DNA of 64,000 bases from Thermoplasmatales archaeon (GTDB lineage Archaea; Thermoplasmatota; E2; DHVEG-1), in NCBI GenBank assembly GCA_030672305.1, contig DAOVGR010000014.1:1-64000 (forward strand). The letters run 5' to 3'. Under the pieces are notes generated by a model. The model did no database searches, was not told where the DNA came from, and saw nothing but the letters and a program-made list of their open reading frames with translations. Shown piece after piece: positions 1-64,000 of this stretch (position 1 is its first letter; each line of letters opens with the position of its first letter). Made by a program: the position numbers and the translations under genes.

Positions 1-8
1 ATTAACTC

Positions 9-236
9 TTAAAAAGATTTTATTAGCTCTGCAATTTTTTCTCGTTTGTCCTTCTCGTTAGGTAAAGCAATAGATGCTCTCCATCTCTTTGTTTCATCAG
101 GCAAATAATAAACACATGAGATTGCAACAAACTCATTCTCCCCTACAGGAGTTACTACCCTTCTTTTAGAAATTTCAATAAAGCTATTTCTTCCAAATTT
201 AACCTCTTTAGATTTTAAGGTCTCAAATTCTACCAT
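9..236 (-). CDS. small conserved protein, possibly PC4-like ssDNA-binding
   Basis: A 75-residue basic/acidic protein without signal peptide or membrane segment. The pattern is a short beta-rich core (FIEISKRRVV, then FVAISCVYYLPD, then RWRASIALP) followed by a C-terminal helix. This order resembles the transcriptional coactivator PC4 / ssDNA-binding fold (beta strands, then a helix rich in charged residues), but the match is by eye and weak. The ATG is preceded by a strong ribosome binding site, GGGAGGAAGTG, a few bases upstream. It lies downstream of metK on the same strand, separated by 122 bases with its own AT-rich promoter-like stretch, so it may be transcribed alone. Function unknown; a role in nucleic-acid binding is only a suggestion. 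Confidence 0.7.
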   Translation of the reverse strand: MVEFETLKSKEVKFGRNSFIEISKRRVVTPVGENEFVAISCVYYLPDETKRWRASIALPNEKDKREKIAELIKSF

Positions 237-358
237 TTTACACTTCCTCCCTCGAAGGTGCTAGATATCTAATGTTACACTATCTTAATACTAATTAATA
301 TACTTATGTATAATAGGTATTAGAAGATTATTCAAAAAAATAAGTAAAAAAGGTGGAT

Positions 359-1534
359 TTATTTTTTCAATCCGGCCTCTTTTTTTAATAATTCAACTTT
401 ATCTGTTTTCTCCCAGGTAAAATCTGGATCATCACGGCCAAAGTGACCATAAGATGCTGTTTTGTGGAATATTGGTCTTCGCAAATCTAGATGCTTTAGA
501 ATATCACTTGGTTTCAATGGGAAAAACTCTCTAATAAGGTCTTCTATTTTACTAAGAGGTATCTTATTTGTGCCAGAACAATCAATATTTACTGAAACGG
601 GTTCAGCGACTCCAATTGCATAAGCAAGTTGGATTTCACATTTATCAGCAATGCCAGCAGCAACTATGTTTTTAGCAGCATAACGAGCTGCATAAGCTGC
701 ACTCCTGTCAACCTTTGAGGGATCTTTACCAGAGAAAGCACCACCACCATGACGACCGACACCGCCATAGGTATCAACTATGATTTTACGACCGGTAAGT
801 CCTCCGTCAGCATATGGTCCACCACGGACAAATGCACCAGTTGGGTTAACATGGAAAATTGTATCTTTATCTATCCATTTATTACATACAGGTTTTATGA
901 CTTTTTCAATAATATCTTTTCTAATTCTGTTATGTGCTATGCCGCCATCATGTTGGGTGCTTACAACAATTGTGTCAGCTCTCAATGGTTTTCCTTTTTC
1001 ATCATATTCAATTGATACCTGTGATTTACCATCTGGTCGAAGGTAGGCAACTTCTCCTTTTTTTCTGACTTCTGCAAGTTTTTTTGTAAGTTTATGTGCA
1101 AGAGCAATTGGTAGTGGCATTAGTTCTTTTGTTTCATTACACGCATATCCATACATCATTCCTTGGTCGCCTGCACCTTGCTCTTTATGAAGTCCATCTC
1201 CCTCAGTAACTCCTTGAGAGATATCTGGGCTTTGTTCTGTGATCTGAATCCAAACAGAGCATGTTTCCCATTCAATACCGTACTCTGCATGTGTGTATCC
1301 AATTTCTTTAATAGTATCTCTGACTGTACTTGGAATATCAATATATGCTTTTGTTGTCATTTCACCAAAAACCATTACGCCTCCATTCTTAGTTCCAGTC
1401 TCAACTGCTACTCTTGAAAATTTATCTTGACTTAATGCCTGATCTAAAATTGCATCTGATATCAGGTCACACATTTTATCTGGATGACCTTCAGTTACTG
1501 ATTCTGAACTAATTAGTATCTTTCTTTTAGTCAT
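359..1534 (-). CDS. metK: S-adenosylmethionine synthetase, bacterial type
   Basis: Makes S-adenosylmethionine from ATP and methionine in the cytosol. About 391 residues, the usual length for the bacterial/eukaryotic enzyme family. It carries the ATP/methionine-binding GHPDK motif near residue 17, the GAGDQG signature near the first third, and the glycine-rich loop [16 protein letters not shown]. The frame extends 11 codons further upstream to 1567, but the ATG at 1532-1534 has a good ribosome binding site (AGGTGA, about 6 bases away) and gives the usual N-terminus, so I chose it. Most archaea use an unrelated-looking archaeal MAT family, so this gene is probably an inter-domain acquisition (inference from family knowledge). 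A T-rich tract just after the stop could terminate transcription. Confidence 0.96.
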
Positions 1535-1642
1535 ATTTTCACCTACAATATACAACTTAGCCTCCAAATTAGTGGAATGTATGAAACTAAAACCTGGTTA
1601 TTAACTTTTTTAAAATGGGGAATAAAAAAAAAAGTAGATTAA

Positions 1643-2050
1643 TTATTCATCAATTTTCCTTGTTACCCAAGTTTTATCATCAAGAGCATCATAAATAGCT
1701 TCGTCAGATATATCTTCAATAGTTTGCTTATCTGACAAGACACTTCTAATTCTTTTATTTTCATCTTTTGCATATTTTAATATAATGTCTTTTCTAATAA
1801 CCCAATAGTGAGTTCGCCATTCTCTACCATCATATAGTGTTGTCTCTTCTCTTTCTGTTGTAAGCATTCCTTCTTCTTCTAAAATATAAAACAATTGTCT
1901 ATCTTCAGGGTCTAAAACATTGTCAATAACTCGGTCTTGAAAACCAAAAATATCCATTACGAAACCTGCATCTCTTCTTGCTTCCCCAATATTAATTCCA
2001 ACTCTATTTGCTATTGCTTTTGATAAATCATCAAGTGTTATAATGTTCAT
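1643..2050 (-). CDS. conserved archaeal hypothetical protein (DUF6015-like)
   Basis: A 135-residue soluble acidic protein. It begins with a helix (ITLDDLSKAIANRVGI), has a central region with a winged-helix feel (LFYILEEEGMLTTEREETTL followed by WRTHYWVIRKDII), and ends in a short acidic tail. From memory it resembles the archaeal family DUF6015, which I cannot verify here. The LEEEGML-to-strand pattern is typical of a small DNA-binding winged helix, but no function is established. The ATG follows a ribosome binding site, GAGGGTG. It is transcribed divergently from the gene at 2225, across a 174-base region that must hold both promoters. Confidence 0.72.
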   Translation of the reverse strand: MNIITLDDLSKAIANRVGINIGEARRDAGFVMDIFGFQDRVIDNVLDPEDRQLFYILEEEGMLTTEREETTLYDGREWRTHYWVIRKDIILKYAKDENKRIRSVLSDKQTIEDISDEAIYDALDDKTWVTRKIDE

Positions 2051-2190
2051 AATCTATACACCCTCTTCTTGTATTATTGCATAAAATTGTATTGCACTAC
2101 TATTGTGTTTGTTCTCATATATATAGTTTTTGGTTATTTCTCCTTTTAAAATTGAAAAAAATCGATAAAAATAGCTGAAAATGGCGTAAA

Positions 2191-2199
2191 TTATAAATA
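2191..2199 (+). promoter_or_regulatory. TATA box of the DUF5678-like gene
   Basis: TTATAAATA lies about 30 bases before the ATG at 2225. No ribosome binding site precedes that ATG, so this arrangement fits a leaderless or nearly leaderless archaeal transcript. Confidence 0.55.
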
Positions 2200-2224
2200 C
2201 GTAAAGATTCCTAAGATTTAATTG

Positions 2225-2416
2225 ATGAAGCAAGAAAACATATTAAAGAAGTTTTCTGGTGAATGGCTTTTGTTATTCAACGATGAAATAGTAGATCATA
2301 GTGCTAACGTTGAAGATATACTAAAATTGGCTGAAGAAAAATTCCCAGCAGATAAATTTCCAGACGACCAAATTAAGATATCAAAGGTATTAGATGGAAG
2401 ACTAAGAGATTTTTAA
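2225..2416 (+). CDS. small DUF5678-like protein, partner of the adjacent aspartic protease
   Basis: A 63-residue protein of the form helix, then GEWLLLFNDEIVDHSANVEDIL, then a lysine-rich helix and a final short strand. This layout (a GxWl-x5-E-v-h core followed by a helix) matches what I remember of DUF5678, a small archaeal and cyanobacterial family. A TTG lies one codon before the ATG; the ATG is preferred. It is followed after 78 bases by a retropepsin-like protease gene on the same strand. As I recall, DUF5678 genes often sit beside such protease genes, so the two probably act together. The biochemical role is unknown. Confidence 0.66.
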   Translation: MKQENILKKFSGEWLLLFNDEIVDHSANVEDILKLAEEKFPADKFPDDQIKISKVLDGRLRDF

Positions 2417-2494
2417 TATTTGAATTAAATTTTAATTTATGTGTATTAAAATATCAAAAGTATTATCTTGAGATATTCATTTACATTGCTTCTT

Positions 2495-2893
2495 ATGTCA
2501 GAACCAATGTTTATTTTCAAATACTTTCGATATCCTGTTGTTCCCGTTAAATTCTATTATAAGGATCAAGAAACTCCTTTTATTGATGCTTTACTTGACT
2601 CTGGCGGAGATTTTATAGTAATTCCAATGCCTATTGCACGGTATCTAGGATTAAGATTAAAAAAAGCTGGTGATGTTGATACTGCAGGGGGAACAACTTC
2701 TCTCTTTAAAGCAACATTAAGCATGCTTATGGGTAATAAACAAAAAAACGCAGTCTATAACAATATTCAGATACATGTTTCTGGAAGAAATGACATACCT
2801 GTGTTACTAGGAAGACATCCAATTTTTGAAGATTATGAGATTATCTTCAAAAAACAAAAAAATCAACTTATTTTAAAGTCACATAATCCATAA
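2495..2893 (+). CDS. retropepsin-like aspartic protease (clan AA)
   Basis: A protein of about 132 residues with the single-domain retropepsin pattern: a catalytic ALLDSGG motif with Asp near residue 35, the hydrophobic stretch after it (FIVIPMPIARYLGL), a glycine-rich flap region (AGGTTS), and the downstream PVLLGRHPIF segment that corresponds to the conserved h-h-G motif of the fold. Such proteins work as homodimers, each giving one Asp. The frame is open to a TTG at 2468, but the ATG codons at 2495 or 2507 are more likely starts; no clear ribosome binding site decides between them. No signal peptide is seen, so it should be cytosolic. The substrate is unknown; the upstream DUF5678-like gene is the likely partner. 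Confidence 0.8.
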   Translation: MSEPMFIFKYFRYPVVPVKFYYKDQETPFIDALLDSGGDFIVIPMPIARYLGLRLKKAGDVDTAGGTTSLFKATLSMLMGNKQKNAVYNNIQIHVSGRNDIPVLLGRHPIFEDYEIIFKKQKNQLILKSHNP

Positions 2894-2907
2894 ATTATAA
2901 ATATAGA

Positions 2908-2994
2908 GATTGGTATAGCGGGTAGAATACTTCACTGTTAATGTTGATTAGAGTGAGATATATAAAAATAATGATTTAAAGGTTGAGTCCCGGC
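2908..2994 (+). pseudogene. decayed tRNA-Asn-like sequence
   Basis: The stretch from about 2909 reads like the D arm and anticodon arm of a tRNA-Asn: TTGGTATAGCGGGTAGAATA followed by CTTCACTGTTAAT, with GTT in the anticodon position. A T-arm-like fragment, GGTTGAGTCCCGGCC, follows at about 2980. The acceptor strands do not pair, the 5' half of the T stem is missing, and about 35 AT-rich bases separate the two pieces. A 9-base stem with one mismatch can form between 2927-2935 and 2953-2961. I read it as a decayed or disrupted tRNA gene, not a working one; an unusual intron-bearing tRNA cannot be fully excluded. Confidence 0.45.
2958..2968 (+). promoter_or_regulatory. TATA box for tRNA-Lys and probably the RNA polymerase operon
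   Basis: ATATATAAAAA is centred about 38 bases before the mature tRNA-Lys 5' end, allowing a short processed leader. There is no good TATA element in the 37 bases between the tRNA and rpoH, so this promoter may serve the whole operon. Confidence 0.5.
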
Positions 2995-3001
2995 CTATTA
3001 T

Positions 3002-3075
3002 GGGCCTGTAGCTCAGCTAGGTAGAGCATCTGGCTTTTAACCAGGTGGCCAAGGGTTCGAATCCCTTCAGGCCCG
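3002..3075 (+). tRNA. tRNA-Lys (TTT)
   Basis: A full cloverleaf: acceptor GGGCCTG pairs with CAGGCCC, D arm GCTCAGCTAGGTAGAGC, anticodon stem CTGG/CCAG closing a CTTTTAA loop with TTT anticodon, and T arm AGGGTTCGAATCCCT. The discriminator base is G and CCA is not encoded. It lies 37 bases upstream of rpoH on the same strand. Confidence 0.97.
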
Positions 3076-3112
3076 CCTTCACCCTGAAAACACTAGGAGG
3101 AAGGAATATATA

Positions 3113-3382
3113 ATGGTAAAAACAAAAACAATTGAAAAAAAACAACTTGATATTCTACAACATAAACTAGTTCCGTTTCATGTAATACTTTCTGAAAAAG
3201 AAAGAAATGAATTCTTAGAAAATTATAAGATAACACCTGATCAGTTGCCAAAAATACTACATACAGATCCAGTCGCAATTTATATCGATGCACAGCCGGG
3301 ACAAATTGTAAAAATTATTAGAAAGAGCCATACTGCAAAAGAAGCAGTAGCATACAGACTTGTAGTGGAAAGTAACGAATAA
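3113..3382 (+). CDS. rpoH: DNA-directed RNA polymerase subunit H (Rpo5)
   Basis: An 89-residue homologue of archaeal Rpo5, equal to the C-terminal assembly domain of eukaryotic Rpb5. It helps form the lower jaw of RNA polymerase. Recognisable features are the core [14 protein letters not shown] and the following proline-rich stretch ([15 protein letters not shown]), then the final basic strand. Length is normal for the family. The ATG has a very strong ribosome binding site, AGGAGGAAGG. It is the first protein gene of the RNA polymerase operon, with rpoB starting 11 bases after its stop. Confidence 0.96.
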
Positions 3383-3393
3383 TAGGTGTAAAA

Positions 3394-6300
3394 ATGAGAG
3401 AACTTATCGATTCTTTTTATAAAGAGCGTAGTATAGTTAACCACCAGATTGCATCATATAATGATTTTCTTGAGCGCAGGTTACAAAGTATTGTTGATAG
3501 TACAATAATTGGTCAAGAAGAAGAAATGGAAAGGGGTTATATCTATCCAGAAATAGAGAATTATAAAATAAAATTTGGTAAAATAACTGTTGGTAAACCA
3601 GAAGTAAAAGAAGCAGATGGTACTGTAAGAAGATTAACCCCAATGGAAGCACGCTTAAGAGATTTAACTTATGAAGCGCCAATATCTTTAGAATTTATCC
3701 CTGTAAAAGATGATGTTGAGTATGATCCTGAGGAAGTAAGAATCGGTGAGCTTCCGATTATGATTAAATCAAAGGCCTGCAATCTTGCAAGGCACAGTAT
3801 TGAAGAGAAAAAAGGTCATGAGCTCTCAGACGAAGAAACAAAAAAAGAACTTCAGCAGATGCAAGAAGATGTTTTAGATCCAGGTGGGTACTTCATTAGT
3901 AATGGTACAGAAAGAGTTCTTATTACAGTTGAAGATCTTGCACCTAATAGAGTTCTTGTTGAAAGATCAAGCAGATATGGTAGAGATATAGAGGTTGCCA
4001 AAGTATTCTCTCAAAAGGAAGGGTATCGTGCTTTAACGGTTGTTGAAAAGAAAAATGACGGCATGCTTATGGTATCTCTTCCAACAACTTATGGGCAGAT
4101 TCCCTTAATGATACTCTTAAGAGCACTTGGAATGGAAGATGATGAAGAAATCGTTGATGTAATAAGTGTAGATCCAAAGATGGAACCTTATGTTCTTGCA
4201 AACATAGAAGAATGCGCTAATGAGTATGGTATAACAACTAAAGAAGACGCTATTGCCTATCTCGGGAAAAAATTTGCTGGAGGCCAAGCAAAAGAGTATC
4301 GTGTTAAAAGAGTCGAGACCTTGATGGATAAGAATCTTTTACCTCACCTTGGTAATGAATCTGTGGATCGTCTTACCAAAGCAATTTTCATGGCGCGTAT
4401 GGGAATGGCGGTATTAGAGCTTGCTCTTGGAAAAAGAGAAGAAGATGATAAGGATCATTATGCAAATAAAAGATTGAAGCTCGCAGGGGACCTTATGGAG
4501 GATCTATTCCGTGTTGCTTTTACAGCTCTCTGTAAGGACCTTAAATATCAAATTGAAAGGATCCATGCAAAAGGAAAAGAAATAAAAATTAGTTCATCAC
4601 TTAGATCAGATGTTTTGAGTCAACGTATCCATCACGCTTTAGCTACAGGTAATTGGGTAGGTGGCAGAGCAGGAATATCGCAACTTCTTGATAGAACAAG
4701 TAATTTAGCAGTTCTCAGTCACTTAAGAAGAGTAACGTCGCCTCTAACTAGATCACAACCTCATTTTGAAGCACGTGATTTACATTCTACACAATGGGGT
4801 AGGCTTTGTCCTAATGAAACTCCCGAAGGGCCCAACTGTGGCCTTGTAAAAAATCTTGCCCTAACTGTCGAAATAGCTGAAGGATTCTCAGAAAAAGAAG
4901 TTGAAAATATGCTTAAGGATTTGGGAATAAGAGATATTACTAAAAAATCAACTGGCGCTAGAGTTTATCTTAATGGAGATCTTATTGGGATGTATCCCGA
5001 TGGCAAAGAATTAGCTCAAAAACTTAGAGAGAGACGAAGAAAAGGACTTCTAAATAACGAGGTAAATGTTGCTTATTACGAAGAAGCAAATGACTTAATC
5101 GTAAATTGTGACTGTGGTAGACTCAGAAGGCCACTTGTAATCGTTGAAAATGGTAAACTATTATTGACAAAGAAATATGTCAGTGATCTCTTAACAGGTA
5201 GAAAGAGATGGGTAGATCTTATAAATGAAGGTATTATGGAATACGTTGATGCTGAGGAAGAAGAAAATACCTTAATTGCACTAAAAGAAGAAGATATTAC
5301 ATCAGATTATACACATATGGAAATGGACCCAATATGCATACTTGGCATAGGAGCATCTCTTGTTCCTTATCCAGAACATAATTCTTCCCCAAGAATTACA
5401 ATGGGTGCGGGAATGGGAAAACAATCCTTAGGTTTTGGAGCAGCAAACTATCGAATAAGACCAGATACTAGAGGACATCTACTACATTATCCTCAAGCAC
5501 AAGTTGTTCAAACTCATCCTGTTAAGTATATTAAATTTACAGAAAGACCCGCAGGTCAGAATCTAGTTGTTGCAGTAGCATCCTATAAGGGATATAATAT
5601 GGAAGATGCATTGGTGATGAACAAGGCTAGTATAGAAAGAGGAATGGGACGTAGTAGTTTTTTTAGAACATATAGCAGTGAAGAAAAAAGATATCCTGGT
5701 GGACAAGAAGATCACTTTGAAGTTCCCGATCCTGACTGTAGGGGTGTCAGAAGCGAGGAAGCATATGTAAATCTTGGTGAAGATGGTCTTATTTCACCAG
5801 AATGTGGTGTAAAAAGCTCAGATGTTCTAATAGGAAAAACCTCTCCACCCAGATTTCTAGAAGAACCAACAGATTTTCTTACACCACAGAAAAGAAGAGA
5901 AACATCTGTAACAGTTCAACATGGTGAGGGAGGAACTGTTGATAAAGTAATGCTTTCTGAATCAGTTAATGGTTCAAGAATGGTAAAGATTACAGTTCGT
6001 GAAGAACGAATTCCTGAATATGGTGACAAATTTGCATCAAAACATGGACAGAAAGGAGTTATCGGACTATTAGTATCTCAGGAAGATATGCTATTTAACG
6101 AGCAAGGAATTACCCCTGATTTAATAATTAATCCACATGCAATTCCAAGTAGAATGACCGTTGGCCATGTTCTTGAAATGATAGGCGGAAAAGTTGGTGC
6201 TTTAAACGGTAGAATTGTTGACGGTACTGCTTTTAGTGGAGAGTCTGAGGAAGTTTTAAGAAAAGCCTTAGTGGAAAATGGATTTAAACATAATGGTAAA

Positions 6301-6756
6301 GAATTGCTGTACAATGGAGAAACAGGTAAACCTCTTGAAGTTGATATATTTGTTGGATGTATTTACTATCAGAAACTTCATCATATGGTAGCAGGAAAAA
6401 TTCATGCTCGTTCAAGAGGTCCTGTACAAATATTAACAAGACAACCGACAGAGGGTAGGGCTAGAGAAGGAGGACTAAGGTTTGGAGAAATGGAGAGAGA
6501 TTGTCTAATTGGTCATGGAGCATCAATGGTTATTAAGGATAGACTTCTTGATGAATCAGACCTTACTGTGAAATATATATGTAATACATGTGGACACGTA
6601 GCAATCCATGATAGACACGGAGCTTTGCGTTGTTCAGTTTGTGGAGATAAAGCAGATATTTATCCAATTGAAATGAGCTATGCATTCAAACTTTTAATTG
6701 ATGAATTAAAATCTTTGGTCATCGCACCAAGAATAAAATTAGAATCATTAGTATAA
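3394..6756 (+). CDS. rpoB: DNA-directed RNA polymerase subunit B (Rpo2, unsplit)
   Basis: An 1120-residue second-largest subunit of RNA polymerase, forming one side of the catalytic cleft. Motifs seen include [14 protein letters not shown] near residue 170, [13 protein letters not shown] in the middle, [26 protein letters not shown] near the nucleic-acid-binding region, and a C-terminal zinc ribbon (CNTCGH ... CSVCG) near residues 1063-1085. It is a single gene, whereas many methanogens and halophiles split it into B'' and B'. The unsplit form is one reason to favour a Thermoplasmata-like lineage. It lies between rpoH and rpoA1 with short spacers and no promoter. Confidence 0.98.
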
Positions 6757-6776
6757 TTAAATTGAAGGTTAAAATT

Positions 6777-9446
6777 ATGGAAAGATCAAAAAGTATTACA
6801 AAAAAAATAGGTGCTATTTCCTTTTCACTTCTTTCACCAAATGAAATAAGAAAGATGAGCGCTACAAAAGTTATAACTGCTGATACATATGATGATGATG
6901 GATTTCCAATTGCTATGGGCCTAATGGATCCCAGACTAGGTGTAGTAGAACCAGGTCTACGCTGTAAAACATGTGGACTAAGGGTAGGGAAAGACAAATG
7001 TCCAGGACATTTTGGTCATATAGATCTAGCAATGCCTGTTATTCATGTTGGCCTTGTAAAATCTATTCGTGACTGTCTTCGTGGAACTTGTAGAGGATGC
7101 GGGAAAATTTTACACACTGAAAAACAAAGAGAAGAACATATGCTAGAACTAAAAAAATATAAAGGAGAAGGACGAGATCCAACTTTTGTATTAAAACAAA
7201 TAATTAAAGAATCTGTAAAATCAGAAAAATGCCCTTATTGTAGCAGAGAAGTTGGAAAGATAGAACTTGATAAACCAACCTCAATAAGAGAAAATGGGAA
7301 AAAACTTACACCATCAGAAGTAAGAGAATGGCTTGAAAAAATACCAGATGAAGATCTTCCACTTTTAGATATAGATGTCAAATCTGCGAGACCTGAATGG
7401 ATGATTTTAACAGTCCTACCAGTTCCACCAGTTACAGTAAGACCATCTGTTACACTTGAATCGGGTGAGCGATCAGAAGATGATTTGACACATAAGCTTG
7501 TTGATGTTATTCGTATTAATCAACGATTACAAGAAAATAGAGATGCTGGTGCACCACAACTTATTGTTGAAGATCTTTGGGAATTATTACAATATCATAT
7601 TACTACTTATTTAGATAATCAAACATCTGGAATCCCACCAGCTCGTCATCGTTCAGGAAGACCACTAAAAACACTAGCACAACGTTTAAAGGGAAAAGAA
7701 GGACGATTTAGAAGTAATCTTTCTGGAAAACGTGTTAACTTTTCTGCACGTACTGTAATTTCTCCTGATCCAAATTTAAGCATAAATGAAATCGGTGTTC
7801 CTATACAAATAGCAAGAGAACTAACAATACCCATAAAAGTAACAACCCACAATATTGAATGGTGTAAAAATCTGATTCGGCAAAAGATTAAAATTTCTGA
7901 AAATCCAGAGCAATACAATCCCGGTGTAAATTATGTAATTCGTGAAACTGAAGGAATGAAGCAACGGATAAAAATAACAGAAAAAAATGCAGAAGATGTA
8001 GCAGAAAAATTAGAAATTGGAGGGGTAATCGAAAGGCAACTCATGAACGGTGACCTTTCTTTATTTAATCGGCAACCTTCTCTTCATCGCATGTCAATGA
8101 TGGCACATCGGGTTAAGGTTGTACCAAATAAAACATTTAGATTTAATTTGAGTGTTTGTCCTCCTTATAATGCAGATTTTGATGGAGATGAGATGAATTT
8201 ACATCTCTTACAAGGTGAGGAAGCACAAGCTGAAGCAGAAATACTAATGAAGGTTCAAGAAAATATTTTATCCCCAAGATTTGGAGGTGCTATTATTGGA
8301 GGAATACATGATCATATTTCTGGTTGTTTCCTCCTTACACATCAAAATAAAAAGATTCCTTATGACGACGCTTCCCATATATTATCAGCTATTAAATATG
8401 AAGGTAAAAAACCTAATATAATAGAAGAAAATGGAAAAAAATATATGAGTGGAAAGGACATATTCAGTACTCTTCTACCAGATGATCTCAATTTGGAATA
8501 TAGAGCTAAAACATGTTTGAACTGTGAGGTTTGTACAGCTCCAAAATGTCCAAATGATGCATATGTAATTATTAAAAATGGTATGTTAAAACAGGGAACA
8601 ATAGACGAACATAGTATAGGTGCTTTTAAGGGAAAAATTTTAGATAGAATCATCAGAGATCATGGAATGAATTCAGGTAGAGAATTTATCGACAATGTTA
8701 CAAGGATGGGAATAAATTCTATTACAATATTTGGCTTTACTACAAGCATTGATGATGAAGATATCCCCGAAGAAGCAAAGAGGCAGATACAAGAAGGATT
8801 AGAAAAAGCTATGAATAAAATCAGAAGTCTTGTTAAAGCCTATGAAAATAATGAACTAGAATCTCTTCCTGGAAGAAGCCTTGAAGAAACTTTAGAGATG
8901 GAAATAATGAGAGTTACAGGTAGAGCAAGAGACATGGCTGGTGAAATAGCAGGTAAACACCTTGGACTGAATAATAGTGCAGTCATAATGGCTAAATCTG
9001 GTGCTCGTGGTTCAATGCTTAACCTTTCACAGATGTCAGGATGTGTAGGACAACAAGCTGTTCGAGGTGAGAGAATTCATAGGGGTTATCAATACAGAAC
9101 CTTACCACATTTCAAAAAGGGAGATCTTGGTGCAAGAGCAAAGGGATTTGTTGCATCTTGTTATAAAACAGGACTTAATCCAACAGAATATTTCTTCCAT
9201 TCAATGGGTGGACGAGAAGGTTTAGTTGATACTGCAGTACGTACTTCAAGATCAGGTTATATGCAAAGAAGATTGATTAATGCTCTTGAAGATGTTAAGG
9301 TAGAAAATGACAAAACTGTTAGACATTCTGGTGGCCAGATAATACAATTTATTTATGGAGAAGATGGAATAGATCCTGCTAGAAGCAGTGGTGGAAATGC
9401 TGTAGATGTAGATCGAATAATAACTGATATTAAAGAGGAGATGTGA
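6777..9446 (+). CDS. rpoA1: DNA-directed RNA polymerase subunit A' (Rpo1N)
   Basis: The N-terminal part of the largest RNA polymerase subunit, about 889 residues. It holds the catalytic magnesium loop [10 protein letters not shown] near residue 465, the zinc-binding clamp motifs CKTCG ... CPGHFGH near residue 63, and CRGCG and CPYC pairs further on. The trigger-loop half lies in rpoA2, the usual archaeal split. A TTG at 6762 is in frame, but the ATG at 6777 follows GAAGGTT at a good distance and is preferred. Its TGA overlaps the rpoA2 ATG by one base, so translation is probably coupled. Confidence 0.97.
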
Positions 9447-10906
9447 TGGCTAAAAAACAAACAAAAAAACAAGTAAAAAACAAAACTAAAATTAAAAAGA
9501 TTATCTTAAAAGATACTACTGCAAAAAAAACAGTAAAAAAAGAAAAAAAGACTAAAAAACAAACAAAAATATCACCTAAAAAATCCCCACAAAAAAAGAC
9601 TTCACCCAAAGAGAAAATAGAAAAGATTAGAAAAAAGAAAAAGGCTGAAGTAAAAACTACAAAAAAGCCTAAACAAAAAGAAAAAAAGTTGGTAGTTAAA
9701 AGAGAAACTCCACCACCAAAACACCCAAAACCAATTGAGGAATCTCCTGAACATAAAAAAATTAGATCAGAGATTAATAAGATTCTAGATGGTAGATTTC
9801 TTCCTTTAGCAATACTTGATGATATTATTTCTAAGGTCTCAGAAGAACAAAAACTTCAATCTAAATTAAAAGTTATAATTTCTAAATCCCTTGCAGAATA
9901 TGATAAAAATGCTGTTGATCCATCTGAAGCTTGTGGTATAGTTGGAGCTCAGAGTATTGGAGAACCTGGTACTCAAATGACAATGAGAACATTTCACTAT
10001 GCTGGTGTTGCAGAGATTAATGTTACTTTAGGACTTCCTAGACTAATTGAAATTGTAGATGCAAGATCAATTCCTTCCACACCTATGATGAATATATATT
10101 TGCGGGATGAATTCAGACTAAATTCTGATCTTGCAAAAGAAGTAGCCAATCAGATAGAAATTACACGTTTAAATAGTATAGCAGATATTGAGACAGACCT
10201 AACAAATTTAGTAATTTATGTTAAGCCAAATATGAAAACATTAAAAAATAAAAATATATCAATTAAGGAAGTAGGGGAAATAATTAAAAAAATTAGAGGA
10301 ATAGATGCAAAAATTGATAAAGATAGTATAAAGATATCTTTGGATGATCCTAGTTATAAAAAACTTTTAGATGTAAATGAAACATTAAAGGATTTAAAAG
10401 TAAAAGGAATAGATGGTATTAAGCGTATTATTATACGAAATGAACCAAAGGAAGGATATGTTATTTATAGTGAAGGGAGCAACTTGGAAAAGGTTTTGCA
10501 AGTAGAAGGTGTTGATCCCTATAGAACAACAACCAATGATATACAGGCTGTTGGAAGAACCCTTGGGATAGAAGCTGCTAGAAACATGATTATACAAGAA
10601 GCTCATAATACTTTATCAGAACAGGGTTTAAATGTTGATTTAAGACACATTATGCTTGTTTCAGATGTAATGACTGCTGATGGAACTATAAGAGCTATTG
10701 GCAGACATGGTGTAAGTAAAGAAAAGGAATCAGTGCTTTCTCGTGCTGCTTTTGAAATAACTGTTTCTCATTTATTACAAGCCGCCAGAAGAGGTGAAAC
10801 CGATAAACTCGGGGGTGTTGCAGAAAACATTATTGTAGGACAACCTGTTAACCTTGGAACTGGTGCCGTAGAACTCGTCATGAAAAGAAGTAAAAAGAAG
10901 GAATAA
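9446..10906 (+). CDS. rpoA2: DNA-directed RNA polymerase subunit A'' (Rpo1C) with lysine-rich N-terminal extension
   Basis: The C-terminal part of the largest RNA polymerase subunit. The family core starts at about residue 105 and includes the bridge-helix/trigger-loop sequence [21 protein letters not shown] and the final [10 protein letters not shown]. Before it lies an unusual extension of about 105 residues with about 42 lysines and prolines toward the end, probably disordered and strongly positively charged. Typical archaeal A'' proteins of about 390 residues lack it. The ATG at 9446 overlaps the rpoA1 stop and has GAGGAG upstream; a GTG one codon earlier is possible. The extension could bind nucleic acid, but that is inference. 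Confidence 0.96.
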
Positions 10907-10910
10907 AAAA

Positions 10911-11210
10911 ATGGTAGATATAGATAAGATTTTAAAAACTACAGTAAAGAAAGGAACGGTAAAGATTGGTACTAAGGAAACTAAAACATCCATTAACGAT
11001 GGATCCGCAAAACTTGTTGTTATGGCCAAAAATTTTCCGTACTTTATAGAAATCGATAAACTTGCAAAAAAGAAAAAAATACCAGTCTATAACTTTAATT
11101 CAAACGCTATTGATCTTGGTTATACCTGTGGAAAGGCTTTTGCAGTATCTGTTTTTGCAGTTCTAGAAGAAGGCGGATCAAATATACTTAACCATATTAA
11201 AAAAAGGTAG
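10911..11210 (+). CDS. rpl30e: ribosomal protein L30e
   Basis: A 99-residue large-subunit ribosomal protein of the L7Ae/L30e fold. The sequence runs from IDKILKTTVKKGTVKIG through the conserved AKLVVMAKNFP segment to the C-terminal CGKAFAVSVFAVLEEG. The expected place for rpl30e in archaea is between rpoA2 and nusA, as here. Four bases separate it from rpoA2, and there is no promoter between them. Confidence 0.96.
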   Translation: MVDIDKILKTTVKKGTVKIGTKETKTSINDGSAKLVVMAKNFPYFIEIDKLAKKKKIPVYNFNSNAIDLGYTCGKAFAVSVFAVLEEGGSNILNHIKKR

Positions 11211-11216
11211 TTGCTC

Positions 11217-11642
11217 ATGGCTGACATAATGCTCTCAAATGAAGAAATGCAGTACATAAATATGGCAAGTAATGTAACTAAAACCTATATCCTGGATTGT
11301 TTAAGTATTGAAGATAGAATCATTTTTATTGTTAAAAAAGGACAACTTGGTGCAGCTATTGGTATCAAAGCAAAAAATTTGGAAAAACTTCGTTCCCTTT
11401 TTAAAAAGACAATAAAATTTGTAGAATTTGATGAAGATAAAGAGAGATTTATTATTAATCTTTTTAAACCTTACAAAATAAACAATGTTACATTAGAAGG
11501 AGATAATGATTCAACTGTTGTTAAGGTCGATGTGGAAGTTAGTGATAAATCCAAAATAATAGGAAAAGGTGGAAGAAACATTGAAATAATCCGCAACCTT
11601 GCCCGTAGACATCACTCAATTAAGGATGTTCAGATTAAATAG
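11217..11642 (+). CDS. nusA: transcription termination/antitermination factor NusA homologue (two KH domains)
   Basis: An archaeal NusA of about 141 residues that contains only the RNA-binding KH part of the bacterial protein. Two KH domains are visible: the first with GQLGAAIGIKAKN, the second with the IIGKGGRNIEII signature. A TTG at 11211 is in frame, but the ATG at 11217 follows AGGTAG and is preferred. It closes the RNA polymerase operon. In many euryarchaea it is followed by rps12, rps7 and the EF-1A gene; here the next gene is unrelated. Confidence 0.94.
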   Translation: MADIMLSNEEMQYINMASNVTKTYILDCLSIEDRIIFIVKKGQLGAAIGIKAKNLEKLRSLFKKTIKFVEFDEDKERFIINLFKPYKINNVTLEGDNDSTVVKVDVEVSDKSKIIGKGGRNIEIIRNLARRHHSIKDVQIK

Positions 11643-11706
11643 AATTACTTTAACTTAATCATAATAGTTTTTAAATAGAGCCTATATTCTGGAGTGGGGA
11701 GGACTT

Positions 11707-13161
11707 CTGAGAATAAAAGATCATCCTGTAATTGATTTCAAGGATAAGAGGAAAATCTCTTTTTATTTTAATAATAAGAAGATCGCTGGCTTAAAAGGTG
11801 ATACCATTGCATCTGCATTACATGTTAATGGTGTAACAACTCTTTCACATAGTTTAAAATATCATAGACCAAGAGGATTTTTCTGTGGAATTGGGAAATG
11901 CTCTTCTTGTTTTATGACAGTTGATAATGTTCCAAATGTCAGAACATGCATAACACCATTGGAAGAAAACATTAGAGTTCTAGAGCAAGATAGAGTCGGT
12001 GAATTGTCTAATAAAAAAAAATTTAACAGAAAGAGAAAAAAAATTGATGTTGATATAGTAATAGTAGGTAGTGGTCCTGCTGGTATGATGGCTGCAATTA
12101 CTGCTGCAAAACAAGGTGTACCATCTATATTATTAGTAGATGAAAATCATCTGATTGGCGGTCAACTTGTTAAACAGTCTCATAAATTTTTTGGATCTGA
12201 AGAAGAAAAAGCTGGAACTCGAGGAATAGACCTCGCAGTTGAGCTTATGGAACAGGTTAATTCTGTTAAAACTATCCAATCCATGCTTAAAACAACAATA
12301 ATAGGATGTTATAATGGAAAGAAAAATCATAAATTAATTGCTATTAAAAGACTAATAGAGGGCGATCAACTCATTGAAATCAATTCTAAAAGTGTAATTT
12401 TTGCTTGTGGGGCTATGGAAAATATGTTGGCTTTTCCAGGCAATGATCTACCTGGTGTCTATGGCGCAGGTGGTGTACAAACCCTTATGAATGTCTATGG
12501 TGTAAAACCAGGTAAAAAAGTATTAATGGTAGGTGCAGGAAATGTTGGATTAATTGTATCTTATCAACTTCTACAAGCAGGTGTTAATGTTGATAGAGTA
12601 GTTGAAATATTGCCAAAAATTGGTGGTTATAATGTTCATGCTGCAAAGCTGCGTAGATGTGGCGTTCCAATATATACCTCTCATTCAATTAAGGAGGTAT
12701 ATGGAAATGGTAAGGTTGAAGGGGCTATTTTAGTAGCAATTAATAATTCATTTAAACCAATACCTGGAACTGAACAAAAGGTTTCTTGTGACACGGTTTG
12801 TATAGCAGTTGGCCTTACACCATCGATACGTTTGTTAGAACAAATTGGCGCAAAGACAGAGTTTATTGCTGAAGCAGGTGGACATGTAGCAATTCATGAT
12901 TCATCGATGCAAACAAGTGTTAAAGGTGTTTATGTTGCAGGGGATTCATCAGGCATTGAGGAGGCATCTACTGCTATGATTGAAGGCCAACTTGCTGGTA
13001 TTTCAGCAGCTACATTATTAGGGTATGATAAACAAGCAGATATGTTAAAGAAAAAATACAGAAAAGCACTGGAAGGTTTTCGTTCGGGTCCTTTTGGCAT
13101 AAAACCAAAGATATGTAAAGAAAAAATTGCCTGTTGTTGGAATGGAGGTATTAACTATTAA
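11707..13161 (+). CDS. pdhA: dye-linked L-proline dehydrogenase, alpha subunit (CTG start)
   Basis: A 484-residue FAD/NAD-binding subunit of the heterotetrameric proline dehydrogenase family, related to sarcosine oxidase alpha and HcnB. From the N-terminus: a plant-type [2Fe-2S] domain with Cys near residues 60, 65, 68 and 81, an FAD-binding IVGSGPAGMMAA near residue 119, a nucleotide-binding MVGAGNVGL near residue 275, and a C-terminal cysteine-rich end. The first ATG in frame (11914) would cut through the iron-sulfur domain. Family homology runs upstream to RIKDHPVIDF, whose preceding codon is CTG at 11707, just after GGGGAGGA. No ATG, GTG or TTG lies between the upstream stop and that point. 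It heads the operon pdhA-pdhX-pdhF-pdhB, with a TATA box at about 11667-11677. Confidence 0.85.
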   Translation: MRIKDHPVIDFKDKRKISFYFNNKKIAGLKGDTIASALHVNGVTTLSHSLKYHRPRGFFCGIGKCSSCFMTVDNVPNVRTCITPLEENIRVLEQDRVGELSNKKKFNRKRKKIDVDIVIVGSGPAGMMAAITAAKQGVPSILLVDENHLIGGQLVKQSHKFFGSEEEKAGTRGIDLAVELMEQVNSVKTIQSMLKTTIIGCYNGKKNHKLIAIKRLIEGDQLIEINSKSVIFACGAMENMLAFPGNDLPGVYGAGGVQTLMNVYGVKPGKKVLMVGAGNVGLIVSYQLLQAGVNVDRVVEILPKIGGYNVHAAKLRRCGVPIYTSHSIKEVYGNGKVEGAILVAINNSFKPIPGTEQKVSCDTVCIAVGLTPSIRLLEQIGAKTEFIAEAGGHVAIHDSSMQTSVKGVYVAGDSSGIEEASTAMIEGQLAGISAATLLGYDKQADMLKKKYRKALEGFRSGPFGIKPKICKEKIACCWNGGINY

Positions 13162-13621
13162 ACAATACGAAAAAACCGGTATTCTATCCTTAAAAGATTT
13201 AACACTTCCTAATGATGAGCAATTAAAGAAAGGTGTTGCAATAATAGAATGTGTCCAGGAAATACCTTGTGACCCATGTGTAGCAGTATGCCCAGTTAAT
13301 GCAATATCTATGAAGGATATTAATGATATTCCAAAGATTGATTTTAATAAATGTACTGGTTGTAAACGATGTGTAGGAATCTGCCCAGGTTTAGCTATAT
13401 TTGTTATAAAGATAAGGGACGATAATGCATTGGTTACTCTTCCCTATGAATTTTTACCAATTCCAAAAGTTGGAGATAATATAACAGCTTTGGATAGAGC
13501 GGGGAAACCTAGAGGAAATGCTAAAATTGTTAAGGTTAATAGAAGTAATAAGACAACAGTAGTAACAATTGAAATTGAGAAAGATTTGGCAATGGAGGTA
13601 AGGAGCATTTTGCTGGATTGA
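13142..13621 (+). CDS. pdhX: dye-linked L-proline dehydrogenase, ferredoxin-like gamma subunit
   Basis: A protein of about 159 residues with eight cysteines arranged for iron-sulfur clusters: CVQEIPCDPCVAVCP and CTGCKRCVGICP. The C-terminal half is a small beta domain. Its predicted mass of about 18 kDa fits the 19-kDa gamma subunit of Thermococcales proline dehydrogenase. It presumably carries electrons between the FAD subunits. It overlaps the end of pdhA by 20 bases. The ATG at 13142 has no good ribosome binding site, but GGAGGT at 13144-13149 stands 7 bases before an in-frame ATT at 13157, which would give IKQYEKTG, close to how I remember family members beginning. That start is unresolved. 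Confidence 0.82.
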   Translation: MEVLTIKQYEKTGILSLKDLTLPNDEQLKKGVAIIECVQEIPCDPCVAVCPVNAISMKDINDIPKIDFNKCTGCKRCVGICPGLAIFVIKIRDDNALVTLPYEFLPIPKVGDNITALDRAGKPRGNAKIVKVNRSNKTTVVTIEIEKDLAMEVRSILLD

Positions 13622-13626
13622 GAGAT

Positions 13627-13896
13627 ATGAGCGATAAAGTTTTTATTTGTCGATGTGAAGACTTGACTGAGGAAGAAATAAAACAGGCAATAGATGAAGG
13701 TTATACAACTTTAGAGGAATTAAAATGTAAATTACGTCTTGGAATGGGACCTTGTCAAGGACGAGGTTGTCTATCTTTAGCAAGACGTATCCTTTGTCAG
13801 AAAACAGATAAAACAACAGAAGAAATAACCTTACCACCTTCTCGGCCTCCTGTTATTCCTGTTTCTCTGGGGACACTAGCAAGTGATGAGAAATGA
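13627..13896 (+). CDS. pdhF: dye-linked L-proline dehydrogenase, BFD-like [2Fe-2S] delta subunit
   Basis: An 89-residue protein with the bacterioferritin-associated-ferredoxin (BFD-like) pattern: CRCEDL at the N-terminus and GPCQGRGC in the middle, four cysteines for one [2Fe-2S] cluster. Its size fits the 10-kDa delta subunit of the archaeal complex. The frame is open to a TTG at 13618 that overlaps the pdhX stop; the ATG at 13627 is the more likely start. A proline-rich tail (PPSRPPVIP) follows, as in the C-terminal part of related fused proteins. Its TGA shares ATGA with the pdhB start. Confidence 0.86.
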   Translation: MSDKVFICRCEDLTEEEIKQAIDEGYTTLEELKCKLRLGMGPCQGRGCLSLARRILCQKTDKTTEEITLPPSRPPVIPVSLGTLASDEK

Positions 13897-15050
13897 AAGA
13901 AATAGATAATAATGCAGACGTTGTAATTATTGGTGGAGGAGTCAATGGCTGTTCTCTTGCATATCAGCTCGCTAAAAAGGGTAAAAAGGTTGTATTATGT
14001 GAGAAGAATCACTTATGTTCAGGTGCAACTGGACGCTGTGGTGCTGGGATTAGACAACAATGGTCCACAAGAGAAAATATAGAGCTTTCGATTAAAAGTA
14101 TAAGAATTTTTAAAGGGTTAGAAAAAGAACTAGGCCAAGAAATAGGTTTAAGACAGGGAGGATATCTTATAATTGTCCATGATAAGAAAGAAATGATGCA
14201 AGCTGAGAGAAATGTTAAAATGGAAAAGGAACTTGGTTTAGATGTATCTATTTTGACACCTTATGAAATTCTTAATGTGGTTCCTATTTTAGATATTAAA
14301 GGAATGAATGCAATTGGGGCAACATTTTGTCCAACAGATGGACATGTTGACCCATTTAAGACAACTCATGCCTATGCAAAAGCTGCTGAAAAACAGGGAG
14401 CTAAGCTGTATAAATTCACAAATGTCACAGATATTAAAACAAAGAATAAAAGAATTGATTGTGTTATAACAAATAGAGGTACAATAAAAACAAATATTGT
14501 AGTAAATGCTGCAGGTGCATGGTCAAAACAGGTTGCTGAGAAGTTAAAAATAAAGCTTCCAAATAGACCTTTTAGAAAGGAAATACTGGTAACAGAGCGA
14601 GTAAAACCTGTATTTAAAGCAATGGTTATCTCGTTTAAAGACGGTATTTATTTTAGTCAACAGGATGAAGGGCAGATCCTTGGTGGAATTCCCATTCCCA
14701 ACGAAAAATCTGGTTATTTAACTGTTCCAACCTTTGATTTTCTTCAGCATATGTCCAAAACCTTGACACGTTATGCTCCCACTCTAAAATTTGTAAATGT
14801 AATCAGACAATGGACAGGATACTATGATGTGACTCCTGATGCCCGACCTATTCTTGGAGAGGTAGAAGGATTAAAAGGTTTTATTCAATGTAACGGTTTC
14901 AGTGGACATGGTTTCATGCTTTCACCGATGGTTACAAAAATTCTTACTGAATATATATCGGAAGGTAAAAGCTCTGATATATTAGAACGATTAAATATCA
15001 ATAGGTTTAAGGGTAAAAAAATAGTTCATGAAACATCAGTTGTAGGATAA
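13893..15050 (+). CDS. pdhB: dye-linked L-proline dehydrogenase, catalytic beta subunit
   Basis: A 385-residue D-amino-acid-oxidase-like FAD protein (about 43 kDa). The dinucleotide-binding GGGVNGCSLAYQLA lies near residue 14, followed by the GATGRCGAGIRQQW segment and the C-terminal CNGFSGHGFMLSP motif typical of the sarcosine oxidase/proline dehydrogenase group. In the known complexes this subunit oxidises L-proline to pyrroline-5-carboxylate and passes electrons to the other subunits. Sarcosine or glycine betaine derivatives are alternative substrates, because the family is hard to split by sequence. It is the last gene of the operon, overlapping pdhF by four bases. Confidence 0.88.
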   Translation: MKEIDNNADVVIIGGGVNGCSLAYQLAKKGKKVVLCEKNHLCSGATGRCGAGIRQQWSTRENIELSIKSIRIFKGLEKELGQEIGLRQGGYLIIVHDKKEMMQAERNVKMEKELGLDVSILTPYEILNVVPILDIKGMNAIGATFCPTDGHVDPFKTTHAYAKAAEKQGAKLYKFTNVTDIKTKNKRIDCVITNRGTIKTNIVVNAAGAWSKQVAEKLKIKLPNRPFRKEILVTERVKPVFKAMVISFKDGIYFSQQDEGQILGGIPIPNEKSGYLTVPTFDFLQHMSKTLTRYAPTLKFVNVIRQWTGYYDVTPDARPILGEVEGLKGFIQCNGFSGHGFMLSPMVTKILTEYISEGKSSDILERLNINRFKGKKIVHETSVVG

Positions 15051-15065
15051 TAGAAATTGAAAAGA

Positions 15066-15758
15066 TTAACTAACTCTCTTTTTAAATAAATACTTAAAAT
15101 TTTTCCAACCATCTGTAAAACTCTGTAATTTTACTTCTCCTTCACGGGCATATAGAGCAGAGGGTATTTCCTTTGTTTTTATATTTTTATTTGTAAACAT
15201 CTCAATTTTTATCTCTTCTGAAAAAGGCATTCCATCGTTAAAATCTTCTAAAGCTTGAATTTTTTCAAGAGCATCTTTTTTAAATATCCACATGCCAGAT
15301 TGAGAATCTCTAATATTAATAAGATATAAAATACGTAAAGCAAGAGCAAGTATTAGATTTCCAAAATAATGTTTTATAGACATAGATCCATGTTTTAATT
15401 CTGAGAATCTATCTGTAGTTATAAAATCTAGGTTTTCATCAAGTAATTGTTGAATGTACAGATGAATCCTATCAAAAGGATATGTCGCATCGGCATCACC
15501 TGTAACAATAATATCTCCCGTTGCCTTTGATAGTCCTGTTTTATAGGCTCTACCATAGCCTTTTCTTTTTTCAATAATTATTTTCGCTCCCTTTTTTTTG
15601 GCTATATCTTGTGTTTTATCTTTAGAATCACCATCAACAATAATTATTTCAAGGCTCCATTTGTTTTTTTTGAAATAATCCTTATTTATTGAATCAATTG
15701 TTTTTCCAACACCTTTTTCCTCATTTAGAGTTGGTAGAATAACATTTATATTTGTAAT
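15066..15758 (-). CDS. family 2 glycosyltransferase (ATT start)
   Basis: A 230-residue GT2 enzyme resembling dolichyl-phosphate mannosyl/glucosyltransferases. It has the N-terminal INVILPTLNEE, the nucleotide-sugar VDGDSKDKT motif, KGYGRAYKTGL, and the metal-binding GDADATYP. The C-terminal part contains a hydrophobic segment (FGNLILALALRILYLINI) but no long membrane domain. The first ATG in frame is at 15383, which would delete the whole catalytic half. Upstream the frame is open only to a TAA at 15759-15761, so the start must be ATT at 15758, 8 bases after GGAG of a GGAGTGGT sequence. It probably transfers sugar to a polyprenyl phosphate for surface glycans, fitting the S-layer gene next door. 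Confidence 0.82.
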   Translation of the reverse strand: MTNINVILPTLNEEKGVGKTIDSINKDYFKKNKWSLEIIIVDGDSKDKTQDIAKKKGAKIIIEKRKGYGRAYKTGLSKATGDIIVTGDADATYPFDRIHLYIQQLLDENLDFITTDRFSELKHGSMSIKHYFGNLILALALRILYLINIRDSQSGMWIFKKDALEKIQALEDFNDGMPFSEEIKIEMFTNKNIKTKEIPSALYAREGEVKLQSFTDGWKNFKYLFKKRVS

Positions 15759-15864
15759 TTAAACCACTCCAGTAGAAAAATGTAATAAAGATTAGATTAA
15801 AAAGGTTTCAAAAAAATAAACAAAAAAATTTAAAAAAAAAGATTAGAGGGGGATTTATTCCCTC

Positions 15865-18800
15865 TTATTTTCGTCTGCGTTTTAGTAGTATTAAAGCTAC
15901 TCCAAGTGCAATTATCAGTGTTAATAGTTCGAATCCAGGTGCTTGTGCTTTAATTTCTATTGTTGCTGGATCTGCAGCAACGTAACCAGTCATCGTAGCT
16001 GTTATCGTGTATTTTCCGGGTTTTGCAGCTTTTTCTGTTACTTTGAATGTTGCTTGTCCATTTACTGTTGCTTCTGTAGTAACAACTGTACCATCAGCCT
16101 TTGTAATTGATACTAGTATTCCATTGTTGTTACCATCATCAGCACCTGCTTTAATTGTAAATGACTCACCTACTGATGCTGAAGTCGGAACGCTCATATA
16201 GATCTTTGGTTTATTGATAACTTTGATTGTTACTGTATCAGTATCCTCTCTGTATCCTGCTTTTGTAGCTTTTATTGTATATGTACTATCACTTGTGACT
16301 GAAGGAGCAGTAAAGGTTACCTTTCCAGCAGAATCTGTTGTTGCAGAGCCGATTCCTGAAATCGAAACAGTTGCTCCCTCAACTGCTGTTGTAGTTCCCA
16401 TTCTTATCACTGTAACAGTAAAGTCGCTACCCTCATTTACTTGAGCAGGATCGACACTAACATCAAGCATCCAGTTTGTAACTATTAATTTGGTATCTAC
16501 AATTCTTCCCTCTTCTCCAACATGTATATCAATATCTCCAGTTGAAGATGGGGTTATTGAGAATTCAATCGTACCATCCGCGCCAGTTGTACCATTTGTA
16601 TCTGAAACACTAATACCTCGACCGTCTAATCCTACGAATATATCTTCTAAAGGAGTTCCACGTCCCGTAACAGTACAGGTTAAAGTTGTAATTGTACCTA
16701 TTGATGCATACATTGGATCCGGTGTAACAGTTGGTACTGATACACCAACTATACCAGTTGCTCTTGCCCATTCTCCACTACTACCATCTGTTAATTCTGG
16801 TTTAAACCAGAAAGTTATATTTTGTAATGCTTCTCCAGATGGTAAATGGCTTGCAGTAATATCATTAACTGTTACTTGTCCATTAACAAGTCCTTCATCT
16901 TCGTCAAGATCTAATGTATCATTTGCTGAATCAGATGTATTAGTCCATGTCATGTTATATGTTCCATCTGTCCATGACATATTTTCAATTCTCAATGTTC
17001 CATTTAGACGTTCACCAGTTATTTCACTTGTAATTGTAAACGTTGCACTTATATTTTCATCATATGCCCAAATAAATGGTGCCTTGTCACATTCTACATG
17101 TGCCTGCTTTATATCTATTGTTGCGTTATTATCGGTGGTATCAGATGTAAGGTTTTTAGCATATACTGTGAAAATACCTGGTGTTGTAATGTATTCATTT
17201 TTTAGTTTGTAAACGTAATCGTTGCCCATATTAGATGCAGCTATATCAGAAGCCGAAATTGAACCAATAGTTGTCGTCACATCCTCACCATCCTGATCGT
17301 ATATCCACACGTCTATATCTGTATAGTCATCCTCATCAGGAATCTCTGAAGCATTTCCTACATCATCTATCTTTGTTATGTTAATATAGAAATAGCTATA
17401 TTTATACCCAGCAAGCAATGTACTTGTACCAGGGCTATCAACAGCTTCAAATGTAATCTTAAGATCATTAACTGGTTTCATTCTTATAATAGCCCATCCA
17501 TAAACAGACGTACCACCAACATATGCCTTCACGAAAACTGATAAGTTTCTCGGAGCTTTGATTTTGGAAAATCCAGCTTCGGTTTGATTGTCCCTTTGTT
17601 GAGTGGCGTTGAAACCTAATGAATACCCATCAAAACCATAGATATCCATAGATACTGTATGACCATCTAAGGGATTCTGCGCAGTAGCAACTTCGCCATC
17701 ATCGATATAGTAGAGATATACTTCAGCACTACTGATAGTAGATCCATCAGCATACTGTACTTGTACTGTAAATGTTTGATCTGTACCAATCTCAAATTCG
17801 TTTGGTGTTACAGTTACAATAGTTCCATTATTTATATATTTAGTTCCGCCAATTGCTAATGTTTCACTGATAGATCCATAGTCCTCCCATGTAGCAGAAA
17901 TATCAATGCTTCCACCACCTTGACTCATGGTTGGAATAATTGGGATATTCCAGGTTTGTCCCCCGGTGAATGTAACTCCAGGTATTTTATCAAGTCTGCC
18001 AGTAAATAGTGCATTTCCAGTAATAGTTATGTTCTCACTTGCTTCTTTTTGAGCAGTTGCTCCGCCTGCACCATAAAATGTATGATCTTTTCCAATTATC
18101 TGAAATTGTATATTTATAGGGGCTACAGTGGATCCTGGGATTGTCGGTAATTCTCCATCATTTAGAGTACCTCCACCATCATTAATCCATTTGAATTGTG
18201 CACCAGGTGCTGAACGAACATGCCAATCAACTGTAGCATTCCATTCTTCATTCCATTCTTTATTAGACTCTACTCTATCACCATTCAAATCGACGTATAT
18301 ATGAGCAAACCATGATCCATTACCACCATAGATATGCCAGCTACTCTGATTTACACCCCAGCCGGCACTATATATAAGACAATATCCTGTATTTTGTGAA
18401 ATAGTAAGGTTGTTTGTAATATCATTATCATTCTGGTTGTATATTTTTATAGTATAATTCGCAGCAGGTATTGGATTGTCACTTGTATCTTTTATTGAAA
18501 TATTAACTTCGCCACTAAAATTCCAATACATGGTATCATTTCCAGCTGAAATTGATGTCATCGGTTCTCCAGGCCTAACTCTAAATACCAGTTCTGTTGC
18601 ATTTATTTCAGGTGGATCCCAAGGACCACATATTGAATAGTTCCAGTTATCGCCAGCTGTTATTGGTGAAAATCCTGTACCATATCCTCCGCTGTATCCT
18701 TGGTCAATACCCTCATCATTATAAAGATACGCCGCACTGCTATATTCATCTAGGTCAGCGTACGCACGTACTGTATAATTACCAGCCATAGTAATATTCA

Positions 18801-19467
18801 AATAAGTATCAAAGGAGTAAATACCATCAGCCTCATACCTATGAAATATTGTGGAGCCATCTGGTGCTATAAGATCTATATTAACAGGAGTGTCAGGAGT
18901 TTCACCAGATTGCGTTACAGTAATTGTTTTGGAGGTATTTGTACCAAAATCAAAATCACCCATCGTACTTATATCTATTCCTTCTGAGGTATTAACCCAT
19001 AAAAAAGCATCAAAGGTAAGTTGATCTTCTCCATCTATAGTACTCGGATCACTATCATCAAACACCCACATTCCAGCTCTATCCAAGGTGATCGGACCAC
19101 TCAATTGAACAATACCTGGTGCAGCGCCAACGGTTAATGTTACTGCAGTGCTGGTATCAGTTCTAAGAACTTGCTCAAACCATTCTAATTGCGTTGCATA
19201 ACGATAACCCGTAGCACTACAATTATATGCTGGTTTATACAAGAAATATGTTGTAGAAGCCGTCATCCCAGTGGTGTTTATCCTAGGTCTTACTGTCGTA
19301 TCTGGATCATATTCTAAATCAGTAGTTGCATTACCAAAATCGTTGACACCTGGTGTAGTAGTTGGTGGATAAGCTAAAACAGTAGTTTCGTTATTAGTTA
19401 TCAATACAAAAACAGATGCCACTAATGCTACTGCTATAAAAGCAGTCAATATTTTCTTACCTATCAT
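15865..19467 (-). CDS. S-layer-like surface protein with PGF-CTERM sorting signal
   Basis: A 1200-residue secreted protein. It begins with a signal peptide (MIGKKIL, then a hydrophobic stretch to about residue 28) and ends with the archaeosortase signal PGFELL, a transmembrane segment, and KRRRK. Between lie many beta-sandwich, Ig-like repeats, rich in Thr, Ser, Asn and Asp, with many N-glycosylation sequons. The last three repeats (about residues 920-1170) are the clearest. It is probably the main S-layer glycoprotein or a large adhesin. Evidence for high expression is the strong AGGAGG site 8 bases before the ATG, a good TATA box and a structured leader. Its base composition looks less AT-rich than its neighbours. 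The order of individual domains cannot be assigned by eye. Confidence 0.85.
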   Translation of the reverse strand: MIGKKILTAFIAVALVASVFVLITNNETTVLAYPPTTTPGVNDFGNATTDLEYDPDTTVRPRINTTGMTASTTYFLYKPAYNCSATGYRYATQLEWFEQVLRTDTSTAVTLTVGAAPGIVQLSGPITLDRAGMWVFDDSDPSTIDGEDQLTFDAFLWVNTSEGIDISTMGDFDFGTNTSKTITVTQSGETPDTPVNIDLIAPDGSTIFHRYEADGIYSFDTYLNITMAGNYTVRAYADLDEYSSAAYLYNDEGIDQGYSGGYGTGFSPITAGDNWNYSICGPWDPPEINATELVFRVRPGEPMTSISAGNDTMYWNFSGEVNISIKDTSDNPIPAANYTIKIYNQNDNDITNNLTISQNTGYCLIYSAGWGVNQSSWHIYGGNGSWFAHIYVDLNGDRVESNKEWNEEWNATVDWHVRSAPGAQFKWINDGGGTLNDGELPTIPGSTVAPINIQFQIIGKDHTFYGAGGATAQKEASENITITGNALFTGRLDKIPGVTFTGGQTWNIPIIPTMSQGGGSIDISATWEDYGSISETLAIGGTKYINNGTIVTVTPNEFEIGTDQTFTVQVQYADGSTISSAEVYLYYIDDGEVATAQNPLDGHTVSMDIYGFDGYSLGFNATQQRDNQTEAGFSKIKAPRNLSVFVKAYVGGTSVYGWAIIRMKPVNDLKITFEAVDSPGTSTLLAGYKYSYFYINITKIDDVGNASEIPDEDDYTDIDVWIYDQDGEDVTTTIGSISASDIAASNMGNDYVYKLKNEYITTPGIFTVYAKNLTSDTTDNNATIDIKQAHVECDKAPFIWAYDENISATFTITSEITGERLNGTLRIENMSWTDGTYNMTWTNTSDSANDTLDLDEDEGLVNGQVTVNDITASHLPSGEALQNITFWFKPELTDGSSGEWARATGIVGVSVPTVTPDPMYASIGTITTLTCTVTGRGTPLEDIFVGLDGRGISVSDTNGTTGADGTIEFSITPSSTGDIDIHVGEEGRIVDTKLIVTNWMLDVSVDPAQVNEGSDFTVTVIRMGTTTAVEGATVSISGIGSATTDSAGKVTFTAPSVTSDSTYTIKATKAGYREDTDTVTIKVINKPKIYMSVPTSASVGESFTIKAGADDGNNNGILVSITKADGTVVTTEATVNGQATFKVTEKAAKPGKYTITATMTGYVAADPATIEIKAQAPGFELLTLIIALGVALILLKRRRK

Positions 19468-19622
19468 CTCATTTTCCTCCTAAATTTATATTTTATTCTC
19501 TTAGTATAAGATCCAGTTTTAGACATTATTAGTTCACACCGCGAACTAATTAGAAAGTCCATAAGGCTATCTAATAAATGTATGAACTTTCAGCATCCGT
19601 GTCCTCACCGGACCCTCTTTTC
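19468..19622 (-). promoter_or_regulatory. structured 5' leader of the S-layer gene
   Basis: The predicted transcript start, about 25 bases after the TATA box, leaves a leader of about 150 bases. It can form three hairpins on the transcribed strand: a 4-bp GTCC/GGAC stem (19601-19613), a 10-bp stem with one G-U pair (19553-19562 with 19582-19591), and a perfect 8-bp stem with a 7-base loop (19528-19535 with 19543-19550). The Shine-Dalgarno AGGAGG follows at 19475-19480. A stabilising or regulatory leader is likely; no known riboswitch class is recognised. Confidence 0.6.
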
Positions 19623-19640
19623 ACCCTTAATAATTACCTT

Positions 19641-19652
19641 CTTTATAAAAGT
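19641..19652 (-). promoter_or_regulatory. TATA box of the S-layer gene
   Basis: On the minus strand the sequence reads ACTTTTATAAAG, a near-perfect archaeal TATA element with an A/T-rich flank. It places transcription start near 19620, upstream of the structured leader. Confidence 0.65.
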
Positions 19653-19777
19653 TGCGTTTTTCCTTATCTTACATACAGGTTTACAAGAATATATATCTGA
19701 TGAATTACCTGCATAATCAAAATAATTTTTTCTTTTAAATAATTTTTATTTAATTTTGTTATAATTATATTTTGTAA

Positions 19778-20068
19778 TTAACGATCTTGCGGTGTATTAA
19801 CCTCATCAATTATCTTAATTCCAGCAGAAACCCCATCTATTGAGTGAATAGATGCACCGCATTCAGAAATTTCCTTTTCAATATTTGTATAATTTATGTT
19901 GCTACCTTCAATAGTTATTTTAATACTATCCGTTTCGGCATCAGTTTCTTCAAGAGAAATGGTAACACCTGTGATTCCCTCTAATTCACCCAGTCTCTCA
20001 GCCACTTCGATAATTGAAGGAGAATGAGGTTTTAATACATCAAGAATTATTCGTCTTATAGCGGTCAA
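19778..20068 (-). CDS. DUF211 family protein
   Basis: A 96-residue protein of the archaeal DUF211 family (COG1888). It has the opening RRIILDVLKPH and the following helix (IIEVAERLGELEGITGV), then beta strands with IKITIEGSNINY and the final GASIHSIDGVSAG. The fold is ferredoxin-like and family members form oligomers; no function is established. The start is TTG, 4 bases after GGAGAT; no ATG is available. It stands between the S-layer promoter region and the tRNA-Tyr gene, and probably has its own promoter in the 150 bases before it. Confidence 0.88.
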   Translation of the reverse strand: MTAIRRIILDVLKPHSPSIIEVAERLGELEGITGVTISLEETDAETDSIKITIEGSNINYTNIEKEISECGASIHSIDGVSAGIKIIDEVNTPQDR

Positions 20069-20219
20069 ATTAATCTCCAGTCGGCTATCTAAAATCTCAT
20101 TAATAAGTTTTTTTACTAAAATTTTGTTGGTTATACTTTCTAGTTTATGTACTATTAATTACATTTCTAATAACAACCTTAACTAATAAATATAACTATG
20201 TTTATTTGGGCTTTAAATT

Positions 20220-20308
20220 CCCGCCTTAGCTCAGTCTGGCTGGAGCGGCCGGCTGTAGACCCTATGGCCGTAACCGGCAGGTCCCCGGTTCAAATCCGGG
20301 AGGCGGGA
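20220..20308 (+). tRNA. tRNA-Tyr (GTA) with a 14-base intron
   Basis: Acceptor CCCGCCT pairs with AGGCGGG; discriminator A; T arm CCCGGTTCAAATCCGGG. The anticodon stem GCCGG (20248-20252) pairs with CCGGC (20274-20278). The loop CTGTAG is interrupted after position 37 by ACCCTATGGCCGTA (20259-20272), the canonical archaeal intron site. Removing it leaves 75 bases. The intron ends could be placed a base differently. Splicing needs the archaeal endonuclease (not in this window) and RtcB (51688-53157). Confidence 0.95.
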
Positions 20309-20388
20309 TTCATATACTTTTTATCTACTATTATGATACATTAATCAATCTCTAAATAATAGTGTAATTAACATAAAAAAGGACAACT

Positions 20389-21435
20389 ATGAAAGAAATA
20401 GGAATACAAATTAGAAAAAAACAAGCCGAAAAGATGCGAAGATATCTATTAAAAGAGAATCTGTTAATTAGAGATTTTAAAATAACCAGAGATGAAGGAT
20501 TTGTATATTTTCCAGTCAGAAATCTTCCAAAGAAAAATACATCTTATAAACTTGTAAAAATGGATTTTGAGAAAATAAAAAAGGCACCTAACTCATACAA
20601 GGAGATAGCAGTGATACCGGAGGAATTAAAAAATAAATTACCAACTTCATATGATATAATTGGAAATATAATAAATATTAAAATTCCAAAAGAATTGATG
20701 CAATATAAAAATAGGATCGGAACAGCATTACTTAAAGCTAACAAAAGTATAAGAACTGTATGCGCAACTACCTCTATAACAGGAGAATTAAGAACCCACA
20801 ATCCAGAAGTTATATCTGGTAAAAAAAGTACAATTACTATCCATAAGGAGTATGATTTAAGATTTTATGTAGATATTAGGAAAACATATTTTTCCCCAAG
20901 ACTTGCAGAAGAGAGAAGAAGGATTGCAAATCTTGTAAGACCTGGAGAGATTGTTATAGACATGTTTGCAGGTGTTGCACCTTTTTCAATTATGATTGTA
21001 AAATATGCAAATCCAAGGTTGATCTATGCATTTGATAAAAACAAGGATGCAATAAAGTATGCTTTAAAAAATGTAAAATTAAACAATGTTATCGATAAAA
21101 TCGAAATTATTAATGCTGATTCGAAAAATATTAACAGAATTCTTGATAAAAAGGTAGTAAAAGTGGATAGAATTATTATGAATTTACCTTTTTCGGCTCA
21201 TAAGTATTTTTCTCATGCAATGAAACTTATTTCTGAAAAAAGTGTAATTCATTATTACGCAATAATTGAAAAACAAAACCTAGATGAAAGACTAAAAGAA
21301 CTTGAAAAAATTGCAAATGAAAATAAAATATCATTTATTACACGTAAAATTAGAAAAATCAAATCTTATTCACCTAGAGAATTTTATATAGCAATTGATA
21401 TTACGGCTAAGAAAAAAGATGCCGATGTAGCTTAG
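20389..21435 (+). CDS. trm5: tRNA (guanine37-N1)-methyltransferase Trm5
   Basis: A 348-residue class I methyltransferase that puts the methyl on G37 of tRNAs using S-adenosylmethionine. Motifs include [19 protein letters not shown], the SAM-binding [11 protein letters not shown] near residue 185, [12 protein letters not shown], and the catalytic [10 protein letters not shown]. The N-terminal D1/D2 domains, typical of archaeal Trm5, occupy the first 120 residues or so. GGAC lies before the ATG and a TATA-like CTAAATAA lies about 30 bases further up. The last codons (Ala-Asp-Val-Ala-stop) lie inside the tRNA-Thr gene, so the C-terminus is written by tRNA sequence. Confidence 0.95.
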
Positions 21436-21494
21436 ACCGGTAGAGCAGCTGATTTGTAATCAGCAGGTCGAGGGTTCAAATCCCTTCATCGGCT
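21421..21494 (+). tRNA. tRNA-Thr (TGT)
   Basis: Acceptor GCCGATG pairs with CATCGGC, discriminator T, anticodon stem GCTGA/TCAGC around TTTGTAA with TGT anticodon, and T arm GAGGGTTCAAATCCCTTC. The first 15 bases overlap the 3' end of trm5 on the same strand. No separate TATA box is evident within the coding sequence just upstream, so it may be processed from the trm5 transcript. Confidence 0.96.
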
Positions 21495-21520
21495 TTTAAC
21501 AAAAAGAACAATTTTAATCA

Positions 21521-23734
21521 TTAATTTTTATTTCTTCTCTTAAACACTAACGTAAACAAAATTGCTATAAATAATAGTATAATTTCATATCCCGGTAATC
21601 CCTCACTTTTCTTTACCTTTATCAATGCATAAGTAAAACTTGTATCACTATCCCCTTCTTGATCAGTAACAGTTAATGTGACAGTATAATTACCTGCTTT
21701 TTTGTAAACATGATAAGAAATAAATCCACTTTCATTATTTCCATCACCAAAATCCCATATAGGGTTAATAGTATCTCCATTATCAGGATCATAACTTCCA
21801 GAACCATCAAATATTATTGTTTTACCTTTTAGGCCTGAGTAATATCCATTTGAAATTGCAACTGGTGGTCTATTAGATTCGCTTCTTATTACAACAGTAG
21901 TGTTAACAGAATTGCTTGAACCATCATTATCTATAACTACCAAATTAACTGTGTATGTCCCCTCACTTTTAAAAGAATGATCAGAAGATATCTCATTTAT
22001 TATACTTGTGTCAGGTGGAAAGGCCCATTTGTAAAAAATAATTTCTCCGTCTGGATCATAACTAGCAGATGCATCAAAAGTAATCGAATCATTTACTTGT
22101 GCATGTATTTCATCACCAACGACATATTCGTTAGGCACACTTATATCTATAATTGGTTTCTTATTATCAAGTGGAGTATTTATAGTAGTAAATATCCAAA
22201 TAGGGGATCTAACTCTTGAATAACTATCTTCTACTTCAGCATACCATACACCTATATAATCATAACCAAGACCTTTATAAGTGTAAGTTGCAGTCTTTCC
22301 TTCAATTGTAGAAGAAAATGCCACAGATGCAGTCCCACCACTTTCAATGTTACGATTTACTCCAATTAAATTATAAGTGTCATTTAAAATGTAATAAAAA
22401 TAAACATCTAATCTTTCTCTATATGATGGAGGATCAGGATCTGTTACTTCAACACTTAATATTGGATTTCTATCAACACCGCTTATTTCATTAGCAGGCG
22501 ATGGATTTGATAAAGAAGGTTGTTTATGATAAATTCCTTTAGGATAATTATCATAAACTCCACTTTTTTTATATTTATATATATCTGGGATATCAACAGA
22601 ATCATATTCAACAGTATTGTTTACATTAGCTGGATCTGGACCATAAAAATCATCCCACCAGTTTCCTATATATCCATTGTCCCATTTATTTTTACCTTCC
22701 TCCTTTGCATTCAGATCTATATTATCTTTAAATCTATTATTGTAAATAGTGTTGTCTTTACTTCCAGGTCTTGTGTATAATCCAGTATGTAAAGAATCAT
22801 CAATGTAATTGTCTCGAATAATGCTATTGGATCCTCCAATACTTATACCCATACCATTTTTTATGATGAAATTTCCACTTACAGTACAAAAATCACCACT
22901 TAAATCAATTCCATAAATGTTGTTACTACTTATTGTATTATTAAAAATCTCATTTTCACTTCCAGAAACAATTAGAGTCCCAGAATATTCATTAAACGCA
23001 ATTGTGTTATTATCGATTAAGGTATTACTACATTCTGAGGCATATATTCCATAAGTACTGTTATCAATGTAATTATTAATAATATGGTTACCGATAGATG
23101 TTGCAATTCTAATACCAGGATTATTAGAACAGTTCCAAACACTATTTTGGTCTAATGTTATCAAATTCGAATTTCCAATATATACTCCTCTTGTACCATT
23201 GATAGTATTATTTCTAATAACTGCTCCATGAGAGCCATCTATTAGAATTCCATAACCATTTTTACTATGGTTTATTAAACAATCAATAACTTTTACACCA
23301 CTTGCTTCTGATGAGATATGAATTACAGCTTTTCTGTGCGATGTTGGTGTCGTATCCATTAATGATAATCTTTCAAGAGAAACAGAATCTGCTACAATAT
23401 CAATTAGATAAGCATTCTTCATTGAACTATTAATCAAAACATCTTCCAAAGATTCAGTTATAATTGTTATAGATTTATCAACAACTACATCACCTGTGTA
23501 TTTTCCTGCAAGAACTTTGATAGTATCACCATCTTGAGCATTATTGACGGCATCCTGAATGTTCTTGTAAGGATTATATAAAGAACCATCAGCTTCATCT
23601 GGGTATCTTTGATCATCATCGACATAAATATCTTTACCAGAAGCTACAGAATGTTCACTATATATGTTTATCACAAAAATACTAATCAATAATGATAGAG
23701 TAATTATACTAACAAGTGCTTTGGATTTATGCAT
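21521..23734 (-). CDS. surface protein with NosD-like beta helix, PKD domains and C-terminal sorting signal
   Basis: A 737-residue secreted protein. A signal peptide (about residues 1-32) is followed by a right-handed parallel beta helix of NosD/CASH type (about residues 36-370), with an opening like pectate lyase proteins (IYVDDD, GSLYNPYKNIQDAVNNAQDGDTI) and many short N-rich repeats such as NNTI and GIYAS. An Ig-like region follows, then two PKD domains (FDASASYDPDGEI, and FDGSGSYDPDNGD with WDFGDGN). It ends with LPGYE, a hydrophobic helix and KRRNKN, a variant PGF-CTERM signal. It is probably a cell-surface carbohydrate-binding or adhesive protein. The strict NosD copper role is not implied. 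Confidence 0.85.
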   Translation of the reverse strand: MHKSKALVSIITLSLLISIFVINIYSEHSVASGKDIYVDDDQRYPDEADGSLYNPYKNIQDAVNNAQDGDTIKVLAGKYTGDVVVDKSITIITESLEDVLINSSMKNAYLIDIVADSVSLERLSLMDTTPTSHRKAVIHISSEASGVKVIDCLINHSKNGYGILIDGSHGAVIRNNTINGTRGVYIGNSNLITLDQNSVWNCSNNPGIRIATSIGNHIINNYIDNSTYGIYASECSNTLIDNNTIAFNEYSGTLIVSGSENEIFNNTISSNNIYGIDLSGDFCTVSGNFIIKNGMGISIGGSNSIIRDNYIDDSLHTGLYTRPGSKDNTIYNNRFKDNIDLNAKEEGKNKWDNGYIGNWWDDFYGPDPANVNNTVEYDSVDIPDIYKYKKSGVYDNYPKGIYHKQPSLSNPSPANEISGVDRNPILSVEVTDPDPPSYRERLDVYFYYILNDTYNLIGVNRNIESGGTASVAFSSTIEGKTATYTYKGLGYDYIGVWYAEVEDSYSRVRSPIWIFTTINTPLDNKKPIIDISVPNEYVVGDEIHAQVNDSITFDASASYDPDGEIIFYKWAFPPDTSIINEISSDHSFKSEGTYTVNLVVIDNDGSSNSVNTTVVIRSESNRPPVAISNGYYSGLKGKTIIFDGSGSYDPDNGDTINPIWDFGDGNNESGFISYHVYKKAGNYTVTLTVTDQEGDSDTSFTYALIKVKKSEGLPGYEIILLFIAILFTLVFKRRNKN

Positions 23735-23808
23735 TTTCCCATCTTCTCAGAAAAAAACAAATAACATAGTTGGATTTATAGTTTTCTCATAAGCGATCTG
23801 ATGATTCT

Positions 23809-24261
23809 ATGAAAATCTGTGTTGGCGGAACCTTTAATCGACTTCATAAAGGTCATAAATTGATATTAAGAAAAGCCTTTAAACACGCTGGAAAAGATGG
23901 TACAGTTTTTATTGGACTTGCTACGGGAAGCTTAGTAAGAAATAAAGAAGAAACTAGACATTTAGATAAACGAAAAAAGGAATTAGAAAAATATCTTTTA
24001 AAAGAAGGATATAATATTCAAGCAGAAATTGTTCCAATAACAAATAAATATGGTCTAACTTTAGATGAAGATTTTGATGCAATAGTCATATCCCCAGAAA
24101 CAGAAAGAATTGCTATACAAATAAATCATAAACGCGTTTTAAAAGGCAAAAGACCATTAAAAATTATAAGAATACCTTTTGTTTTAGCAGAAGATGGTAA
24201 ACCTATTAGCTCGACAAGGATAAATAATAAAGAAATTGATGAAAATGGGAATCTACTTTGA
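23809..24261 (+). CDS. coaD: phosphopantetheine adenylyltransferase, archaeal type
   Basis: A 150-residue nucleotidyltransferase that joins AMP to 4'-phosphopantetheine to make dephospho-CoA, the last but one step of CoA synthesis. The HxGH motif is HKGH near residues 13-16 after GGTFNRL, and the second motif is ISSTRI near the C-terminus. Length and both motifs fit the archaeal COG1019 type rather than bacterial CoaD. Together with the phosphopantothenate synthetase at 54048 it gives two steps of the archaeal CoA pathway in this window. Confidence 0.93.
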   Translation: MKICVGGTFNRLHKGHKLILRKAFKHAGKDGTVFIGLATGSLVRNKEETRHLDKRKKELEKYLLKEGYNIQAEIVPITNKYGLTLDEDFDAIVISPETERIAIQINHKRVLKGKRPLKIIRIPFVLAEDGKPISSTRINNKEIDENGNLL

Positions 24262-24318
24262 AGAGATTAATTTAATAAAGGGGATTTTTATACATCGCCT
24301 AAAAAAGGGTGATTATAA

Positions 24319-24618
24319 GTGACATATTTAATCTTTGAAGTAAAATCAGACGAAATTGGGAAGATAAATAAATTAATCAAAGATGATCTTATCAGTAGGC
24401 AAAGCATACTCACCAGAGATTCAAGTTCTTTAAATTTAAAAGGAAATTTTTCCTATGTAAAAATTGAAGGCAGCAATGATGGCCTAAAAAGAGCAAAAGA
24501 ACTTGCTAAAGATCTTGAACTTAAAAAATTAGACGGAAAAAAGGCAAAAGAAATCGATACAAAAATGCAAGAACAAGAGGATTCTGCTGCTTCTGGTATG
24601 GGTATGATTTTTGATTAA
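24319..24618 (+). CDS. unrecognised small protein
   Basis: A 99-residue protein I do not recognise. It begins with a beta strand (YLIFEVKSDE), carries a helix-strand-helix pattern with lysine-rich helices, and ends in GMGMIFD. No membrane segment or signal peptide is seen. The start is GTG, preceded by GGGTGAT, and a TATA-like TTTTTATACAT lies about 30 bases further upstream. Its TAA overlaps the TAA of the convergent deacetylase gene within one TTAA. Confidence 0.62.
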   Translation: MTYLIFEVKSDEIGKINKLIKDDLISRQSILTRDSSSLNLKGNFSYVKIEGSNDGLKRAKELAKDLELKKLDGKKAKEIDTKMQEQEDSAASGMGMIFD

Positions 24619-25622
24619 ATCTTCCAATATCTACTCATCTCATTTTTAATCTCTTTTATTACTTCATTAACATTTTCTTCTTCTGTTGATTGATCTTTAA
24701 AATCTACTTCTTTACCAATCATTTGCCCCAACTGAGAAACAAGACACTTACCAATCCAATCTAGATTATATCCACCTTCTAAGGTACAAACAATTTTTGG
24801 TTGAATTTCCTGAAATTTTGAAATTATTTCTCTATAAAAATGAGAGGTTAATCTTAAACCCCCTAAAGGATCTAAGTGATGAGAATCATAACCTGAAGAG
24901 AAAATTATCAATTCAGGCTTGAATTGTTTTGCTATTGGTAGAAAAACTTCGTCTATGGTTTTTGAAATAGCATTATCTCCATTTCCATGAGATACTGGTA
25001 TATTAACAGTAAATCCCTCACCTTTGCCGATTCCTGTTTCATTTGTATCTCCAGTTCCAGGATAATGTGGTGATAAATGAAATGATTGATACATTACATC
25101 ATTTCTATCATAAAATATATCTTGTGTACCATTTCCATGATGAACGTCAAAATCAAAAATTAGTATCTTTTTTCCTTGTTTTGTTAGTTCATTTGCAGCT
25201 ATTGCTGCATTATTGAAAAGACAGAATCCCATTGATCTATTTTTTGTTGCATGATGACCGGGAGGTCTGACCAGTGCAAATGCATTATCAACTTTTCCTT
25301 TTAGGACATTGATACTTGCTTTTAATAATCCTCCTGCTGCAAGTCTAGCTGTTTCAAAATCAGAATTACAAACATATGTGTCCATATCTACCCATGCTTC
25401 GTATTCTGTGCTCATCTCCTTGATTTGTTCAATCATTCTCTCAGAATGTATTTCATATAAAAGGTTTTCAGGTAACAATTCAGGCTTTATAAATTCTATA
25501 TCATTATAAAATGGAGTTTTTTTAATTTCTTCAATCATTACATTTAGTCTTTCAGCATTTTCTGGATGTCCTCTATTATTATGTTTACTAAATTCTTCTG
25601 AGAAAACAATCTGTGTTGACAT
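24615..25622 (-). CDS. histone deacetylase family (AcuC-like) protein
   Basis: A 335-residue zinc-dependent deacetylase of the arginase/deacetylase fold. The active-site regions are RPPGHHAT, GFCLFNN, FDFDVHHGNGTQ (Asp-His pair for zinc) and SGYDSHHLDPLGG, with the C-terminal EGGYNL loop. It removes acetyl groups from lysine or from small polyamine substrates; the archaeal target is unknown. The ATG at 25622 (STQIVFS) is preferred over the upstream ATG at 25649, because a TATA element about 35-40 bases before it fits a near-leaderless start. It converges on the small gene at 24319. Confidence 0.91.
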   Translation of the reverse strand: MSTQIVFSEEFSKHNNRGHPENAERLNVMIEEIKKTPFYNDIEFIKPELLPENLLYEIHSERMIEQIKEMSTEYEAWVDMDTYVCNSDFETARLAAGGLLKASINVLKGKVDNAFALVRPPGHHATKNRSMGFCLFNNAAIAANELTKQGKKILIFDFDVHHGNGTQDIFYDRNDVMYQSFHLSPHYPGTGDTNETGIGKGEGFTVNIPVSHGNGDNAISKTIDEVFLPIAKQFKPELIIFSSGYDSHHLDPLGGLRLTSHFYREIISKFQEIQPKIVCTLEGGYNLDWIGKCLVSQLGQMIGKEVDFKDQSTEEENVNEVIKEIKNEMSRYWKI

Positions 25623-25722
25623 AAAAATCAATAACAGAAAATATAGCACTTACATATAAATCATAACATTGAATTTAAGTAGATGAACTATATTGATGCT
25701 AAAGATAAAAGAGTTATAAGTT

Positions 25723-28700
25723 GTGAATGATTTGTTAATTGGCATATCACCAGAATATCTTTATTTACATGAAAAAATTCCAAAGGCTATATCAGAATTA
25801 CATAAACCATATTTTTTAGTTTTTTGTCCTAAAGATAGAAATACAGAATCTGCAAGAAAAGACCTTATTAAAAAATGGGAGAACAATAAATCTTCAGATG
25901 ATTCTTTATCCAAAATTAAAGAGATAGGTGAAGTTGAAACCTACCAAAGTTTTTGGGATTCTGGAGCAGATAGAGAGATTTTTAAAGTATTTACTAAAAA
26001 ATCATATTTTGTACCAGATGTAAGTGACTATTTATTTTTCAATCAGGGGTTATATACTGCAGAACATGATATTCCTTATCAACAAAGAGCATTAGTAGAT
26101 CTAGCTGCTGAAGGAAAAACATGGCTTTTTGATACAAATGGAGAAAAAAAGAATCTTAAGGTTTTAGTATATGATATTGAAACATCAGAATTTGAGAAAG
26201 GGAAAGAAAATATTCCGATAGATATCATTGGATTCTCAGATTTTGATATAGTTTTTGATTCAGATAAAGACCTAGAAAAAGAAGAATTTAGTTTTAACAT
26301 TTTAGATTGCCCATCTGATTGGGAGAGTATTGAAGTAAAACAACTTATCTCACGTAATCTTGATGAAGAAATTGATAATCTTTTAAATTTTTGTAGTATT
26401 GTTTCCAAACACGACATAATATCTGGTCATAACATTATTGGTTTTGATAATTTTCATATATATAACAGGTTAAACTGGATTTTAAAAGAAAAGAGAAATC
26501 AACTATCTGATGAAAATAAAAAAATTCTTCAAAATTTTGTAACCAAGAATAGTAGACCTGATAAATCCTTTTATTTTGGGATTCGCTCTGAAGCAGTGCA
26601 ATTCTATCCTTGCAGTCTTGATACATATTTAGGAGTTAGAAAGTTTTATTCTTTCTTGAATGATTTTAGTCTAAAATCAGTTGCTCCATTCCTGGGTATT
26701 GAGGTTAAAGATAGAATAATTTTGACTCCTTCTCAAATTAAAATCGATGAAAGAACTATAAAATATAACAAGCAGGATGTTCAGGAGCAGTTAGGAGTGA
26801 CCCTTAATTTAATTCAACAGTCTCTTCCTCTCGCTTTTACCACTTGTATGCCTTTTGATATGCTACTTTCTTCTGGTGCTGTGTATATGTGGGACCATAT
26901 GTCTCTTATTAGGGCATCTGTCCAAAAAAAGATTATGCCGCCGATTTGTAGAGTAATGTCTATTTCTCAAATTTTGCTGAAATATTTTAAGGATTGTAAA
27001 ACTAGAGAAGATATTGTTAGACAATCTAAAAAAATAAAGGAACAATTGTCAAAGGATTTTGTTCGAGTGATAAAATATGGATATGAAATGCCAAAATGGA
27101 TGGAGGATCCATATGTTATTTATAATGAGAATCCAGCTGATCCTGATGAAAGATTAAATTATCATATGCCTGGTGGTATGACAATGAAACCTGATAAAGA
27201 AGCATTTTCTCATTTTATTCCTTGGTGGTATGTAGTTGTTGCCGATGTTGGAGCAATGTATCCTACAATTCTTAAAGCTATGAATGTGGGTGCAGACACT
27301 GTAAGACTTGCACATAAGACTGAAAAACCTGACGATTGGATTTGGTTAAAAAAACTTCCTGATCGTTTTTTAAGTAGTAGAGATGTAAACTGGAGGAAAA
27401 TTACAAAAGAAGATACTTTTGCAGATGAAGGATTTATGCTTGGCATCAAAATAGACGATAAACCAGGTGTTGTAAATTGTGCTATGACTGGAATTATGAG
27501 TATGATTGCAAAGACAAAAGATGAACTGAAAGAAGCAAAGAAAAGAAACAATGAGGCAGAGTTGCAACGCTTAAAGATGATGTATCAAAGTGTTAAAGGC
27601 GCTCGTAACGCCGGTAGTGTTGATTATTCGCAAAGAATTATTCTCATTAATTCAGAAGGAGAATATGAAAATATTAAAATCGGTGAGTTTGTTGATAAAG
27701 CAATTGATAAATTTGGATATTTTACTGAGAAAATCAATGGTACTGAATTTGAAATTGCCGATATCAAGGATAATTGGAGAGTAGTTTCGATAAATAAGAA
27801 TGGAAAAATTGAAGTCAAGAAAGTAAAACAAGCAGTTAGACATAAATGGAAAGGAAAACTTGTTAAAATCTCGACAAAAAGCGGATTTACAGTTGTTACT
27901 CCAAATCATAGTGTATTTACAATAAAAGATAAAGCGATAAAAGAGATTTCAGCTGGGGAGATTAATGCTGATACTTTGCTTGTTCATGCAAACAAAATTC
28001 CAAATATAGAAAAAAGTCAAAAAATCAACTTGATTAATGCAATAACTAAACCAGGGTATTATGGATTCATAGAAAAAGAAGATTTAAATTATTTTAATGG
28101 TTTGAGAAAAGATTTGGTTAATATAAATCTTAAAGATAATACTTGTACACCCTATTTAAAAATTAAACTTGAAAAACTAAAAAAAATAGATATTCCTGAT
28201 GATCTCTTAAAACATATAACAGTTGGATCAAATGGGAGAAAATCTAGTAGAATTAAATCATATATCAAAATTGATAAGGATCTTGCAGAATTTCTTGGTT
28301 ATTACATTTCTGAAGGCCACACATCTAAAAGAATTATAAATAAAAATCCATTCTATTATATTACAATTTCTAGTGCTTCTAAACAAATGCACAATAGGAT
28401 TCAAGAGATATCTAACAAAATATTTGGTTTAAAGCCATATATGTTAGATAGAAGAAAAACAGCAGGGGTAATTGCATCTACAGTTCACGCAAAAGTTATA
28501 AATCATATCTTTGAAGAAATAATTAAATGTGGAGATAACAGCAGAAACAAACAAATTCCATATCAAATATTATCTGCTTCAAGTTCTGTAAAGGAATCAT
28601 TTTTAAAGGCTTATATGGAAGGCGATGGAAATTTTAAATCTGATATGCCAAATTCCTGTCCATTAGGGAGATTCACAACTAATAGTCGAGATTTAAACGA

Positions 28701-29922
28701 AGATTTGATAACAATACAAAAACAATTTGGAATAAAAATAAACACTTATTTTAGAGAGAGTGAAAAAACATATAATACTAGAATGGTAAATTTTTATAAA
28801 GGAAAAAAAGAGAAATTAGAAGATTGTTATGCAATCCCCCCTAAAAAAATTGAATATATCGATCCATCTTCAGATTATGTTTATGATATAAGTGTTAAGG
28901 ATAACGAAAATTTTATTGATATAAATGGAGGTTTGCTATTACACAATACACATGGCATTTTAGCCGCACCTAGTGTATCTGGTAGACAATTCAATCTTTG
29001 GGGGGCGGCAACAATTACTACAAAAGGACAGTTTATAATGTCTGATACTCTTGATTATTTAAAAAATAAAGGAATCCGTGTTGTATATATAGATACGGAT
29101 GGTGCATATTTAGGATGTTCTCGTTCGGTAGGAAACATTCCTAATCTTTCAAAAGCATTGGACCTTGATGTACCAAATGATGAAAACTCTTGGATTACAA
29201 AACCAGATAAAGCAATAAAAGCAATAGAAGAATGCAACAGCAAATGGCAAAAAGAACTTAATTATCCTGACTTTGAATTAGAGCCCGAAATTCATGACAA
29301 TATGATTTTTGTCAAACATAAGAACTATCTAATTTTTGATAATAAAGATGGAAAAATCGAAATGATTACCAAAGGTAATAATTTCAAGGGCGCAGATAAG
29401 GCAGATATTGCAAGGAAAATTCTCAAAAAGATAATGATCGAAGTCCTAAAAGAAAATCCAACTTGGAAAGACGAGGAAGAAGCAAGAGAATCAGTTAAAA
29501 ACAGTATTATGAACATAACAAAAGAAATCGTTTCAAAACTTGATTTAACCCAGGTAGACCTAGATGATTTAACACTTGTTCAATCTGTTCAACCAGCAAA
29601 AAGGTACAAATTGAATCAGGATGGTTCAATTTCTGTGTTTGGTAAACGTTCTCAAGCATTAGAAAAGCTTATTGGTCAGCCTATAAAGAGTCGTATTAAA
29701 TTCAAATTTGTGGTTACAAAAAGACCTCTTCCAGGTATTATTAAACCATCTAAAAGTGGTGTAAAACCAATTGATTATATGTATCCTGTTGATTTTTTAA
29801 TAAATAAAAACGAAATTGATCTTGATTGGTATAAAAAAATGATTGAAAATTATATCCAGGGAGCATTTGGCTTATCAGATATTGCAATCACTGAGCAAAC
29901 TGGACTAGATGCTTGGATGTAA
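25723..29922 (+). CDS. polB: family B DNA polymerase with in-frame intein
   Basis: A 1399-residue precursor: 955 residues of polymerase and a 444-residue intein. The proofreading exonuclease is intact: DIET near residue 151, GHNIIGFDNFH, and YNKQD. Polymerase motif A is VADVGAMYPTI (Asp508) and motif C is YIDTDGAYL (Asp1124 and Asp1126). The motif B position reads KMMYQSVKGARNAG instead of the common KxxxNSxYG, so the fingers are divergent, as I recall for Thermoplasmata enzymes. The start is GTG without a clear ribosome binding site. It should be a replicative or repair polymerase. Confidence 0.93.
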   Translation: MNDLLIGISPEYLYLHEKIPKAISELHKPYFLVFCPKDRNTESARKDLIKKWENNKSSDDSLSKIKEIGEVETYQSFWDSGADREIFKVFTKKSYFVPDVSDYLFFNQGLYTAEHDIPYQQRALVDLAAEGKTWLFDTNGEKKNLKVLVYDIETSEFEKGKENIPIDIIGFSDFDIVFDSDKDLEKEEFSFNILDCPSDWESIEVKQLISRNLDEEIDNLLNFCSIVSKHDIISGHNIIGFDNFHIYNRLNWILKEKRNQLSDENKKILQNFVTKNSRPDKSFYFGIRSEAVQFYPCSLDTYLGVRKFYSFLNDFSLKSVAPFLGIEVKDRIILTPSQIKIDERTIKYNKQDVQEQLGVTLNLIQQSLPLAFTTCMPFDMLLSSGAVYMWDHMSLIRASVQKKIMPPICRVMSISQILLKYFKDCKTREDIVRQSKKIKEQLSKDFVRVIKYGYEMPKWMEDPYVIYNENPADPDERLNYHMPGGMTMKPDKEAFSHFIPWWYVVVADVGAMYPTILKAMNVGADTVRLAHKTEKPDDWIWLKKLPDRFLSSRDVNWRKITKEDTFADEGFMLGIKIDDKPGVVNCAMTGIMSMIAKTKDELKEAKKRNNEAELQRLKMMYQSVKGARNAGSVDYSQRIILINSEGEYENIKIGEFVDKAIDKFGYFTEKINGTEFEIADIKDNWRVVSINKNGKIEVKKVKQAVRHKWKGKLVKISTKSGFTVVTPNHSVFTIKDKAIKEISAGEINADTLLVHANKIPNIEKSQKINLINAITKPGYYGFIEKEDLNYFNGLRKDLVNINLKDNTCTPYLKIKLEKLKKIDIPDDLLKHITVGSNGRKSSRIKSYIKIDKDLAEFLGYYISEGHTSKRIINKNPFYYITISSASKQMHNRIQEISNKIFGLKPYMLDRRKTAGVIASTVHAKVINHIFEEIIKCGDNSRNKQIPYQILSASSSVKESFLKAYMEGDGNFKSDMPNSCPLGRFTTNSRDLNEDLITIQKQFGIKINTYFRESEKTYNTRMVNFYKGKKEKLEDCYAIPPKKIEYIDPSSDYVYDISVKDNENFIDINGGLLLHNTHGILAAPSVSGRQFNLWGAATITTKGQFIMSDTLDYLKNKGIRVVYIDTDGAYLGCSRSVGNIPNLSKALDLDVPNDENSWITKPDKAIKAIEECNSKWQKELNYPDFELEPEIHDNMIFVKHKNYLIFDNKDGKIEMITKGNNFKGADKADIARKILKKIMIEVLKENPTWKDEEEARESVKNSIMNITKEIVSKLDLTQVDLDDLTLVQSVQPAKRYKLNQDGSISVFGKRSQALEKLIGQPIKSRIKFKFVVTKRPLPGIIKPSKSGVKPIDYMYPVDFLINKNEIDLDWYKKMIENYIQGAFGLSDIAITEQTGLDAWM
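27616..28947 (+). mobile_element. LAGLIDADG-type intein inside polB
   Basis: A 444-residue in-frame insertion. It begins with Ser (SVDYSQRI) and ends with LLLHN followed by Thr, the +1 extein residue. The block B sequence TPNHSVF holds the splicing His, and the penultimate His and final Asn are present, so it should self-splice with Ser1. Two LAGLIDADG endonuclease motifs are seen: LAEFLGYYISEGH (about 28282-28320) and LKAYMEGDG (about 28603-28629), with acidic residues preserved. The insertion site, between RNAG and THGIL just after polymerase motif B, is in the active-site core, typical of intein targets. The endonuclease may still be active. Confidence 0.92.
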
Positions 29923-30386
29923 AAAAAAAGATGATTAGTATATCCTCAGGCGTTATCTTTTTCCTTTGATCTATAAACTTTTCACATCCATAACATAAAT
30001 ATGAAACAAAGTAGCACGTTACCATTAAACAATTTTATCTTTCAATATAAGAAATCTGTTAAGATTGAACCCATTTAATTGTAACAATAATTACAAATAC
30101 TTTTAAGGAGGATAACAGGAGAGTACATAAGAGAAAATTATTTATTCAAAGAATTGATTTAAAAATGGGGGACCTGGTATTAATAGAATTGGGGAGGTTT
30201 ACTGTACCTGCTTTCCGCTTTGAGGCGCATTCCTCCTACCAATGCATCCTGTCCCCCACTTTTTAATCAGATAAGAAACGGTTTTTATTTAGATTTAATA
30301 AGAAAAACATTGAGTTTCAACAAGTAACTAATCTATTATTTTAATAGCATCTCTGTATATACTTTTGTTGAAACAACAATATTTTT
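29923..30386. other. 464-base intergenic region between polB and rpl12
   Basis: This gap holds no recognisable protein gene. It contains a leaderless-looking 25-codon open frame (30001-30078, plus strand) that I do not trust, an AAGGAGG at 30104-30110 with no start codon after it, and the structured RNA locus at 30166-30258. The T-rich sequence after polB could be its terminator. Confidence 0.6.
30166..30258. ncRNA. candidate structured RNA, strand uncertain
   Basis: An 8-bp terminal stem (TGGGGGAC with GTCCCCCA, 30166-30173 and 30251-30258) encloses further pairings: GGTA/TACC and GGAGG/CCTCC nested inside. An alternative inner fold gives a GAGG/CCTC hairpin and an AGGT/ACCT hairpin. The locus is much more GC-rich than its surroundings. 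Both strands carry T-rich 3' flanks, and both have AT-rich promoter-like sequence about 30 bases before the stem; the minus-strand one (AAATAAAAACC) looks better. It matches no SRP, RNase P, tRNA or riboswitch pattern that I know. Confidence 0.5.
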
Positions 30387-30710
30387 TTATCCAAATAATG
30401 CGCCAAGTCCTGCAGCTGCTTCTTCTTCTGAAACCTCTTCTTCTTCTTTTTTCTTCTTCTCTTTCTCTTCTTTTTTCTCTTCAGGTTTTCCCTCAGCAGG
30501 TGCTGGTGCGCCCGAGGGTGCAGCAACCACTGGAACTGCAGCAGATTTTATTGCCTTATCGATGTCTACACCTTCAAGAGATGCAGTTAATGCTTTTATT
30601 TTTGCATCATCAGCTTTTACGCCTGCGGCAGTAAGTACTTTTTTTATATTTTCCTCTGTTATTTTTTTTCCTGCAGAGTGAAGAAGCATTGCGCCATATA
30701 TGTATTCCAT
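30387..30710 (-). CDS. rpl12: ribosomal protein L12 (P1)
   Basis: A 107-residue acidic stalk protein of the archaeal P1/L12 type. The N-terminal helical domain ([22 protein letters not shown]) is followed by the alanine- and proline-rich hinge and a run of Lys/Glu (about residues 75-95), ending with [10 protein letters not shown], the typical C-terminus that binds translation factors. It is the last gene of the L1-P0-L12 operon. GGAGGAAGAAAA lies just before the ATG. Confidence 0.97.
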
Positions 30711-30722
30711 TTTTTCTTCCTC

Positions 30723-31568
30723 CTAAGTTGTTATATTTTTTAAGGCTAGTACATTTGAATGAGCTTTTAAAATCAAATTCTTAATCGTATCCTTATTTGG
30801 GATTCCTTGCTTTATTGCAAGCGATATTGCGCTATTATATGCTTTCATTAATAACGGTTTGATTGTAAGCTCATTAAACCAGCCTGCCTCAATTGCAAGG
30901 TTAAATGAATTATTGAAAGCTTGCTTCATTTTTCCAATAAATTCATCAATATTAATATCTAAAACGTCAGGTTTGAAAATATTTCCATCTTCAAAAACAG
31001 CATGTAAAGACATTCCAATCTCAATAGGGAAGATTTCAAGACGGGTAAGCATTTGGGCTACGCCAACTGGTATCTTTTCTCCCTCTGCGACAATAACCTT
31101 GTCAGATTTAATTATAACTTTTCCTTCTTGTATTGCCGCAGGTATTCCAGCTTTTTGTAGCTCGCCTACAATAGGACCAGGTTTAAAGGGAGTATCTCCA
31201 GCTTTGACCTTAATATCTTGATTAGCTGTTTCACCGCCCTTTGCAGGTGCCATTGTTCTTGTTGCTTTAATCTTAGCAAATAACTTGAATGGATTCATCT
31301 CAGTTGATATAATCGCAGTTTGACCAGTTACTAATTCCTTTAATCCTGAAATACCTTTTACTTTTTTTTCAGCTTCATCAATTGCCCTGAAAATTAACCT
31401 ATTCTTTGCAGAACGAACCGTAGCAATATCATGAAGATTAGTTCTCATTTGTTGCATTTGAGGTGCAGGAATACCTCCAATCTCGACAATCCCTACAACC
31501 TTATTTCTAGTAAGAAGATCGATTAGTTCTTTTACCTCTCCATGTTTCCATTCTGCGATATGAGCCAT
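30723..31568 (-). CDS. rplP0: ribosomal protein P0 (L10e)
   Basis: A 281-residue stalk-base protein. It has the conserved start HIAEWKHGEV, the RNA-binding QMRTNLHDIATVRSAKNRL segment and the TAIISTEMNPFKL region, and it carries the extra helical region for binding L12 dimers. It ends AHSNVLALKNITT, so it lacks the acidic FG-type C-terminal tail that many archaeal and eukaryotic P0 proteins share with L12. This shortening may be real or a lineage feature. It sits between rpl1 and rpl12, with 11-12 base spacers. Confidence 0.94.
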   Translation of the reverse strand: MAHIAEWKHGEVKELIDLLTRNKVVGIVEIGGIPAPQMQQMRTNLHDIATVRSAKNRLIFRAIDEAEKKVKGISGLKELVTGQTAIISTEMNPFKLFAKIKATRTMAPAKGGETANQDIKVKAGDTPFKPGPIVGELQKAGIPAAIQEGKVIIKSDKVIVAEGEKIPVGVAQMLTRLEIFPIEIGMSLHAVFEDGNIFKPDVLDINIDEFIGKMKQAFNNSFNLAIEAGWFNELTIKPLLMKAYNSAISLAIKQGIPNKDTIKNLILKAHSNVLALKNITT

Positions 31569-31579
31569 AATAAATCAAC

Positions 31580-32224
31580 CTAAATAATTCTCTCTGAAGG
31601 ACCCATAGTTGTTTTAATATATACTGAGCCAATATTCATTCGACCTTTCTCAAGAGCGGTCTCTACTCTTTTAATTATTGTATCAACATTATCAGCTATA
31701 TGCTCTTTAGACATATCCGCACAACCTGCAACTGTATGAAAGGTCTTACTGCTCTTTGATCTGACTTTGATGGATTTTCGTAAATTTTTTACAATACCTG
31801 TTAAATCCGCATTAGGCGGGACTGGTTTTGGCATCTTCCCTCTGGGTCCAAGAACAGTACCAAGAGTCTTACCAATAGTAGGCATGAGAGGAGCTTCAGC
31901 AATAAAAAATTCATAATCATCAGCAATTTTTTTAAATTTCTTTTTATCCTTTGAAAGATCTCCAATCTCTTCAGGTTTAATAAGAAGATCAACATGTTTT
32001 TTTGATTTTATAGCAAGTTCACTACTTGCAAAAAGAGCGATCTTTACTTCTTTACCTCTTCCATGAGGGAGATGGATTTCCTCATCAATACGGTTTTTTG
32101 GAATATTAAGATCGATGTTCTTCAAATTAATTACTAAATCGATATTTTGTTTGAATTTTCTATCAATCTTCTTAGATTCATCTAAGATTTTTACAACTGC
32201 TTCTGTAGTTTTTTTATCTGTCAT
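31580..32224 (-). CDS. rpl1: ribosomal protein L1
   Basis: A 214-residue L1 stalk protein that binds 23S rRNA and, in archaea, often its own mRNA. Key segments are KFKQNIDLVINLK, LPHGRGKEVKIALFA and the central LGTVLGPRGKMPKP. The frame is open 13 codons further to an ATG at 32263, but the normal family start is MTDKKT at 32224, so I chose that. The TATA box at 32302-32311 gives a leader of about 55 bases. GGAGA and TCTCC in that leader could form a hairpin, a possible site for L1 autoregulation. Confidence 0.94.
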   Translation of the reverse strand: MTDKKTTEAVVKILDESKKIDRKFKQNIDLVINLKNIDLNIPKNRIDEEIHLPHGRGKEVKIALFASSELAIKSKKHVDLLIKPEEIGDLSKDKKKFKKIADDYEFFIAEAPLMPTIGKTLGTVLGPRGKMPKPVPPNADLTGIVKNLRKSIKVRSKSSKTFHTVAGCADMSKEHIADNVDTIIKRVETALEKGRMNIGSVYIKTTMGPSERII

Positions 32225-32301
32225 AGATATCAATCGGAGTGTTTTGTATGCCATTTTCTTCATAAAAAGGAGAAAATGTAATCTCCGGGAATGACAACCC
32301 T

Positions 32302-32311
32302 ATTTATAAAA
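32302..32311 (-). promoter_or_regulatory. TATA box of the rpl1-rplP0-rpl12 operon
   Basis: The minus strand reads TTTATAAATA, a strong archaeal TATA element, with transcription expected to begin near 32280. The leader then contains GGAGA-TTACATTT-TCTCC, a 5-bp hairpin. Confidence 0.6.
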
Positions 32312-32330
32312 GTTTGGTTAAAAAATAATA

Positions 32331-33290
32331 TCAATTCTTCCTATAAAGTCGTTCAAGTATCAAATCAAGTATTTCTTCAGGACCCCTTATTTTCTTTAAT
32401 TCTCTACGAACAATCAAAGGTGTACCTTCTAAACTTGTCTTATTAACATCTTTATCTGTGATAAGAACTGCATGTTTCTCTGTTACTCTTGAGATACTGC
32501 TAACAACTTGTGCTTTTTTAAGAAGCTTTTTATTATATTCATCTACACAAGTTAGAAGGACTTTCTTTTTATCTTGACTTACAGCTTCAAAAACACATCT
32601 TTCTAGAGGAGTAACCTTATAACCTACTTTCTCAAGGATTGAAAACACCTCTCTTTGAAATCTTCTAAAAACATCTGTTTCTGAAGATACAAATTGAACC
32701 TTCTTTTTTAATTTTTTATTTCTAAATAAATCAATTGGAAGTGAAATATTTGTTCCAAGAGTATCTTCAATTCTAATAGCAACTTCAATAGTAGCATTCA
32801 TCCCATCTTCATACATTTGAACTGTTCTTCTGGATACTTTTAATGAACGGGCAAAAGATCCAAGTGAAATATTCTGCTCTATTCTTGTGTTTTTTATTTT
32901 ATCTTTATCAAGATTTACATATAAACCACCAGGAGCAGCATAAACTTCAAGTGGTATTCCTTCGAGTAGATAGGTTTTAAGTGTTTCTGAGGTAATAGTT
33001 TGAATTCCAAATCTATCATATACTGCGTCATCTTGAATATCTCCTGTTCCACTTTTTTGACCTATAATCAATGGGCACCCTTTTAGCAGTATTGAAAGTT
33101 TTCTGAGTTCACTTGCAACATCTTCTGACATTGCATCAATATTAATCAAAACTTTAATTATCATTAATGAATTGTCTCTTCTTGCAACTAGATCAAAACC
33201 TATTGGTCGCATCAAATAGAGTTCAGAGACATAGAAACCTGCCTTTATCAAGGTGTCTCTGACTTCCCCTAAAAGCTCTAATCGCTTCAT
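32331..33290 (-). CDS. archaeal HTH-type transcriptional regulator (COG1395 type)
   Basis: A 319-residue regulator. The N-terminal half (about residues 1-110) looks like a restriction-endonuclease-like fold that archaeal members of this family share (GFDLVARRDNSLMIIKV). A Cro/C1-type helix-turn-helix follows at about residues 140-165 (SLGSFARSLKVSRRTVQMYEDG is the region). The C-terminal half repeats the endonuclease-like pattern in degenerate form. Targets are unknown. It is divergent from tiaS across 53 bases, and rpl1 follows downstream with its own promoter. Confidence 0.85.
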   Translation of the reverse strand: MKRLELLGEVRDTLIKAGFYVSELYLMRPIGFDLVARRDNSLMIIKVLINIDAMSEDVASELRKLSILLKGCPLIIGQKSGTGDIQDDAVYDRFGIQTITSETLKTYLLEGIPLEVYAAPGGLYVNLDKDKIKNTRIEQNISLGSFARSLKVSRRTVQMYEDGMNATIEVAIRIEDTLGTNISLPIDLFRNKKLKKKVQFVSSETDVFRRFQREVFSILEKVGYKVTPLERCVFEAVSQDKKKVLLTCVDEYNKKLLKKAQVVSSISRVTEKHAVLITDKDVNKTSLEGTPLIVRRELKKIRGPEEILDLILERLYRKN

Positions 33291-33343
33291 TTGGTAAAAA
33301 ACTAAAGAAGCACTTCATATATATAAGTATCGGGAGTGATATT

Positions 33344-34651
33344 ATTTGGATTGGGATAGATGACACTGATTCAATTTCAGGTGGATGTACAACCTATTTA
33401 GCCTGTGCACTTATTAAAAAATTAACCGATAATAATTATGACATCATTGGTTATCCAAGACTTGTTAGATTAAATCCAAATATCCCTTGGAAGACCAGAG
33501 GTAATGGTGCAATATCACTTCAAGTTGATAAAGGGAAAGGATTAAAAAAAAAAATTGGTGAAATAGATAGTAAAGAAATTTTCTGTTATCAAAATAATTT
33601 ATCAGGGAATTACAACGATATCAAAATTAAAGAAATTGTAGAGCAAATGGTAGATTACTATGCAAGAATAGATGATGAAGAGACAAATCCTGGTTTTGTA
33701 TTACTGACAAAAAAACCTTATTATAGTAGTTATGAAAAAGCTGTACGGGAAATTGTTACATTAGAAAACACAAAAAAGATACTAGGATCATATAACGCAT
33801 ATTATAGAGGATATAAAAATTGTAGAGGCCTTATTGGTGCTACTGCATCTATTGCATGGTCATCTGAAAATGATAATACCTACGAATTAATTGCTTATAG
33901 AAAAGAACAAAAATGGGGTAGTAAGAGATTTGTAGACAACGACTCAACAAAAAAAATGGATAAACAATGTCATTCAACCTTTGATAATTACGATTATAAA
34001 CATAAGCATAATAGGATAATTCCTAATTCGCCCTGTCCTGTTTTGTTTGGTATAAGAGGAACCGATGAAGAAGAATTGATAAATGCAAAATCCTTGATTA
34101 TATCTGAGGAAATTGATTGCTGGTTAATATTTGAAACCAATCAAGGAACTGATGAACATCTTCAAAAAACGACTATTAATAAAATTCAACCATATCAATC
34201 AGTTATTGTAGATGGTAGAGTTGTAAAAGTTCCCTTTACTGTTGAAGGAGGACATGTGTTTTTTACGATAAAGGATTCCAGTGGAGAAATTGATTGTGCA
34301 GCCTATGAACCTACAAAAAATTTTAGAAAAATCATAAGAGAATTAAATCTTGGTGATAAAGTTGAAGTTTATGGAGGTGTAAGAAAAGATCCTCTTACAA
34401 TAAATTTAGAGAAAATCAACATAAAGTATCTTGAAAAACAAGTGGAAAAGGTTGAAAATCCTATCTGTCCAAAATGTGATAAACATATGAAATCAAAAGG
34501 CATCAACCAGGGCTATAGATGTAATAAATGTGGTACAAAAAGTGATAAACCAATATTTAAGGAAATTAAAAGAAACATTAATACTGGTTTATATGAAGTA
34601 CCAGTTTGTGCTAGAAGACATCTAAGTAAACCAATAAAGAGAATAGGATAA
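33344..34651 (+). CDS. tiaS: tRNA(Ile2) 2-agmatinylcytidine synthetase TiaS (ATT start)
   Basis: A 435-residue enzyme that attaches agmatine to C34 of tRNA-Ile2 so that it reads AUA. The N-terminus shows the family sequence WIGIDDTDS followed by GGCTTYLA, the central part has RGYKNCRGLIGATASIAW, then an OB-fold (VVKVPFTVEGGHVFFTI), and a zinc ribbon (CPKCD ... CNKCG) near the C-terminus. The first ATG is at 33647 and would remove the DDTDS active site. No ATG, GTG or TTG precedes the conserved part, so the start must be ATT at 33344, 5 bases after GGGAGTG. A TATA box (ATATATATAAG) lies just upstream. Confidence 0.88.
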   Translation: MWIGIDDTDSISGGCTTYLACALIKKLTDNNYDIIGYPRLVRLNPNIPWKTRGNGAISLQVDKGKGLKKKIGEIDSKEIFCYQNNLSGNYNDIKIKEIVEQMVDYYARIDDEETNPGFVLLTKKPYYSSYEKAVREIVTLENTKKILGSYNAYYRGYKNCRGLIGATASIAWSSENDNTYELIAYRKEQKWGSKRFVDNDSTKKMDKQCHSTFDNYDYKHKHNRIIPNSPCPVLFGIRGTDEEELINAKSLIISEEIDCWLIFETNQGTDEHLQKTTINKIQPYQSVIVDGRVVKVPFTVEGGHVFFTIKDSSGEIDCAAYEPTKNFRKIIRELNLGDKVEVYGGVRKDPLTINLEKINIKYLEKQVEKVENPICPKCDKHMKSKGINQGYRCNKCGTKSDKPIFKEIKRNINTGLYEVPVCARRHLSKPIKRIG

Positions 34652-34701
34652 CCATAAGACTTTTTAATGGCTTGTCTCTTCATGGTTTTCAAAATTTATT
34701 T

Positions 34702-34774
34702 GCGGGTGTGGTGTAGCCTGGTATCACTTAAGCTTGCCAAGCTTATTACCCGGGTTCAAATCCCGGCGCCCGCA
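34702..34774 (+). tRNA. tRNA-Gly (GCC)
   Basis: Acceptor GCGGGTG pairs with CGCCCGC (one G-T pair), discriminator A. Anticodon stem TAAGC/GCTTA closes TTGCCAA, giving GCC. The T arm CCGGGTTCAAATCCCGG is perfect. CCA is not encoded. A TATA-like CTTTTTAATGG lies about 35 bases before it. Confidence 0.97.
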
Positions 34775-34846
34775 TTTTTTCTAAGTTTTTCTTAAATTTT
34801 TCTAAATAAATTTAAATACTCTAATCAAGTAGTCGAAATAGGAGAT

Positions 34847-36454
34847 ATGAATTATATTAATATATTAAATAAGAAGTTAGTTACGGTTTTAATTCTAATT
34901 TTTATTATTACATCGGTCATACCAAGTATAGATGCACGTATTAAAGAATCGGAAAATAATTGTAACTATTCAACAAGTCAAAAACTTAATTTGATATCTG
35001 ACGGAAACACATTAGATATTCAATTTATTTACAACATTACTGCAAACCTAAGTAATATCATATTTGATGTCTATGACGAAGAAAATGGTGAAATCGCGAA
35101 AGGACGTGCTTTTGGTACAAAAGGAGAGCATAGAGCAGCTGAGATACTATATGAAAATATGACAAAATTAGGATTATATACAGTAAAAGAACAAATAAAA
35201 AATACCGATAAATGTCCAGATCTTACTCATGAGCTAGAGATAAATGAATATTTTGTTAAAATAAACAATAAAAAAATAGATTCATATATTGCCCCAGTAT
35301 GGGTTGAAACCTCTGAGAATAATTTTAATCTAAACCATACCTATAGTTATTCCAATCTTAAAATAATAGAACCGCCGCTTCTCCCTAGACTTTTCATACA
35401 AGGGCAAAAAATTATAAATAAATTAGAACCTTTTGTTTTAATTGTTAAGGACAAAGCCTTTTATCCATTTAGTCCTCTAAAAAAATTGCCATTTACTGAT
35501 AACTTCATTTTTGATTACTATATAATTAGGCAGTTACAAGGTGGTATTCCAGTTTTATATTCGTGGTTATGGGATAAGTATTTAGATTATTGTAAAGGAT
35601 TAGTTCTTTATGATTTTAACAAAGATGTTCATGATATGAATCTCTTAAAAAAATTTAATCATATACCCTTTATATATATCAATGGTAGTGATGGAGCTAA
35701 AATCCTAAATAATATTGAAGATACTCGAATTGATTTTGAATTAAAACAACATATGAATACTTCAATAGTTAGCTATAATGTTATTGGACAGCTTAATGGT
35801 ACAAATCAAAATAAAATAGTTATTGTTGATTGTCTTTATGATTCATGGTGGTGTCAGGGGACAGCAGATTCAGCAATTGGTATGGCAATGGTTTTAGCCG
35901 TTGCAAAATATTTCAAAGAAAACAATATTACACCTAGATATACAATAAAATTTATTGGTTTTGGTGGTGAAGAGCATGGTTTTTGCGCTGGAGCAAAATA
36001 TTATGAATCATCACATATAGATGAAAACATATCATATGTACTTGATTTAAATCAGATCGGATTCAAACAAGATAACCCAAAATTGACCCTTAATGTTATT
36101 GGAAATAGACTTGATTTTCTATTTGACATTTATAAATCAATTAAAAAAGCGGATTATAACAATCGAGTAAATAGCTCAGATGGAATTCAGTTATTATGGT
36201 TGAAAAACGGTGGTCCTGGAAATGCTATGATATTTGCTAAAAGTAGAAGTGATTGTAAAACAGTTTGTTTTTTAAAGGATGGTGGATGGAAAATGCATCA
36301 TCGCGATGGATTGAATCATACTGAAGGTGATGTCCTAAAATATTTTGATTGGACGGATGTAAATGTAACTGGGGAGATTGTGCTTAGTATTGCTAAATAT
36401 TTAACCTTGGATACGTCCCTAAATACGCAAAAAAGGGAGATAAAAACAATATGA
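34847..36454 (+). CDS. secreted M28-like metallopeptidase with altered metal ligands
   Basis: A 535-residue exported protein (signal peptide near residues 10-30). A peptidase M28 core is visible in the second half: the metal loop reads CLYDSWWCQGTADSAIG instead of the usual HxDxx...DN, so the first His is replaced while the bridging Asp is kept. FGGEEHG supplies the two glutamates, LDLNQIGF stands where lnxDmiG is expected, and a C-terminal HHRDGLNH may give the last His. Many N-glycosylation sequons are present. It is either an unusual peptidase or a binding protein derived from one. It overlaps the next gene in ATGA, so both are likely co-expressed. Confidence 0.78.
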   Translation: MNYINILNKKLVTVLILIFIITSVIPSIDARIKESENNCNYSTSQKLNLISDGNTLDIQFIYNITANLSNIIFDVYDEENGEIAKGRAFGTKGEHRAAEILYENMTKLGLYTVKEQIKNTDKCPDLTHELEINEYFVKINNKKIDSYIAPVWVETSENNFNLNHTYSYSNLKIIEPPLLPRLFIQGQKIINKLEPFVLIVKDKAFYPFSPLKKLPFTDNFIFDYYIIRQLQGGIPVLYSWLWDKYLDYCKGLVLYDFNKDVHDMNLLKKFNHIPFIYINGSDGAKILNNIEDTRIDFELKQHMNTSIVSYNVIGQLNGTNQNKIVIVDCLYDSWWCQGTADSAIGMAMVLAVAKYFKENNITPRYTIKFIGFGGEEHGFCAGAKYYESSHIDENISYVLDLNQIGFKQDNPKLTLNVIGNRLDFLFDIYKSIKKADYNNRVNSSDGIQLLWLKNGGPGNAMIFAKSRSDCKTVCFLKDGGWKMHHRDGLNHTEGDVLKYFDWTDVNVTGEIVLSIAKYLTLDTSLNTQKREIKTI

Positions 36455-37791
36455 TATTTAAAAAAATCTTGATTATTTGTATGGTTTTTTTACTATTGGG
36501 GGTAAATCTATTACCATTAATTGATAGTAGATTTATAGAACCAAACATGAAAACATTTTTCGAAAATAAATTGGATACATCGGTGATCTATATCAATGCT
36601 TCTTCGCCATATGATTATGGATGGAAGGCAGGAATTCAATATAGGTTACAATATAAACTACTTGATTTTTTTATAGAACTTATAAAAAAGGGTGAGATTA
36701 ATCCTACTAATATTGAAAATCAGATAAATACTATGAAAGAATATTATCCTATATTTTTAAAGGAATTGGAGGGTTTATCTGCAAGTACTGGAATAAAACT
36801 TGAAAGATTAATTGCTGCACAAATTATATTCCATCCATTGTTAGGGAGAGCTTGTACTGTTACTGCTTCAACAGGATTTGCTACAAAAAATAATGAGACG
36901 TACCTCACAGAAAATTATGATACAAACTTTGGAAATAGAAAAATTTTTAGATTTAATTTATTAAAAATTTTTATGATACCAATAATTCGATCATATACCT
37001 GGCGATGGAATCAATTTGTTAATATAGCACGACCAGGACCAGATCAATATAAGTATGCATTTATTGGGATACCAGTTATTAGTGAGATTGCACTATTAAA
37101 CGAAAAAGGATTAGGTTATGGAGGAACTGGTACTCATCTTACAAATAACGAGAGTAGATACATTGATGAAGGTCCCGGCATCCTTCCATACTTTTTGAAC
37201 AGAAATGCAATGAGGTATTGTAAGAATGTTTCTGAAGTGGCATCTCTTTTTAAAAATTCAGAGAGGGCCGCTAATAAAAATAAGGTCTGGCCTCATGATT
37301 ATGACTACGATTCTTCCATATGGTGTGATAGTGAAGGCAATATACTACTTATTGAGCAGACTCATTCCTTTATTAATATAGTGTTTGGAAACTCAACAGG
37401 TATCACTGGTGCCCCTGAAGGTATATTATGGCATACCAATCATCACATATGGTTAGATGCAAATCAAACTGGATCAATATATCTGGGAGAAGAGGGTGTT
37501 AAAAAAAGTAGCTTTATACGAGCGGCTAGAGCTCGTGAATTACTTGAGATAAACTATGGAAATATTACATTGGATATATGTAAAAATATAACTAGAGATC
37601 ATGAGAAAGGTAGTAAAGAAAATGGAAAAGATTCCTGGGATCTTTGTCGTCATCCAGATAAAAATGATTTTGCAATAACGCTTTTTTCGTGGATTATAGT
37701 TCCAAAAAAAATGACTGTTTACTGGACTTATGGATCTCCATGTAACCATAAATTTGTAGAAAAGGATTTTTCTAAGATATTTGAAGAATAA
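36451..37791 (+). CDS. secreted C45-like Ntn hydrolase (acyltransferase/acylaminopeptidase-like)
   Basis: A 446-residue exported protein with a signal peptide (about residues 1-26). It resembles the C45 family (isopenicillin N acyltransferase and related phospholipase-B-like proteins): the probable nucleophile is Cys135 in LGRACTVTAS, followed by TENYDTNFGNRK and later GLGYGGTG and HTNHH segments. In this family the enzyme cuts itself just before that Cys. The substrate is unknown; amide bonds of lipids or peptides are typical. Its ATG overlaps the stop of the M28-like gene, so the two probably work on the same outer-surface peptides or lipids. Confidence 0.78.
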   Translation: MIFKKILIICMVFLLLGVNLLPLIDSRFIEPNMKTFFENKLDTSVIYINASSPYDYGWKAGIQYRLQYKLLDFFIELIKKGEINPTNIENQINTMKEYYPIFLKELEGLSASTGIKLERLIAAQIIFHPLLGRACTVTASTGFATKNNETYLTENYDTNFGNRKIFRFNLLKIFMIPIIRSYTWRWNQFVNIARPGPDQYKYAFIGIPVISEIALLNEKGLGYGGTGTHLTNNESRYIDEGPGILPYFLNRNAMRYCKNVSEVASLFKNSERAANKNKVWPHDYDYDSSIWCDSEGNILLIEQTHSFINIVFGNSTGITGAPEGILWHTNHHIWLDANQTGSIYLGEEGVKKSSFIRAARARELLEINYGNITLDICKNITRDHEKGSKENGKDSWDLCRHPDKNDFAITLFSWIIVPKKMTVYWTYGSPCNHKFVEKDFSKIFEE

Positions 37792-37888
37792 AAAATACTA
37801 TTTATAATTAATATTGGAGTTGATTAATTAAACCATAAATTTCTAATACCGATGGAAATTAACTTTTGCAAAATTGGATGACTATAAT

Positions 37889-38560
37889 ATGCTAAAAATA
37901 GATCTACATATACATTCACAATATTCAGGTGATGGATTAGGTTCACCAAAGGAGATAATAAAGATATTGCAACAGAGAGGATTACAAGGTATGGCCATTA
38001 CAGACCATAATTCTGTTGCAGGAAGTCTAAAAGCATTAGAAATTGCTCCAAAAGATTTTATTGTGATACCTGGTCAGGAAATATCAACCCTTGAAGGTCA
38101 TATAGTTGCTTTAGGTGTCAAAAAAAATATTGAAAGAGAGTTATCAGTAGAAGAAACCGTTGAAAGAATTATTGATCTCGGTGGAATACCTCTAGTCGTC
38201 CATCTTTTTAGAAATATGTCAGGTATCAAAAAGAATAATCTTAAAAAAATTCATAAAAAACTTAATACAATTGAAGTTTTCAATTCATGCAGTGTTCCAA
38301 AATCAAATTTAAAATCAGCAAAAGTTGCAAAGGAATTTAATCTGGGTGGTACAGGCGGGTCTGATTCACATAAACCTGAATTTGTTGGTTATGGATACAC
38401 ATTAGTTGATACAACTGATTATAGCTTAGATACAGTTTTATCACAAATAAATAAGAAAAAAACATGGGGGAAAGGAGAGACCCTGCCATTATCTTATAGA
38501 CGAGACAGAATGGCGAAATCAGTTAAACAATTCTTTCAGAGAGGATTTAAACGTATTTAA
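37889..38560 (+). CDS. PHP-domain metal-dependent phosphoesterase
   Basis: A 223-residue PHP-family protein. The metal site begins with DLHIHSQYSGD (His7, His9), continues with ITDHNSVAG and PGQEIST, and ends with GGSDSHKPEF. The related YciV-type proteins act on 3',5'-linked nucleotides or RNA; the substrate here is unknown. The frame is open to a TTG at 37874, but the ATG at 37889 gives the usual start just before the first motif, with GGATGA 9 bases before it. The C-terminus is strongly basic. Confidence 0.86.
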   Translation: MLKIDLHIHSQYSGDGLGSPKEIIKILQQRGLQGMAITDHNSVAGSLKALEIAPKDFIVIPGQEISTLEGHIVALGVKKNIERELSVEETVERIIDLGGIPLVVHLFRNMSGIKKNNLKKIHKKLNTIEVFNSCSVPKSNLKSAKVAKEFNLGGTGGSDSHKPEFVGYGYTLVDTTDYSLDTVLSQINKKKTWGKGETLPLSYRRDRMAKSVKQFFQRGFKRI

Positions 38561-38611
38561 ATTAAGGACTGATAAGAAACCTTTTAATCTAAATAAATTA
38601 TACGATTGCTT

Positions 38612-38827
38612 ATGGATGATGCACAAATTATCAATTCATTAGAAAATAAAATTAGGAACTTAGAAGAAAGGCTTAGAGCAATAGAAAAGGAACAAAGAAA
38701 TATTCGTGAAGACATTTTATCAGGAACACCAGAGGGACGTATGCAAAGAAGAATACTTGAAAAACCACCAAAAAAGATAAAAGATTTTAAAGAAAAATTA
38801 GATAAAGAAATTAAGATTGAAATTTAG
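38612..38827 (+). CDS. small coiled-coil protein, unknown
   Basis: A 71-residue charged protein. Residues 5-38 form a predicted coiled coil (IINSLENKIRNLEERLRAIEKE), followed by a basic linker with EGRMQRRILEKPPKK. I do not recognise the family. A TATA-like TTTTAATCTAAATAA lies about 25 bases before the ATG, suggesting a leaderless mRNA. Its 3' end overlaps the rpl11 stop region by 17 bases in convergent orientation. Confidence 0.6.
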   Translation: MDDAQIINSLENKIRNLEERLRAIEKEQRNIREDILSGTPEGRMQRRILEKPPKKIKDFKEKLDKEIKIEI

Positions 38828-39290
38828 AATCGTAAATTCCCTCGGCTATTGCTTTTTGAATTTCTTGCGGCTTTTTTCCTTCGACTGTTACACCAATCGA
38901 CACACAGGTACCAATTACCTCTTTTGTTTTGTGTTTGAGTTCTTTACCTAAAAGAGTCTCATATTTCATTTTGGCAATCTTAATTGCTTGATCAACTGTG
39001 AGATTTCCAATTTTATGAGTTCCAGCTGATCCTGATCCTTTCTCTAAGCCAAGCTCTTTAAAAATAAGAGATGATGTAGGTGGGGTACCGACTTCAACCT
39101 CAAAATTCTTAGTCTTTGGGTCGACAATTACCATTACAGGAACCTTCATTCCGTTAAATTGTTTAGTTTTATCATTAATTGTATTGATTATCTGCATTAT
39201 ATTTACTCCTAATGGACCAAGAGCTGGACCAAGAGGAGGTCCTGCAGATGCTTTTCCTCCTTCCACAAGTGCTTTAATTTTCTCTGTCAT
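38811..39290 (-). CDS. rpl11: ribosomal protein L11
   Basis: A 159-residue L11 with the conserved GKASAGPPLGPALGPLGVN segment, the NTKTKNFEVEVGTPPT-like loop (here DPKTKNFEVEVGTPPT) and the RNA-binding C-terminal domain with KIAKMKYE. It binds the GTPase-associated centre of 23S rRNA. It is the last gene of the ftsZ/secE/spt5/rpl11 cluster, with 4 bases between it and spt5. Confidence 0.97.
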   Translation of the reverse strand: MTEKIKALVEGGKASAGPPLGPALGPLGVNIMQIINTINDKTKQFNGMKVPVMVIVDPKTKNFEVEVGTPPTSSLIFKELGLEKGSGSAGTHKIGNLTVDQAIKIAKMKYETLLGKELKHKTKEVIGTCVSIGVTVEGKKPQEIQKAIAEGIYDSKFQS

Positions 39291-39294
39291 ATAT

Positions 39295-39813
39295 CTAATC
39301 CCTCTTTTCCTCTTCTGATTTGTTCTTTTCTTCGTCTTTTCTTTTTATAACTCTTACTTGTTCTCCTCGAACAGTAATTGGTATAGGAACCACGGATTCA
39401 AAAAGTTCCACAGTAATTTCTTCTTTTGTATCGTCTATATGAGTTACTTTAGCGGTCTCACCTCTAAAAGGGCCTGCTATCATTTCAACAACATCACCCT
39501 CAGTAATCTTTGCCACAGCAGATGCTGGAATGAGGAAGTGCTGTATCTGATCGATAGGAATATCACCCTCAAGCATGTTTCGTGCATATGAAACAGTCTT
39601 TATCATATCTCTAATACGTTCTTTATCATAACTTTCAAGAAAAATATATCCCCTAAGTTCAGGTGTTACCAAAATTGATGGGATTTTAATTTTTGATTTG
39701 CCTGCTCTGCTATTTATGAGATCAGCTGTGTTTTGCTCTTTACCAACTTGAGTTTTTATAGTAAATATTTTTGTATTCTCCTGAACAATTTCTTCAGAAT
39801 TTGAACCTTCCAT
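39295..39813 (-). CDS. spt5: transcription elongation factor Spt5 (NusG)
   Basis: An archaeal Spt5 of about 172 residues: an NGN domain (IFTIKTQVGKEQNTADLI to LIPASAV), then a KOW domain (EGDVVEMIAGPFRGETAKV). It binds the clamp of RNA polymerase and links transcription to translation. An upstream ATG at 39855 exists, but the ATG at 39813 has AAAGGTG 8 bases before it and removes a 14-residue extension that does not look like the family. The acidic/basic C-terminal tail (EEKNKSEEEKRD) is longer than usual. Confidence 0.95.
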   Translation of the reverse strand: MEGSNSEEIVQENTKIFTIKTQVGKEQNTADLINSRAGKSKIKIPSILVTPELRGYIFLESYDKERIRDMIKTVSYARNMLEGDIPIDQIQHFLIPASAVAKITEGDVVEMIAGPFRGETAKVTHIDDTKEEITVELFESVVPIPITVRGEQVRVIKRKDEEKNKSEEEKRD

Positions 39814-39827
39814 AATAATACACCTTT

Positions 39828-40106
39828 CTATAGTCCAAGTATCTCTGCTATCCAAGGAGCAACTAGTTCAGCTACTAAAAAGATAAGAAATCCAAGGCCT
39901 CCTATCAATATAATACCTAACCCTGTTATTTTTGAGGTTTTTGCATACTCTTCGTTTGTTGGTTTTCTAGCCATTTTAAGGACTCTTCCATATTTTCCTT
40001 TACCAATTCTATTCTGTCTTGATTCTATATTATGTTGTAAATCCCAAGCCTTTTCCACAAATGATCGGTCATCAGGAACTTTGTCTTTTCGATTGAAGAA
40101 TTTCAC
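39828..40106 (-). CDS. secE: protein translocase subunit SecE/Sec61 gamma
   Basis: A 92-residue translocon subunit. The family part is the C-terminal half: RVLKMARKPTNEEYAKTSKITG leads into a single transmembrane helix (LGIILIGGLGFLIFLVAEL). The first 40 residues form a basic extension beyond the usual archaeal length of about 60. The start is GTG, after GGGGTG, with a TATA box CTTTATATATAT near 40147-40158. It precedes spt5 and rpl11, the conserved archaeal order. Confidence 0.92.
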   Translation of the reverse strand: MKFFNRKDKVPDDRSFVEKAWDLQHNIESRQNRIGKGKYGRVLKMARKPTNEEYAKTSKITGLGIILIGGLGFLIFLVAELVAPWIAEILGL

Positions 40107-40219
40107 TTATTTACACCCCTTTTAGGCAAGTTGGTCAAATAAATGGATATATATAAAGAATTTGGCTGTTTTTAATTAATAAATAAGAAAAAATTATGGA
40201 AGTTTGATTATTGGATGGA

Positions 40220-41353
40220 TTATGCTACGAAATCAATGCCAAATTCTTCTTTTTCAAATGATTTCTGAGTTGGACCAAGGATCTGCTTTGATTTAACGCC
40301 TGTTATTACAAGCATTGCTCGAATGTTACTCTTAAGATTTGGATCAACTGTTGTACCCCATATTATTCGTGCGTTCGGATCGACTCTTGAATATATCTCC
40401 TCAACTACTCGCTCTGCTTCACTAATAGTCATATCTTCACCACCTGTGACATTGACCAGTGCACCTGTTGCCTCAGATATATCAACCTCCAAGAGAGGAG
40501 AATTAAGAGCTTCTACAACAGCATTAACTGCTTTATTTTCACCTTCTGCTTCTCCAAGTCCTATCATAGCTACTCCACCACGTTTCATAACAGTTTTTAA
40601 ATCAGCAAAATCTAGGTTTACAAGACCAGGCATTGTTATCATCTCAGTTATGCCCTTAATAGACCTCATTAAAACCTCATCTGCAACCTTGAAAGCAGCA
40701 TTAAGTGAAAGATTTGGAACAATATCAAGTAGTTTATCATTTGGAATTACAATAACAGTATCACAAATATCCCTCAACCGTTTTAGACCTGTTTCAGCGT
40801 TTTCCATTCGAATTACTCCTTCTACACTAAATGGAAGGGTAACAACACCTATAGTTAATGCACCTGTTTCTTTGGCAATTTGTGCAACTATTGGAGATGC
40901 CCCAGTACCAGTTCCGCCTCCAAGTCCGCATGTTACAAATACCATATCAGCATGACCAATAGCACCTCTTATATCTGGTTCACTTTCTTTTGCCGCCTCT
41001 TCACCAATCTGAGGTAAAGAGCCTGCACCAAGACCTCTGGTTAGGTGTCTACCAATCAAGACTTTATGAGGTGATTGAGTTAATAATAGATGCTGAGCAT
41101 CAGTATTAATAGCAACTAACTCTGCTCCACTTATCAGGCTTGCTACACAACGAGCGATAGTATTTGTTCCAGCACCTCCACAACCAATTACTTTAATAGT
41201 AGTGGTGAGGCCAGATAATACTTCTTCAAGTTCTCTATCAACAGTATTACGTGTTAACGATTTGTTTAAAGGATCATTCTTTTTATTTGTTTTTTTAGCT
41301 GGTTTTTTAGCATTTTTCTCATTTGCAACTACTTCTTCAATAATCTTCTTCAT
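40220..41353 (-). CDS. ftsZ: cell division protein FtsZ
   Basis: A 377-residue tubulin-like GTPase that forms the division ring. The GTP-binding GGGTGTG is at residues 145-151, with [10 protein letters not shown] before it and the catalytic NLDFADLK T7 loop near residue 250. A lysine-rich N-terminal extension of about 50 residues precedes the fold. The C-terminal end ([10 protein letters not shown]) is a possible partner-binding tail. Neighbour secE-spt5-rpl11 is the common euryarchaeal context. GGTGAG lies just before the ATG. Confidence 0.97.
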
Positions 41354-41460
41354 AAACTCACCATACCCTCACACCAATAATCCCCTCATAACTGAGATTA
41401 ATATATTTTTTTCAATATTGTAAACAAAAATCTAATAATTAAAGATTTCCTAAAAATTGT

Positions 41461-42276
41461 TTAAATAATTTCCAAAGAAAAGTCAATACTTTTTATTGAG
41501 TGAGTGATATATCCAAGAGAGATTCTATCTGCAAATGAGGCATATTTGCTAATATTACTTAACGTAATTCCACCTGATATTTCAATAAGGATATTTTGAT
41601 TTATCTCTCTGATTTTTTTTGCAATTTCTCTTCCAGTTTCCGGATCAAAATTATCAAGCATAATAACATCAACATTGAGTGCTGCAGCAGTTATTGCATC
41701 CTTTTCATTTTCAACTTCAACTTCTATAATTTTATTTTTAACTTTTTCTTTAATTATGATAATTGTTTTTTTGACAGAACCAATAAGTTTAATGTGATTA
41801 TCCTTAATCATAATTGCATCATAAAGTCCAAATCTATGAGATTCTCCACCACCAATTACAACAGCTTTTTTTTCATATTTACGAAATCCCGGAGTTGTCT
41901 TTCTTGTTGCAGCCACTGTAACTTTAGGGTTTATTGATTTACAAATTTCTACTAGTTTCTTTGTCTCTGTGGAAATACCACTCATTCTTCCAATTATGTT
42001 TATTGCCAATCTTTCTCCTTTAAGAATTGATCTTGCTGTACCATCGACAATGGCGACAATAGTCCCTTTTTTGACAAAATCACCATTATTTACCTTAAAC
42101 TCTGTATTTGCACCAGTCTTATCATATACATCTTTAATTTCATCTAAGCCTGCAATAATACAGTTTTCTTTTGTAATAATATGAGCTTTAGCATATTCAT
42201 TAAAAAATAATGAATCAGATGTGATATCTCCTTCAGTTCCAAGATCCTCATCAAGAAATCTATCAATATCGTTCAT
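41461..42276 (-). CDS. nadC: nicotinate-nucleotide diphosphorylase (quinolinate phosphoribosyltransferase)
   Basis: A 271-residue enzyme that turns quinolinate and PRPP into nicotinate mononucleotide, a step of de novo NAD synthesis. It has the N-terminal EDLGTEGDITSD, the RTTPGF-like motif ATRKTTPGFRKYEKKAV, GGGESHRFGLYDAIMIKDNHI, and the C-terminal EISGGITLSNISKYA. An upstream ATG at 42327 overlaps the nadX start, but the ATG at 42276 gives the standard N-terminus. It is divergent from nadX, and the two share a short promoter region. Confidence 0.95.
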   Translation of the reverse strand: MNDIDRFLDEDLGTEGDITSDSLFFNEYAKAHIITKENCIIAGLDEIKDVYDKTGANTEFKVNNGDFVKKGTIVAIVDGTARSILKGERLAINIIGRMSGISTETKKLVEICKSINPKVTVAATRKTTPGFRKYEKKAVVIGGGESHRFGLYDAIMIKDNHIKLIGSVKKTIIIIKEKVKNKIIEVEVENEKDAITAAALNVDVIMLDNFDPETGREIAKKIREINQNILIEISGGITLSNISKYASFADRISLGYITHSIKSIDFSLEII

Positions 42277-42325
42277 AACAATATTTTTTATATTGATTTG
42301 GTGTTTTAAGGTTTTGGTAGATTGC
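42277..42325. promoter_or_regulatory. divergent nadC/nadX promoter region
   Basis: These 49 bases hold a nearly palindromic AT-rich element (CAATATTTTTTATATTG, about 42279-42295) that can act as TATA box for nadX, about 35 bases ahead of its ATG, and a CCTTAAAAC element on the other strand (about 42303-42311) about 30 bases before nadC. Both genes belong to NAD synthesis, so they may be regulated together. Confidence 0.5.
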
Positions 42326-43093
42326 ATGAATCTTGGAATTATTGGCTGTGGGGCAATTGGAACTGATTTGGCTCTTGCTGCAGATAAAATAAAGGAAATT
42401 GAAAAAATATATCTCTATGATATCAAAGAAAATGCATCAAAAGATCTTTGTAAAAAGATTACAAAATCAGAGGTAAAAAAAGTTAAGGATTTTTTACCAC
42501 TTGTAGACGTTGTTTTTGAAGGTGCTTCACAAAAAGCTGTAAAGGACTATGCAGAAGAAGTTCTAAATGCAGGAAAAAATTTAATCATTATGAGTGTTGG
42601 GAGTTTGTTCAAAGACAGTTTTAGGAAAAAACTTCAAAATAAAGCCCGAGAAAAAAAATGTAAAATTTATATTCCCTCAGGCGCAATTTGTGGAATTGAT
42701 GGAATCTTATCAGCTAGTATAGGTGGTATAGATGAGGTAACCCTTGTAACAACCAAGCCACCAGAATCCTTTGGAAAAAATTATTCTATACGAACTGTAC
42801 TTTTTAAAGGAAATGCTAAAGATGCTGTGAAAAAATTTCCTACAAATATAAATGTAGCTGCAAGTCTATCCCTTGCTGGGATGGGATTTAATTTAACGCA
42901 AGTGCAGATTGTTGCTGATCCTGTAGTTAGCAGGATAAGTCATAAGATACTTGCTCATGGAAAATTTGGAAGATTACGAGTTGAATTAGAGAATATGCCT
43001 AATCCTAATAATCCAGGATCGAGTTATATGGCTTCATTGTCTGCTATTGCAACTCTTAAAAAAATAATTGATCCTATACAAATAGGTATTTAA
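42326..43093 (+). CDS. nadX: L-aspartate dehydrogenase
   Basis: A 255-residue NAD(P)-dependent enzyme that oxidises L-aspartate to iminoaspartate, the first step of de novo NAD synthesis in archaea that lack NadB. It begins with the nucleotide-binding GIIGCGAIGTDLA and contains YIPSGAICGIDGILSA and the catalytic-domain NINVAASLSLAG. The start is the ATG at 42326; the frame extends upstream but only through nadC promoter sequence. Its partner nadC is divergent; nadA is not in this window. Confidence 0.93.
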   Translation: MNLGIIGCGAIGTDLALAADKIKEIEKIYLYDIKENASKDLCKKITKSEVKKVKDFLPLVDVVFEGASQKAVKDYAEEVLNAGKNLIIMSVGSLFKDSFRKKLQNKAREKKCKIYIPSGAICGIDGILSASIGGIDEVTLVTTKPPESFGKNYSIRTVLFKGNAKDAVKKFPTNINVAASLSLAGMGFNLTQVQIVADPVVSRISHKILAHGKFGRLRVELENMPNPNNPGSSYMASLSAIATLKKIIDPIQIGI

Positions 43094-43226
43094 TTAACGT
43101 TTAACATAGATTTAGTAAAGGTGTAAAGACAAAAGATAGATTTAAATAATAAAAATCCAGGACTATAATTTTTAACTAAACCAAAACTAAATATCTATCT
43201 TTTAATTACTCAATTCAATAGAGATT

Positions 43227-45170
43227 ATGAAATTTGAAATTAAAGATAGAGATGCTGCAGGTAGAATATGTAAATTTACTACAAAGCATGGTACTATCAA
43301 TACTCCTACGCTCCTACCTGTAATTAATCCTAATAAGATGTTGATTACTCCAAAAGAAATGAAAAATCTTTTTGGTGTAGAAATAGTAATCACAAACTCA
43401 TACATTATATTTAAAGATAAGAAATTAAGAAAAATAGCATTAGAAAAAGGAGTTCATAAACTTATAGATTTTAATGGACCAATCATGACTGATTCTGGGA
43501 CATTTCAATCTTATGTGTATGGTGATATCAAAATAGATCCTATTGAAATTGTTGAATTTCAACGAGATATTGGAAGTGATATTGGTACAATACTTGATGT
43601 TTTTAGTACTCCAAATCAAAAAAAATCAGAAGTTGAACAAATTGTTAAAGAAACAGTTAAACGTGCAAAAAAAAGTGTTGATGTAAAAGGAGATATGGCA
43701 CTTGCGTGTACAGTCCAAGGTTCTATTTATCCTGATGTAAGGCAGATATGTGCAAAACAACTAAGCAAATTAGATTCAGATTTTTTTCCCATAGGGGGGG
43801 TTGTACCTCTTATGGAAAACCAGAGATATACTGATCTTGTAAGATGTATTATCTATTCAAAAAAAGGTTTAGATCCCTCTAAACCAGTACATTTATTTGG
43901 AGCAGGACACCCTCTTATATTTCCACTTGCGGTTGCTCTTGGATGCGATTTTTTTGATTCGTCTGCTTATGTAAAGTACGCAAATGATGATAGATTTCTT
44001 TTCCCCTGGGGAACTGAAAAGCTTGATAATTTAATAGAATTACCGTGCTCCTGCCCAATTTGTTCGAAATATACTAAAACTGAGTTATTAAAAATGGATA
44101 AAAATGTTAAAACTATAGAAATTGCTAAGCATAATCTGTATATCACTTTTATGGAATTAAAAAAGATAAGAAATGCGATTGCACAGGGTAATCTTTGGGA
44201 ACTTGTTGAAAGAAGAGCAAATTCTAATCCTTATCTACTCGAAGCATTAAAGGAGCTTAGAAAAAAGGAAAATAAAGAATTTCTAGAGCAATTTGAACCA
44301 ACTAGCAAGAAAAAAGCATTGTTTTATACAGGATGTCAGACTATCCATAGACCAGAAGTATATAGAATTCAAAAAAGGTTACTAGAAAGATATAACGAAT
44401 CATATGATACAACAATAGTTTTTCCAGATGGAACTAAACCTTATTCAGTTTATTATTCTGATAAAATTAATAGAATATTTAAGCGGAATTGTAAATTAAA
44501 TATCCTGATTGATTCTCATCTTGGTCCTGTTCCTCTTGAACTTGATGAAATGTATCCTTTTGCCCAGTCAATATTTCCAGATGTAACTGATAAAGAAACT
44601 GAGGAATTTGTAACAAAAATATTTGATGATTTCATAAAAAATAAAAATATGATATGTTGGACTGGATCTGCAACCTTGAATGAGTTTCAACCAAATCAAG
44701 AAGAATGTAAAGATTTTGATATAATGAGGATCTCTGCTATTTCCGATATGCAATTTGGAAAAGGTGCAGGAAAAGCTATACTTAATGGGAAAATAAGAAT
44801 TGTCAAATCAAAAAAGACAAGTAAAATAAGAAATATTTACTGCAATGAAAAACATGTTTTATCAATGCGTGCCGAAGATGGCATGTTTACCCTAAAATTA
44901 GATGGAGCAAAATTGTTACATAAATATTTTAAATACCCAAAGCTAAGAGTTGTTGTCGATGATGACGTATCTGCATTTATCAAAGAAGGTAAAAGTGTTT
45001 TTTCAAAATTTGTTAAAGATTGTGACCCTGAGATTAGACCTTTTGACGAATGTCTAATAGTAAATGAAAGTGACGTGTTGATTGCAGTTGGCCGATGTCT
45101 ATTAAATCGAATAGAGATGTTATCATTTTCCTATGGCATGGCTGTTAAAACAAGAGATGCTGTGGGTTAG
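43227..45170 (+). CDS. tgtA: archaeal tRNA-guanine transglycosylase (archaeosine pathway)
   Basis: A 647-residue enzyme that swaps G15 of tRNAs for preQ0, on the way to archaeosine. The catalytic TIM barrel (about residues 1-350) shows TDSGTFQSYVYGD with the active-site Asp, DVFSTPN, and CTVQGS. A zinc site follows (CSCPIC ... with a late His). The C-terminal part contains the archaeal C1/C2 domains and a PUA domain (about residues 570-640; ISDMQFGKGAGKAI to LLNRIEML). Length fits the full archaeal enzyme. A TATA element and the ATG are spaced as in a near-leaderless gene. Confidence 0.95.
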   Translation: MKFEIKDRDAAGRICKFTTKHGTINTPTLLPVINPNKMLITPKEMKNLFGVEIVITNSYIIFKDKKLRKIALEKGVHKLIDFNGPIMTDSGTFQSYVYGDIKIDPIEIVEFQRDIGSDIGTILDVFSTPNQKKSEVEQIVKETVKRAKKSVDVKGDMALACTVQGSIYPDVRQICAKQLSKLDSDFFPIGGVVPLMENQRYTDLVRCIIYSKKGLDPSKPVHLFGAGHPLIFPLAVALGCDFFDSSAYVKYANDDRFLFPWGTEKLDNLIELPCSCPICSKYTKTELLKMDKNVKTIEIAKHNLYITFMELKKIRNAIAQGNLWELVERRANSNPYLLEALKELRKKENKEFLEQFEPTSKKKALFYTGCQTIHRPEVYRIQKRLLERYNESYDTTIVFPDGTKPYSVYYSDKINRIFKRNCKLNILIDSHLGPVPLELDEMYPFAQSIFPDVTDKETEEFVTKIFDDFIKNKNMICWTGSATLNEFQPNQEECKDFDIMRISAISDMQFGKGAGKAILNGKIRIVKSKKTSKIRNIYCNEKHVLSMRAEDGMFTLKLDGAKLLHKYFKYPKLRVVVDDDVSAFIKEGKSVFSKFVKDCDPEIRPFDECLIVNESDVLIAVGRCLLNRIEMLSFSYGMAVKTRDAVG

Positions 45171-45221
45171 TTTTTTCAGAAAACTCTTTAATACTATACA
45201 AAGCTTATTTTTTTGGATAAG

Positions 45222-45824
45222 ATGAGCAGATATGGTAGTGGTTTTAGGGAACCCCCATGGGTAATGGGTTCTCCAAAAGAGGTTATGGACTGGATGGAAG
45301 CTAGTCATCCTGGTGAAAAGGGAAAAGATAAACATAAATATAAAAAAGAATTTTTGAAAAATCTTCATATAAAGTTTGATTTTGATGTAAAAAGAAAAGA
45401 GGTAGATCCTCCCAGTTTTCTTTCGAAGATGATATTTGGAAAAATGATAGAGGAAGACTTTGAATTGCTCTCTACTACGGAATTGATATTAAGAGGACTT
45501 GCAAAAGCAAAGTTTAGAAATACAGCAAAAATAGTTGTTGATGGTAATACACTGTATGAACATCCTGAGAAAAAATCAGATCTTAGAAAAACAATAGAGG
45601 ACATAGGTGAATATTCATCTGAAATAACAAAAGGGAAAAATGTCATAATAACTGCAATATTGGCAGATGTAGAAAAGAGTACTGCTACTATAAAAATAAA
45701 CAAAATCCATAGTCCAAAAGAACATTCAGTTGACATTCAAATAACAGGTAAGATTAGAAAAGAGATCTACCACACATTTCTCAACTACTTAAACGAAAAA
45801 ATAGGTTTAAAAGAAGAATCTTAG
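45222..45824 (+). CDS. conserved hypothetical protein
   Basis: A 200-residue soluble protein I do not recognise. The first 45 residues are rich in Gly, Pro and Lys (SRYGSGFREPPWVMGSP), followed by an alpha/beta domain with regular strands (AKIVVDGNTLYEH, NVIITAILADVEKSTATIKI). The frame is open to a TTG at 45213, but the ATG at 45222 stands about 30 bases after a TATA-like element. No membrane segment. It lies between tgtA and the HMG-CoA reductase gene, each about 45-90 bases away. Confidence 0.7.
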   Translation: MSRYGSGFREPPWVMGSPKEVMDWMEASHPGEKGKDKHKYKKEFLKNLHIKFDFDVKRKEVDPPSFLSKMIFGKMIEEDFELLSTTELILRGLAKAKFRNTAKIVVDGNTLYEHPEKKSDLRKTIEDIGEYSSEITKGKNVIITAILADVEKSTATIKINKIHSPKEHSVDIQITGKIRKEIYHTFLNYLNEKIGLKEES

Positions 45825-45912
45825 AATTAATCGTCAATAGACGAATTTCTAATAAACAATTATAAAAATAGGTAGCTGAATTCTGGTTCACTTAATAAGG
45901 AGGCATTATTTT

Positions 45913-47178
45913 ATGTCAAATAAAGATAAATCATCACAAATATCTGGTTTCTATAAGCTATCAATTAAAGACAGAATAGAATTGGTAAAAAAATTTTCTA
46001 ATCTGAATGATGAAGAAACACAGTTGTTTTCTTCCTGCTTAAATATGGATATTGCCGATAGAATGATTGAGAATGTCTTAGGAACTTTTGAAATTCCTCT
46101 CGGAATAGCTGTAAATTTTCTGATTAATAATAAGGATTATCTTGTGCCAATGGCAATAGAGGAATCAAGTGTTGTTGCTGCAGCAAGTAATGCTGCAAAA
46201 ATTGCAAGAATTAATGGGGGATTTAAAACTGAATGTACAGAGCCTCTAATGATAGGTCAAATTCAGATTTTACATATCGATGATGTTGTAGGTTCAGCCA
46301 AAAAAATCTTGAATAAAAAGAAAGAAATTTTAAAACTTGCCAATAATCAAGATAAAGTACTTGTAAAATTTGGTGGAGGAGCTAAAGATATTGAGGTAAG
46401 AATACTTGATAGCCCCATTGGAAAAATGATAGTAGTTCATCTAATTGTGGATGTTCGTGATGCAATGGGAGCAAATGCTGTTAATACAATGTGTGAAGCC
46501 CTTGCTCCAATGCTTGAAGAGATAGCAAATGGTAAGGTCCGGTTAAAAATTCTTTCAAATCTTGCTGATAAACGAATTGTTAAGGCAAAAGCTGTGTTTG
46601 ATAAAGAAAAAATGGGAGGAGAAAAAGTTGTTGATGCATTCCTTGAATCTTATAATCTTGCAGCGATTGATCCATACAGAGCAGCTACTCATAACAAGGG
46701 AATAATGAATGGTATTGACTCATTGATCATTGCAACTGGTAATGATTTTCGGGCAATTGAAGCAGGTGCCCATGCATATGCAGCTAAAAATGGGCAATAT
46801 ACCTCATTAAGTCATTACTACAAAGATAAGAATGGAAATCTTGTTGGCGAATTAGAACTACCAATGGCTATAGGGATCATTGGTGGTGTAGGAAACATCC
46901 ATCCTAAAGCAAAACTTTGCAAGAAAATACTTGGTATAAAAACTGCAAAAGAGCTAGCGGAAATAGTGGTAAGTCTTGGCCTTGCTCAGAATTTTGCTGC
47001 GGTATTTGCTTTATCAACAGTAGGAATACAAAAGGGACATATGTCATTACATGCAAAAAATATAGCAGTAATGGCTGGTGCAGAGGGAAATGAAATTGAT
47101 AAAGTTGCAGAAAAGATGATAAAAGAAGGCAAAATAAAAATAGATAGAGCAGAAGAAATATTAAAAGAAATTAGATAA
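45913..47178 (+). CDS. hmgA: hydroxymethylglutaryl-CoA reductase, class II
   Basis: A 421-residue enzyme making mevalonate for archaeal lipids. It is the class II form: EESSVVAAAS, FKTECTEPL, VDVRDAMGANAVNTMCE, AGAHAYAAKNGQYTSLSHY, GIIGGVGNI and the C-terminal GHMSLHAKN with the catalytic His. Most archaea use class I; class II in Archaeoglobus and Thermoplasmatales is a known example of transfer from bacteria (established knowledge). GGAGG lies before the ATG at a good distance. It ends convergent with pyrI, overlapping by 8 bases. Confidence 0.96.
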   Translation: MSNKDKSSQISGFYKLSIKDRIELVKKFSNLNDEETQLFSSCLNMDIADRMIENVLGTFEIPLGIAVNFLINNKDYLVPMAIEESSVVAAASNAAKIARINGGFKTECTEPLMIGQIQILHIDDVVGSAKKILNKKKEILKLANNQDKVLVKFGGGAKDIEVRILDSPIGKMIVVHLIVDVRDAMGANAVNTMCEALAPMLEEIANGKVRLKILSNLADKRIVKAKAVFDKEKMGGEKVVDAFLESYNLAAIDPYRAATHNKGIMNGIDSLIIATGNDFRAIEAGAHAYAAKNGQYTSLSHYYKDKNGNLVGELELPMAIGIIGGVGNIHPKAKLCKKILGIKTAKELAEIVVSLGLAQNFAAVFALSTVGIQKGHMSLHAKNIAVMAGAEGNEIDKVAEKMIKEGKIKIDRAEEILKEIR

Positions 47179-47626
47179 TTCTATCAGCAATATCCTCTGG
47201 TTCTCTTTCGCAATAATAGCACTTTATTTTAGGCGGATCCTTTTCAATTACGTTAAATCTACTTTTTACAGGTTCATTTGCATTAGATACACATGTAGGA
47301 TTAGAGCAACAGACAATACCAATTATTTCATTTGGTAGCTCAACTTTATGTTTCTTTGCAACATTATAATTACGTATGATATTTATTGTTGCTTTTGGGG
47401 CAATAAGTGCAATTTTATCAACCTCTTGGGGATCAATCTCTCGATTTTCGACTTTCACTATGTCTTTTTTTCCAAATTTACTCTTCACATTTATTGCAAC
47501 ACTTATAACAGAAGAAGTACTAATTGGAATACCTAGTATATGTAAGACTTTTACAGCATTTCCCGCAGTAATATGATCAATTACTGTTCCATTCTTAATT
47601 AGAGGTATTTTTAACTCTTTTTTCAT
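47171..47626 (-). CDS. pyrI: aspartate carbamoyltransferase regulatory chain
   Basis: A 151-residue regulatory subunit. The N-terminal allosteric domain has IPLIKNGTVIDHITAGNAVKVL and the C-terminal zinc domain has CSNPTC ... CYYCE (four Cys). It binds the nucleotide effectors and couples the catalytic trimers. It overlaps pyrB by four bases (ATGA), showing a pyrB-pyrI operon. Confidence 0.96.
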   Translation of the reverse strand: MKKELKIPLIKNGTVIDHITAGNAVKVLHILGIPISTSSVISVAINVKSKFGKKDIVKVENREIDPQEVDKIALIAPKATINIIRNYNVAKKHKVELPNEIIGIVCCSNPTCVSNANEPVKSRFNVIEKDPPKIKCYYCEREPEDIADRII

Positions 47627-48552
47627 ATTCTCCCCCCAATAACAAGCGAAAGCAAAGCCATTCTAACAGGTAATCCATTAAAAGCTTGTTTAAAATACAG
47701 AGCATGATGTGTTTTATCAACTTCTGGATCAATTTCAGTAACTCTGGGTAAAGGATGCATAATTATTAGGTCTTCTTTAGCACTTTTTAAAAGTTCGTTA
47801 TTGACTTTATATGAACCAACAACACGATTATATTCTTCGGCATCAGGAAATCGCTCTTTTTGAATTCTTGTAACATACAAAACATCTGCATCTCTTATTG
47901 CTTTTTCTAAATTAGAAGTTGATATAGGTTCTATCCCAAGATCCTTACATTCGCCAACTACTTCATTAGGCATCTTTAAACTAGTAGGAGAGACAAGAGT
48001 AAGTTTTGCTCCATATAAAGCTAAAGCATATGCAAGAGAATGCACGGTTCTACCATATTTTAAATCACCTAAAAGTACTATCTTTTTATTCTTGATTTTT
48101 TTCTTCTCTTCACGTATTGTAAATAAATCAAGAAGACACTGCGTTGGATGTCTCCCTGCTCCATCTCCAGCATTGAGAACAGGCACATCAGAGAATTCAG
48201 CAGCAAGTCGAGCTGCACCTTCATGGGGATGTCTAACTACTATTGCATCACTATATGAATCTGCCATACGTATAGTATCAGAAAGGCTTTCTCCTTTTTT
48301 TTGTGAGGTTCCACTAGGATCTGAAAACCCAATAACTCTTCCACCAAGTCTGTTCATAGAACTCTCAAAACTCAGTCTTGTTCTGGTACTTGGCTCAAAG
48401 AATAGTGATGATAATACTTTTCCCTTTAATATATTCTTAAATTTATCTCCTTTTGCATAGGGAATCATATCCTCAGCATAATCGAGGATATAGTTGATTT
48501 CATTCTTTGTAAAATCTTTTATTGAAATTATGTCTTTTCCATTAAATTTCAT
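47623..48552 (-). CDS. pyrB: aspartate carbamoyltransferase catalytic chain
   Basis: A 309-residue enzyme joining carbamoyl phosphate and aspartate in pyrimidine synthesis. The carbamoyl-phosphate site FFEPSTRTRLSFESSM, HPTQCLLD, and MHPLPRVTEIDPEVD are clear. The ATG at 48573 would add seven hydrophobic residues; the ATG at 48552 (MKFNGKDI) matches the family start and lies about 35-40 bases after a TATA-like CTTATTAAAC. It is transcribed divergently from the large gene at 48739. Confidence 0.95.
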   Translation of the reverse strand: MKFNGKDIISIKDFTKNEINYILDYAEDMIPYAKGDKFKNILKGKVLSSLFFEPSTRTRLSFESSMNRLGGRVIGFSDPSGTSQKKGESLSDTIRMADSYSDAIVVRHPHEGAARLAAEFSDVPVLNAGDGAGRHPTQCLLDLFTIREEKKKIKNKKIVLLGDLKYGRTVHSLAYALALYGAKLTLVSPTSLKMPNEVVGECKDLGIEPISTSNLEKAIRDADVLYVTRIQKERFPDAEEYNRVVGSYKVNNELLKSAKEDLIIMHPLPRVTEIDPEVDKTHHALYFKQAFNGLPVRMALLSLVIGGRI

Positions 48553-48738
48553 ACAAATCAAAAAGACAAACATGTAAAGGATGTTTAATAAGCTTTTTAA
48601 TTCGTTAAATATAGAAAGGTTGGCATAATATATTAATATAATAAAATTCCTATAGTATTATGATAATAATTGCTCAATAAGATATATATAGTATGCGTTA
48701 CTGAAAGAGATATGTAAGAAAATTGATGGGGACTTTAT

Positions 48739-51633
48739 ATGTCAAAAAATCAAAAATCTAAAAATTATGCTGTTACAAAATTACACAAAATTTTAGATTA
48801 TAATTCAAAAAAAGATATTCGTCCTGAAAATGAAAAATATCTTGGATCATTAAGTCAAAGATTAAAAGAAATTTCTGGGGAAGAAATTATTTTAAAGAGG
48901 AAAATAAATAAAGAAATTCTAGAGGATGGTGCTGATACCTTAAAACCAAAAGTAATTGTACATGCAAGAGAGGTAAAGAAAGAGTCTGAACTCCCAGAAA
49001 TAAAAATTGAAGAAAAGAAAAAGAGAGAATTTAGGGGCGAGGATATATTTGAAATCAAAAAAATTAAGATAAAAGAACCAAAATTTATTGAAGTTAAACC
49101 TAAAGCTTCTTCGAAAGAAGAGATTATAGAAATTGGAGATCTAAAAGCGGAGGAAGAGAAATTACTTGAATGGGATTCTATAGAGGTTCATAAAAAAGAG
49201 GAAAAATTAGAAGAACTTCCTGAATTAGAATCTATATCCCAAATAGAGATTAAAAAAACTGAACCAGAACCTTTTGAAAAAATAAAAGAAAAAAAAGAAG
49301 AAAAAAAGGAAATAGATGATAGCACTAATTTTTGTCCTGAATGTGGAACCAAGCTTGATAATTTAGTAGAGGTCTGCTCTAATTGTGGAAAAAAAATAAG
49401 AGATGAGGAAATACCATCATTTATTCCTGTTAAAAAAGTTGAGAAGGAACATATTCCTTCGGAATGGGAACCAATTGAAATTGAAAAACCAAAAGATGAA
49501 AAAATATCTTTTATTGAAAAAGAAGTAAAAATTACTGTTTTTAAAGATTTTAAAAGTATAGATGATGAAATAGCTGCTCTACTTTATAATAATGGAATTA
49601 CTACAATTGATTTATTAAATAAAGCCACTTTAAAGGAATTAACAAAAATTAAGGGCATTAAAAAAAAGGCTGCGAAACGGATTAAAAAAGAACTTAAAAA
49701 AATGAGTAAAAAACCGGAAAAGGAAAAACCAATCGAAATAGAAGTGTTTGAAAAAGAGGATTTTATCGAAGAGGAATTCCCAGTAGATAAAGAGATTGAA
49801 GAAGAATCAGAAGAGTGGTCTTCTAATGCGGAATTAACTTCAAAACCCTCTGTATGGGAACCCATTGAAGATGAATTTAAGGAAACAGAGGAAAAAGAAA
49901 CTGTTATTTTTGAAGAATTTACTGCTGATAAGGAAATTGAAAAATCTCTAATAGATGAGGAGATTAAAGTAGAAGTTTTTAGAAATATAAAAAGTATAGA
50001 TAGTAAAACCGCAGTTCTACTTTTTGATAATGGATATTCCACTGTTGATGCCCTTATTGAAGCTCCAATAAAAGATTTAATAAAAATAGAAGGAATAAAA
50101 AGAAAAACAGTCAAAAAAATCAAAAAAGAACTTGATAAAACCGAATCAACACCAAGTATAATACCCTCTGAAGAGAAACAAGAAAAAACTAAAACTGATA
50201 ATTTTCAAAAAATTAGAGAAGAATTAGATACAACAAAACAAGAATTTAAAACAATAACGAAAGAGTTAAACAAAAAAGAAAAAAACACTCAAAAACTACA
50301 AGAAGAATTAGATGACAAAATAAAGGACCTAGAATCCAAAAAAACTGAATTATACAACAGAGATGAAGAAATAAAACAATTACAAAATCAATCAGAACAA
50401 AGTAAACAAGAACTAGAAATAGGAAGCCAAGAATTAAATAAAAAACAGGAAGAAATAGATCAATTACAAAAAGGACTAGAAGATAAAACATTGGATTTAG
50501 AATCAAAAACCAATGAAATTGATGACAGAGACAAAGAAATAAAACAATTACAAAACCAATTAGAGAAAAGATTACAAGAACTAGAAACAGGAAACTCTGA
50601 ATTAAATAAAAAAGAAGAAGAAATTGAAAAAATAAAACAAGATTTACTTATAAAAACAGAAGAATTAGACGAAAAATATAAAACCATCACAGAACTGCAA
50701 TCAGAACTAACAGATAAACAAAAAGAATTAGAAAGAAAAGATAAAGAAATTAAAATCAAAGCTTTCAAAGATATGATAAGCATAGATGATGAAACAGCTA
50801 TACTACTTTTTGACAATGGAATAACAACAATTGATGCACTTAAAACCACTCCCCAAAAAAGTCTAATAAAAATAAAAGGAATAAAAAGAAAAAAAGCTAA
50901 CCATATTAAAAAAGAACTAGACGAAAAATCTAATAAAGAATCTTTTCAGGAGTTAGAACCAGAAATTGAAAAAAGACCTACAGAATATATCCCAGATAAA
51001 AAAGAAACTACTAAAAAATTAAAGGCAGAAGAGGAAAGATCTGCTGAATATTCTGCTGATGAAAATGAAATTACTAAATATGAGGCTAGGGAAATTGATA
51101 AAAAAATAGCTGATGAATTCTCCCTTGTTGTTATAGATGATGATATTTTTGAAGATATTAAAAGCATAGATGAAAAAACCTCAAAGTTACTTAAAGAAAA
51201 CGGAATCACTACAATTGACGCACTTAAAGTCGCAACTGTAAAAGATTTGACAAAGATTAAGGGGATAAAAAGGAAAATTGCAAAACAAATAAAGAAGGAG
51301 ATTATTAATTCACCTGAAACAGACATAGATAAAAAAGTAGAGGCATCCTCTGAAGGAGAAGAAGAAATATCTGGAGATGAAGAGGAAACGGAATGGGAAT
51401 ATTATGATGAACATTTAATATCTCATTCAACATTGAAAGAATATAAAGGCTTTAGACAGGGGGATTATTCTCTGTATAAAAAAGAAATTGAAACAAAATC
51501 AGGCAAAAAAAGAGCTGTCAGATTTTTCAGCAAAGCTGAGCCTGATGATGCAGAACCTATTGACCTGCCAAATGGATACGAAGTAAAGAAAAATAAAAAG
51601 ACTGGTCTTCCTTATTTAAGAAAGAAAAAGTAG
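48739..51633 (+). CDS. large charged protein with zinc ribbon, four helix-hairpin-helix repeats and a coiled coil
   Basis: A 964-residue protein I do not recognise as a whole. Order: an acidic/basic low-complexity N-terminus; a zinc ribbon (CPEC ... CSNC, about residues 198-220); two HhH units of about 55 residues (about 266-325 and 413-467); a coiled coil (about 488-671) with a 56-residue internal repeat; two more HhH units (about 674-728 and 804-856); and a basic C-terminal domain (about 891-964) ending NKKTGLPYLRKKK. Each HhH unit reads like SIDDETAILLFDNGITTID, then LIKIKGIKRKKA. HhH pairs bind the DNA backbone without sequence preference, so a DNA-bridging or chromosome-organising role is plausible but unproven. 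TATA at about 48680-48692 and GGGGAC before the ATG. Confidence 0.8.
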   Translation: MSKNQKSKNYAVTKLHKILDYNSKKDIRPENEKYLGSLSQRLKEISGEEIILKRKINKEILEDGADTLKPKVIVHAREVKKESELPEIKIEEKKKREFRGEDIFEIKKIKIKEPKFIEVKPKASSKEEIIEIGDLKAEEEKLLEWDSIEVHKKEEKLEELPELESISQIEIKKTEPEPFEKIKEKKEEKKEIDDSTNFCPECGTKLDNLVEVCSNCGKKIRDEEIPSFIPVKKVEKEHIPSEWEPIEIEKPKDEKISFIEKEVKITVFKDFKSIDDEIAALLYNNGITTIDLLNKATLKELTKIKGIKKKAAKRIKKELKKMSKKPEKEKPIEIEVFEKEDFIEEEFPVDKEIEEESEEWSSNAELTSKPSVWEPIEDEFKETEEKETVIFEEFTADKEIEKSLIDEEIKVEVFRNIKSIDSKTAVLLFDNGYSTVDALIEAPIKDLIKIEGIKRKTVKKIKKELDKTESTPSIIPSEEKQEKTKTDNFQKIREELDTTKQEFKTITKELNKKEKNTQKLQEELDDKIKDLESKKTELYNRDEEIKQLQNQSEQSKQELEIGSQELNKKQEEIDQLQKGLEDKTLDLESKTNEIDDRDKEIKQLQNQLEKRLQELETGNSELNKKEEEIEKIKQDLLIKTEELDEKYKTITELQSELTDKQKELERKDKEIKIKAFKDMISIDDETAILLFDNGITTIDALKTTPQKSLIKIKGIKRKKANHIKKELDEKSNKESFQELEPEIEKRPTEYIPDKKETTKKLKAEEERSAEYSADENEITKYEAREIDKKIADEFSLVVIDDDIFEDIKSIDEKTSKLLKENGITTIDALKVATVKDLTKIKGIKRKIAKQIKKEIINSPETDIDKKVEASSEGEEEISGDEEETEWEYYDEHLISHSTLKEYKGFRQGDYSLYKKEIETKSGKKRAVRFFSKAEPDDAEPIDLPNGYEVKKNKKTGLPYLRKKK

Positions 51634-51687
51634 TTTTTACCAAGATTTATAAAAGATTTTTATATCCTACTTATTTGTGCGAATAAA

Positions 51688-53157
51688 ATGAGTTGGAATG
51701 GACCATTGAATAAAATTGATAATTATAGATTTGAGATTCCTTCTAGTTATAGAGGTGAACGAAATAACTTGGAGATGAAGACGTCTGCAGTAATTTATGC
51801 TGACGATAAAATGGTCCGCAATATTAGGGGTGATAATGCCCTTGAACAAGCTGCAAATGTCGCAACTCTTCCAGGAATTGTTGGGAAATCTTTAGCAATG
51901 CCAGATATTCATTGGGGTTATGGTTTTCCCATAGGGGGTGTTGCTGCAACCGATGCTGATGAAGGTGTTATTTCGCCTGGCGGAGTTGGTTTTGATATTA
52001 ACTGTGGTGTTAGACTTGTCAGGACAAATTTGCATATAAATGACCTAACTGAAGATAAAATCAAGAGTTTGGTTGATGAGATGTTCAAGAACGTCCCCTC
52101 GGGTCTTGGTTCAAAGGCCAAAATTAGATTTAGTAAAAACGAACTTAATGATGTATTAAGATTAGGGGCTAAATCTCCTGTAGAAAAAGGTTATGGATGG
52201 GAAGAAGATATTAAGTTCTTAGAGGAGAATGGCTGCCTGGATTATGCGGATACCTCGCATGTATCAGAAAAAGCAATTCAAAGAGGAATGTCTCAAGTTG
52301 GATCTCTAGGAGCCGGAAATCATTTTCTTGAAATACAAAAGGTAACAGAAATTTTTAATCCTGATGCCGCAAAAGTTTATGGGATAAACAATATTGGACA
52401 AATAACAATAATGATTCATACTGGTTCTAGAGGTTTTGGCCATCAGGTATGTACAGATCATCTTAGAGTTCTAGAACAAGCCGTTAGAAAGTACAATATC
52501 CGACTTCCTGACAGACAGCTAGCTTGTGCACCAGCAAAATCTATGGAAGGTCAATCATATTTGAAGGCAATGGCATGTGCAGCTAATTTTGCTTGGGCAA
52601 ATAGACAACTAATAGTTCATTGGATTAGGGAGTCCTTCGAAAGAGTTTTAAATAATAGTGCTGAAAATATGGATATGGGAATTGTATACGATGTATGCCA
52701 CAATATCGGAAAACTTGAAGAACATGAAATAGAAGGCAAAAAGAGAATGGTTTATGTCCATCGAAAAGGAGCGACTAGAGCATTTGGACCAGGAAAATCA
52801 GAAATCCCTTCTAAATATCGTGAAATTGGACAACCTGTATTAATTCCAGGAGATATGGGAACAGAAAGTTATCTTCTTCGTGGTACAAAAGAATCAGAGG
52901 AAACATTTGGGTCCACTTGCCATGGTGCAGGACGTGTATTATCAAGGCATCAGGCACTTAAGAAATGGCGTGGTGAGTACATAGTACAAGAACTAAAAAA
53001 CAGAGGTATATATGTTCACCCAGCAAGTTTTAAGGTTGCTGCTGAGGAAGCACCTGGCGCATATAAAGATATTAGAAATGTTGTTGATATAGCTCATGGG
53101 GCAGGTATATCTAAAAAAGTAGTAAAATTCGTTCCCTTAGGAGTTGTAAAAGGATGA
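51688..53157 (+). CDS. rtcB: tRNA-splicing ligase RtcB
   Basis: A 489-residue RNA ligase that joins 2',3'-cyclic phosphate and 5'-OH ends using GTP and manganese. It has AMPDIHWGYGFPIGG, GFDINCGVRLVRTNL with the metal Cys, the SLGAGNHFLEIQ motif, HTGSRGFGHQV, and HRKGATRAFGPGK with the guanylylated His region. The enzyme ligates tRNA halves after intron removal; tRNA-Tyr in this window is a likely substrate. It often sits beside an Archease gene, but the neighbours here are a coiled-coil protein and a PAC2 protein. Confidence 0.97.
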   Translation: MSWNGPLNKIDNYRFEIPSSYRGERNNLEMKTSAVIYADDKMVRNIRGDNALEQAANVATLPGIVGKSLAMPDIHWGYGFPIGGVAATDADEGVISPGGVGFDINCGVRLVRTNLHINDLTEDKIKSLVDEMFKNVPSGLGSKAKIRFSKNELNDVLRLGAKSPVEKGYGWEEDIKFLEENGCLDYADTSHVSEKAIQRGMSQVGSLGAGNHFLEIQKVTEIFNPDAAKVYGINNIGQITIMIHTGSRGFGHQVCTDHLRVLEQAVRKYNIRLPDRQLACAPAKSMEGQSYLKAMACAANFAWANRQLIVHWIRESFERVLNNSAENMDMGIVYDVCHNIGKLEEHEIEGKKRMVYVHRKGATRAFGPGKSEIPSKYREIGQPVLIPGDMGTESYLLRGTKESEETFGSTCHGAGRVLSRHQALKKWRGEYIVQELKNRGIYVHPASFKVAAEEAPGAYKDIRNVVDIAHGAGISKKVVKFVPLGVVKG

Positions 53158-53211
53158 TAAAAATTTTACCAATTAATTTTAAATGCTTGAATGTATATTT
53201 AGGTGCAGAAG

Positions 53212-53979
53212 ATGGTGATGCATTTGGAAGAAGTTGAGATATGTAATTTTGAAGACGTAGATCTTAAAGGGGCAACAGTAATTGCTGGCTTTCCCTCTAT
53301 TGGATTAGTTAGTACTATTGCAGCAAATTACCTTATTGATGCCTTAAATTTAACACAAATTGGTTGTGTTACATCCCCTCAATTTCCAGCATTATCAGTT
53401 GTTCACACTGGAGAACCTCTATCACCAGTTAGAATATATGCCGGTGATCAGGGATATCAAAAGAAAATTGTAGTATTTGTATCTGAGTTTAAACCTAAAC
53501 CTAATCTAATTAATTCTATTTCTGAGACAATTATGACTTGGGCAAACGAAAAAGATTGCAAACTACTTATTTCTCCAGAGGGAATGGTTGTTGAAGGTAA
53601 ATCTGGTGAGGGTGTAGAAGCAGTTGAGGCATATGCAATAGGATCAACTGAAAATGCCCGGTCAATGCTCCTTGAGAAAAAAATTGCACAGTTTAAAAAT
53701 GGAATAATTGCTGGTGTTTCAGGTGTTTTGTTAAATATTGGAAAACAGCAGGATTTTAACGTAATTTCAATTCTAGCAGAAGCGCATCCTAACTATCCTG
53801 ATGCTAAAGCGGCTGCCGCTGCAATAAATGTAATGGCGCTATTAATGGATATAGAAATTAATGTCACACCACTTTATGAGGAATCAGAACGTATTGAAAA
53901 ACAACTTCAGAAGTTCCATAAACAGGCTAAACCAATGGTTTCTGCAGGCCAAGCACCACAACCAAGCATGTACGGATAA
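53212..53979 (+). CDS. PAC2-family protein, proteasome-assembly-chaperone-like, with HbYX-like tail
   Basis: A 255-residue PAC2-fold protein (COG2047): VIAGFPSIGLVSTIAANYLI, the SPEGMVVEG segment, and GIIAGVSGVLLN, with YPDAKAAAAAI near the C-terminal part. The last residues are Met-Tyr-Gly, a hydrophobic-Tyr-X (HbYX) ending used by proteasome activators and by archaeal PbaB-type chaperones to dock in the 20S ring. The ATG at 53212 has AGGTG 6 bases before it; a GTG at 53203 and ATG at 53218 are alternatives. It may help proteasome assembly or gate opening. Confidence 0.85.
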   Translation: MVMHLEEVEICNFEDVDLKGATVIAGFPSIGLVSTIAANYLIDALNLTQIGCVTSPQFPALSVVHTGEPLSPVRIYAGDQGYQKKIVVFVSEFKPKPNLINSISETIMTWANEKDCKLLISPEGMVVEGKSGEGVEAVEAYAIGSTENARSMLLEKKIAQFKNGIIAGVSGVLLNIGKQQDFNVISILAEAHPNYPDAKAAAAAINVMALLMDIEINVTPLYEESERIEKQLQKFHKQAKPMVSAGQAPQPSMYG

Positions 53980-54047
53980 TTAAATTCTTTATTTTTCAAT
54001 CTGATAAAGAACTTTTTAATAGCTTATGCTATTGCCGATGTTGAACT

Positions 54048-54797
54048 ATGGTAGAAATACCCAAGAGTCACCCTAGATATTTATCACTGAAAACAAGAGA
54101 AAAAATTAAGCAAGCAATGAAGAAGGGATTGGTACATGAGACAGGATTAATTGCCCATGGGCGCGGAGAGGCCTTTGATTATTTAATTGGTGAAAAAACA
54201 ATACCTTCTGCTGAGGAAGCAGAAAAGGTAGCTGCTTCAACCTTGATTTGTGCAGAAAATCCAGTTATTTCTGTAAATGGAAACGTTGTTGCACTTACAG
54301 CAAAAGAAATCATAGAACTTGCAGAAATAATCCCTGCAAAACTTGAAGTTAATCTTTTTCATAGATCAGAGAAAAGAATAGAAAACCTTATTTTGGAGCT
54401 AAAAAAACAGGGGGCAAAAAAGGTCTATGGAGCATCAGCTAATGCTCAGATTTCAAGTTTAGAACATAACAGGAGCCTTTGTGATAAGGAAGGTATTTAT
54501 TCTGCAGATGTTGTTCTTGTTCCTCTTGAAGATGGTGACAGATGTGAAGCTCTAAAAGCTATGGGCAAATCTGTAATAGCAATTGATCTAAATCCTCTAT
54601 CAAGAACGGCAAGAACAGCAGATATTACAATTGTTGATAATGTGATAAGAGCAATTCCAAATATTAGTAAATGGGTTAAAAAACTAAAAAATGAAGATAT
54701 TGAAACTTTGAATAATATGGTTAAGTCTTGGAATAATAATAAAATGTTAAGAGATGTTTCTTCTTTCATTTCAAAAAGACTAAATTCATTGTTTTAA
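54048..54797 (+). CDS. 4-phosphopantoate--beta-alanine ligase (phosphopantothenate synthetase)
   Basis: A 249-residue archaeal enzyme (COG1701) that joins 4-phosphopantoate and beta-alanine using ATP, the archaeal route to CoA. It has HPRYLSLKTREKI, GLIAHGRGEAFDYLIGE, NLFHRSEKRI, VYGASANAQISSLEHNRSLC and VLVPLEDGDRCEALK, and the final LNPLSRTARTADITIVDN. Length is normal. It is followed by aspS after 13 bases; both may share an operon. Confidence 0.93.
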   Translation: MVEIPKSHPRYLSLKTREKIKQAMKKGLVHETGLIAHGRGEAFDYLIGEKTIPSAEEAEKVAASTLICAENPVISVNGNVVALTAKEIIELAEIIPAKLEVNLFHRSEKRIENLILELKKQGAKKVYGASANAQISSLEHNRSLCDKEGIYSADVVLVPLEDGDRCEALKAMGKSVIAIDLNPLSRTARTADITIVDNVIRAIPNISKWVKKLKNEDIETLNNMVKSWNNNKMLRDVSSFISKRLNSLF

Positions 54798-54810
54798 TTA
54801 TGGGTGGATT

Positions 54811-56118
54811 ATGGAATCTTTAAGAACTCATTATTCAATTGATGTGACTAGTAAGGAATATGGAAAAACTATATCTGTTGCTGGTTGGGTAGAAGATATT
54901 AGAAATATTGGTTCTATTGCTTTTATTATTCTCCGCGACAGAAAAGGAACTCTTCAGATTACTATTCTGAAAAAAGAGGACATAAAGATTTTTGAGGAAT
55001 TAGTTAATATTTCTCGTGAGTCTGTAATTTCTGTTGAAGGTCTTTGTAAAAAAAGTGATAAGGCTAGAAATGGCTATGAGGTTATTCCTCATAAAGTGAA
55101 TATTTTATCTACTGCTGAAACACCTTTACCATTAGGTGTTGTTGATAAAATAGAATCTGAACTTGAAACTCGTCTTGATAATCGGTTTATAGACCTCAGA
55201 AAACAGGAGATTCAGGCAATTTTCAAGATTAGAAATGAGATTATTGCAGCGGTACATGAGTATTTAAAAAAAGAGAATTTCATTGAGGTTCATACTCCAA
55301 ATATTATTGCTAGTTCCTCTGAAGGAGGAACCGATGTTTTCAAGCTTAAATATTTTGAAAAGGAAGCTTTTCTTGCACAATCTCCACAGTTATATAAACA
55401 GATGTTGATGTCCACAGGTCTTGATAGAGTCTATGAAATTGCATGGTATTTTAGAGCTGAGGAGCATAATACCCGTAGACACCTGAATGAGTCAACAGCT
55501 GTAGATTTAGAAATGGCCTTTATCAAAGACGAAGAAGATGTAATGAAAATCCTTGAAAACCTTGTTTTTTCTATGTGGAAAAGAGCATGTGATTGTAAGG
55601 AAGAACTTGATGTTTTAAAACAGAAAATTGAGGTACCAAAACTTCCCTTTAAAAGAGTAAAATATGATGAGGTTATTGATAAACTAAATAATAATGATTG
55701 TGACCTTAAATGGGGAGCTGATCTTGGATCTGAGGAAGAGAAACTCTTAGGAAAAATTATGAAAAAGGAGGGGCATGAATTCTATTTTATCACGAAATAT
55801 CCAATAGAGGCTAAACCCTTCTATACAATGCCTCAAGAAAGTAAATATTCCCGGGGTTTTGATCTAGAATGTAAAGGTGTAGAGATTGCATCAGGTAGTC
55901 AACGTATCCATGATGTTGAACTATTAACAGATAGAATTAAAGCATGTAACCTTAATCCAAATGATTTCAAATCATATCTTAAAGCTTTCAGATTTGGTAT
56001 GCCTCCGCATGGTGGTTTTGGATTTGGAATAGAGCGATTTTTGATGAATCTACTCGATATCAGAAATATTAGAGAATGTATTTTATTTCCAAGAGATAGA
56101 ACAAGACTTACACCGTAA
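54811..56118 (+). CDS. aspS: aspartyl-tRNA synthetase, archaeal type
   Basis: A 435-residue class IIb synthetase. The N-terminal OB-fold (VAGWVEDIRNIGSIAFIILRDRKGTLQIT) reads the anticodon. The catalytic core has the motif-2 sequence FRAEEHNTRRHLNESTAVDLEM, the flipping-loop region EGGTDVFKL, and motif 3 GFGFGIERFLM. It may charge both tRNA-Asp and tRNA-Asn, as archaeal non-discriminating forms do; the sequence alone does not settle this. GGTGGATT lies before the ATG. Confidence 0.95.
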   Translation: MESLRTHYSIDVTSKEYGKTISVAGWVEDIRNIGSIAFIILRDRKGTLQITILKKEDIKIFEELVNISRESVISVEGLCKKSDKARNGYEVIPHKVNILSTAETPLPLGVVDKIESELETRLDNRFIDLRKQEIQAIFKIRNEIIAAVHEYLKKENFIEVHTPNIIASSSEGGTDVFKLKYFEKEAFLAQSPQLYKQMLMSTGLDRVYEIAWYFRAEEHNTRRHLNESTAVDLEMAFIKDEEDVMKILENLVFSMWKRACDCKEELDVLKQKIEVPKLPFKRVKYDEVIDKLNNNDCDLKWGADLGSEEEKLLGKIMKKEGHEFYFITKYPIEAKPFYTMPQESKYSRGFDLECKGVEIASGSQRIHDVELLTDRIKACNLNPNDFKSYLKAFRFGMPPHGGFGFGIERFLMNLLDIRNIRECILFPRDRTRLTP

Positions 56119-56189
56119 ATGTTATAAGTTAAAATTAGTTGGCGTCTAGATAGTATAGAATATCAATAAAAAATACAAGGTGAGGGAAA

Positions 56190-56786
56190 ATGAGAAGTAT
56201 AAATGAAGCAAAGGCTTTTGGAGGAATTGGAGCACTTTTAATGCTAATTGGAACATTTACTAATGGAGGTCCTATTCTCTGGATTTTAGGTCTTGTGTTT
56301 ATATTCATTGCTGTTAAAGCAATTTCAAAAATAACTAAGGATGAAGACGTTTATAGTAATTATCTAATGTATTTCATATTCAGTATTCTTGCTATTATTG
56401 CAATAGTAATCATATTGGGTATTGCTTTTGGAGTTGCAGGTGGATTTTCATGGGTTAATGAAGTATCAAAACTACAACCAAACGATATTACTGATCTTAA
56501 TATGTTTTGGGACTTATTTGGTGATATGATAGTTGGTGCTATTGTAGCATTAGTTGTTGGTTGGGTCTTAGTAATAATATCTGCTTTATATTTAAGAAAA
56601 TGTTATAATAGTATAGCTGAACATACAAAAGTAGATTTATTTAAAACAACAGGAAAATGGTATTTCCTTGGAGCAATTACTTCCATAATTTTAATTGGAA
56701 TTATCATTTTATTTATTGCAAAATCAATGGAAATTGTAGCATTTTTCTCTTTGCCAGATAAGCTTTCAACCCCAAAAGAATCTTAG
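56190..56786 (+). CDS. DUF996 family membrane protein
   Basis: A 198-residue protein with about five hydrophobic segments: residues about 10-25, 28-43, 60-85, 107-130 and 150-175. The opening RSINEAKAFGGIGALLMLIG is typical of DUF996 (COG2245). Function unknown; it is probably in the cytoplasmic membrane. GGTGAGGG lies about 4 bases before the ATG. It stands alone between aspS and the uvr operon. Confidence 0.85.
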   Translation: MRSINEAKAFGGIGALLMLIGTFTNGGPILWILGLVFIFIAVKAISKITKDEDVYSNYLMYFIFSILAIIAIVIILGIAFGVAGGFSWVNEVSKLQPNDITDLNMFWDLFGDMIVGAIVALVVGWVLVIISALYLRKCYNSIAEHTKVDLFKTTGKWYFLGAITSIILIGIIILFIAKSMEIVAFFSLPDKLSTPKES

Positions 56787-56930
56787 AAGAATCTTTATCT
56801 CATTTTTTTTTTATTTTTTTCTATACTTTCAATTATCCTAGCTTAATCTTATAAACAAAAGGTTTGAATACCATAAACTTATGAGGAAAAAGACAGATAA
56901 AAAGAACCTTGATAGTTTTGGGGGGCAGCT

Positions 56931-59756
56931 TTGAAAGATATTACAATAAAGGGAGCTAGAGAACATAATCTTAAAAATATTAACTTAGTAATCCCTAGAG
57001 ATAAGTTTATTGTAATTACTGGAATATCTGGTTCTGGAAAATCAACTCTTGCATTTGATACTATATATGCAGAAGGGCAACGCCGTTATGTTGAATCACT
57101 TTCTGCTTATGCAAGACAGTTTTTAGGACTGATGCATAAACCTGATGTTGATAGCATTGAAGGTCTTTCTCCTGCAATTTCAATTGAGCAAAAATCAACA
57201 AGTAAAAATCCACGTAGTACTGTAGGAACTATTACAGAAATATATGATTACCTTAGACTTCTTTATGCAAGGGCTGGTACTCCTTATTGCCCAGAACATA
57301 ATTTAAAAATTGAATCTCAATCTCCTGAAAAAATTTCAAAAAGAATTGGTGAAGATTTTAAAGGTATGATAACAATTCTTTCCCCTATTATTCGACAGAA
57401 AAAGGGAACATATGAACAACTTTTTACAGATTTAAATAAAGAAGGTTGGACAAAAGTACGTGTTGATAAAGCTATATATCGAACAGATGAGACAATAACC
57501 TTGGACAGATACAAAAAGCATGATATTGAAATCGTAATTGATAGGTTTAAAAATGAAGATAAAACAAGACTTGCTGAAGCAACTGAAAATTCCTTAAAAA
57601 AATCAGATGGATTAGTTATCGTTCTAGATAAAAAAGGAAATGAAAAATTGTATTCTTCAAAAATGGCTTGCCCAAAGTGTGGAATGGTTTTTGAAGAACT
57701 TCAACCACGTATGTTTTCATTTAATAGTCCATTTGGAGCCTGTGAAAAATGTCATGGTCTTGGAATTAGAATGGACTTTGATCCAAATCTTATAATTCCT
57801 GATAAGGAGCTATCAATTGCAGATGGAGCTATAAAACTTTATAGAAATGCAATTGATGGCTGGCGGATTAAATTTTTAGGTTCAGTTGCCAAACATTTTG
57901 GTTTCGATATATTCACTCCAATTGCAGATCTTAATGAGGAGCAATATGATGTTTTAATGTATGGTTCTCCTGAAAAAATACATTTTAACATGACCTCTAG
58001 TACCAAAGATGCTCAATGGTCAGGAATGAGTTCTTGGGAAGGATTCATACCTCAATCTGAAAGACTTTATAAACAAACTGAATCTGAATATCGCAGAAGA
58101 GAGCTTGAAAGATTCATGAGGATTTCACCATGTCCAGTTTGTAATGGTAAAAGACTCAAACAAAAAGTGTTATCAGTAAAGATTACTGATAAATCAATAA
58201 TTGATTTAACAGATATGTCAATAAAACAAGCTATAATATTTTTCAAGACATTGATACTATCAAAAAAACAAGAGGAAATTGCATGGCAGATCTTAAAAGA
58301 AATAAAGGTTCGGCTTGATTTTCTTGACAAGGTTGGACTTAACTATTTAACCCTATCAAGAAGCTCTGGTACTCTTTCAGGAGGGGAAGCGCAAAGAATT
58401 AGACTTGCGACCCAGATTGGATCTAATTTGATGGGTGTTGTATATATTCTTGATGAACCCTCAATAGGACTTCATCAAAAGGATAATAAAAAACTAATTG
58501 ACACACTCTATAAGCTAAGAGATCTTGGAAATACTCTAATTGTTGTCGAGCATGATGAAGAAACAATTCGTCATGCTGATTACGTTGTGGATTTAGGACC
58601 TGGTGCTGGTCTTCATGGTGGGAAAATTATTGCTAAAGGAACTCCAGAAGAAATTGAAAAGCATCCTACATCATTAACAGGTAAATATTTGTCCGGAAAG
58701 CTTCAAATTCCGCTTCCAAAAAGTAGAAGAACATCAGATAAATTTTTACACATCTTTGGTTGTAGAGAACACAATCTAAAAAATGTAAATGTTCAAATCC
58801 CAATTGGTGTCTTAACCCTTATTACAGGTGTCTCTGGAAGTGGAAAATCAACTCTTGTTTATGATATTTTATTTAGAGGTCTTATGAGGAAAATCCATAA
58901 TTCTAAACAAAATCCTGGAGATCATGATGCTATTGTTTTTGATGAGAAAATCGATAAAGTAATTGTTATTGATCAAAGTCCAATTGGAAAGACTCCTCGC
59001 AGTAATCCTGCTACTTATACCAAGGTTTTAGATGAAATTAGAAAACTTTTTTCAAAAACACCCGAAGCAAAAAGACGTGGTTATAAACCTGGTAGATTTT
59101 CTTTCAATGTTAAAGGTGGAAGATGTGAAGCATGCCAGGGCGATGGTCTAATAAAAATTGAAATGAACTTTTTACCTGACATTTACATAGAGTGTGAGGA
59201 ATGCAAGGGAAAAAGATACAACAGTGAAACCCTTGAAGTAAAATTTAAGAGCAACTCAATTGCAGATATACTTAATATGAGTGTTGAAGAGGCTCTTGGT
59301 CTTTTCCAAAATATTCCATTTATTAAAAGAAAACTTGAAACTTTATCACAAGTTGGACTTAATTATATTAAGCTTGGACAGAGCTCAACAACACTAAGTG
59401 GAGGAGAGGCTCAAAGAATAAAACTTACAAGGGAACTTTCTAAAAAAAGCACAGGACGAACCATTTATCTTTTGGATGAACCAACAACAGGTCTTCATTT
59501 TCATGATGTAAAAAAGTTAATCGATGTGTTGAATAGTCTTGTTGATAAAGGAAATACCGTAGTAGTTATTGAGCATAATCCAGATGTAATTAAATCTGCA
59601 GATAACATAATTGATCTAGGTCCTGAAGGTGGTGACCTTGGAGGTAAAATTATTGCAAGTGGAACACCTGAAGAGGTTTCACAAAATTCTAAAAGTTATA
59701 CTGGTGAGATTCTGAAACCATTTTTTAAGGATAAGGAAAAATGTTTGACACAATGA
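56931..59756 (+). CDS. uvrA: excinuclease ABC subunit A
   Basis: A 941-residue DNA-damage sensor with two ATPase cassettes. Features: the first Walker A GISGSGKSTLAF near residue 34, a zinc finger (CPKCG ... CEKCHG), the SLSGGEAQRIRLA-type signature and ILDEPSIGLH of cassette 1, a second Walker A GVSGSGKSTL near residue 634, a second zinc finger (CEACQGDG ... CEECKG), and the second signature TLSGGEAQRIKL. The start is TTG, after GGGGGG. It heads the compact uvrA-uvrC-uvrB operon of bacterial nucleotide excision repair, probably acquired from bacteria, as in other mesophilic archaea. Confidence 0.97.
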   Translation: MKDITIKGAREHNLKNINLVIPRDKFIVITGISGSGKSTLAFDTIYAEGQRRYVESLSAYARQFLGLMHKPDVDSIEGLSPAISIEQKSTSKNPRSTVGTITEIYDYLRLLYARAGTPYCPEHNLKIESQSPEKISKRIGEDFKGMITILSPIIRQKKGTYEQLFTDLNKEGWTKVRVDKAIYRTDETITLDRYKKHDIEIVIDRFKNEDKTRLAEATENSLKKSDGLVIVLDKKGNEKLYSSKMACPKCGMVFEELQPRMFSFNSPFGACEKCHGLGIRMDFDPNLIIPDKELSIADGAIKLYRNAIDGWRIKFLGSVAKHFGFDIFTPIADLNEEQYDVLMYGSPEKIHFNMTSSTKDAQWSGMSSWEGFIPQSERLYKQTESEYRRRELERFMRISPCPVCNGKRLKQKVLSVKITDKSIIDLTDMSIKQAIIFFKTLILSKKQEEIAWQILKEIKVRLDFLDKVGLNYLTLSRSSGTLSGGEAQRIRLATQIGSNLMGVVYILDEPSIGLHQKDNKKLIDTLYKLRDLGNTLIVVEHDEETIRHADYVVDLGPGAGLHGGKIIAKGTPEEIEKHPTSLTGKYLSGKLQIPLPKSRRTSDKFLHIFGCREHNLKNVNVQIPIGVLTLITGVSGSGKSTLVYDILFRGLMRKIHNSKQNPGDHDAIVFDEKIDKVIVIDQSPIGKTPRSNPATYTKVLDEIRKLFSKTPEAKRRGYKPGRFSFNVKGGRCEACQGDGLIKIEMNFLPDIYIECEECKGKRYNSETLEVKFKSNSIADILNMSVEEALGLFQNIPFIKRKLETLSQVGLNYIKLGQSSTTLSGGEAQRIKLTRELSKKSTGRTIYLLDEPTTGLHFHDVKKLIDVLNSLVDKGNTVVVIEHNPDVIKSADNIIDLGPEGGDLGGKIIASGTPEEVSQNSKSYTGEILKPFFKDKEKCLTQ

Positions 59757-61291
59757 ATCTACCAAATGAACCTGGATGTTATCTTTTCAAAGATAAAAAT
59801 GAAAATGTGATCTATGTTGGAAAGGCAAAGAATCTTAAAAAAAGAATTAAGCAATATAGCAAGAAAAATGATTTTGATATTAAAACTCAATCAATGCTCA
59901 ATTACATAAAATCAGTTGATTTTGTCGCAACTGATAATGAAGTTGAAGCATTAATTCTTGAAAATACCTTAATTAAGAAATATCAACCAAAATACAATAT
60001 TAGATTAAAAGATGCAAAGACACATTCATATATCCTTTTAACCGATGAAAAATATCCTCGGATTTTAATCGCTAGACAAAAAAACGAAAAGGGTAAATAT
60101 TTTGGACCATTTGTATCTGCGACTGAACGCGATTATGTCTTACGATTTCTAAAAAAAACGTTTTTAATAAGGTCTTGCAAAAGACTTCCTAAAAAAGCAT
60201 GTTTAAGATATCATATTAACCTTTGTGAAGCACCATGTATAGGTCTTATTTCTCAAAAAGATTATGAAAATAAAATTGAAAATGTAAAACTTATTCTAAC
60301 TGGTCATACAGATAAACTTATCAAAAAATTAAAGACAGATATGAAATCTTTTTCAAACAATAATTATTTTGAAAGTGCACTAAAAATACGAAATCAGATA
60401 ACTGCTATTGAACATCTTAATGAACGTCAAAATATGCAGCGTGAGAAAAAATATAATGAGGATATTATAAACTATGAAATAAAAGATGATAAAGTGTATC
60501 TCATGCTTTTTAATATCTATAAGGGAACTCTCAATAATAAAGTTGATTTTGTTTTTGATTATAATTCTGATTTTCTTGAGGAGTTCATTGTTCAATATTA
60601 TTCAGATAGTCCTGTTCCAAAGGACCTTATCTTACCAATAAAACTGTCTGATTCAATAGCAACTTTTCTTGAAAATTTGAAAGGAAGTAAAGTAAAAATA
60701 ATCAAACCTGAGAAAGGGGAGAAAAGACAACTTTTAAATCTTGTTTTGAAAAATATTGAAATTACATTTTTTGCAGATATTGACAAGGTTGAAACCTTAA
60801 AAACTAAATTAAATCTTCAGGAAAATCCAAATGTAATCGAATGTTTTGATATCTCTCATTTGTCTGGTACTTCTACTGCTGGTTCAATGGTTCAATTCAG
60901 AAATGGTAAACCTGATAAGAGCAATTATCGAAGATTTAAAATTCGAAGTGTTGAAGGAATTGATGATACAGCAGCAATTGCTGAAGTGGTTAGACGAAGA
61001 TATTTCAGGCTTAAATCCGAGGATGCGGATCTACCTGATTTAATAATTATCGATGGAGGTAGAGGTCAATTAAACTTTTCTCTTCAGGAACTTGTTAAAC
61101 TTGATTTAAAAATACCAATAATTTCCATTGCAAAACAATTTGAAGAAATCTATCTTCCAGGTAGAATACTACCATTAAGAATATCAAAAAAAGACAAAGC
61201 ACTTCAATTCATACAAGAAATAAGGGATGAGGCTCATCGTTTTGCAATAAAATATAATCGTCTTCTACGTAAAAAAGAGTTGATTTCATGA
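59753..61291 (+). CDS. uvrC: excinuclease ABC subunit C lacking the C-terminal HhH domain
   Basis: A 512-residue double nuclease of excision repair. The N-terminal GIY-YIG domain is intact (GCYLFKDKNENVIYVGKAKNL), followed by the cysteine-rich stretch, a UVR motif (YFESALKIRNQITAIE) that binds UvrB, and the RNase H-like nuclease with DISHLSGT, VEGIDDTAAIAEVV and IIIDGGRGQL. It ends at RDEAHRFAIKYNRLLRKK. Usual UvrC proteins continue for about 90 residues with tandem HhH motifs; here the stop overlaps the uvrB ATG, so the loss is not a frameshift. The ATG at 59753 is in ATGA with the uvrA stop; an ATG at 59741 is an alternative. Confidence 0.94.
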   Translation: MNLPNEPGCYLFKDKNENVIYVGKAKNLKKRIKQYSKKNDFDIKTQSMLNYIKSVDFVATDNEVEALILENTLIKKYQPKYNIRLKDAKTHSYILLTDEKYPRILIARQKNEKGKYFGPFVSATERDYVLRFLKKTFLIRSCKRLPKKACLRYHINLCEAPCIGLISQKDYENKIENVKLILTGHTDKLIKKLKTDMKSFSNNNYFESALKIRNQITAIEHLNERQNMQREKKYNEDIINYEIKDDKVYLMLFNIYKGTLNNKVDFVFDYNSDFLEEFIVQYYSDSPVPKDLILPIKLSDSIATFLENLKGSKVKIIKPEKGEKRQLLNLVLKNIEITFFADIDKVETLKTKLNLQENPNVIECFDISHLSGTSTAGSMVQFRNGKPDKSNYRRFKIRSVEGIDDTAAIAEVVRRRYFRLKSEDADLPDLIIIDGGRGQLNFSLQELVKLDLKIPIISIAKQFEEIYLPGRILPLRISKKDKALQFIQEIRDEAHRFAIKYNRLLRKKELIS

Positions 61292-63219
61292 ATGAATTTA
61301 AACTTGTAAGTGATATGGAGCCAAAGGGTTCTCAACCTGAGGCAATAAAAAAACTTGTTGAAGGTCTAAAAAGAGGTGAAAAGTTACAGACACTTCTTGG
61401 TACAACGGGATCTGGAAAAACTTTTTCAATGGCAAAAATAATTGAGAAAATACAGAGACCAACACTTGTTCTTGCACATAACAAGACTCTTGCAGCTCAA
61501 CTTTTTTCTGAATTCAAAGAATTCTTTCCAGAAAACAGAGTCGAATATTTTGTTTCATATTATGATTATTACCAACCAGAGTCATATATTCCTTCTAAAG
61601 ACCAATACATTGAAAAAGATGCAGATGTAAATCCAAAAATAGAACAGATGAGACTTGCTGCTACTGCATCTGTTTTATCTCGTGAAGATGCAATTGTTGT
61701 TGCCTCTGTTTCTTGTATTTATACTGTTGGAAATCCAACTGATTTTATGTCACTTGGTTACGAGTTTAGAAAGGAATTTAATGTTAATAGAAGTGAAATT
61801 CTCGAGCGCCTTGTTGATATGCAATACGAACGAAATGACCTGTCTCTTGCACCTGGAAGATTTAGAGTAAAAGGCGATACAATTGATCTGATTCCTGGTT
61901 ATTATGACAATATAATTCGAATTGAGCTTTTTGGTAATGAAATCGAAAAGATATCTGAAATCGATAAGATAACTGGTAACATAATTGATGATTTAGATTA
62001 TATTTTTGTTTATCCTGCAAAGCATTTTGTTATTAGAGAAGATAAAAGAAATCGTGCAATTGAAGCAATAAAACAAGAACTTGAAGAAACCCTTCCAAAG
62101 CTTGACATGATTGAAGCTCATAGACTGAAACAGAGAACTCTTTATGATATAGAAATGCTTGAAGAAACAGGTTTTTGCAAAGGAATTGAAAATTATTCAC
62201 GACATTTCGACGGCAGAAAACCTGGTGAAAAACCATATTGTTTTCTTGATTATTTTCCTAAAGATTTCTTAATGTTTATTGATGAAAGCCATAGAACAAT
62301 ACCACAGATTCATGGAATGAATCATGGTGATCATTCTCGAAAAAAGGCTCTTATAGACTATGGTTTTAGACTCCCTAGTGCTTTTGATAATCGGCCTCTT
62401 ACCTATGATGAATTTTTTGATTATATGAAAAATGTAATTTTTGTATCTGCAACACCTGGTGATTATGAGCTTGGTATTTCCAAGTCCATTGTCGAACAGA
62501 TCATTCGACCTACAGGTCTTGTTGATCCTCCTGTTGAAATAAGAAAAACAAAAGGACAAATCGATGATTTAATTTCTGAAATAAATTCCACAATTGCTCG
62601 TGGTGATAGAGTCCTTGTAACAACACTTACTAAACGACATGCTGAAGAACTTTCTGAATTTTTAGCTGAAAAAGAAATCAAAACTAGATATCTCCATGCA
62701 GAAATAGACACCCTTGAGAGATCTGAAATTATAAGACATCTTCGTCTAAGAAGATTTGACGTATTAGTTGGAATTAATCTACTCAGGGAAGGTCTTGATA
62801 TTCCTGAAGTTGGTTTTATAGGAATTCTTGATGCAGATAAAGAAGGATTTTTACGTGACCATAGAAGTCTCATTCAAATAATTGGAAGAGCAGCAAGAAA
62901 CGTTAATTCAAAAGTGGTGCTATATGCAGATAATATAACAGATTCAATTAAGAGAGCACTTGATGAAACAATTAGAAGGCGAAATATGCAAATTGTTTTT
63001 AATAAAAAACATAATATAACTCCAACAACAATTATTAAACCGATAAAAGAAAAGATAATAGATGTAAAAGATGTAAAGCATATTCCTAAAAAAGATATTC
63101 CAAATATGATAGTTGATCTCGAAATTGAGATGAGAAAGGCAGCAGATGAACTAAATTTTGAAAAAGCAATTTATCTAAGAGATAGAATTAATAGGTTGAA
63201 ACAAACAATTAGAATATAA
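61288..63219 (+). CDS. uvrB: excinuclease ABC subunit B
   Basis: A 643-residue helicase-like component. The Walker A GTTGSGKT is at residues 38-45, the beta-hairpin region YYDYYQPESYIPS follows near residue 93, the DESHRT motif II near residue 330, and helicase motifs V/VI (GINLLREGLDIPE, QIIGRAARN) later. The C-terminal UVR domain (LEIEMRKAADELNFEKAIYLRD) for UvrC contact is present. It overlaps uvrC by four bases and completes the operon. Confidence 0.98.
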   Translation: MNEFKLVSDMEPKGSQPEAIKKLVEGLKRGEKLQTLLGTTGSGKTFSMAKIIEKIQRPTLVLAHNKTLAAQLFSEFKEFFPENRVEYFVSYYDYYQPESYIPSKDQYIEKDADVNPKIEQMRLAATASVLSREDAIVVASVSCIYTVGNPTDFMSLGYEFRKEFNVNRSEILERLVDMQYERNDLSLAPGRFRVKGDTIDLIPGYYDNIIRIELFGNEIEKISEIDKITGNIIDDLDYIFVYPAKHFVIREDKRNRAIEAIKQELEETLPKLDMIEAHRLKQRTLYDIEMLEETGFCKGIENYSRHFDGRKPGEKPYCFLDYFPKDFLMFIDESHRTIPQIHGMNHGDHSRKKALIDYGFRLPSAFDNRPLTYDEFFDYMKNVIFVSATPGDYELGISKSIVEQIIRPTGLVDPPVEIRKTKGQIDDLISEINSTIARGDRVLVTTLTKRHAEELSEFLAEKEIKTRYLHAEIDTLERSEIIRHLRLRRFDVLVGINLLREGLDIPEVGFIGILDADKEGFLRDHRSLIQIIGRAARNVNSKVVLYADNITDSIKRALDETIRRRNMQIVFNKKHNITPTTIIKPIKEKIIDVKDVKHIPKKDIPNMIVDLEIEMRKAADELNFEKAIYLRDRINRLKQTIRI

Positions 63220-63300
63220 CCTAAATCAAATAAGATTTATCACTAATAAGATTTATAAATCAGCATTATATTATAAAATTATAATTATGAGGGAAGTAAA

Positions 63301-64000
63301 ATGAAGAAAAATTTAATAGTAGGTTTACTTATTTTTATGTTAGCAATTCCCAGTTTTATTACATCTGCTGAGCATACTGGCACTGTTAAATCAACCATAA
63401 ATTTAGATGATGATGTACCTATCTGGAATGTTGGTGACAGTTGGACCTTTGCAATTAGTGAATTTTCTGTTGATTATACATATGAGGATTTGAACATTGT
63501 TATGAACGGGAAAATTGATGATTTTAAATGGACAGTTTCTGATACAAGTGGTTCTTCATACATAGTTGATGTTTCTGGAAAAGTAACTGCATCTTTTGAA
63601 GCTGCTTTTCCATTAGGTGGAAATGTTTTAAATGTTAATGGTGATATTAAACCAACACTGAATAAAATAACAGGAACAATTGTTTTTACCAAATCTAACC
63701 TGGAGATTGAGGATTTTAATGCTGCGATAAAAGGTATTGCAAACGTACAAATTCATCCGATACCAATAAAGCTTCCTTTACCAATTAAAATATCTGCTAA
63801 TGCTGATTTAAGTACAGTTTTTCCATTGTTTAGTTTTCCGCTGCATGTATTAAAATTCTGGTCTATGCCTGATATTGATATAGCAATGCATACAAGTTTT
63901 GGAGGGATATTTGGCCTTATCAAGATTCCAATAACATTTAATACCCATTATTCCTGGACGCCCTTTGCATTTTCAATCCTAGTTAAAGAAAGTGTTACTG
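63301..64000 (+). CDS. secreted protein, partial (runs past the window end)
   Basis: An open frame of 233 codons without stop, cut by the window end. It begins MKKNLIVGLLIFMLAIP, a signal peptide ending about residue 22, then an exported region with WNVGDSWTF near residue 42 and alternating strands rich in Asp, Thr and Ile. The GDSWTF motif recurs in secreted proteins of related archaea, but no function is known. GGGAAG stands before the ATG and a TATA-like TTTATAAATC about 45 bases upstream. It is probably a surface or lipid-associated protein. Confidence 0.75.
   Translation, partial: MKKNLIVGLLIFMLAIPSFITSAEHTGTVKSTINLDDDVPIWNVGDSWTFAISEFSVDYTYEDLNIVMNGKIDDFKWTVSDTSGSSYIVDVSGKVTASFEAAFPLGGNVLNVNGDIKPTLNKITGTIVFTKSNLEIEDFNAAIKGIANVQIHPIPIKLPLPIKISANADLSTVFPLFSFPLHVLKFWSMPDIDIAMHTSFGGIFGLIKIPITFNTHYSWTPFAFSILVKESVT

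What the first reader, a model, noticed from the sequence alone, without database searches (positions are those of the whole stretch)
2225..2893. DUF5678-like protein paired with a retropepsin-like protease
A tiny protein and a single-domain aspartic protease lie in order, with a TATA box and no other neighbours. The pairing suggests a regulator/protease or toxin-antitoxin-like module of unknown purpose.
Basis: partly seen in the sequence, partly recalled or inferred. Interest (0 to 1): 0.5.

Follow-up and report, generated by a model that had tools for sequence, protein, structure and literature searches.

The report
Paired small protein and retropepsin-like protease
Two adjacent archaeal genes encode a tiny protein of unknown function and an HIV-protease-like enzyme; the same pair, in the same order, recurs across archaea and bacteria and looks like a protease with its own dedicated control protein, which gives a nameless protein family a testable role.

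Summary
Window 2225-2416 encodes a 63-aa DUF5678 protein and 2495-2893 a 132-aa single-domain retropepsin-like protease, with a conserved TATA box in front. The pairing is not chance. In 293 genomes of the phylum, 98 of 119 DUF5678 hits have a retropepsin hit next on the same strand, always downstream, with none in any other arrangement. The window's own genome has a second, distant pair. The pair recurs in Thermoplasmatota, Micrarchaeota, Diapherotrites, Nitrososphaeria, Planctomycetota, Acidobacteriota and others.

The catalytic D-[S/T]-G motif is kept in 83 of 85 distinct pairs, both genes are under strong purifying selection, and partner divergence is correlated. AlphaFold2 models of two unrelated pairs, read as one chain, give pTM 0.81 and 0.78, more than undocked halves should give. 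Some DUF5678 partners carry antitoxin-type DNA-binding domains.

Best reading: a two-gene control module in which DUF5678 binds and most probably restrains its cognate protease, in a toxin-antitoxin-like layout. Binding and inhibition are inferred, and toxicity is untested. In the window's family a conserved 15-bp element, 27 nt before the protease start, looks like a separate protease promoter. No paper or model found here describes the pair.

The parts
2191..2199 (+). TATA box TTATAAATA of the module, 25 nt before the DUF5678 ATG (probably a leaderless transcript)
   Evidence: sequence; TATA-like sequence at the same distance in most of 17 relatives compared by eye
2225..2416 (+). DUF5678 protein, 63 aa; predicted helix-strand-strand-helix-strand-helix
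   Evidence: PF18929 31 bits over cut-off; dN/dS 0.04-0.07; model secondary structure
2417..2494 (+). Expanded spacer between the two genes, holding a relic of the ancestral DUF5678 3' end (ISKVLS in another frame); in many relatives the genes are 0-13 nt apart or overlap
2453..2467 (+). Conserved element ATCAAAAGTATTATC, 27 nt before the protease ATG; candidate separate promoter (BRE/TATA-like) of the protease
   Evidence: kept in most aligned relatives whether coding or not; the only exact copy in the whole genome
2495..2893 (+). Single-domain retropepsin-like aspartic protease, 132 aa, LLDSGGD active site and LLGRHPIF motif
   Evidence: PF13650 over cut-off; nearest solved fold Rickettsia retropepsin 5c9f, TM 0.70; dN/dS 0.06-0.10

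Best explanation
This is a two-gene protease-control module. The small DUF5678 protein, made first from the shared operon, folds into a compact domain that docks on its own retropepsin subunit and most probably keeps it inactive, or unable to form the active homodimer, until a signal removes or displaces it. Freed retropepsin then cleaves unknown cellular targets. The layout is toxin-antitoxin-like: small neutraliser first, enzyme second. In some relatives the DUF5678 protein also carries a DNA-binding domain, as an autoregulating antitoxin would. In the window's family the protease also seems to have its own promoter. Shown: genes, order, conservation across domains, an intact catalytic motif, purifying selection, correlated partner divergence. 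Predicted only: direct docking. Inferred: inhibition, signal, targets.
For: 98/119 DUF5678 hits followed by a retropepsin, gap mostly under 150 nt, order never reversed; genome-level co-occurrence 68 both / 6 / 17 / 202. The same pair in most of 48 DUF5678 loci found by a scan of all species and in most copies in 12 genomes behind those loci. Apparent solo proteases of the strong class turn out to have a divergent small gene upstream: 1 of 76 lacks it, against 16 of 117 small genes that lack the protease. Mantel r 0.85, 0 of 2000 permutations; D[ST]G in 83/85. pTM 0.81 and 0.78 for two unrelated pairs, against about 0.56-0.58 estimated for undocked halves and 0.76-0.79 for docked. VAPB_antitox- and HTH_17-DUF5678 proteins directly upstream of retropepsins.
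Against: No experiment. Predicted docking does not say inhibition. The pTM estimate is my own; coordinates and PAE were not available, and the linker was artificial. The window protein has no DNA-binding domain. The window pair is vertically inherited next to rpoH/rpoB, unlike most mobile toxin-antitoxin genes, and no clear copy was found on plasmids, phages or viral contigs. Some DUF5678 subfamilies stand alone.
Confidence: 0.55

Rival explanations
1. Protease-cleaved regulator (works like ImmA/ImmR): DUF5678 is the regulator and the main substrate; on a signal the retropepsin cleaves it, relieving repression or releasing an active fragment.
For: Direct docking is predicted. DUF5678 fused to HTH or VapB-like domains upstream of retropepsins in some genomes. 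Many DUF5678 C-termini are hydrophobic, the kind of sequence retropepsins cut.
Against: Most DUF5678 partners, the window's included, have no DNA-binding domain. No conserved cut site was identified. The C-terminus differs between subfamilies.
Confidence: 0.2
2. Obligate subunit: DUF5678 is a chaperone or activating/adaptor subunit that completes or targets the retropepsin, rather than an inhibitor.
For: Strong protease hits almost never occur without the small gene (1 of 76) while the reverse is common. Small gene first suits co-translational assembly.
Against: Known retropepsins work as plain homodimers. Solo DUF5678 subfamilies exist. Antitoxin-type DNA-binding fusions are less expected.
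Confidence: 0.17
3. Anti-phage defence module with a protease effector.
For: The proteases weakly resemble PADLOC candidate families PDC-M08B and PDC-M52B. MNT/HEPN genes lie 2 kb from the second pair.
Against: Low scores; DUF5678 matches no PDC-M08 or PDC-M52 partner model. The window pair is a syntenic neighbour of rpoH/rpoB, not in a defence island.
Confidence: 0.06
4. Mere hitchhiking: two unrelated genes kept adjacent by vertical inheritance of the locus.
For: In nine genomes the whole metK-to-rpoB order is conserved.
Against: The pair has moved as a unit to other neighbourhoods (L058-L064), exists as a distant second copy in the same genome, and recurs in bacteria.
Confidence: 0.02

Closest known systems
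Pfam PF18929 DUF5678
   Same: Window protein scores over the curated cut-off; the family is widespread in archaea and present in bacteria.
   Different: No function is assigned; its constant retropepsin neighbour is not described in any paper found.
Single-domain prokaryotic retropepsins (Rickettsia APRc 5c9f; Pseudomonas RimB and RloA, PMC12239564)
   Same: Same fold, D-S/T-G active site, single domain expected to dimerise.
   Different: RimB/RloA are paired with ATP-grasp (RimK/RloC) genes, not with DUF5678; RloA is secreted while no signal peptide is apparent in the window sequence (inspection only).
Type II toxin-antitoxin modules (VapBC and others)
   Same: Small upstream gene, short spacing or overlap, enzyme downstream, multi-copy in some genomes, antitoxin-type DNA-binding fusions in some relatives.
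   Different: No protease of this kind is among the classical toxins (own knowledge); toxicity and neutralisation are untested; no clear plasmid or phage copies found.
ImmA/IrrE metalloprotease with XRE repressor
   Same: Protease gene next to a cognate regulator gene.
   Different: Different protease class (aspartic, not zinc) and unrelated partner.

Membership tests
DUF5678 (PF18929) | Match to the curated profile over its cut-off | tested here: met
   31.0 bits against 23.2
Retropepsin-like aspartic protease (clan AA) | D-[S/T]-G active-site motif and later hydrophobic-hydrophobic-Gly motif | tested here: met
   LLDSGGD and VLLGR in the window; Asp and Gly invariant in 32 aligned members; 83/85 distinct pairs
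Retropepsin-like aspartic protease (clan AA) | Retropepsin fold | tested here: met
   Model matches 5c9f at E 1.1e-6, TM 0.70 on the target length
Retropepsin-like aspartic protease (clan AA) | Proteolytic activity as a homodimer | not testable with these tools
   Needs purified protein
Type II toxin-antitoxin module | Two adjacent co-directional genes, small partner upstream, short spacing | tested here: met
   98 pairs, order never reversed; spacing often -4 to +13 nt
Type II toxin-antitoxin module | Antitoxin binds toxin protein directly | tested here: inconclusive
   AlphaFold2 single-chain models pTM 0.81 and 0.78; prediction only
Type II toxin-antitoxin module | Antitoxin DNA-binding domain and autoregulation | tested here: not met
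   None in the window protein; present in relatives L189, L200, L202
Type II toxin-antitoxin module | Enzyme toxic alone, neutralised by partner | not testable with these tools
   Needs expression assay
ImmA/IrrE-XRE module | Zinc metalloprotease (HExxH) next to an XRE repressor | tested here: not met
   Protease is a clan AA aspartic type; partner is DUF5678
RimB/RloA operon | Retropepsin next to an ATP-grasp RimK/RloC gene | tested here: not met
   Neighbours are DUF6015, metK, tRNA-Lys, rpoH, rpoB

The most novel reading that the evidence does not exclude
A previously undescribed, cross-domain family of toxin-antitoxin-type modules in which the toxin is a retropepsin-like protease and DUF5678 (with divergent relatives below Pfam's threshold) is the universal neutralising domain, plugged onto different DNA-binding domains in different lineages.
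Probability: 0.35. Interest if true: 0.8.

Novelty: new variant of a known kind. Interest (0 to 1): 0.6.

Why it matters
DUF5678 has no known function and cellular retropepsins of prokaryotes are mostly unexplained. A near-invariant two-gene pairing across archaea and bacteria, with predicted direct docking, turns both into one testable question: does DUF5678 control this protease? If it inhibits, it would be a natural protein inhibitor of the enzyme fold to which HIV protease belongs, and a protease-based toxin-antitoxin-like module.

Tried and rejected
Chance adjacency and simple hitchhiking: rejected. Virus or plasmid cargo: no clear relatives in the viral contigs, phage or plasmid collections searched; only a weak 26%-identity protease match on a Nostoc plasmid, with a small overlapping ORF upstream of it. 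Known defence-system member: only weak hits to PADLOC candidate proteases. Natural fusion as proof of interaction: one single ORF joins both domains (L209:1512-2135), but the usual protease start lies in another frame, so it may be a frameshift and is not used as evidence. A DUF5678 alignment of wide diversity was too divergent to scan all species; a narrower one worked. The Mantel correlation is partly species history, although it persists among divergent pairs (r 0.56). The strong-protease class is defined by a profile built largely from DUF-paired members, which favours finding the partner.

Full report
WHAT IS THERE. The window holds a DUF5678 gene at 2225-2416 (63 aa, PF18929 31.0 bits, cut-off 23.2) followed on the same strand by a retropepsin-like protease gene. 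The longest protease ORF begins at TTG 2468, but alignment with orthologues puts the start at ATG 2495, giving 132 aa ending at 2893. The protease passes the Pfam Asp_protease_2 cut-off (26.1 against 24.3) and keeps the LLDSGGD active site and the VLLGR motif. A TATA box, TTATAAATA at 2191-2199, stands 25 nt before the first ATG and has a TATA-like counterpart at the same place in most relatives printed, so the transcript is probably leaderless. The neighbours are not empty: metK and a DUF6015 gene diverge upstream, and tRNA-Lys(TTT), rpoH and rpoB follow. The phylum is Thermoplasmatota, inferred because a same-phylum genome (G281, L068) carries a DUF5678 protein identical to that of a named DHVE2 archaeon (L110).

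BOTH GENES ARE REAL. Against three relatives dN/dS is 0.04-0.07 for DUF5678 and 0.06-0.10 for the protease, with dS near 0.8-1.9.

THE PAIRING IS NOT CHANCE. Searching the same 293 genomes of the phylum for PF18929 and for a protease profile gave 119 and 141 (merged) hits. In 98 cases the protease follows the small gene on the same strand, nearly always within 200 nt between hit edges; no case of another order or orientation appeared. At genome level 68 have both, 6 only DUF5678, 17 only the protease and 202 neither (Fisher p 8e-43; genomes are related, so this number overstates independence). The window's own genome carries a second pair at C3:34261-34868 whose protease is only 28% identical, and the second DUF5678 groups with the DUF5678 partners of the related proteases. 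A scan of one genome per species found 48 DUF5678 loci; a protease follows in most of them, including Micrarchaeota, Diapherotrites, Nitrososphaeraceae, Cenarchaeum, Syntrophoarchaeum, Planctomycetota, Latescibacterota and a gammaproteobacterium. Twelve genomes behind those loci carry 1 to 12 DUF5678 copies, most again with a protease.

The pair moves as a unit. Nine genomes including the window share the full metK-DUF6015-DUF5678-protease-tRNA-rpoH-rpoB order, and four more share it as far as their contigs reach; in others the pair sits elsewhere, still paired. Of the strong protease hits without a DUF5678 hit, nearly all turned out to have a small divergent relative directly upstream, below Pfam's cut-off; only G024 lacks one there, and its DUF5678 gene is on another contig. 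By my count 1 of 76 strong protease hits lacks the small gene while 16 of 117 small genes lack a protease (Fisher p 0.003). The counts were made by hand from those outputs, and the protease profile was built largely from paired members, so this is supportive and not proof.

PARTNERS DIVERGE TOGETHER. For 85 distinct pairs the identity matrices correlate with r 0.85, and none of 2000 permutations came near (largest 0.13). Part of this is species history; among pairs below 60% identity r is 0.56. The catalytic D-[S/T]-G is kept in 83 of 85. Aligned more widely, Asp and Gly of the motif are the only invariant residues.

PREDICTED CONTACT. In the window the two ORFs are in the same frame, so reading TAA as Gly gives DUF5678, a linker and the protease in one chain. 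With 60 aligned sequences AlphaFold2 gave mean pLDDT 86.7 and pTM 0.81, with only the linker disordered. A second, unrelated pair (L129) gave 87.1 and 0.78. I estimate that undocked halves would give about 0.56-0.58 and docked ones 0.76-0.79. This suggests confident docking but does not show where, because coordinates and PAE were not available. The protease part matches Rickettsia retropepsin 5c9f (E 1.1e-6, TM 0.70) and retroviral proteases.

TOXIN-ANTITOXIN FLAVOUR. In several genomes the DUF5678 domain is the C-terminal half of a longer protein with an antitoxin-type or excisionase-type DNA-binding domain: VAPB_antitox in L202 (a Nitrososphaeraceae genome) and HTH_17 in L189 (a gammaproteobacterial bin), each directly upstream of a protease, and RHH_1 in L200, where no protease follows. 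Such an architecture, DNA-binding domain followed by a toxin-binding domain, is that of classical antitoxins (general knowledge). L202 is one of the two proteases with an altered motif (DSA). The window protein has no such domain.

A LIKELY SEPARATE PROTEASE PROMOTER. The 15-mer ATCAAAAGTATTATC lies at 2453-2467, 27 nt before the protease ATG. In relatives with tightly spaced genes the same DNA encodes the end of DUF5678 (ISKVLS) with nearly the same codons; in the window lineage a duplication has apparently given DUF5678 a new, diverged end, and the old segment, now non-coding, is still unchanged although neutral sites are close to saturated. Its distance to the start codon matches that of the DUF5678 TATA box, and it occurs exactly once in the genome. 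I infer a protease promoter (CAAAAG as BRE, TATTAT as TATA); an RNA-level role is not excluded.

HOW IT MOST LIKELY WORKS. DUF5678 is made with or before its protease, docks on it and restrains it until a signal removes it; the free protease cuts unknown targets. Rivals: DUF5678 as the cleaved regulator, or as an activating subunit. A defence role has little support, and hitchhiking is refuted.

KNOWN OR NEW. A full-text search of the held open-access papers found DUF5678 in one unrelated paper and no paper holding both 'retropepsin' and 'toxin-antitoxin'. Described bacterial retropepsins RimB and RloA are paired with ATP-grasp genes instead (PMC12239564). NCBIfam has no model for the small protein. 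PADLOC holds candidate families that the proteases resemble weakly, but the DUF5678 proteins tested match no PDC-M08 or PDC-M52 model. I therefore call it a new variant of a known kind.

Noticed in passing
L046:3868-3972 (G000:C3:33867-33971) and 52 other places in the window's genome: A C-terminal tail like RTVFHPLLLRFFERFPNIFPLLRYLLGL ends several large, apparently secreted proteins; 53 matches in the genome, at the very C-terminus in the cases read. No NCBIfam sorting-signal model matched. It could be an undescribed surface-sorting or anchoring signal.
   Followed up: partly
window 2894-3001: Between the protease stop and tRNA-Lys a TATA-like box is followed by about 90 nt conserved in 8 genomes (TAGCGGGTAG...CACTGTTAAT...GGTTGAGTCCCGGCC); no Rfam or ARAGORN hit and little covariation. 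Perhaps a degenerate tRNA or small RNA.
   Followed up: partly
L046:6516-7534: A winged-helix plus MntA-like nucleotidyltransferase gene overlapping a HEPN gene, 2 kb from the second DUF5678-protease pair: MNT/HEPN-type toxin-antitoxin candidate with an unusual HTH fusion.
   Followed up: partly
L087:1366-1650, L108:2624-2860, L221, L222; also L106 and L223: DUF5678 subfamilies that stand alone without any protease, the latter two upstream of a subtilisin-like gene in L106 and a similar large ORF in L223; DUF5678 may have protease-independent roles.
   Followed up: partly
L101:1583-2804: A solo DUF5678 gene followed by a UPF0175/VapB-like gene and a PIN-like gene (by inspection), i.e. next to a different toxin-antitoxin-like pair.
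   Followed up: no
L209:1512-2135: Single ORF joining DUF5678 and the protease domain in a one-contig genome; the usual protease start is in another frame, so it may be a frameshift.
   Followed up: partly
G296 (Chloracidobacterium, L187, L195, L200, L204, L206-L208): Twelve DUF5678 copies in one bacterial genome, most with extended N-termini, one pair in tandem, one next to a nucleotidyltransferase-like gene.
   Followed up: partly
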